A stretch of DNA of 33,712 nucleotides from Candidatus Bathyarchaeota archaeon (GTDB taxonomy: Archaea; Thermoproteota; Bathyarchaeia; Bathyarchaeales; Bathycorpusculaceae): contig JAOZGY010000018.1 of NCBI GenBank assembly GCA_026015145.1, positions 1 to 33,712 on the forward strand, given 5' to 3'. The notes beneath the pieces were generated by a model. It was not told where the DNA came from and searched no databases. It was given only the letters and a program-made list of their open reading frames with translations. Positions 1 to 33,712 of this stretch are shown here, one piece after another (position 1 is the first letter of the stretch; each line of letters starts with the position of its first letter). The translations under genes were made by a program, and so were the position numbers.

Positions 1-70
1 TATTACCAAATATCTAACATTTTTGGTATGAGTTATCTAAGATTCAATAAACGTATGTGTGATGAAATGG

Positions 71-155
71 TGCGGAGGGTGGGATTCGAACCCACGAACC
101 TCTACAGGATAGGCGCCTCAGGCCTACGCCTTTGACCTGGCTTGGCAACCCCCGC
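71..155 (-). tRNA. tRNA-Leu (anticodon GAG), class II with variable arm, CCA not encoded
   Basis: Reverse complement GCGGGGG...TAGGC-CTGAGGC-GCCTA...GGTTCGAATCC-type T arm...CCTCCGCA; 7-bp acceptor, 5-bp anticodon stem, long variable arm CCTGTAGAGG. Confidence 0.95.
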
Positions 156-475
156 TCATACCAACTATTATCTTAAGATAATCGGGTAGCAAGTATTAGA
201 AAGAGAGTCCTATTAAAAGTGTTTAGTTTGGTTGATAGACCTTAATCAAAGAAGACATTGGTATTCTATGGACCAAGTTATAATTCATAAGAAAATTGCT
301 AGAGGTTTGAATACCACAATTTAGGGTTAGTTATCAATAAAAGATTGGTAATAATAGGAAGTAAAGAGGTTTAAGATATCAAAAGACTTCGTTTTAATCA
401 ATAAAATTTCTAATTAAAGCAGTTCTCTTATATCCCGCTTTTCCAAATATTTCTTTAAAGGAAACAAGGATAAAA

Positions 476-1519
476 TTGAACTCCAAGAAAAAAATCCCCG
501 AAGAATGCGAAGAATGTGAAATTAGTCGCAATAAAATGTATTGCTGGAATAGAGAGAGATTCTTGGAAACACTGTTAAGTAACAGCGAATCTGTGGAAGA
601 GAATTGGAGTGAAACAGAACTACCACAAATTACAGAAAAAATTATGAAAAATTACGAAAAAGTAGGTGGTATAGATCATCTTGAGGGAAGAGATTTGCCT
701 TCAAAAAAGATTGTAATCGAAGTATTAGAAGATCTCTTCACGATCCTCTACCCTGGATATCTAGGCAAAGAAGAAATAACAAAAATCAACATCAAAACCG
801 TACTTAATACCACTCTAACATCAGTATTTGAAAGATTAACAAATGAAATAGAGAAAAGTCTAAAATATATATGCAGAAAAATTGTTGAATGCCCTAAAGA
901 TATCTGTCGTAAAAGAGCTAAAGTGGTCATTAAAGAGCTAATAGAAAGAATCCCGGAAATACGGATGTTCCTAAGTGGGGATATAGAAGCAGCATTTAAA
1001 GGAGATCCAGCAGCGGCTAGCAACGAGGAAGTAATTCTTAGTTATCCATGTGTTTTAGCCATAACAACCTACAGAATAGCCCATGAACTATACTTGCAAG
1101 GAGTACCGTTAATTCCAAGAATAATGAGTGAACATGTTCATTCAATGACGGGGATAGATATTCATCCTGGCGCAAAAATTGGAAAGAACTTTTTCATAGA
1201 TCATGGAACTGGAGTTGTGATAGGTGAGACTTCAGAAATTGGTGATAATGTGAAAATTTATCAAGGAGTAACCCTAGGAGCTTTAAGTTTTCCAAAAGAC
1301 AAAAAAGGAGAAGTAATTAGAGGGAGAAAAAGACACCCCACAATAGGAAATAATGTTGTAATATATTCAGGAGCAACGCTTCTTGGACCTGACGCTATAG
1401 TTGGGGATAATGTTACAATTGGAGGAAATGTATGGCTTACAACACCAGTTACAGCAAATACAAAAATAGCTATATCACGACCTGAACTGCAATTTAAAAA
1501 AAAGAAAGAAAAACAATAA
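476..1519 (+). CDS. cysE: Serine O-acetyltransferase family (left-handed beta-helix), TTG start
   Basis: [42 protein letters not shown] typical of SAT/EpsC. Confidence 0.88.
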
Positions 1520-1528
1520 AACGTTTGA

Positions 1529-1990
1529 TTAAAGCAGTCTAAAATTTTCTTTAACTGTTGTCAATACTACATGAGTATTTGTTCTTTCAAGATAAGGTAA
1601 AGATAACATGTATTTTGTAAACCTACCAAGCTCCTCACGGTTCTTAAATTTTGCAATAATCACAGCATCAGTTAAACCAGTTACGTCATACACACCACAA
1701 ACGTTTGGATTCTTTGCAATCTCATTTTCCATTTCAACAAGTTTACCCTTGGAAACAGTTACTTCTGTTAAGACAGTAAGTTGATATCCCAACTTTTCTT
1801 GATCCAAAATTGCAGAGTACCCTTTGATTAATCCTTTTTCTTCCATCTTCTTAATCCGGGAAAGAACTGTACCAACAGAGACACCAATTTTTTTGGCAAT
1901 CTGTCTACTTGAAAATCTAGCATCTTCCAATAATTTTTCTAAAATTTTTTTATCAGTTTCATTCAGGGTCACAATTATCCCCTTGCACAT
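1529..1990 (-). CDS. Lrp/AsnC family transcriptional regulator
   Basis: N-terminal HTH (LNETDKKILEKLLEDARFSSRQIAKKIGVSVGTVLSRIKKMEEKGLIKGY) plus C-terminal ligand-binding domain pattern. Confidence 0.93.
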   Translation of the reverse strand: MCKGIIVTLNETDKKILEKLLEDARFSSRQIAKKIGVSVGTVLSRIKKMEEKGLIKGYSAILDQEKLGYQLTVLTEVTVSKGKLVEMENEIAKNPNVCGVYDVTGLTDAVIIAKFKNREELGRFTKYMLSLPYLERTNTHVVLTTVKENFRLL

Positions 1991-2177
1991 TTTTTCAACT
2001 AAAAGGACTTTTTCAAGTCATCCTTTTGTTTATCAGCTAATTACCTTAATATAAGTTTAGATTGAGACAACAAAATCAAAAAAAAGTTTTTTGAATTGAA
2101 AGTTAATAGCATTGAATAGAAAAAGACAGGAATATTAAAGTACTAGATTGGAAATTCAAGTACCCGAGTAAGAAAAC

Positions 2178-3727
2178 ATGGAGAAAAGATATGATACCAT
2201 TCTCGTTCTAGACTTTGGAGGTCAATATTGTCACCTCACTGGAAGAAGAATCAGGGAGGAAGGAGTATACTCCGAAATCGTACCTCATGATATCAAAATA
2301 GAGGAAATAAAAAGCTTAGAAAAAAAAACAACATAAAAGGATTAATTCTTTCAGGTGGTCCATCAAGTGTATATGAGCATAATGGACCAAAAATGGATCC
2401 AAGGCTAGTAAATATTGATTTACCAATTTTGGGTTTATGTTATGGATTGCAGCTTATTGCACAAATCACCCAAGGAAAAGTAAAACCTGCAACTTGCAAA
2501 GAATATGGAACAACGTTTGTATCAATCGATAAAGCTACAGGGATTCTACGGGGATTAAACAAAAGGGAAAAAGTTTGGATGAGTCACGGAGACACAGTAT
2601 ATGCTCCACCTCCAAGTTTTGAAATAATGGCTCATTCAAAAAATTGTCCAGTTGCAGCCTTTAAGCACAAGAAAAAACCTATTTATGGACTACAATGGCA
2701 TCCAGAAGTTATTCATACAAAAAATGGAGCTAAGATGCTAAACAACTTCATATTTGAAGTGTGTAAATGTGAAGCAAATTGGAAAATGGAAGACATTATA
2801 GAAAAAATGGTTAAAGAAATAAGATCAGCTGTTGGTGAAGAAAAAGCGATAATAGGATTGAGTGGAGGAATAGATTCCAGTGTGGCTACAGCACTTGCAG
2901 CCAAAGCTATAGAGAATAAACTCACAGCTGTTTTTGTTGATCATGGTTTTATGCGTGAAGGTGAACCTGAACAAGTGAGAAAAACTTTTCAAAAATTCAA
3001 ACTTAACTTTGAAGTTGCAGAAGCTCAAGAAAGATTTATGCACAAATTGAAAAAAATAATTGATCCAGAAAAGAAGCGAAAAATAATTGGTGAGGAATTC
3101 ATAAGAGTTTTCGAAGAAAAAGCAAATATCATTGACGCAAGTTTCCTTATACAAGGAACTATATATCCTGACAGAATTGAATCTGGTTTTAGTAAAAATT
3201 CAAAAAAAATTAAATCTCATCACAATGTCGCAGGTTTACCATCAAAAATCAAATTCAAAAAGATCTTAGAGCCACTTCGAGATCTATATAAAGACGAAGT
3301 CAGAAAAGTCGCCAGAATGCTAGGCTTACCAAAAAAACTTGTAGAACGACAACCATTCCCAGGACCAGGATTAGCTGTAAGAATAATTGGTGAAGTGAAT
3401 AATGAAAAAAATAGAATAATTAAACAAGCCGATAAAATAGTTCGAGAGGAAATCGAAAAAGCCAAATTGGACAATAAATTGTGGCAATACTTCGCCGTTC
3501 TAACAGACACAAAAGCCACGGGTGTGAAAGGAGACGCTAGAGCCTATGGCTATGTGGTAGCTATACGAGCCGCAGAAAGCCGCGAAGCTATGACTGCAAA
3601 CTTTGCAAAAATCCCTTATTCAATACTAGAAAAAATTGCTACAAGAATTACTAATGAGATACCTCAAGTAACCCGCATAGTTTATGATATTACTCACAAG
3701 CCCCCAGCAACAATAGAATGGGAATAA
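2178..3727 (+). pseudogene. guaA: GMP synthase (glutamine-hydrolysing), frameshifted at an A9 homopolymer (2320-2328); fragments 2178-2336 and frame of ORF 2393-3727
   Basis: [50 protein letters not shown] then, one frame over, [27 protein letters not shown]...LGLCYGLQLIAQ...WHPEV...GLSGGIDSSV...RQPFPGPGLAVRIIGE. Confidence 0.9.
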
Positions 3728-3790
3728 AACCAAGAGTAAATAATCATAATAGCTTAAAACAACATTTGATTTTACAGGGTAGAGATAGAA

Positions 3791-4876
3791 ATGAAAGCAT
3801 TGATACTAGCTGGTCGTTTTGGTACAAGATTGAGACCAATTAGTTGTACAAGACCAAAAACTCTTTTCCCTATAGTAAATAAACCATTATTAGAAGGTAT
3901 TTTTGAACGCCTAGCAAAAAACAGCATTAAAGAAGTCATTATGGCTGTTAATGGATTAACTAAGTTCTATATCAAAAAGCAAAGAATCCAAGAATATGGA
4001 TTAGAAATTACATATTCAATAGATCCCCCAAAAAAACCTCTTGGAACTGCAGGACCAATAAAAAATGTTGAAAACCTTATTGGAAAATCAGACTCGTTCT
4101 TAGTTTTAAACGGGGATATTTTCGCTGATATAAACTATAAAGAAATCATAAAAATTCACAAAGAAAAACAAGCATTAGGTACAATAGCACTCTACAAAGT
4201 CAAAGACCCCACCAGATATGGCTCTGTTGAAATTTCAGACAATAATCAAATAACACAATTCATAGAGAAACCAAAAAAAGGAATGGCACCAACCAATCTA
4301 ATTAATGCTGGAATTTATGTATTAGACCCCGCAGTGTTTCAATATATCGAAAAAGATAAAGCTGTTTCAATGGAAAGAGAAGTCTTTCCCATACTGGTTG
4401 AACAAAAAAAACTCTATGGCTATAATATGCAAGGTTTATGGATGGATATTGGTAAACCAGCTGGATACCTGCAAGCAAACAAAATCCTTCTAGAAACGTC
4501 TAATAAAAAAATAAAATATAAGAAAAAAAATTCAGTAATAAAAAACCCCGTGTCAATTGATAATGATGTTAAAATAGGATCAAAAACAATAATTGGTCCA
4601 TTTACAGTTATAGGAAAAAACGTATCTGTGGGTGATGGTGTAGAGATTATCGAGTCTGTAGTTTTTCCTGATGTCGAAATTCAAGATTACACAAAAATAA
4701 TGGGAGCCATTATTGGTGAGGGCGTTATTATCGGAAAAAACGTGCGAATAAACAAAGGGTGCATAATCGGAGATTATGCAAAAATTAGGGACAATCTCAC
4801 AATCCATGAGGGAGCAGCAGTTTGTCCAGGAAAAGAACTCACTGAAAACATTTTAAAATCAAACGGAATCTGTTAA
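3791..4876 (+). CDS. Sugar-1-phosphate nucleotidyltransferase (GlmU/RmlA-like) with C-terminal left-handed beta-helix
   Basis: MKALILAGRFGTRLRPISCTRPKTLFPI signature; hexapeptide repeats at the C-terminus. Confidence 0.9.
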   Translation: MKALILAGRFGTRLRPISCTRPKTLFPIVNKPLLEGIFERLAKNSIKEVIMAVNGLTKFYIKKQRIQEYGLEITYSIDPPKKPLGTAGPIKNVENLIGKSDSFLVLNGDIFADINYKEIIKIHKEKQALGTIALYKVKDPTRYGSVEISDNNQITQFIEKPKKGMAPTNLINAGIYVLDPAVFQYIEKDKAVSMEREVFPILVEQKKLYGYNMQGLWMDIGKPAGYLQANKILLETSNKKIKYKKKNSVIKNPVSIDNDVKIGSKTIIGPFTVIGKNVSVGDGVEIIESVVFPDVEIQDYTKIMGAIIGEGVIIGKNVRINKGCIIGDYAKIRDNLTIHEGAAVCPGKELTENILKSNGIC

Positions 4877-4893
4877 AAGGGAGAAGGAAAAAA

Positions 4894-6261
4894 TTGAATA
4901 AAAAAAAACTCTTCGGAACAAATGGCATACGCGGATTAGTTAATAAAGAATTAACATCAGAAATTGTAATTGCTATGGGTTCAGCAATCGGGACATTCTT
5001 TAAAAGAGGAAATCTAATAGTAGGTCATGATGCAAGAACCAGTGGACCAATGTTCTCTAGAGCAATAATTGCAGGATTAACAGCTACAGGATGTAACGTT
5101 TTCTTTGCAGGTTTAGCACCAACACCAGCTTTGCAATATGCAATTAAAAATCATAACATGAGTGGTGGTGTGATAATAACGGCTTCTCATAATCCACCAG
5201 AATATAATGGAATAAAGGTCATTTGGAAAGATGGAATAGAAATTTCTCATAAACAAGAGATTGAAATAGAAAATATTTATTTTAATAAAGATCAAATCCT
5301 TGCCGAATGGAATAAACTAGGCTCAAAAATTGAATTGCATGGAATAAACACTGAATATATTAAGGCGATAAAAACACATATTGATCTACCAAGAATTATA
5401 CAAAAAAAATTCCATGTTGTTGTAGACGCGGGTAATAGTGTAGGAGGAATAACAACACCATATCTTCTCCAAGAACTTGGATGCAAGGTTACTACAATAA
5501 ACGCTAATATCGATGGCACATTTCCTGGTCGTTTACCGGAACCACGACCAGAAATTCTAAAAGATATAGCATCAATCGTTAGGGCAGTTAAAGCGGATTT
5601 AGGAGTAGCATTTGATGGTGATGCAGATAGATCGATTTTTATTGATGAAAAGGGAGAAATTCATTGGGGAGACAAAACTTTCTCCTTGATAATTAAACAT
5701 TTTCTAATAAAAAATCCAGCCCAAAAAATTGTAACACCTGTTAGCTCTTCAACACTAGTAAAGGACACTGTTAATACATATAATGGCGAGTTAATTTGGA
5801 CAAAAGTTGGAAGTGTAACAGTCTCACAAACAATGAAAAAGGAAAAAGCTAAATTGGGTGGAGAAGAAAATGGAGGAGTTTTCTATGGCCCTCATCAAAC
5901 AGTTCGAGATGGAGCTATGACAACAGCTTTAATTTTAGAAATAATGGCTATAACAAACAATAAATTATCTACACTAATCGAGAAGCAACCGAAATATTAT
6001 CTTGAAAAAGGAAAAGTATCGTGCGCAGAAGATAAGAAAGGAAAAATAATGAATAAATTTCTTCAAGAAGTTAAAAATAAGAACATATCAAAAATTGATG
6101 GAGTAAAAATCTGGTTTGAGGATAAAAGTGCAATATTAGTTAGACCAAGTGGAACTGAACCCACAATCAGATTATATGCAGAAGCAAAAAATAAACAGAA
6201 AGCAGAAAAATTGATTCAAAAATTTAGTTCGAAACTTAAAGAAATACTATTAACAATTTGA
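4894..6261 (+). CDS. glmM: Phosphoglucosamine mutase / phosphohexomutase
   Basis: LFGTNGIRG N-terminus, catalytic TASHNPPEYNGIK, DGDADR, RPSGTEPTIRLYAEA. Confidence 0.92.
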   Translation: MNKKKLFGTNGIRGLVNKELTSEIVIAMGSAIGTFFKRGNLIVGHDARTSGPMFSRAIIAGLTATGCNVFFAGLAPTPALQYAIKNHNMSGGVIITASHNPPEYNGIKVIWKDGIEISHKQEIEIENIYFNKDQILAEWNKLGSKIELHGINTEYIKAIKTHIDLPRIIQKKFHVVVDAGNSVGGITTPYLLQELGCKVTTINANIDGTFPGRLPEPRPEILKDIASIVRAVKADLGVAFDGDADRSIFIDEKGEIHWGDKTFSLIIKHFLIKNPAQKIVTPVSSSTLVKDTVNTYNGELIWTKVGSVTVSQTMKKEKAKLGGEENGGVFYGPHQTVRDGAMTTALILEIMAITNNKLSTLIEKQPKYYLEKGKVSCAEDKKGKIMNKFLQEVKNKNISKIDGVKIWFEDKSAILVRPSGTEPTIRLYAEAKNKQKAEKLIQKFSSKLKEILLTI

Positions 6262-7649
6262 AAAATCAATTAATTTTAATTATTGAGTTGGGGAAGAAGG
6301 GAATGCCTTTAGTTCTTGATTTGAAACTGAGTGAAATCGGTTTAAAAGAAAAGCGAGAAAAATACACGATAAGCATAATTGGTTGCCAACAAACCGGTCT
6401 TCAGTTTGCTTTAGCTTTTGCAGAAGCAGGTTTCAAGGTAATTTGTACAGATGAAGATCAAAATCTCTTACAATTGTTGTCGAAAGGAAAAACACCATAT
6501 TTTGGTCGCGAAATGGAAACCAGAATAAACAGCAATGTAAAAAGAGGACGGTTAATTACTGAAAGTGAGATAAAAAACGCGGTTTCACAGAGCAACATCA
6601 TAATTATAACAACCGCTACAAAAATCAATATACGAAATAAATTAAATTTTTCAAAGATAGAACGGAATTGCAAACGAATTGGCGAAGTACTAAATCGCGG
6701 TATGTTGGTCGTATATGGCGGCATAGCAAGCATAGGTTATATCGAAAACAACATTAAAGAAATACTTGAGAACACATCTGGGTTAAGAGTAAGCGAAGAT
6801 TTTGGATTAATATACAGTCCCATCCAAGTTAGTGACCAACTCCCAGAGTTGTTTACAGATAAAAAACTGGTTCTAGCAGGGTTGGACAAGCATAGTCTAA
6901 ACTCTGCAACTATAATTTTCCAAACTATAATGAAAAATGAGATAAAACAAGTATTAGGTTTTAAGAAATTAGAAGCAGCAGTATTATTCTCAATGGCAAA
7001 AAATGACCTAGACTTGGCATTTGCAAATGAAGTAGCCATATTTTGTGAAAAGACAGGTTTAGATTACTTTGAAATCACAAAAATATTAGAGAGCTACAAA
7101 CCAAATAATGCTCAGCAAATTGGGATAGAAAAAGAGGAAAAATCCAAGTTCTATATGTTAATTGAAAATGCAGATACTAATGCTGTAAATGTTAAACTAA
7201 TCACCCTGGCAAGGAAAACAAATGAGGGATTAGCCAGACATTCAATTAAACTAACTCATAAAGCGCTTCGAAAATGTGGAAAAACTTTACGAAGAGCAAA
7301 AATTTCTATCTTTGGCTCGATTCAACCAAAAACTACTGCCTCAGAACTCATTAAGTTAATTGAAAAAAAAGGTGCAAAAACAAGTTTGTATAACCCTTTT
7401 CGTCCAAAAAGATATCTAAAGGATGATAAAAAAAGGTCCAAAAGGAGTTTAAACGAGACAGTTGAAGGCACAGATTGTTTTATAATATTAAATGAGCACA
7501 AGAAAATTGATAGACTAAATTTCAAAAAATTGAGTGCTAGAATGAAAATGCCAGCAGCAATTGTTGATTTAGCAGGAGCTGTAAACCCTAAAAAAGCTGA
7601 AAAAGAAGGATTTACATATTATGGTTTGGGAAGAGGATCTGAAAAGTGA
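6258..7649 (+). CDS. UDP-glucose/GDP-mannose (nucleotide-sugar) dehydrogenase family homologue, apparently missing catalytic residues; real start may be ATG at about 6303
   Basis: AEAGFKVICTDED, SGLRVSEDFGLIYSP, LAFANEVAIFCEKTGLDYFEI, LARKTNEG; GGxCxPxD motif absent. Confidence 0.8.
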   Translation: MKNQLILIIELGKKGMPLVLDLKLSEIGLKEKREKYTISIIGCQQTGLQFALAFAEAGFKVICTDEDQNLLQLLSKGKTPYFGREMETRINSNVKRGRLITESEIKNAVSQSNIIIITTATKINIRNKLNFSKIERNCKRIGEVLNRGMLVVYGGIASIGYIENNIKEILENTSGLRVSEDFGLIYSPIQVSDQLPELFTDKKLVLAGLDKHSLNSATIIFQTIMKNEIKQVLGFKKLEAAVLFSMAKNDLDLAFANEVAIFCEKTGLDYFEITKILESYKPNNAQQIGIEKEEKSKFYMLIENADTNAVNVKLITLARKTNEGLARHSIKLTHKALRKCGKTLRRAKISIFGSIQPKTTASELIKLIEKKGAKTSLYNPFRPKRYLKDDKKRSKRSLNETVEGTDCFIILNEHKKIDRLNFKKLSARMKMPAAIVDLAGAVNPKKAEKEGFTYYGLGRGSEK

Positions 7650-8596
7650 AAAAACTTGGTGTAGCAGTAATAGGAACGGGATTTTGGGGAAAAAACCATG
7701 CCAGAATTTACAAGGAGCTGGAATCAACTGAACTTATAGCAGTATGCGATGTGAACCCAGAAAGAGCAAAAAATATAGCTGATCAATTTGGAGTAAAACC
7801 CTATGCAAGTACGTCCAAAATGCTAAAAAACAGAAGAGTTGACGCTGTTAGCATATGTACGTGGTCAACCAAACTTGCCAGAGAAGCACTAAGATCACTA
7901 AAAATGAAAAAACATGTTTTAGTTGAAAAACCTATGGCAACAAACACGAAACAAGCAAAGAAGCTTCTGGAAACCGCAGAAGATAATTCTGTTTGTTTAA
8001 CTGTTGGTTTTCTTATGAGATTCATACCAGGTTTGAAAAGAATTAAAGAAGCAGTTGCAAGCAAAAAAATTGGAGATATGGTTTGTGCAACTGCGAAAAG
8101 GGTTTCCCAGTGGCCTGAAAGAATAGGAGATGTTGGAGTAGTAAAGGATACTGCGATTCACGACATAGACATTATGAAATATCTAACAAATGAGGATCCT
8201 GCATGTGTTTATGCAAAAACAGGGAACATGAGACATAAAAAATTTGAAGATTATGCACAAATAATGCTAACCTATGAAGATGGAAAAAGTGCGTTTATTG
8301 AATCAAATTGGCTAACACCTTACAAAACTCGAAAGTTGATAATCACTGGAAGTGAAGCAATAATGAAATTAGATTACATTACACAAGAATTATGGATTGA
8401 ACGACAAAAAAAAACAGTTCAACCTAAATATAAATTCAAAGAACCTTTGAAACTTGAGTTACAACATTTTGTTAATTGTATAATAAATAATGAAACACCA
8501 ATAATATCGGGATTAGATGGTTTAAAAGCCCTAAAGATCGCTGAAGCAGCCTTGAAGTCTTCAACAAAAAACAAAGTAATTAAACTAAAATGGTAA
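7646..8596 (+). CDS. Gfo/Idh/MocA family oxidoreductase (possible UDP-GlcNAcA 3-dehydrogenase-like), GTG start
   Basis: VIGTGFWGKNHARIY, LVEKPMATN, DTAIHDIDIMKYL motifs. Confidence 0.9.
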   Translation: MKKLGVAVIGTGFWGKNHARIYKELESTELIAVCDVNPERAKNIADQFGVKPYASTSKMLKNRRVDAVSICTWSTKLAREALRSLKMKKHVLVEKPMATNTKQAKKLLETAEDNSVCLTVGFLMRFIPGLKRIKEAVASKKIGDMVCATAKRVSQWPERIGDVGVVKDTAIHDIDIMKYLTNEDPACVYAKTGNMRHKKFEDYAQIMLTYEDGKSAFIESNWLTPYKTRKLIITGSEAIMKLDYITQELWIERQKKTVQPKYKFKEPLKLELQHFVNCIINNETPIISGLDGLKALKIAEAALKSSTKNKVIKLKW

Positions 8597-8606
8597 TCAA
8601 AAAAAA

Positions 8607-8879
8607 TTATTGTCTTAATCGAAAAGGTTTGCCTTCACAAACAACTTTTTCAGGTAAGCTATCTTTCCATTTCTTTAAGAAGGGAAGGTCCTCAGACTCT
8701 TTTCTCAATTCATCTGGTAACATTTCTGGAATTTCATCGCGAATTGGATACCAACGTAAACATTTAGGGCAAACAATTGATCCTTCAACAATTTCTTCTT
8801 CTTCTTTAAAAATATAAAGATCAAGAGGGTGATACTTGTCAATCGGACAGGCCAAAATTTCCATTAATCGTCTCTTCAT
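8607..8879 (-). CDS. Trm112 family zinc-binding protein
   Basis: MKRRLMEILACPIDKYHPLDL...IVCPKCLRWYPIRDEIPEMLP. Confidence 0.88.
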   Translation of the reverse strand: MKRRLMEILACPIDKYHPLDLYIFKEEEEIVEGSIVCPKCLRWYPIRDEIPEMLPDELRKESEDLPFLKKWKDSLPEKVVCEGKPFRLRQ

Positions 8880-8914
8880 TTCTCATCACATAATACAGAA
8901 TAAATAATGATTTA

Positions 8915-9769
8915 TTAAAATCTGTCTGGGATATTCATTATTTTAATATCAATTACAACTTGATACCAATTCGGACCAATACTTCTTACAATACGAGAAA
9001 ATGGAATATCGTAAAGAACGCCTAAACTACTTAATTTTTTACTCACACTAAATTTAATTTTATCTGTTGGACTCTCGGTTTTCTTTGCATATTCAAAAGC
9101 GTAATAATGGATCCATCCTCCAGATTTTTTAAGTGATAGCAGAGCAGAAGATAAATATTCAAAAGCTCTTTCAGGTAAGGGCATCAATACACGATCAGCC
9201 AAACCTTGCAACTCTTTTCCAATAATAACTTTTGCATCACCAAGTAACGGTATTACTTTACCATAAACTCGATTAAGACAAACATTTTTTTGCATGAACT
9301 GAATGGCTATTGGATTTATATCTATAGAATATACTTTCGCAGATTTAATCCACTTAACGATTAATATCGAGAAACAACCAACTCCTGCAAACATATTCAC
9401 AACCACTTCATTTGCCATAACCTTTCTTAATACTCGCCATCTTTCATGAGAAAGCCTAGGAGAAAAATAGCATTTTTCAAGATCAACAGAGAATAGACAA
9501 TTATGTTCTTTATGAACAGTGCAGGTTCTTTTTTCACCTAACATATAATCCAATTTTCGAAGACGAAAAGTTCCATCTATTGAACCCGATTGGAACAATA
9601 CAGTCTTAATGTTCTTGTTAAAATTCTTGAGGGCTCGACTAAACTTTCCAATTTCTCTTAAAGAAGATGGATTATTAGGGATCGATCTAATTATTGCAAT
9701 ATCACCAATAATATCATAAGAACTGGATAAACTACAATTCTTAGAATAAAAAACAGGATTTTTTCTCAA
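8915..9769 (-). CDS. trm5: Archaeal Trm5-type tRNA (guanine37-N1)-methyltransferase
   Basis: Class I SAM fold VVNMFAGVGCFSI, SIDINPIAIQFMQKNV, RVLMPLPERAFEYL, GWIHYYAF. Confidence 0.88.
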   Translation of the reverse strand: MRKNPVFYSKNCSLSSSYDIIGDIAIIRSIPNNPSSLREIGKFSRALKNFNKNIKTVLFQSGSIDGTFRLRKLDYMLGEKRTCTVHKEHNCLFSVDLEKCYFSPRLSHERWRVLRKVMANEVVVNMFAGVGCFSILIVKWIKSAKVYSIDINPIAIQFMQKNVCLNRVYGKVIPLLGDAKVIIGKELQGLADRVLMPLPERAFEYLSSALLSLKKSGGWIHYYAFEYAKKTESPTDKIKFSVSKKLSSLGVLYDIPFSRIVRSIGPNWYQVVIDIKIMNIPDRF

Positions 9770-9862
9770 TCTGAATTATCAATCTACAACTTCGATAATA
9801 TAAAGGATCACAGGAAACATTTAAAAGTAAATTTCTTTTCCTTTGTAAAAGTGGTTGTTTCA

Positions 9863-10024
9863 ATGGATAGAACAGGAATTATCTATGAATGCATGAGATG
9901 TGGTTCAACAGTTCCTTCTGAAGAATTGGAGCTACGTGGTGGAGAAATAAAGTGCATAATTTGTGGCTATAGAATTCTTAAAAAAGTAAAACCACCCGTA
10001 GTCAAGCGAGTAAAAGCTAGATAA
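9863..10024 (+). CDS. rpo12: DNA-directed RNA polymerase subunit Rpo12 (RpoP), 53 aa; absent from supplied ORF track (alternative in-frame GTG at 9851)
   Basis: Translation MDRTGIIYECMRCGSTVPSEELELRGGEIKCIICGYRILKKVKPPVVKRVKAR; zinc ribbon with terminal RILKKxKPP. Confidence 0.9.
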   Translation: MDRTGIIYECMRCGSTVPSEELELRGGEIKCIICGYRILKKVKPPVVKRVKAR

Positions 10025-10071
10025 AAGGCCTATCCAAAACCTAGATTTTCATATATCATGCTTACGAGCCC

Positions 10072-10359
10072 CTAGAAAAAGTCGTCATCTTTAATTCTTC
10101 TAAGAGCTTTCGTTCTTAATTTTATTGAGCGAGAAGGTATTTCTTCAGGTTTCCGCTCAACTGTTTTTCGTTTAACAGTTTCTCCACAGATCCCTTTTGG
10201 CAAAAGACGCCTTTTATAACACATTGCATAAGTGCAATCTTCTACTTTGCATTTCTCTTCAGTCCACCTACACCATATAATATTTTGTCGGTAGAAAGTG
10301 GAGTTTTTCACACATTTAAAAGATCGACAGGTTGGAGAACAATTCTTTGTTTGTGCCAA
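10072..10359 (-). CDS. Small Cys-rich protein of unknown function (8 Cys), putative metal-binding
   Basis: NCSPTCRSFKCVKNSTFYRQNIIWCRWTEEKCKVEDCTYAMCYKRRLLPKGICG, basic tail. Confidence 0.65.
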   Translation of the reverse strand: MAQTKNCSPTCRSFKCVKNSTFYRQNIIWCRWTEEKCKVEDCTYAMCYKRRLLPKGICGETVKRKTVERKPEEIPSRSIKLRTKALRRIKDDDFF

Positions 10360-10587
10360 AAATATACACCCCTTGTACCATTCATAAAAATTTAATATTG
10401 AGAGGTATTACTAAAGAACGTAATTTGCTAAAAAGTCATATAAACTTTTTTATTCTATACTCAAAATTGCTAATACAAAAAATGAACTCAATATACCAAA
10501 TTTGATTTTGGATTATTTAAAATGATTTTTATTGAACTATATCTATTAATAATTTTCTGGATAAGTTAAAGGAGAAAATGTAGAAAT

Positions 10588-11550
10588 TTGGAAAATCAAA
10601 TCCCTTTATCCTTATTACGAGCACTAAAAAAACAAAAGTATCATAGAATAGGAAAACATTCAGCAGTTAAGAGATGCAAATGGTTAAATGAAGCTTTAAC
10701 AAAAAACAGATCGTGCTATAAACAGAAGTTCTATGGAATAAAGAGCCACCAATGTATTCAGATGTCTCCTTCACTTTTTTATTGTAATCAACAATGTCTT
10801 TTTTGTTGGAGAGCTCAAAAAGGAGACATAAACATCAAACAGGATCTAAGCAATATACCTATGAGCGATCCACCCGAAGAAATCATTAGTGGAATTCTAA
10901 AAGAACAATCTTCAATTTTGAGTGGATATGCAGGAAATAAACAGATAAACTGGAAAAAATTTGCTGAAGCTTCAAAACCGAAGCACGTAGCTATAAGTTT
11001 AGCTGGAGAACCAACTTTTTATGAACACCTTGGGGAATTAATTCAATTATTGCACAAGAGGGGATTAACTACATTTCTTGTGTCAAATGGCACCATGCCA
11101 TCAAAATTGCGAGCGTTACCTGAAGAACCTACTCAGCTTTACATTTCATTATGTGCCCCTAAAAAAGATGTTTTTAATCGTGTTTGCAGACCTAAAGTAT
11201 CTGGTGCTTGGGAAAAATTAAATGAAACTCTAAGTTTTCTTTCAAGTTTCAATTGTCCTACAGTTATTAGAATGACCTTAGTAGATGGCTTTAATATGAA
11301 AGATTGTGAAGGATATGCAAAAATTATCAGAATGGCATCGCCAACATACATTGAGGTTAAAGCTTTTATGCATGTTGGTTTTTCTGGTCTCCGATTAAGC
11401 TATGATAGAATGCCTAGTCACGAGAAGATTAAATATTTTTCAGCGGATTTATCAGAAAAAATTGGATATAAAATTATAGATGAATCCAAAGAGAGTAGAG
11501 TTGTATTGCTAAGTAAAAGAGATAAACCAATAAAGTTTAGTAATCCCTAA
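10588..11550 (+). CDS. taw1: tRNA 4-demethylwyosine synthase (radical SAM), TTG start
   Basis: QMSPSLFYCNQQCLFCWR (radical SAM CxxxCxxC), HVAISLAGEPTFY, LRLSYDRMPSHEKI. Confidence 0.93.
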   Translation: MENQIPLSLLRALKKQKYHRIGKHSAVKRCKWLNEALTKNRSCYKQKFYGIKSHQCIQMSPSLFYCNQQCLFCWRAQKGDINIKQDLSNIPMSDPPEEIISGILKEQSSILSGYAGNKQINWKKFAEASKPKHVAISLAGEPTFYEHLGELIQLLHKRGLTTFLVSNGTMPSKLRALPEEPTQLYISLCAPKKDVFNRVCRPKVSGAWEKLNETLSFLSSFNCPTVIRMTLVDGFNMKDCEGYAKIIRMASPTYIEVKAFMHVGFSGLRLSYDRMPSHEKIKYFSADLSEKIGYKIIDESKESRVVLLSKRDKPIKFSNP

Positions 11551-11667
11551 TTGAAAAAACCAAAATAACATTATTTAATATAATTTTATTTTTCATCCGT
11601 TGGAGTTCTTAAAGAAACATAAAGAATAAGTATTTGCTATTAACAAAATGGGAGAATGGGTTAAAAC

Positions 11668-12312
11668 TTGTCAGGATTAAAAATAATACTAAAAGAAGGA
11701 AAAAAAGAGCTCATTGAGATAAATAAAATTCGGGAATCTACGCAAAAAAGTATGCGAAAAACATTAAGGCTTTCAAAGCAAGCTATATTGAGTATTCACC
11801 AAAAAAAATTCTTTGAAGCGAAAAGACTCGTTGGAAATGCAAAAAAGATCATAGCAAGATTAAAAATAATTGCAAAAGAGTATCCAGAAATTATATTCAC
11901 TGGAATGTATAGTGCGGCGCTTCAAGAATATTGCGAAGCAAATATACTTCTGGGTTTAATTCAAGAAAAACAGTTTATCACCCCAAGAGAGCTGGAGGTT
12001 CCTTATGCAGAATACATCTTGGGTTTGGCGGATGTGATAGGTGAATACAGACGATTATCTTTGGATGCATTAAGAGAAGATTTAGTTGAGAAAGGAGAAG
12101 AATACCTCATAAAAATGGAAGAGATCTATTTGGAGTTATTAGCGATGGATGAAGCATATATGCTTGTACATGGACTTAGAAGAAAATGTGATGTAGCACG
12201 TAAAATAATTGAAAGCACCCGAGGAGACATCACTCAAGAGATTAGAAGAAAGTCCCTAGAGAAGAGTTTGATAAGGGCTGAAAAAGTTCATAGGAAAAAG
12301 CAAACAGGATAA
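11668..12312 (+). CDS. Translin family protein, TTG start
   Basis: YCEANILLGLIQEKQFITPRELEVPYAEYILGLADVIGEYRRLSLDALR pattern of archaeal translin. Confidence 0.82.
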   Translation: MSGLKIILKEGKKELIEINKIRESTQKSMRKTLRLSKQAILSIHQKKFFEAKRLVGNAKKIIARLKIIAKEYPEIIFTGMYSAALQEYCEANILLGLIQEKQFITPRELEVPYAEYILGLADVIGEYRRLSLDALREDLVEKGEEYLIKMEEIYLELLAMDEAYMLVHGLRRKCDVARKIIESTRGDITQEIRRKSLEKSLIRAEKVHRKKQTG

Positions 12313-12424
12313 TGAACCTCATTTAAATCAATTTGCAAATATTGCTGCTATTCTATTATTTATAGAGACAATACAACTAAGAAAATAAACAAAATGCAAA
12401 TATCTAATACAATTAGGTGATAAA

Positions 12425-12751
12425 ATGGAAATCTCGTTTGCAGAATTTCAAAAAATCGATATTAGAATTGGAAAAATTATTGAAGCAAATCAGATAATTG
12501 GGTCAAAAAATCTCATAAAAATCTTGGTTGATTTCGGAGAAATGAAAAAACAATCAGTTAGTGGATTATTGCGATGGTACAAGCCAGAAGATCTACTCAA
12601 TAGGATATGCGTTTTTATTCTTAACCTTAAAAGCCGCAAAGTAATGGGTATAGATTCTCAATGCATGATTTTAGCAGCGGAAGATAGTAAAGGTAACGTC
12701 GTGGTTTTGCAACCCCAAAAAGAAATTGAAATTGGAAGCAGAATTCGCTAG
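12425..12751 (+). CDS. tRNA-binding (EMAPII/MetRS-beta-like OB-fold) domain protein
   Basis: FQKIDIRIGKIIEANQI...SKNLIKILVDFG...LKSRKVMGIDSQCMILAAE. Confidence 0.85.
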   Translation: MEISFAEFQKIDIRIGKIIEANQIIGSKNLIKILVDFGEMKKQSVSGLLRWYKPEDLLNRICVFILNLKSRKVMGIDSQCMILAAEDSKGNVVVLQPQKEIEIGSRIR

Positions 12752-12960
12752 AAATTCAAAAAACTGTAAAAAAGATTGAGGTTATTCCTTTTTGAACATA
12801 ATAACTTCTTTTTTAGCTTTATAAGATCATTTAGAATTTTTGAATTTTCTCGAATATATGTTTCATTTATTTCATATAAATCGAATATTGCCCACTATAT
12901 TTGTCTGCACATAGAATTATATACAGAACTTTACACTAAGTGCTTAACAAAGGTGTTTAA

Positions 12961-14550
12961 ATGAATCTTAGAAGACCTAATGCAAATGAAGCGACTTCTA
13001 CATTCAATCGATCAAAGAACGTAGCTCCAATGTCGGGAATTTGTTCAAAATGTATTGATGGGTGTAGAGGTGGTTGTGAAATTTGGTTATCTTCTTTTAG
13101 AGGGCGTGAAGTTCTTTATCCTAGACCATTTGGAGAAATTACTGCTGGAGCAGATAAGAATTACCCAGTAGATTATTCTCATCTTAATATTCAAGGTTAC
13201 GCTCGAGGAGCAAAAGGACTTCCTAAAGGAATTCAGGCTGGCCCAGATACAGCACTGTTTCCCAAAGTAGACACAGAAACAGAATATGGATGGGAAAAAA
13301 AAGTCAAGTTAAAAATCCCCCTGTTTACAGGCGCCTTAGGATCAACTGAGATCGCAAGGAAAAACTGGGAGGAATTTGCAATTGGAGCAGCCATATCTGG
13401 CATTACGCTTGTTTGTGGAGAGAATGTTTGCGGAATCGACCCCAAGCTTGAGCTAGATAATAATGGAAAAATAACAAAAGCTCCTGGGATGGACAGTCGA
13501 ATTCAAATTTATAATAAATATCATGAAGGATACGGAGAAATCCTTGTTCAGATGAATGTCGAAGATACTAGATTTGGAGTAGCTGAATACGTGTCAGCAA
13601 AACATGGGCTTGAAACTATCGAACTGAAATGGGGACAGGGAGCAAAGTGTATTGGAGGAGAAATTAAGGTCAAAAGTTTGGATAGAGCTCTTGAGTTGAA
13701 GAAAAGAGGGTATATAATTTCTCCTGATCCAACTCTTCATGAAAACCAAATGGCATTTAAGGATGGAGCTATCAAAGAGTTTGAAAGACATTCACGATTA
13801 GGTTTTGTAACAAAAGAGGGATTCCTAGAAGAAGTCGATCGCCTCCGCAATTTGGGATTCAAACGGATCACTCTGAAGACAGGCGCTTACTCAGCTTTAG
13901 AATTAGCCATGGCATTACGTTATGGAGCTGAAGCAAAATTGGATCTTCTCACAATCGATGGAGCCCCCGGCGGAACAGGTATGAGTCCATGGCCTATGAT
14001 GAATGAGTGGGGAGTTCCAACATTCTATCTCCAATCTCTTGCATATCAATACTGTGAAAAACTTTCAAAAAGAGGAATCCGGGTACCTGATATAGCTATG
14101 GCTGGCGGCTTTTCATCTGAGGATGGAGTGTTTAAAGCAATAGCAATGGGAAGTCCGTATGTTAAAGCAGTTTGCATGGGACGTGGTTTAATGATACCAG
14201 GAATGGTCGGAAAGAATATCGGCAATTGGTTAAAAGAGGGAAACTTGCCAAAATCCGTCTCTAAATATGGCAACACAGTTAGCGAAATATTTGTTGCTTA
14301 CGAAGAGATTAAAGAGAAGTTTGGTTCAAAAATTAACGAAATTCCATTGGGAGCACTAGGCATCTACACTTATTGCCAGAAATTTAAGGTTGGTTTGCAA
14401 CAACTGATGGCTGGAAGCAGAAATTTCAATATCTCAGAAATTACACGAAAAGACCTTATGTCTTTAACAGAAGAAGCCTCCAAGATTTCAGGAATTCCTT
14501 ATGTAATGAATGCATATAGTGAAGAAGCTCAAAAAGTCTTAGAAGAATAA
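12961..14550 (+). CDS. FMN-binding glutamate synthase family protein (GltB central-domain-like)
   Basis: CSKCIDGCRGGCEIW N-terminus; DLLTIDGAPGGTGMSPWPMMNEWG; GGFSSEDGVFKAIAMGSPYVKAVCMGR. Confidence 0.85.
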   Translation: MNLRRPNANEATSTFNRSKNVAPMSGICSKCIDGCRGGCEIWLSSFRGREVLYPRPFGEITAGADKNYPVDYSHLNIQGYARGAKGLPKGIQAGPDTALFPKVDTETEYGWEKKVKLKIPLFTGALGSTEIARKNWEEFAIGAAISGITLVCGENVCGIDPKLELDNNGKITKAPGMDSRIQIYNKYHEGYGEILVQMNVEDTRFGVAEYVSAKHGLETIELKWGQGAKCIGGEIKVKSLDRALELKKRGYIISPDPTLHENQMAFKDGAIKEFERHSRLGFVTKEGFLEEVDRLRNLGFKRITLKTGAYSALELAMALRYGAEAKLDLLTIDGAPGGTGMSPWPMMNEWGVPTFYLQSLAYQYCEKLSKRGIRVPDIAMAGGFSSEDGVFKAIAMGSPYVKAVCMGRGLMIPGMVGKNIGNWLKEGNLPKSVSKYGNTVSEIFVAYEEIKEKFGSKINEIPLGALGIYTYCQKFKVGLQQLMAGSRNFNISEITRKDLMSLTEEASKISGIPYVMNAYSEEAQKVLEE

Positions 14551-14582
14551 CATCAAAAACCAAACGCAACTAGAATAGATAG

Positions 14583-14621
14583 ATCAAAACCAAGCGTGCA
14601 GCTAACAAGCCTTGGTTTGAT
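14583..14621. terminator. Imperfect inverted repeat downstream of glutamate-synthase-like gene, possible transcript 3' structure
   Basis: ATCAAAACCAAG ... CTTGGTTTGAT (one bulged A). Confidence 0.4.
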
Positions 14622-14801
14622 GTTTATTCTCTATTAAAAAATTCTTACTATTTTTAATGCAGCTAAGTGTAAATTTTATGGAAAAATAAAGGATACTGTT
14701 GACAAAAGAGAAAAAAAGGATTAGGAGAATAACCCAAAATAAATTAAATCAATAAAAAATAATAATTAACAAAAATTACAAAAACGAAAGGTAAACTTCT
14801 G

Positions 14802-16337
14802 ATGTCAAGAAACATTCACTTAGCGTACAACAAGCTGTTAACTAGAATAAAGGATTTAATTGTTCTAAAGAGTGCACAATCCTTGATTCATTGGGATATG
14901 GAAACAATGATGCCGCCTAGAGCGGTCGAACTACGAAGTCAGCAACTTGTCCTTTTAAGCAGAATTGAACATAAAATGAGTACAGCTCCAGAAATCGGCA
15001 GACTAATTAAGCGAATAAAATCAAGTTCCGATTTTGAAACTTTTGATCAAATCCAAAAAAGAAATATGTACTTAATGGAAAAAAATTATGAAGAACAAAC
15101 ACACTTGCCTGAAAAATTAGTAGCAGAAACAACCAAACAACAAGTTCTAACAGTAAATAGTTGGAAAAAGGCAAAATCGAAAAAAGATTTTGGACTCCTC
15201 AAGTCTGATCTGGAAAAACTTGTCGAACTTAATAAAAAAATAGCAGAAATTCTAATGAAAGTAAAAAAAGTAAGCACTCAATATAATGCATTAATTGATA
15301 ATTATGAGCCAAAAATAGACACCCAAACTATAAATAGGGTTTTTTCAGAACTTCAAAATGGACTCAAACCCTTATTAAATAAAATCCAAAATTGTTCAGA
15401 TTATCCTCACGAACAAAAAGATAGAATCACTATATCAATAGAGAAACAAAGAAAAATAGCGCAATTACTAACACAAATACTTGGTTACGATACTGTTTCA
15501 TCAAAGTCCGGAGGAAGAATTGACGAAACAGAACATCCTTTCACCACTGGTTATTATGATGATGTACGCATAACCACTCACTATTACCCAAGAAATTACA
15601 TTAGTGCTATTTTTTCAGTGCTTCATGAAACAGGTCATGCATTATACGAACAAAACATAAATCAAGTTTTTAAATATCAACCTTTAGGATCAATAAGCTC
15701 TTATGGATTCCACGAATCACAATCGCGGCTATATGAAAATATAATTGGGCGATCACGAGAATTCTGGAGTTATTCATTGCCTAAACTTAAACAGATTACA
15801 ACACCTCTACTTGATGATATAGGTTTAGATCAATTCTTTTTCCTAATTAATCATGTTAAACCTTCAAAGATTCGAATTGAAGCAGATGAAGTCACATATA
15901 ATTTGCATATAATAATTCGTTATCAAATTGAAATGGCGCTTTTCGAAAACAAGATAGAAGTACAAGATTTACCAGGAATTTGGAATCAAAAATATGGAGA
16001 CCTTCTGGGATTAAAAATTGAAAATGACACTGAAGGAGTAATGCAAGACACACACTGGGCAAGTGGTTATTATGGCTATTTCCCTTCTTATGCCATAGGT
16101 AACATTTATAGTGGCCAAATTTTTAAATCGTTAAAAGAAAATGTGAAAAATTATAATAAGAAAATCGAGCTTGGAGAATTAGAAGAAATAAATCATTGGC
16201 TTAAGCAAAATGTTCAAGGTTGGGGAAGTTTGTATGAACCAAATGAATTAATAAAGAAAATAAGTGGAGAAAAAATAAGTGCTCAAGCATATATTCAATA
16301 CTTGGATGAAAAATATCGAAAACTTTACCATATTTAA
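14802..16337 (+). CDS. Carboxypeptidase Taq family (M32) metallopeptidase
   Basis: VLHETGHALYEQ (HExxH), HESQSRLYENIIGRS, RIEADEVTYNLHIIIRY. Confidence 0.93.
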   Translation: MSRNIHLAYNKLLTRIKDLIVLKSAQSLIHWDMETMMPPRAVELRSQQLVLLSRIEHKMSTAPEIGRLIKRIKSSSDFETFDQIQKRNMYLMEKNYEEQTHLPEKLVAETTKQQVLTVNSWKKAKSKKDFGLLKSDLEKLVELNKKIAEILMKVKKVSTQYNALIDNYEPKIDTQTINRVFSELQNGLKPLLNKIQNCSDYPHEQKDRITISIEKQRKIAQLLTQILGYDTVSSKSGGRIDETEHPFTTGYYDDVRITTHYYPRNYISAIFSVLHETGHALYEQNINQVFKYQPLGSISSYGFHESQSRLYENIIGRSREFWSYSLPKLKQITTPLLDDIGLDQFFFLINHVKPSKIRIEADEVTYNLHIIIRYQIEMALFENKIEVQDLPGIWNQKYGDLLGLKIENDTEGVMQDTHWASGYYGYFPSYAIGNIYSGQIFKSLKENVKNYNKKIELGELEEINHWLKQNVQGWGSLYEPNELIKKISGEKISAQAYIQYLDEKYRKLYHI

Positions 16338-16516
16338 TCTTGTTTTTTTGTAAATAATCCATTATAAAGATAGAGAACAAGAAAAAGCAGAATTCCGCCT
16401 ATAATGAAATAAACGCCAATCCAACCAATGAGCGCAACATAAATGGCAGAACCATAAAGAAAAAGGATCATCCCTAAAACAATCACAAATATGAAAATCA
16501 AATTTTTCAGATACAT
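16334..16516 (-). CDS. Small hydrophobic membrane protein (60 aa)
   Basis: Two hydrophobic helices; convergent 4-nt overlap with the M32 gene end. Confidence 0.45.
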   Translation of the reverse strand: MYLKNLIFIFVIVLGMILFLYGSAIYVALIGWIGVYFIIGGILLFLVLYLYNGLFTKKQD

Positions 16517-16627
16517 ACAGCTAACATCCTTTAATCGATTTTAAATTCAATAGATGCTGAAATATAGATATAACGCTTATGTTCTGTTAAACAGTGTCTT
16601 TTTTAAAACAGTATTTTCTGCATAATT

Positions 16628-16648
16628 AATCAATTAGTAAATCAATTA
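16628..16648. repeat. Direct repeat AATCAATTA x2 (12-nt period) upstream of the TATA-like box
   Basis: AATCAATTA at 16628-16636 and 16640-16648. Confidence 0.6.
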
Positions 16649-16675
16649 ATAAAAAAACTAAATTAATTCCGACAA

Positions 16676-16686
16676 TTTTATATATT
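16676..16686 (+). promoter_or_regulatory. TATA-like box for HTH-Fae-Hps gene
   Basis: TTTTATATATT about 40 nt upstream of ATG; AGAGGT SD at 16707-16712, 8 nt before ATG. Confidence 0.5.
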
Positions 16687-16720
16687 ACATATTTTACTTT
16701 GAGCTTAGAGGTATCAATAA

Positions 16721-18175
16721 ATGTCGGGTATAGATACTAAAAAACCAAAAAGTCGAGAAGATTTACTTGAAATTTTACTACAAGCTGCAAAAAAAGATGG
16801 GGAATTCAAAACAAGTAAAAAGGGAAAACCGTCTAAACCGACAATATCTGGAACTGCTAAAAGCATCGGAATACACAGAGACACCTTATACACATGGTTA
16901 AAAGAGTTCAATGTCGACTTTAAGGATGTTCTAACCGACAGTAATATGAGTTTTAATAAAAAAATTGTCGGAAAAATTGAGAGTGCTTACCTAATTGGTG
17001 AAGCGTTATTAGGAGCTGGAAATGAACTCGCTCATGTGGATCTCCTAATAGGAGACAAAGACGGTCCCGTAGGGAGGGCTTTTGCTAATGGTTTTTCAAA
17101 TTTGTCAGCAGGCCATACTCCTTTATTAGCAGTGATAAGACCCAATCTTCCACCTAAACCACACACACTCCTTGTACCAAAAGTTACTGTGAAAAACATG
17201 AAAGACGCTGGAAAAATTTTTGGTCCCGCTCAAGCTGCAGTTGCTAAAGCAGTAGCAGACTCAGTCGAGGAAGGAATAATTCCCAACGATAAAGTAGATG
17301 AATGGGTAATTGTGTGCAGCGTGTTTATTCACCCTCAAGCAAGTGATTACCACAGAATATACCAAAATAATTATAGTGCAACAAAATTAGCCCTAAAAAG
17401 AGCTCTGAAAAAATATCCTTCCCTTGAAAAAATGTTCTACGATAAGGATCGAGCTAAACATCCAATAATGGGTTTCAAAGTCCCGCGTTTATGGAGACCG
17501 CCGTACGTTCAAATTTCTCTTGATGCTCCAAGTCTTGAAAATGCAAAGAAAGTAATTTCACAAATTCCAGGAAGTGACAGAATTATTATTGAGGTTGGAA
17601 CCCCATTGATCAAAAGGTACGGAGCAAGAGTAATTGGCGACCTTAGAAAAACTGCAAAAGATGCATTTATGATTGCAGATCTCAAGACATTAGATGTAGG
17701 TAAAGTTGAAGTTGACATAGCATATGAAGAAACTGCTGATGCAGTAGTAGCTGCAGGATTAGCTCCACCTGAAACCCTTGATGCGTTTGTGTATGAAGCA
17801 AAGAGAGTGGGAATTTATGGTGCAGTAGATATGCTTAATGTCGAAGATCCGATAGAAAAACTTAGAAGAATGAAGAATTTTCCAGATATAGTAATATTAC
17901 ATAGAGGAATAGACCAAGAAACAGGGAGAACGCTAGGATTGGATACCATCAAGAAATTGAGACAAACATTTGATAATAAAAAATTCCTTATTGCAGTTGC
18001 AGGAGGCATACTTCCAGAAACAGCAAAAGAAGCTCTTCGAAAAGGCGCAGACATAATAATCGTAGGAAGATATGTAACGCAATCAAAAGACACTGAACGA
18101 GCAATAAGAGAATTCCTTGAGCTAACTCCATTAATGCGCCAAGACATAGATCATTTCAGAGTACACACAGAATAA
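16721..18175 (+). CDS. fae-hps: Bifunctional formaldehyde-activating enzyme / 3-hexulose-6-phosphate synthase with N-terminal HTH-like extension (about 86 aa)
   Basis: Fae: YLIGEALLGAGNELAHVDLLIGDKDGPVGRAFANG...GHTPLLAVIRPNLPPKPHTLLVPKVTVKNM; Hps: YVQISLDAPSLENA...IADLKTLDVGKVEVDIA...AVAGGI; N-term SGTAKSIGIHRDTLYTWLKEF. Confidence 0.92.
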   Translation: MSGIDTKKPKSREDLLEILLQAAKKDGEFKTSKKGKPSKPTISGTAKSIGIHRDTLYTWLKEFNVDFKDVLTDSNMSFNKKIVGKIESAYLIGEALLGAGNELAHVDLLIGDKDGPVGRAFANGFSNLSAGHTPLLAVIRPNLPPKPHTLLVPKVTVKNMKDAGKIFGPAQAAVAKAVADSVEEGIIPNDKVDEWVIVCSVFIHPQASDYHRIYQNNYSATKLALKRALKKYPSLEKMFYDKDRAKHPIMGFKVPRLWRPPYVQISLDAPSLENAKKVISQIPGSDRIIIEVGTPLIKRYGARVIGDLRKTAKDAFMIADLKTLDVGKVEVDIAYEETADAVVAAGLAPPETLDAFVYEAKRVGIYGAVDMLNVEDPIEKLRRMKNFPDIVILHRGIDQETGRTLGLDTIKKLRQTFDNKKFLIAVAGGILPETAKEALRKGADIIIVGRYVTQSKDTERAIREFLELTPLMRQDIDHFRVHTE

Positions 18176-18377
18176 AACAATAGAGTCCTCCTAAGATAAT
18201 TAACGTAAATTCACCAAAAGTTGTACATTTAGCCAATTAAAAAAGTTATAAATAATAGTAATAAAAAAGTTAAGAGATGCTTATATCAGGCGGAAAAGAT
18301 AGAAGATCTCTAAATTTTCATAAATCCTTAATAGAGAGAGACTCAACATCATACTTCGCTAAAAGGTTGAAAATCAC

Positions 18378-18752
18378 ATGGCTAAGTTCAAAGTTATAGT
18401 TTCCGACCCTGAAAATGGAACCAGCAAAGTTATTGAATTGGAAGAAACTCGCGCTGCACCTCTTATTGGTAGAAGAATAGGAGAAACAATTGATGGAGCA
18501 GTTGTCGATATGCCGGCATATAAATTGCTAATTAGAGGAGGATCAGACACTGATGGTGTCCCTATGAGACCCAACGTTCATGGAGGTGGTCGAAGAAAAG
18601 TTATTTTAAGTGGAGGAGCGGGATTCAACCCTAAAAGAAAAGGGGAAAGAAAACGCAAGACAGTACGGGGAGACATAATAACAGACGAAATCATACAGAT
18701 CAACACAAAAATTATTGAGAAACCAAAGAAAACTGTTGCAAAAAAACCTTAG
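18378..18752 (+). CDS. rps6e: Ribosomal protein S6e (eS6)
   Basis: MAKFKVIVSDPENGTSKVIELEE...LIRGGSDTDGVPMRPNVHGGGRRKVILSGGAGF. Confidence 0.95.
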   Translation: MAKFKVIVSDPENGTSKVIELEETRAAPLIGRRIGETIDGAVVDMPAYKLLIRGGSDTDGVPMRPNVHGGGRRKVILSGGAGFNPKRKGERKRKTVRGDIITDEIIQINTKIIEKPKKTVAKKP

Positions 18753-18843
18753 CATTTATTTTGTAAGCACACTCTAGAAAAAAAGCGATTGCTTAAAACT
18801 TATTAAGTTCTATCATTTATCCTTCATTATTTCATTAATACTT

Positions 18844-20115
18844 GTGGATAAGAAGATTATGAGTAAAAAAACGGAAGTCACTTCTAAACAACCAGAAGTT
18901 AATATTGGAACAATCGGACATGTAGATCATGGAAAAACTACATTATTGCAAGGATTAACTGGTGTTTGGGCTTCCAGACATAGTGAAGAACTCAAGAGAG
19001 GGATCACAATAAGATTGGGGTACGCAGATATGGCTATGTATAAATGTCCAGGATGTAAACCCCCAAATAATTACACAATTAAAAAAGTCTGTTCCAAGTG
19101 TAATTCAGAAACTGACTTTGTTCGCTCAATTAGTTTTGTTGATGCGCCTGGACATGAAGCTTTAATGGCAACTATGCTTTCAGGAGCAGCCATAATGGAT
19201 GGGGCAATTCTAGTAATAGCTGCTGACGAACCATGTCCTCAACCTCAAACTCGAGAACATCTGGCGGCAGCTGAAGTTAGCGGAATAAAAAATATAATAA
19301 TTGTTCAAAACAAGATCGACATAGTAGATCAGAAAAGAGCACGAAAAAGCTATGAAGAAATCAAGACCTTCATTAAAGGAACAATAGCTGAAAACGCACC
19401 AATAATTCCTATTTCAGCTCAGCGAGAAATAAATTTAGACGTGCTCTTAAATGCTATGGAAGAAAAAATTCCCACACCAAAAAGAGATCCAACAAAATCA
19501 CCTATAATGCACATTATTCGTTCTTTTGACATTAACAAACCCGGCACACTAATCGAAGAGCTAGAAGGAGGAATTCTTGGTGGAACTATTGCACAAGGAA
19601 AATTCAAAGTTGGAGAAGAAATTGAAATCTGTCCAGGAATTAGAATTGAAAAAGAAGGAAAAACAGGCTATAATCCATTAATAAGTCAAGTTGTAAGTCT
19701 ACATGCAGGCGATATAAACGTAGAAGAGGCAACATGCGGAGGACTAGTAGGTGTAGGAACCCTTTTAGATCCATCCTATTCCAAAGCAGATGGTTTAAGC
19801 GGAAATATTGCCGGTAAAACAGGATTACTTCCACCGATTATGTCAGAACTCACTTTAGAGACGCATATTTTGGACCGCGCCGTCGGAACAAAAGAACAAA
19901 TGAAAGTAAAAAAAATAAACTTAAATGAAACATTACTTCTCCATGTAGGATCAGCAGTGAATCTAGGAAAAGTAATTGCAGCCAAACCCAACAGGGTAAA
20001 AGTGAAATTAACTCGACCAATCTGTGCGATAACCGGATCCAGAGTTGCAATTAGCAGGAAGATTACTTCACGATGGAGACTTATTGGATACGGATTAATA
20101 ATAGACAAAAAATAA
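18844..20115 (+). CDS. Translation initiation factor aIF2 subunit gamma (GTG start, or ATG at 18859)
   Basis: NIGTIGHVDHGKTTL, FVDAPGHEALMATMLSGAAIMDGAILVIAA, QNKIDIV; zinc knuckle. Confidence 0.96.
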   Translation: MDKKIMSKKTEVTSKQPEVNIGTIGHVDHGKTTLLQGLTGVWASRHSEELKRGITIRLGYADMAMYKCPGCKPPNNYTIKKVCSKCNSETDFVRSISFVDAPGHEALMATMLSGAAIMDGAILVIAADEPCPQPQTREHLAAAEVSGIKNIIIVQNKIDIVDQKRARKSYEEIKTFIKGTIAENAPIIPISAQREINLDVLLNAMEEKIPTPKRDPTKSPIMHIIRSFDINKPGTLIEELEGGILGGTIAQGKFKVGEEIEICPGIRIEKEGKTGYNPLISQVVSLHAGDINVEEATCGGLVGVGTLLDPSYSKADGLSGNIAGKTGLLPPIMSELTLETHILDRAVGTKEQMKVKKINLNETLLLHVGSAVNLGKVIAAKPNRVKVKLTRPICAITGSRVAISRKITSRWRLIGYGLIIDKK

Positions 20116-20138
20116 GAGAAGCATAAAAAGAGAAAAGA

Positions 20139-20564
20139 CTAGATAAATTCGCGAGTTTTTAAAAAATAATCAGCTTTTTTTAAAACATTTTTAGAATTAT
20201 TGAAAGTGAGAAATTTCATCGCATCTAGAAATTGTACCCATTTAAAATCTATATGTTCAAATGATAGACTAACTTCTTTAGAATGTGTCTCAATTAAAAA
20301 AAAGATGACTTGTTTGAAGACAGGTTTTCCATGACGAACGTATACATACGTGACCTTCTCTCTAAAGCCTTTGATAAATTTCGCAGCTATTATGCCAGTT
20401 TCTTCTTCAAGTTCTCGAATAACAGTTGTTTTTTCACTTTCATTGAATTCAACATTACCTTTTACAAAACCCCAATGCCCCTGCTCGTAATGCAGAAGAA
20501 GATAATTCAAATTAGGATTTTTAAAAAATACAACTGCACCACAAGAATTCTCTCGTAGCATCAA
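20139..20564 (-). CDS. NUDIX hydrolase
   Basis: Nudix box GNVEFNESEKTTVIRELEEETGI. Confidence 0.93.
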   Translation of the reverse strand: MMLRENSCGAVVFFKNPNLNYLLLHYEQGHWGFVKGNVEFNESEKTTVIRELEEETGIIAAKFIKGFREKVTYVYVRHGKPVFKQVIFFLIETHSKEVSLSFEHIDFKWVQFLDAMKFLTFNNSKNVLKKADYFLKTREFI

Positions 20565-20783
20565 ACAAAACCAACTTAGGTCTAGTGATTATGATAAAAG
20601 TGAGATGTTGTTAAAAGCAATTTCTAGCGTTTCCAATATTTCTCCTATAATTAAAAGCTGCTAAAAATCCTTGTTAAAGAGCACAATATTCAAAGAGGAT
20701 CTTAATATAAGACTGCAGAGTAAGAGTCTTGAAATTATTGTAAATAAAACTGATAATAACAGATACAAGATTTTGGAAGGTAG

Positions 20784-21212
20784 ATAGAAACGGTATCAAC
20801 GTTTGTAAAAAGAAAACCTTTAAGAATAATTTTAGATTCAAACGCTTTCTTTGTTCCTGTTTATTTTAAGATAGATATTTTCAGTGAGTTAAAACAATTA
20901 TTAAATAGAAATTTTGAAATGATTTTAATTTCTCCAATCAAACAAGAATTAGAAGTTCTTGTTGCAAAAAATTCGTATAAAAACAGTAAAAACGCTTCTT
21001 TTGCATTAAATCTTGCAGCAAAATGCAAATTTATCGAAGTAAAGATGCCAAAAGGAGTTTTAACGGACGACATAATTATTAAAAAAGCCAAAGATTGGAA
21101 AGCAGTTGTCTTTACCAATGATAGAGAACTAAAAGAGAGGCTAAGAAATATAAGTGTGCCAATCATTTATGTGAGACAAAAATCGTTTCTAGCGATTGAA
21201 GGAATGATATAA
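20784..21212 (+). CDS. PIN-domain protein (Fcf1/Utp24-like), start codon unclear; homology begins upstream of the first in-frame ATG (20919)
   Basis: In-frame reading from stop at 20781: IETVSTFVKRKPLRIILDSNAFFVPVYFKIDIFSELKQLLNRNFEM...; VFTNDRELKERL. Confidence 0.8.
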   Translation: METVSTFVKRKPLRIILDSNAFFVPVYFKIDIFSELKQLLNRNFEMILISPIKQELEVLVAKNSYKNSKNASFALNLAAKCKFIEVKMPKGVLTDDIIIKKAKDWKAVVFTNDRELKERLRNISVPIIYVRQKSFLAIEGMI

Positions 21213-21216
21213 TTCG

Positions 21217-21798
21217 ATGTTTAAACTAATTTCCATGCAGGATACTATCCGTATTCCACCTGAAACCTTTGGATCCTCCCTAGAAAAAGTAGGTTGTGAC
21301 CAAGTCAAGATGAAGTACGAAGGGATAGTCGATGACGAATTGGGTTACGTAGTAGCAGCTACTAATGTTGAAGTAAGTCCAACAGGAAAAATTATTCCAG
21401 GTGATGGAGCTACATATCACAAAGTAATTTTCTCTCTGCTAACGTTTTATCCTGTTATTCAAGAAATAGTTGAGGGAGATGTGGTAGAAATAGCCGATTT
21501 TGGTGCCTTTGTTAGAATAGGACCAGTAGATGCGTTATTACATGTTTCTCAACTTATAGATGATTACATGTCATATGATGAAAAACAAGGAGTTCTTTTA
21601 GGTAAAGAGACAAAAAGAAAACTATCTAGCGGAGACAAAGTTCGAGTAAGGATCACAGCTGTTTCTTTAGGCAGAGCAGGAAGCTCTGGAAAAATTGGCG
21701 TAACTGCTAGGCAACCAGGCTTAGGAAAGCTAGAATGGATAAAACTAGACACAGAAAAAGCAAAAGAGAAAAAAAATAAAGAGAAAAAGAAGGAGTAG
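21217..21798 (+). CDS. rpo7: RNA polymerase subunit Rpo7 (RpoE')
   Basis: MFKLISMQDTIRIPPETFG; S1 domain GDVVEIADFGAFVRIGPVDALLHVSQ. Confidence 0.96.
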   Translation: MFKLISMQDTIRIPPETFGSSLEKVGCDQVKMKYEGIVDDELGYVVAATNVEVSPTGKIIPGDGATYHKVIFSLLTFYPVIQEIVEGDVVEIADFGAFVRIGPVDALLHVSQLIDDYMSYDEKQGVLLGKETKRKLSSGDKVRVRITAVSLGRAGSSGKIGVTARQPGLGKLEWIKLDTEKAKEKKNKEKKKE

Positions 21799-21800
21799 AA

Positions 21801-21986
21801 ATGAGAGAGAAATCATGTACAAACTGCCATTTTATCACCAAAGAAAATGTATGCGCAAAATGTAAATCAACAAACTTAAGCGAAGATTTCAGCGGCATAG
21901 TAGTAATGTTTGATCCTGAAAATTCATCTATAGCGAAGACCATGAAAATTAAAGAGAAAGGGCGATACGCATTAAAAGTTAGATAA
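21801..21986 (+). CDS. spt4: Transcription elongation factor Spt4 (RpoE'')
   Basis: MREKSCTNCHFITKENVCAKCKSTNLSEDFSGIVVMFDPENSSIAK. Confidence 0.94.
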   Translation: MREKSCTNCHFITKENVCAKCKSTNLSEDFSGIVVMFDPENSSIAKTMKIKEKGRYALKVR

Positions 21987-22070
21987 AAGCACACATCTAA
22001 TTCTATGTCTCTGTTCAGCAAGAAATGACAGGGCGAGAGAAAAACGTGAGAATAAGAAAGGTTAAAAAAA

Positions 22071-22604
22071 ATGAGGGTTGCGTATCGAATTAATTCTAAA
22101 CTACGTAAGAAACTTCATCGGCCTTTCGGTGTGTTAATAAAAGGTTCATTGTCTGAGAATAAGGAAAAAATTGATGAAATTATTCTTAAAACACACCCTC
22201 CCATAATAATCTCAGTTGGAGACATGGTTTCAAGGGATATTTCAGAGTATAATTATCAACCCATAATAATAATCATCGATAATAAATGTATGAGAAAAAA
22301 GATAGCTCCCAGAAAATTTTCTGTTGAAAAAGTTTTTTACGCTAGCAACCCGCCTGGAACAATAACAGTAGAAGCAATAAAAGCAATAAAAGATGCTTTA
22401 GAAATTGGAAAGCGTTCACAAATAGTAATAGACGGTGAAGAAGATTTGCTTACTTTGATTGCCATTTTACACGCTCCAGAAAAAGCGCTTATTGTATATG
22501 GGCAGCCAAAAGAGGGATTTGTAGTAATCAAAGTTACAGAGAAAAAAAGAACAGAAACAAGGACTATACTCAAAGACATGAAACTTCTTAGAAAAACTAA
22601 ATAA
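22071..22604 (+). CDS. GTP-dependent dephospho-CoA kinase (DUF359)
   Basis: ISVGDMVSRD..., ANPPGTITVEAIKAIKDAL-like, VIDGEEDLLTLIAILHAP. Confidence 0.92.
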   Translation: MRVAYRINSKLRKKLHRPFGVLIKGSLSENKEKIDEIILKTHPPIIISVGDMVSRDISEYNYQPIIIIIDNKCMRKKIAPRKFSVEKVFYASNPPGTITVEAIKAIKDALEIGKRSQIVIDGEEDLLTLIAILHAPEKALIVYGQPKEGFVVIKVTEKKRTETRTILKDMKLLRKTK

Positions 22605-22648
22605 TAAGAAGTTGTATGAACTCAACACTCTAGACAAGTGATAGTACA

Positions 22649-22960
22649 ATGGAAATAAAATTAGTATCAGTTAAAAAAAATCCTCTCTTAAACCGCAAAG
22701 AAGTGGATTTTTTAGTAGAACAAAAATCAAAAACAAAAACGCCATCAAGGTTAGAAATTAAGAAAAGCATCGCAGATGAGTTGAAGATTTCAGAAGAGAT
22801 AGTTTTTGTAAAAAAAATGCAAACCCTTACAGGTTCGAACATCACAGTTGGTATTGCTAATATTTATGAGACGGCCAAACACGCAGATCTGATTGAATCC
22901 AATCATATCAAAAAACGAAATCAACCTCAAGAAATAAAAAAGGAAGAGGTTAAAGAGTAA
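22649..22960 (+). CDS. rps24e: Ribosomal protein S24e (eS24)
   Basis: NPLLNRKEVDFLVE...PSRLEIKKSIADEL...GIANIYE. Confidence 0.92.
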   Translation: MEIKLVSVKKNPLLNRKEVDFLVEQKSKTKTPSRLEIKKSIADELKISEEIVFVKKMQTLTGSNITVGIANIYETAKHADLIESNHIKKRNQPQEIKKEEVKE

Positions 22961-23172
22961 TGGCTGAAAAAAATAAAAGAAGCAGTGAGACGCCAGTGAA
23001 GAAAAAAGAGCAAAAAGGTGTTTATGCTTTATATAAAATAGAGAACGATAAAATTTCAAGACTTCGCCCAACTTGTGAACGATGTGGCGCAGGATATTTT
23101 ATGGCTAATCATAAGGACAGGTATACTTGTGGACATTGTGGATTCACACGGTATAAACAAATTAAAAAATAA
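22960..23172 (+). CDS. rps27ae: Ribosomal protein S27ae (eS31)
   Basis: RPTCERCGAGYFMANHKDRYTCGHCGFTRYK. Confidence 0.94.
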   Translation: MAEKNKRSSETPVKKKEQKGVYALYKIENDKISRLRPTCERCGAGYFMANHKDRYTCGHCGFTRYKQIKK

Positions 23173-23213
23173 GTAGTTTTAAATGCTAACAGGTGAGTAG
23201 TTTCACGATATAA

Positions 23214-23639
23214 ATGCTCAAAGTTAATGTAGCTATAACCAATATTTCGGCAGAAAGGTTTTGGGATCTACAAAAACCCATTCCACCAATTCAAATTGGT
23301 ACTAATATTAATGTAATAAGCATAGAAAGAAAAAAGCAAGACACATTAAAAGTTCCTTTTGTTTTATCAATAAACTATAATCCTTCTATCTCACAGATAA
23401 ACCTGAAAGGCAGTGCCTATGTTGTCGGTGAGCCAAAAGAGATTGAAAAAATACTAAAAAACCATGAACAAAAAAAGCCCCCACCTCCAGTAATCGTTCA
23501 ATCAATAGCTAACTTTGCATTTATTGAATCAGTTTTAATTTCCAGAACGCTAAACATACCACCTCCTATCCCATTACCAAAAATACCAAATGCAAAAAAT
23601 CGAAGTAGAAAAAATGCAGAAAAGGAATATACCACATAA
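23214..23639 (+). CDS. Conserved archaeal protein of unknown function, possibly SecB-like
   Basis: YNPSISQINLKGSAYVVG...VQSIANFAFIESVLISRTLNIPPPIPLPKI; SecB-like fold is a tentative recollection. Confidence 0.5.
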   Translation: MLKVNVAITNISAERFWDLQKPIPPIQIGTNINVISIERKKQDTLKVPFVLSINYNPSISQINLKGSAYVVGEPKEIEKILKNHEQKKPPPPVIVQSIANFAFIESVLISRTLNIPPPIPLPKIPNAKNRSRKNAEKEYTT

Positions 23640-23655
23640 TTAAATTAATTATAAC

Positions 23656-24060
23656 CTATTTCAGTGGCACATACATTGATGATCTAGACGCACCTATACC
23701 GGGAGTTCCATGCCTAACTGGTTTGTTGGTTATTGCAAACTCGCCCAGATAATGTCCAATCATCGCTGGTTTGATTTCAACAGGAATAAACTCTTTTCCA
23801 TTATGTATTGAAATTTTTACACCGACCATTTCCGGAAGGATTATTACATCTCTAACGTGAGTTTTCACTATCATGGTTTGTCCTTTCTTTATAACTTCTT
23901 TCGCTTTGCGAATTTTTTCGAGAAGAATTCTTTGCCCAGAAGTTAAACCCCGTTGAAGACTTCTCCTTTGCCTAGAAGGAAGTAAATTAATGAACTCGTC
24001 CATAGATAAACTTAACAAGCTATCAAGCGAATGACCACGATAATTGAAATCTTTTGGCAT
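23656..24060 (-). CDS. rps19: Ribosomal protein S19 (uS19)
   Basis: [49 protein letters not shown]. Confidence 0.96.
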
Positions 24061-24109
24061 TTTTCTGAATCAACCTCATAGGTAAAGATTATATGCTATA
24101 AACTTTCTG

Positions 24110-24859
24110 TTACCTCGTTCGTCGTTTCTTTTTCTGTCCAGCCCCTCTAGCACCAATCAATCCAACTTTTTGTCCTGGTGGTGCACCATGAGAAACTGTT
24201 GTTACTTTCCTAGCACTTTTTGCACTGCTACCATAAGGATGTACTGCAGCAATCATTGCTCTTCCCCGGGTTCTTGGATATTTATGACCCTTAGCTTTCA
24301 TCATATGATGTTTTGCCCCAGCCTTGAGGAAGGGTTTTTCTGTACGACCTGAACCAGAAACTATACCAATTGTTGCCATGCAAAAATTGTTAAGATACCG
24401 AGTACGTCCAGAAGGTAATTTAACCAACGTTCCTTGAGGTGTATGTCCAACTACTGTCGCATAGGATCCAGAGGATCTTGCCATTTTTCCTCCATCACCA
24501 GGTCTAAGTTCAAGATTACACACAATAGTCCCTTCCGGAACGTTGCCTAAAGGAAGAATATTGCCTATTTCTGGGGAAGCCATTCCACCGATGCTAATCT
24601 GTTGACCCTTGAACAAACCTTCAGGAGTTACAGTGTAGCATGATTCCCCATTATTAAATTTCACAAACGCCAAAGGAGAGCCTCTCCCAGGATCATGAAC
24701 AAGTTCAACTATTGTACCATCAATGGAAGATCTAAATGATTCTTTGGGGATTATTTTTGGTGGGTATTTCGCTGGAGCAACTCTTTTGTGAGTTGATGCA
24801 CGATAAGTTGAGCCTCCACGACCTCTTCTTTGAACGCGAATTCTTTTTCCCATTAGCAA
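24110..24859 (-). CDS. rpl2: Ribosomal protein L2 (uL2)
   Basis: GKRIRVQRRGRGGSTYRASTHKR...GTIVCNLELRPGDGGKMARSSGSYATVVG. Confidence 0.97.
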   Translation of the reverse strand: MLMGKRIRVQRRGRGGSTYRASTHKRVAPAKYPPKIIPKESFRSSIDGTIVELVHDPGRGSPLAFVKFNNGESCYTVTPEGLFKGQQISIGGMASPEIGNILPLGNVPEGTIVCNLELRPGDGGKMARSSGSYATVVGHTPQGTLVKLPSGRTRYLNNFCMATIGIVSGSGRTEKPFLKAGAKHHMMKAKGHKYPRTRGRAMIAAVHPYGSSAKSARKVTTVSHGAPPGQKVGLIGARGAGQKKKRRTR

Positions 24860-24873
24860 TTCCTCAATTCATT

Positions 24874-25134
24874 TTATAAAAGTCCAAGTTTAATTGCGAC
24901 ATCTGAAGCTTTATATTCAGGTTGGAGTCTAACGAATGCTTTTTTTTCTCCATGAGGAGTTATTAACAAAGTTACTCTGTTGACTTTTACGTCATATAAT
25001 TCTTCAACAGCCCTTTTCACATCAGTTTTATGTGCTTTAAGATTAACTATAAAGATTAGTTTGTTATCTCTTTCCACCATGAGACTTGCTGATTCAGTCA
25101 TTAAAGGATAATATATAACCTCAATAGAATTCAT
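24874..25134 (-). CDS. rpl23: Ribosomal protein L23 (uL23)
   Basis: YPLMTESASLMVERDNKLIFIVNLKAHKTDVKRAVEELYDVKV. Confidence 0.95.
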   Translation of the reverse strand: MNSIEVIYYPLMTESASLMVERDNKLIFIVNLKAHKTDVKRAVEELYDVKVNRVTLLITPHGEKKAFVRLQPEYKASDVAIKLGLL

Positions 25135-25136
25135 TA

Positions 25137-25949
25137 TTAATCTTGCCCTCCGGTATTATTTTTATTCAATTTTGTGAGAGCTCCAATAGACCATAAAGTT
25201 AATCTTCCTGGCGTAGTACCTGGAGCAAGCATTTCAGTATTAAGATTATTTACTTCAATTACATCAACACCAGGAATATTACTTGCTGCTTTAGAAATAC
25301 CCTTATTTTTTGCAACTACTATTAAGGGCCCCACAGCTTGTTTCATTTTTCTGCCTCTTCGTTTTCCTTTGCCGGCTCTAATCTTTCTGCTGTTCTTTGC
25401 CCGATCGAGTTCAGAGACTAGCCCTAAGCTAATTAATGTTGCTTCAACTTCACTAGTTTTAGAAAGCCCTTCAATCGCATCTGTAATTATTAAAGGGATT
25501 TGCGGAACGGATTCAATTTGATGTCCACGAAAAACCACATTTTGTTTAGATGCAGTTGCTGCCACGGCCGAATACAATGCAAAACGTGCTTCTTTTTTTG
25601 GTATATTTTTAATAATCTTTTTTTCTGATTTTGGAGGATGAGGCTGCCTTCCTCCGACTGTACTAGGAGCAAATCCTGCTTTTCCCCCTCCACCCTTCAC
25701 ACGAGGTATCCTAGAGATACCTAGACCTGTACCACGTGATTCAGCACTAGTTTTTTTCCCAGCCATAGGATCACGACCTTGGGGTTGAATTCTAGTTGAT
25801 TGAATTGCTAAAACTGCTCTCTTAATCACATCAGGTCTTATGGAAGTAGCAAAAATCTTAGGAAGAGTAGTTTTGCCCTCAGGTTTTCCTTCAAGACTAA
25901 AGATCGTTAAGGTTTTTTTTGTTCGAGACATGCTATTTCGCAACTCCAC
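25137..25949 (-). CDS. rpl4: Ribosomal protein L4 (uL4/L4e)
   Basis: SIRPDVIKRAVLAIQSTRIQPQGRDPMAGKKTSAESRGTGLGISRIPRVKG. Confidence 0.96.
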   Translation of the reverse strand: MELRNSMSRTKKTLTIFSLEGKPEGKTTLPKIFATSIRPDVIKRAVLAIQSTRIQPQGRDPMAGKKTSAESRGTGLGISRIPRVKGGGGKAGFAPSTVGGRQPHPPKSEKKIIKNIPKKEARFALYSAVAATASKQNVVFRGHQIESVPQIPLIITDAIEGLSKTSEVEATLISLGLVSELDRAKNSRKIRAGKGKRRGRKMKQAVGPLIVVAKNKGISKAASNIPGVDVIEVNNLNTEMLAPGTTPGRLTLWSIGALTKLNKNNTGGQD

Positions 25950-26956
25950 TATTTTCCTTGCGTTGATTCAAGTGAGATGTAGGTTATTTGAGGAGGTGAT
26001 TCGGGAAGATCGGTTGGGGGTCTTGCAGCTTGACGCAATCGTACTAATCTTTTCTCGGTTCCAGCTACGCTTCCACGTATTACAATGTAGGACCCTCTAA
26101 CCTGACCATATCGAATGTAACCACCCTTTACAGACACTTCTCTTCCATCTTTCCCTATTTTCAAAATACGTTTATTATATTCGGTTCTTTGGTGATACCC
26201 CATTTGACCTGCACGGGGAACGGAATATCGAACATGAGTAGGTCTCCATGGACCAAGAGTAGCGACACCTCGTTTTGTTTTTCTACCTTTATGTTGGAGA
26301 ATAGCAACTCCCCATCGTTTAACTGGACCTTGAAAACCCTTGCCAGTTGTAATCGCTGCTATATCGACATACTGACCGTCCTTGAAGACTTCTTCAGCTG
26401 TTACTGTCTTACCTAGTAACTGTTTAGTGTATTCAAATTGTTCAGTTATTGTACCACCACCAACTTCTATTTCGTGAATATCTGGTTTTTTCTTAGGAAG
26501 ACTGGTTTGTTTGGGTTGGGTAGCGGCAATAATACGAACATTAGTTATTTTATCAAAATTATCCTCAATATTTCTTAGAGATGGAGTATAATCAACTTTT
26601 TTAGGAAGAGTTAAGATCCTATTGAAATCCGCTGGGGGATCCTTCATCCAAACTTCAGCAAAGTTTTCAAGTCCATATGGAGTTTTTCTGTAAACACGAA
26701 TCCCACACACAAGAATAGGAGGAGTTTCAAGAACTGTTGCCGCGCACATAACTTCTTTGCCAAAATTTGGGCTGCGCTTTTTATCTTCTATAGCATAAAC
26801 ATAAGTCATACCCGCCTTATAGCCGGAAAACCCCAGAAGAACGGGTGATTTTGAAGTAGTTTTTGGCCAATACCTTATGCGTGCTACTGGTTTTTTAGCA
26901 CGCTTCCTAGGCAAATAGGCAAGTGAACCATGTCTTGGAGAGTGTTGTTTTCCCAT
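25949..26956 (-). CDS. rpl3: Ribosomal protein L3 (uL3)
   Basis: MGKQHSPRHGSLAYLPRKRA...GKGFQGPVKRWGVAILQHKGRKTKRGVATLGPWRPTHV. Confidence 0.97.
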   Translation of the reverse strand: MGKQHSPRHGSLAYLPRKRAKKPVARIRYWPKTTSKSPVLLGFSGYKAGMTYVYAIEDKKRSPNFGKEVMCAATVLETPPILVCGIRVYRKTPYGLENFAEVWMKDPPADFNRILTLPKKVDYTPSLRNIEDNFDKITNVRIIAATQPKQTSLPKKKPDIHEIEVGGGTITEQFEYTKQLLGKTVTAEEVFKDGQYVDIAAITTGKGFQGPVKRWGVAILQHKGRKTKRGVATLGPWRPTHVRYSVPRAGQMGYHQRTEYNKRILKIGKDGREVSVKGGYIRYGQVRGSYIVIRGSVAGTEKRLVRLRQAARPPTDLPESPPQITYISLESTQGK

Positions 26957-27231
26957 TGTAATTCCGCTTCGCGTCTTTTAGCAATAACAATATAGGGTAA
27001 TAAACGTTACCATAATTTTTTCTATCTAGAGATTAAAGGATCTTTTGGTTTTATTAGTTTAAGGATCATTTATTCGAGTTAATAGCGTGAGATCCTAGAA
27101 GATTTGCTTTGTTAAAGGTTATAGTCAGAAAAACTAATTCAACAGAATTACATTTTTCTTAAAAAAAACAAAATTATTTTAAGGAAAAAGGGTTAAATTC
27201 AAAAAAATGAATTCACAGTAGGGAAACACGA

Positions 27232-27846
27232 ATGTCTATGAATATTGGTAGAATTGCACAATCTTTGTATAATGCCAATTGTTTAAGATTCGGTTCATTT
27301 AGAATTAAGTCAGGAGCATTAAGCCCTTATTATATTGATCTTGCAAGATTGTTATCTTCACCCAAAGATTTGTGCAACATTGCCCAGATTACATCAGAAT
27401 TAATTAATAAAATAATGAGTGCTGAAAGAATAGATAAAATAGCCTCGATCGCACTAAAAGGAGCACTAATAAGTCCTAGTATTGCCACGATAATTAATTT
27501 ACCTTGTATTATAGTCAGAAAAAAGAAAAAAGAATATGGTGCAAAAGGACGAATTATTGGCACAGAAGTGAATAAAGGCGATAACATATTGTTCTTTGAT
27601 GATGTCGTGAGCGAAGGAATATCAAAAATCGAAGGAATAAAACCTTTAGAAGATCAAGGTGGGAATGTTAAACATTTGATAGTTGTTGTAGATAGAGAGC
27701 AGGGTGGAAAAGAAAAACTTGAACAGAAAGGATACTTGGTGCATTCTCTGGCTAGAATTTCTGAAATAGTCAAATTTCTTGCTGAAACAAAAAAGATTTC
27801 AGATAATCAAGCCATCTCAGTTTTAAAGTATATAAATAAAGCATAG
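27232..27846 (+). CDS. pyrE: Orotate phosphoribosyltransferase
   Basis: FGSFRIKSGALSPYYIDLARLLS; PRPP motif ILFFDDVVSEG. Confidence 0.9.
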   Translation: MSMNIGRIAQSLYNANCLRFGSFRIKSGALSPYYIDLARLLSSPKDLCNIAQITSELINKIMSAERIDKIASIALKGALISPSIATIINLPCIIVRKKKKEYGAKGRIIGTEVNKGDNILFFDDVVSEGISKIEGIKPLEDQGGNVKHLIVVVDREQGGKEKLEQKGYLVHSLARISEIVKFLAETKKISDNQAISVLKYINKA

Positions 27847-28087
27847 TTATCAAGTGTTTTATTAAAAATGAACAGAGACAGAATTTTAGAGATAAAAAAT
27901 AGAATATTATTTTATATTTGAGCAATTGCGAATAATATATTATTAAACTTAGGGTCTCATCTCAAGCTCTTAAAAAAAATCAAATCAGCGGTTTAATAAT
28001 GAGAAGGCAAAAAAATAAAAACAAAAAACAGTAAAGACATATCAAAGCAAGAAAAGCATGAATAATTATTTGATATTCGAGAATAAG

Positions 28088-28201
28088 TTAATTGGATTTG
28101 TTTTTTAAAACATACCATGTAACAATTTCATGCACTGCCTTGTTAGAGTATCCATTTATTTTTAGAATTTTCTTCAACTCTATTGCATTCTCAATAGTCA
28201 T
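28088..28201 (-). CDS. Unannotated 37-aa small protein
   Basis: ATG...TAA: MTIENAIELKKILKINGYSNKAVHEIVTWYVLKNKSN; SD GAGGT 8 nt upstream (28210-28214). Confidence 0.55.
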   Translation of the reverse strand: MTIENAIELKKILKINGYSNKAVHEIVTWYVLKNKSN

Positions 28202-28409
28202 TCGAGATTACCTCAAATAGTTGTATTTAAGATATGTATTTAATCTTTAATTCCAAAATCGGAATATATCAGAAACACTGATTAAAAAAGTGCTTTAATT
28301 GAACTAAATTAATAACGACACTTAGAGCTGTATATTGAAAAACAGGTATTAAACTAAACAAAACTAAAGTATGGGATAAGCATTAACTTTTGAAAAGAAG
28401 TGGTATATA

Positions 28410-29666
28410 TTGAATTCATCAAAAATTAAAGATAAGGCATTGGCAAAACAGGGTCATTTACAAATAGAATGGGGGTCTACCCATATGCCAGTATTAAATC
28501 AGATTAAGCGGAAGTTCAAAAAAGAAAAACCCTTAAAAGATTTAACAATAGGTGCTTGCTTACACGTAACAAAAGAAACAGCAGTTCTCGTAGAGACTTT
28601 AATTGCAGGAGGCGCAGAAGTGGCTGTTTGCGGATCTAACCCGCTATCCACACAAGATGATGTTGCAGCTGCGTTAGTCGAAAAGGGAGCAAAAGTATTT
28701 GCAGAAAGAGGTCAAACAACGGAAGAATATTACTGGTGCATTGACCAAGTTTTAGATTATAAACCTGTAATAACTCTTGATGATGGTGCTGATCTTGTGG
28801 GTATGTTACATAGTAAAAGAAAAAATGATATAAAGAGGGTTATAGGAGGAACTGAAGAAACAACTACTGGAGTAATCCGGTTAAGAGCGATGGAAAAATC
28901 TGGAAGTCTAAAATACCCAATAATAGCAGTAAATGATGCTTATACTAAACATCTCTTTGACAACAGATACGGAACAGGACAGAGCACTATTGACGGAATT
29001 CTAAGAGCAACAAACACTCTAATCGCAGGCAAGACTTTTGTAGTTTGTGGATATGGATGGTGCTCAAGAGGCATAGCGATGCGAGCATTAGGACTTGGTG
29101 CAAAAGTAATAGTAACAGAAATTAATCCAATAAAAGCGTTGGAAGCATCAATGAACGGTTTTCGTGTTATGCCTTTAATTGAAGCGGCACCACTTGGAGA
29201 CATTTTTGTAACAGCAACAGGAGATATTAGTGTCATCCGCAAAGAACATATGGAAAAAATGAAAGATGGAGCAATAATTGCTAATAGCGGTCATTTTAAT
29301 GTAGAAATTAATCTAAAAGAATTAGAGTCAATTTCAAAAAATAAAAGAACAATGAGACAAAATTTGGAAGAATACATTCTTGAGAACGGCAAAAGGATAT
29401 ATCTTCTGGCGGAAGGAAGACTTGTGAATTTATCAGCTGCAGAAGGTCACCCTTCTGAGGTTATGGATATGTCGTTTGCTAATCAAGCTTTATGCACTGA
29501 ATATATAGTAAAATCAACAGACATGCCGCCAAAAGTCTATGGAGTCCCTAAAGAAATAGATGAAAGGGTCGCTGAACTAAAACTTGAAGCAATGGGAGTA
29601 AGAATTGACGAACTTACCATTGAACAAAAAAAATATTTAGCCACTTGGGAAATGGGAACTATCTAA
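28410..29666 (+). CDS. ahcY: S-adenosylhomocysteine hydrolase, TTG start
   Basis: [75 protein letters not shown]. Confidence 0.95.
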
Positions 29667-29745
29667 TTTAGAGAAAATATATCAGAGTTTATGGTAAACT
29701 TTAAATGGCTAAAAGTTGTACTTGGCTTATAAAGGGTGAATCAAT

Positions 29746-30042
29746 ATGAGTAAAGATCAAGCGATTGGTGGAGCAATATTCATAGTATGCTTACTCGTTG
29801 CTGTAGGATATATAGTAACATTATTTGTACCGACAATATTTGTTGATTTTCTTGACTACATTGGATTATCTACTACTGTTGAAGATGTGAAATTTTGGAT
29901 TGTTGCAATTCCAGTATTCATCGCATTCATTGCAGTTCTGTTTATAGGCGCTTGGATTGGATGGACCATGGCTACTACACCGCCTCCAAAGCCAATTGAA
30001 GAAATCACTAGCGAAATGGAAGAAACAAAGCCTTCAGAGTAA
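29746..30042 (+). CDS. Small two-TM membrane protein of unknown function
   Basis: Two hydrophobic segments and an acidic C-terminal tail. Confidence 0.6.
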   Translation: MSKDQAIGGAIFIVCLLVAVGYIVTLFVPTIFVDFLDYIGLSTTVEDVKFWIVAIPVFIAFIAVLFIGAWIGWTMATTPPPKPIEEITSEMEETKPSE

Positions 30043-30201
30043 ACAAAGCACTAAATATTGTAAGTAGAATAAGCACCAATTCTACAGTTTTCTTATTTTT
30101 TTATTTTTGAATCTAAAAAGTAATTTTTAGAAGTTTATTGATTAAACAAAAACCTTTGAAAATGAACAATAGAAAAAAGTTTCACTCCATAGAAGCGCGC
30201 T

Positions 30202-30780
30202 TTACCCTGGAGAAGCAAGCTTTTTGAGATCTTCAGCTCCTTCTGAATATCCTGATGCAATAAGAATGTCTCCATTATGTATTCTTGTGAAGGGTTTGGG
30301 ACGTAGACTCTTGTTATTTCTTTTTATTGCTAAAATCCACATACCTGTGTCTTCGTGTACGCGAGCTTCTTTTAGAGTTTTATTAATTAAAGGAGAATTA
30401 TTAGTAACACGTGCTTGAGTTACTGTTTCTTCAGCTTCACGAATAGCTATTTTTAAAACAGGATGCGGTTCAATACCTCGTAAAACAACTTCAGCCATTT
30501 CTGCGGCAGCATCAGCAATTTTTTCTGTTGCTACTCCCAATCTAATTAAACCTAAAAAGCCCGAAGCATCCTCCTTCTTGAAGTTACTTGTTAATGCAAG
30601 AAGTTCGAATTCGGTATGTAATTCATCCATATGTTCCTCTAAACGTTCTACTTCTTCAGCTAGTTCTGAACTGTTTAGCATTAACGATGAGTAAGCCAGA
30701 TCTATCATTAATTCAGAAGTGTCTTTTAATTCAACAAAACGCTTTACAATCTCTTCAAATATTTTTTGATTTTTAGTCAT
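30202..30780 (-). CDS. PhoU-like/TrkA_C-domain protein
   Basis: ELKDTSELMIDLAYSSLMLNSSELAEEVERLEEHMDELHTEFE (PhoU-like); C-terminal ILAIKRNNKSLRPKPFTRIHNGDILIASG (TrkA_C). Confidence 0.85.
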   Translation of the reverse strand: MTKNQKIFEEIVKRFVELKDTSELMIDLAYSSLMLNSSELAEEVERLEEHMDELHTEFELLALTSNFKKEDASGFLGLIRLGVATEKIADAAAEMAEVVLRGIEPHPVLKIAIREAEETVTQARVTNNSPLINKTLKEARVHEDTGMWILAIKRNNKSLRPKPFTRIHNGDILIASGYSEGAEDLKKLASPG

Positions 30781-30785
30781 CAGCT

Positions 30786-31394
30786 TTAGTACTCCAATTT
30801 CTTTAGTTTTGCTTCTGCTAATTCCTTAAATTCTTTAATCCCCAAAGGGGCACCTCTGGTTATTACTGTGTCTCCAAGAAAAATTCCTTCAGTTTCAACT
30901 GGATCTAGGATCCAATCCTTATTTCTACGTATAGCAATTATGTCAACACCCATTCTTGCGGCTAGATCAAGTTCGAGAATCTTTTTTCCAATAAGTATTG
31001 ATCCTTCTTTTATTGTTGCTTTCATTAGACGTTCTTCTACTTTTTCAAAGATTTCGCCAATAATGGGATGAATTCCAATTTTGCGTGTTACAATTGCAGC
31101 TATATCTGCTGCGGCATCAGAGATCTTATCAGTAGCTGCAGCTACAGTAGAAACTCCTATCAAAGTCTCAGCATCCCGCGCATCTCTCGCCGCAATCATA
31201 ATCTCAATATCTAGCAAATAAATCAGGGTGTCTATTCGAGCTTCTAACTCTAGCACGTCTTCAGCTAGTTCTTTGTCGTTAAACAAAGCAGCAGAATACG
31301 CCAGATCTATCATTAGCTCAGAAAGATTTTTCATTTCCAATAAAAGTTCGCTGACGGGTATAGGTTTGTATTCTATTTTTTCAAATTTGGGCAT
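30786..31394 (-). CDS. PhoU-like/TrkA_C-domain protein, paralogue of the adjacent gene
   Basis: EMKNLSELMIDLAYSAALFNDKELAEDVLELE; IIAIRRNKDWILDPVETEGIFLGDTVITRG. Confidence 0.85.
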   Translation of the reverse strand: MPKFEKIEYKPIPVSELLLEMKNLSELMIDLAYSAALFNDKELAEDVLELEARIDTLIYLLDIEIMIAARDARDAETLIGVSTVAAATDKISDAAADIAAIVTRKIGIHPIIGEIFEKVEERLMKATIKEGSILIGKKILELDLAARMGVDIIAIRRNKDWILDPVETEGIFLGDTVITRGAPLGIKEFKELAEAKLKKLEY

Positions 31395-31450
31395 ACAGTA
31401 AAATGCGCTCCGAGGGTAAGTATTGATTATGCAGATATTTTAATATGTCC

Positions 31451-32662
31451 TTAAGTTAACCCTAACATAAGCAGAGAAGCTAATAGAGCAATCGAAGTAA
31501 CAACGTCTGCAAACGAGCTCTCTACTGGGATAACAAAATTATCTGGATCTAAACCTTTCTTAAAAGTTAATATTGAAATCGAATAGGTCAACAGAACTAT
31601 TGCCAAAACTGCAAAAACATTAGTTAGAAAGAGGATTGAAATAATATTATATAGAGAAGAAAATGAAAACGGGGTAGTAAGTAACAAAGCCAAAAAAGCT
31701 AAGATAATAAACATTAATAATGACGCCCCCCAAGCACTAAAAATACTTTTTATATGGCGCTTCATTGAAGAGAAAGATGGCTGAAGCAATCCCAATGCAA
31801 GTTTTGTTGTTGCAGTAGAACCAATAACAGATCCGACATTTCCAATCATACCGATCAAAGCAGGATATATGATGTAAATTTCTTTTCTATTTTCAACAAA
31901 ATTACTTATTCCAATAAGAACCGTACCAGTTATATTTACCATTAAAGCAACTAGAATCATCGTAAAAAGAGATTCTTTTATAGTTTTAATAAAATCTGAT
32001 TCATGAAAGTTCTTAATAAAAACATAAATAGCTGTAGACAACACGGCTAAACTAAGTATAAGAAGGGCTAATTTTCCTAAGTCACCAAAGAAATACAAAG
32101 TTAATACTAAAACATAACATACAGTAATAAAGACATCAGAAATAGTAGACATTATTGGATAGACAACAATATCAGGATCAGATCCTTTTTTGAATGAAAT
32201 AAATGCAATATTTATTGTTATAATAGAAAGAAGCAAACCCATTGACATTGTTGCAATTACAACTAACAGGATTCCAGAAAAATCAACAATAGTAAGACCC
32301 CAAAACAATTGTCCAAAAACTATGGATATTAAACTTATTGTTGCGCTGGTTGCTAAAGTTAGAACAATGAGAGCTTCAATTAGCATATAAAAGGACGGCG
32401 TGTTTTTAAAAAAGCTAGGTCGTATGGTACCTAGATGTAAAGCTGTACTTAAGCGGCCACTAAGCAGACCACCAGTAACCCCTTTAGCACTTACAAGAGC
32501 CGGATAAAGCGCAATAGTCCACGGAGCAAGTTTGAAAAGCCCTAGGTATGAAGCGATTATAAAGCCTGCAAATAAACCCCCTAAACCAAAAAAATAAGCA
32601 ACCGAGGTTTCTTTAAGTAATCTAAAAAAGTTTTTTGAAACTCCTTCATAAGACAAATGCAT
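31451..32662 (-). CDS. MgtE/SLC41-type divalent cation transporter, two tandem MgtE membrane domains
   Basis: Internally duplicated membrane protein: YPALVSAKGVTGGLLSGRLSTALHLG and YPALIGMIGNVGSVIGSTATTKLALG; KKGSDPD and KKGLDPDN. Confidence 0.87.
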   Translation of the reverse strand: MHLSYEGVSKNFFRLLKETSVAYFFGLGGLFAGFIIASYLGLFKLAPWTIALYPALVSAKGVTGGLLSGRLSTALHLGTIRPSFFKNTPSFYMLIEALIVLTLATSATISLISIVFGQLFWGLTIVDFSGILLVVIATMSMGLLLSIITINIAFISFKKGSDPDIVVYPIMSTISDVFITVCYVLVLTLYFFGDLGKLALLILSLAVLSTAIYVFIKNFHESDFIKTIKESLFTMILVALMVNITGTVLIGISNFVENRKEIYIIYPALIGMIGNVGSVIGSTATTKLALGLLQPSFSSMKRHIKSIFSAWGASLLMFIILAFLALLLTTPFSFSSLYNIISILFLTNVFAVLAIVLLTYSISILTFKKGLDPDNFVIPVESSFADVVTSIALLASLLMLGLT

Positions 32663-32739
32663 CGTCTCCTCTTAAGAATTTCAAAGAAACAACAAAACGC
32701 AAAAAGGGAATTATGAAAAAGATAGAGAGGGCAAAGATA

Positions 32740-32935
32740 ATTACTGTTTTTTTATAAGTAGCTACCGCTGTTATAAGCTGAAAAAGAGTATAGTTTAAAG
32801 GGTAGTCTATGTTCAAAGGGTTCCCCTTCTAGACATTGGTTATTTTCGGCCATCCACAAGCACCTTACCTAAATTATTGATACTCGTGGGCTGCCAAACA
32901 CCACTTCATTTTGCACTCCTAAATATTTATTCAGA
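32740..32935 (-). ncRNA. Candidate structured leader RNA / ncRNA upstream of the MgtE-like gene
   Basis: Minus strand: AAGGG-GAA-CCCTT hairpin (32816-32828) inside GTCTA/TAGAC (32805-32834); GCC-CACGAG...CTTGTG-GAT-GGC stem (32849-32891); TATA-like AATAAATATTT near 32920-32932. Confidence 0.45.
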
Positions 32936-33010
32936 AATGGTTTGCTTTGCTTAAATAGATTTCTAAGATATCAAAATAGAATTAGAAGTCGGTATTCAAC
33001 TTGTTAATGC

Positions 33011-33712
33011 TTATTTTTTAATTGGTTTTGTTGGAGTGTAAGTACACCAGGGATCTTCAGCTAAATAATCTCCTTTTAGCTCTTTTGGTTCATGTAAATC
33101 ACCACAATAATCTATAAAATCACTTGAAAGCCCATAAGCTCTGGCTCTACAACCCCCACATAGTGCGCTATATTCACAATAACCGCATTTACCTTTAAGA
33201 GATTTGAAATTCCTTAAAGAGTTAAATAATTTGGAATTAAACCAAATATCTTTAAAGGATTTTTCTCTGATGTTACCTAGTTTAATAGGCAAATAAGGAC
33301 ATGGTGTTATTTCTCCATCTGGATAAATCCTGCAATAATATAATCCTGCGATACAACCACGAATCCACTGTCTCATATCTAATCCCTGATTACGAGCGAT
33401 ACGCATAAATTGAGGAGCACATGAAGGTCTTACATTTAAGTTATGATTTGATGTCTTAGCAAAGGTTGTTTTGATCATTTCTTCATATTTTTTAGGTGTT
33501 ATATCGCTCATCTTTGTACCTCTTCCAGTTGGTACTAAAAAGAAAAGGTGAAAATTCTCTACGCCCAAGTTTTCCGTAAGGGTCATAATGTCGTCTATTT
33601 CTTCATAATTTTGTTGAGTTACAGTTGTATTCACTTGTACCAATACATTATTTTCCCGCAGAACCTGAATAGCATTTACTGCTTTTTCCCAAGAACCGGC
33701 AACTGCACGAAA
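33011..33712 (-). CDS. Radical SAM/SPASM protein, Ahb (heme biosynthesis)-like; 5' end truncated by the window edge
   Basis: CIAGLYYCRIYPDGEITPCPYLPIKLGNIRE; CGYCEYSALCGGCRARAYG; DYLAEDPWCTYTP; frame stays open through 33712. Confidence 0.85.
   Translation of the reverse strand, partial: FRAVAGSWEKAVNAIQVLRENNVLVQVNTTVTQQNYEEIDDIMTLTENLGVENFHLFFLVPTGRGTKMSDITPKKYEEMIKTTFAKTSNHNLNVRPSCAPQFMRIARNQGLDMRQWIRGCIAGLYYCRIYPDGEITPCPYLPIKLGNIREKSFKDIWFNSKLFNSLRNFKSLKGKCGYCEYSALCGGCRARAYGLSSDFIDYCGDLHEPKELKGDYLAEDPWCTYTPTKPIKK

Follow-up and report, generated by a model that had tools for sequence, protein, structure and literature searches.

Overlapping small reading frames and a clade-level hairpin in the conserved leader of a Bathyarchaeota mgtE operon

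Towards the right end of the window (by which we mean the whole analysed stretch of 33,712 nucleotides, from a Candidatus Bathyarchaeota archaeon), a minus-strand mgtE gene is followed in its operon by two PhoU-TrkA_C genes (30202-31394), in line with the mgtE/PhoU-TrkA_C operon named by a sequence-only reading of this DNA. No CBS domain was found in the window MgtE (403 aa), and the PhoU-TrkA_C pair may supply the regulatory part missing here. Across the gap from mgtE lies a SPASM radical-SAM gene (33011-33712, partial); NirJ2 and AhbD (heme b synthase) were the top NCBIfam matches, neither of them reaching cut-off on this partial gene, and several relatives likewise have the end of this gene ahead of mgtE. 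The gap, given earlier as roughly 350 nt, measures 348 nt (32663-33010), and the GC-rich island placed within it at 32800-32920 is borne out, with 42-45% GC vs. 22-30% on the upstream flank, away from mgtE, and 27-38% on the flank next to it; the SD said to precede the mgtE ATG is present as AGAGGAG. What that reading left unmentioned are three small reading frames, ORF1, ORF2 and ORF3, that occupy the GC island and the T-rich stretch following it. The features of the locus are listed here in the order in which they would be transcribed:

32949..32964, minus strand: BRE/TATA promoter AGAAATCTATTTAAGC, an exact match in the window and a block in relatives
32916..32920, minus strand: SD1, AGGAG, 11 nt ahead of the ORF1 GTG
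32869..32904, minus strand: ORF1, cut short; GTG start, 11 codons (VVFGSPRVSII), then TAG
32841..32901, minus strand: hairpin 1, UUUGGC-AGC-CCACGAGUAUC / GGUGCUUGUGG-AUG-GCCGAA, based on fold z, conservation and model matches
32861..32865, minus strand: SD2, AGGTG, 7 nt ahead of the ORF2 ATG and within the 3' arm of hairpin 1
32752..32853, minus strand: ORF2, MAENNQCLEGEPFEHRLPFKLYSFSAYNSGSYL (MAENNQ...), corresponding to the 3' half of ORF1, with a 65-nt overlap with the start of ORF3
32805..32835, minus strand: hairpin 2, GTCTA-GAAGGG-GAA-CCCTTT...TAGAC, fold z -1.2, broken in congeners
32823..32828, minus strand: SD3, AAGGGG, 6 nt ahead of the ORF3 TTG
32646..32816, minus strand: ORF3, LNIDYPLNYTLFQLITAVATYKKTVIIFALSIFFIIPFLRFVVSLKFLRGDDAFVL, TTG start, 56 codons, ending 17 nt inside mgtE
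32677..32735, minus strand: T-rich tract of the ORF3 3' half, with several U4-U5 runs, a candidate archaeal terminator or attenuator
31451..32662, minus strand: mgtE, 403 aa, with two MgtE domain stretches by Pfam

For comparison, about 89 mgtE upstream regions were gathered; the named relatives are MAGs of Candidatus Bathyarchaeota, the closest congeners having mgtE products 74-79% identical, and because sister loci are kin, all locus counts given below overstate independence. The leader DNA of the window was recognisable nowhere except upstream of mgtE. A single genome (G018) was seen to hold four mgtE copies on contigs C100, C155, C48 and C107 (L035, L071, L072 and L091), at least three of which have the ORF1 overlap described below. 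The promoter had earlier been sought in a TATA-like AATAAATATTT (about 32922-32932); the conserved BRE/TATA is instead AGAAATCTATTTAAGC at 32949-32964, a form of the AGAAAyytATTTAAGC block that many genera share at the corresponding position ahead of mgtE. This position predicts a transcription start at about 32927-32930, a short way ahead of the GC island, and by comparison the predicted 5' end of the transcript would lie about 10-25 nt ahead of the ORF1 start.

The ORF1, ORF2 and ORF3 frames are the most widely conserved feature of the leader. ORF1 was located by SD1 alone (GGAG, 11 nt, GTG), which identified 35 loci; in 33 of them the frame continued without a stop beyond the following start codon, where 8.4 were expected under a Markov null, and it lay in phase +1 over that start in all 35. 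Most of the gathered regions have a leader made of a single such frame, which includes the ORF2 part. The usual product resembles VELEGSLxKALLKxCLWMGExxxSxEGGxDEASQQ, running past the downstream SD and ATG, and indels between relatives preserve the frame. The two exceptions to continuity are the window itself and its congener L024, in which the frame is cut by a TAG, so that the window ORF1 has 11 codons and stops in the loop of hairpin 1. Since continuity is lost in the window and one genus (g12) has no ORF1 at all, ORF1 is not universal. In the window, its 3' half survives as ORF2: a homologous frame was present in all four species of the window genus, and a GGNGTG-like SD2 site stands 7 nt ahead of the ATG in most relatives. 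The TAG (32869-32871 in the window) is in frame at the homologous place in L024, with different flanking codons, and the L024 mgtE stretch was likewise reported with one in-frame TAG. A reading of the TAG as pyrrolysine, rejoining ORF1 and ORF2, is unsupported, as no PylS was found above cut-off in the 91%-complete genome of the window. We also discarded MKWCLAAHEYQ, encoded from an ATG just past SD1, as a conserved product, because relatives lose that ATG and conserve the GTG frame instead.

The start that ORF1 crosses is that of mgtE itself at L030, L035, L039, L043, L064 and L071, and that of ORF3 elsewhere. At the place homologous to SD3, GAAGG(N)GA is conserved at most loci, and it serves as the mgtE RBS in L035, L039, L064 and L071. 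ORF3 itself begins with TTG in the window and its congeners and has roughly 40-65 codons across relatives. At 36 of 37 loci its stop lies no more than 20 nt from where mgtE starts, compared with 2.0 loci expected under the Markov null, and the other two frames, used as a second background, ended near the mgtE start at none of 36; the commonest stop positions relative to that start were +4 (ATGA, 11 loci) and -3 (10 loci). Stop and start overlapping or lying a few nt apart is the geometry of termination-reinitiation, with an overlap of 17 nt in the window; in several g12 genomes ORF3 ends at the mgtE SD. Both ORF1 and ORF3 are RBS-led frames kept open beyond chance. The second half of ORF3 is also T-rich: it is 53% T in the window, and over 47 loci the T fraction was 0.375 in the second half vs. 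0.23 in the first, with 35 runs of T5 or longer vs. 19 in shuffles. We observed in addition that a conserved MKLAN site opens mgtE at the six loci where ORF1 crosses the mgtE start and opens ORF3 at L025, L031 and L041; where it opens ORF3, mgtE starts about 150-185 nt later, a relocation of the start site within the gene family.

The arrangement is not confined to Bathyarchaeota. Five Brockarchaeota genomes have an acidic ORF, MGEKEETEGATDETHQH... or a close variant, lying in phase +1 over the mgtE start, so that it occurs in no fewer than two major groups of archaea; no overlapping leader ORF was seen in the 12 non-Brockarchaeota Thermoproteota mgtE loci examined.

Synonymous and nonsynonymous differences (S and N), counted from codons with a single difference, bear on whether the products of these frames matter. 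ORF1 had 61 S:112 N where 51.8 S were expected, almost no synonymous excess, and ORF3 had 81 S:133 N where 61 S were expected, a modest one, while the mgtE control (172 S:65 N, 75 S expected) showed strong purifying selection. The frames are therefore conserved much more than their residues, which fits a cis-acting role for ORF1 and ORF3, as judged from sequence comparison, better than it fits small proteins. The core of ORF1 is acidic (D+E 28% and K+R 8%, compared with 18% each in shuffles), and in most Bathyarchaeota this core lies about 20 codons into ORF1 unless an inner ATG is used. Part of that acidity is forced by overlapping signals, namely the letters of SD3 (GAAGG encodes EG) and of the start (ATGAA encodes DE); the part of ORF1 before SD3 has a smaller acidic excess, 72 acidic vs. 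45 basic of 432. For the same reason EGGQDEASQQ is weakened as a functional protein motif: SD3 and the ORF3 or mgtE ATG share its letters, and substitution there is near neutral.

The sequence-only reading had taken the island for a structured RNA, formed by two stems on the mgtE-sense strand, that might be a cis-regulatory element or an independent ncRNA. The GCC-CACGAG/CTTGTG-GAT-GGC stem is present on the minus strand, as hairpin 1, and it folds well (z -3.4, better than 199 of 200 shuffles), masking SD2 and the ORF2 start in the window clade. An alignment of 22 leaders from several genera, over TTTGGCAGCCCGCAA...CTGTGGA(CC/TG)GCCRAA, shows pairing in 97% of cells of its 11-bp core, against 22-41% in arm-slid controls. 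Covariation amounted to one double-sided cell among these 22 sequences, a level equalled by shuffles, the changes being one-sided and mostly G-U; because of this, the support for hairpin 1 in the aligned sequences is conservation, not covariation. A lack of conservation upstream of mgtE orthologues, which would have refuted the element, was not what the comparison gave: it delivered conservation, without demonstrating covariation. A model of hairpin 1 gave 23 strong matches (E < 2e-4) in 91 family genomes, all 23 directly upstream of mgtE and one per genome, which upholds the proposal of a cis element of mgtE and speaks against a free-standing ncRNA. Hairpin 1 is, however, absent from many genera that keep the overlapping ORFs, and in two congeners without it the leader's 5' half is gone, with ORF2, ORF3 and mgtE kept. 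Since it is always upstream of mgtE yet missing from many genera, hairpin 1 is a clade-level cis element, neither an ancestral core nor a free ncRNA. Genus g12 has lost ORF1 and kept hairpin 1. In the g12 leaders (L058-L076 and L084) we noticed that the 3'-arm TGTGGAC is complementary, at most loci, to GTCCACA just past the ORF3 start; third codon positions are invariant there, and a fold with two states is possible. L060 breaks this complementarity, and folding prefers hairpin 1 over the ORF3-start pairing in most of these leaders.

The other stem proposed, GTCTA...TAGAC, is likewise there on the minus strand as hairpin 2; the fold is unremarkable (z -1.2, with 26 of 200 shuffles as good) and its stems are broken in all three congeners (L022, L023 and L024). 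It covers SD3 and the ORF3 start in the window genome alone, so with unconserved stems it is ruled out as a conserved SD3 mask. The whole leader folds unremarkably as well (z -1.0), and single-sequence folds are mostly unremarkable too. No Rfam family matched at the gathering threshold, nor did any in a scan of 32640-33030 up to E 10, and on this ground we rejected the M-box (RF00380) and every other Rfam family. A structured metal-binding RNA as the core of the leader is thus not upheld, given no Rfam match, no real double-sided covariation and an unconserved hairpin 2, and it is weakened further by the many genera that keep the overlapping ORFs without hairpin 1.

The mgtE leader is real, conserved and cis-acting, and what is best conserved in it is translation, not an RNA fold. 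RNA structure is probably not the heart of it; leader-ORF control, with an optional hairpin, probably is. From the conservation of the frames we think it fairly likely that the translated leader sets mgtE output through overlapping upstream frames, with termination-reinitiation onto mgtE. Under such control, ribosomes on ORF1 would cross the ORF3 or mgtE start out of frame, lowering its use, and ribosomes aborting early on the acidic ORF1 core, or skipping ORF1, would leave that start free. Translation of ORF3 would then open mgtE by termination-reinitiation coupling and would shield the U-rich tracts from termination. Coupling by stop/start overlap is established in archaea, including coupled Haloferax pairs (PMC6728339), and transcription termination in archaea relies on U-tracts (PMC8716108). 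A second gate would come, in the window clade, from hairpin 1 masking SD2; ribosomes translating the 11-codon ORF1 would open this hairpin. The signal would most likely be Mg2+ or the state of the ribosome. We infer that Mg2+ may be sensed at the leader, possibly by ribosome destabilisation of the mgtL/mgtQ kind. The more specific version, that the acidic ORF overlapping the start of mgtE or of the coupling ORF sheds ribosomes at low Mg2+ and so frees mgtE in both Bathyarchaeota and Brockarchaeota, we regard as doubtful.

Three other accounts of the same features must be weighed. A small archaeal riboswitch, responding to Mg2+ or another ligand or bound by a protein, might have hairpin 1 as its aptamer or switch, with the frames secondary; the hairpin would mask SD2 and ORF2 or, in g12, compete with a GUGGAC-GUCCAC pairing at the ORF3 start. 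Its core is paired in nearly all cells of the alignment, including those of g12 without ORF1, its strong matches are confined to mgtE leaders, the sequence round its internal loop is near-invariant, and the g12 GUCCAC past the ORF3 start complements the 3' arm, outcompeting it in some genomes. That hairpin 1 is small for an aptamer, lacks convincing double-sided covariation (the single cell that shuffles equal), goes with mostly unremarkable single-sequence folds, and is missing from many genera, including the two congeners that keep ORF2, ORF3 and mgtE, makes us consider a riboswitch unlikely.

Alternatively, the products of ORF3 (and ORF1) could be small proteins with a function of their own, such as a short membrane peptide that acts on MgtE. 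The slight synonymous excess and a strong transmembrane-like stretch in the window's ORF3 (hydropathy peaking at 2.7 over a 19-residue span) are in keeping with this, and bacterial Mg2+ transporters are regulated by the small peptides MgtR and MgtU, as cited in PMC8092293; but the residues are nearly unconstrained compared with those of mgtE, hydropathy peaks vary from -0.3 to 2.7 among genera, and loci at which mgtE itself begins at the ORF3 start site have no ORF3, leaving small proteins improbable in our view. Just as improbable is that ORF1 and ORF3 are fossils of earlier mgtE starts, left by stepwise relocation, so that coupling would exist without regulation. Such a history would explain why the ORF3 start is the mgtE start at L030, L035, L039, L043, L064 and L071, and why ORF3 looks like a detached mgtE N-terminus; fossils, however, should gather stops, whereas ORF1 has stayed open, and in phase +1, across distant families and Brockarchaeota, and there is strong conservation of promoter, SDs and motif.

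Regulation by nested upstream frames remains our preferred reading, and it would make this leader a test system for archaeal ribosomes sensing Mg2+ through nascent acidic peptides, in archaea that are uncultured but abundant. It lets one ask whether overlapping uORFs regulate archaeal genes as they do in eukaryotes, and it illustrates that an intergenic region flagged as structured RNA may turn out to consist largely of coding sequence that had escaped annotation. Bacteria are well known for leader-peptide control; our search of open-access papers turned up no such leader for an archaeal Mg2+ transporter.

Among known systems, the M-box (ykoK, RF00380) is likewise a 5' leader element of Mg2+ transporter genes, including mgtE; hairpin 1, in contrast, is a single stem without M-box architecture. 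In ermC-type translational attenuators, a hairpin masks the next SD and has a short ORF in its 5' arm, and the window clade, with ORF1 in the 5' arm of the SD2-masking hairpin 1, resembles them, although the archaeal leader has no known stalling peptide or inducer. The ATGA or short-distance stop/start of ORF3 and mgtE resembles that of the coupled Haloferax pairs (PMC6728339), with the difference that here the partner ahead of mgtE is a leader ORF whose sequence is not conserved and which another ORF overlaps out of frame.

Closer in function is mgtL, the leader peptide of enterobacterial mgtA, which acts by intrinsic ribosome destabilisation with an EPDP motif. It works via Rho and stem-loop switching (PMC11282234), and acidic nascent peptides destabilise ribosomes both in mgtL (PMC11282234) and in mgtQ (PMC8092293). 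Like mgtL, the archaeal ORF is a short leader ORF of an Mg2+ transporter gene and is arguably acidic near its N-terminus, the Brockarchaeota form being acidic at the start and then continuing into a Pro/Arg/His-rich tail; unlike mgtL, it overlaps the downstream start out of frame, the transporter is MgtE, and there is no sequence relationship. The mgtQ of the Salmonella mgtCBRU operon is a small acidic ORF with an RBS-masking hairpin, tied to translation of the transporter (PMC8092293). The archaeal leader shares with it a small acidic ORF beside the start of an Mg2+ transporter gene, linked to an RBS-masking hairpin, whereas mgtQ has 8 codons, is intergenic, belongs to an unrelated lineage and has no described out-of-frame overlap with the mgtB start. 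To our knowledge archaea have no Rho. If the Mg2+-sensing reading is true, the leader would be a convergent counterpart of mgtL and mgtQ that works without Rho, the sensor being translation itself.
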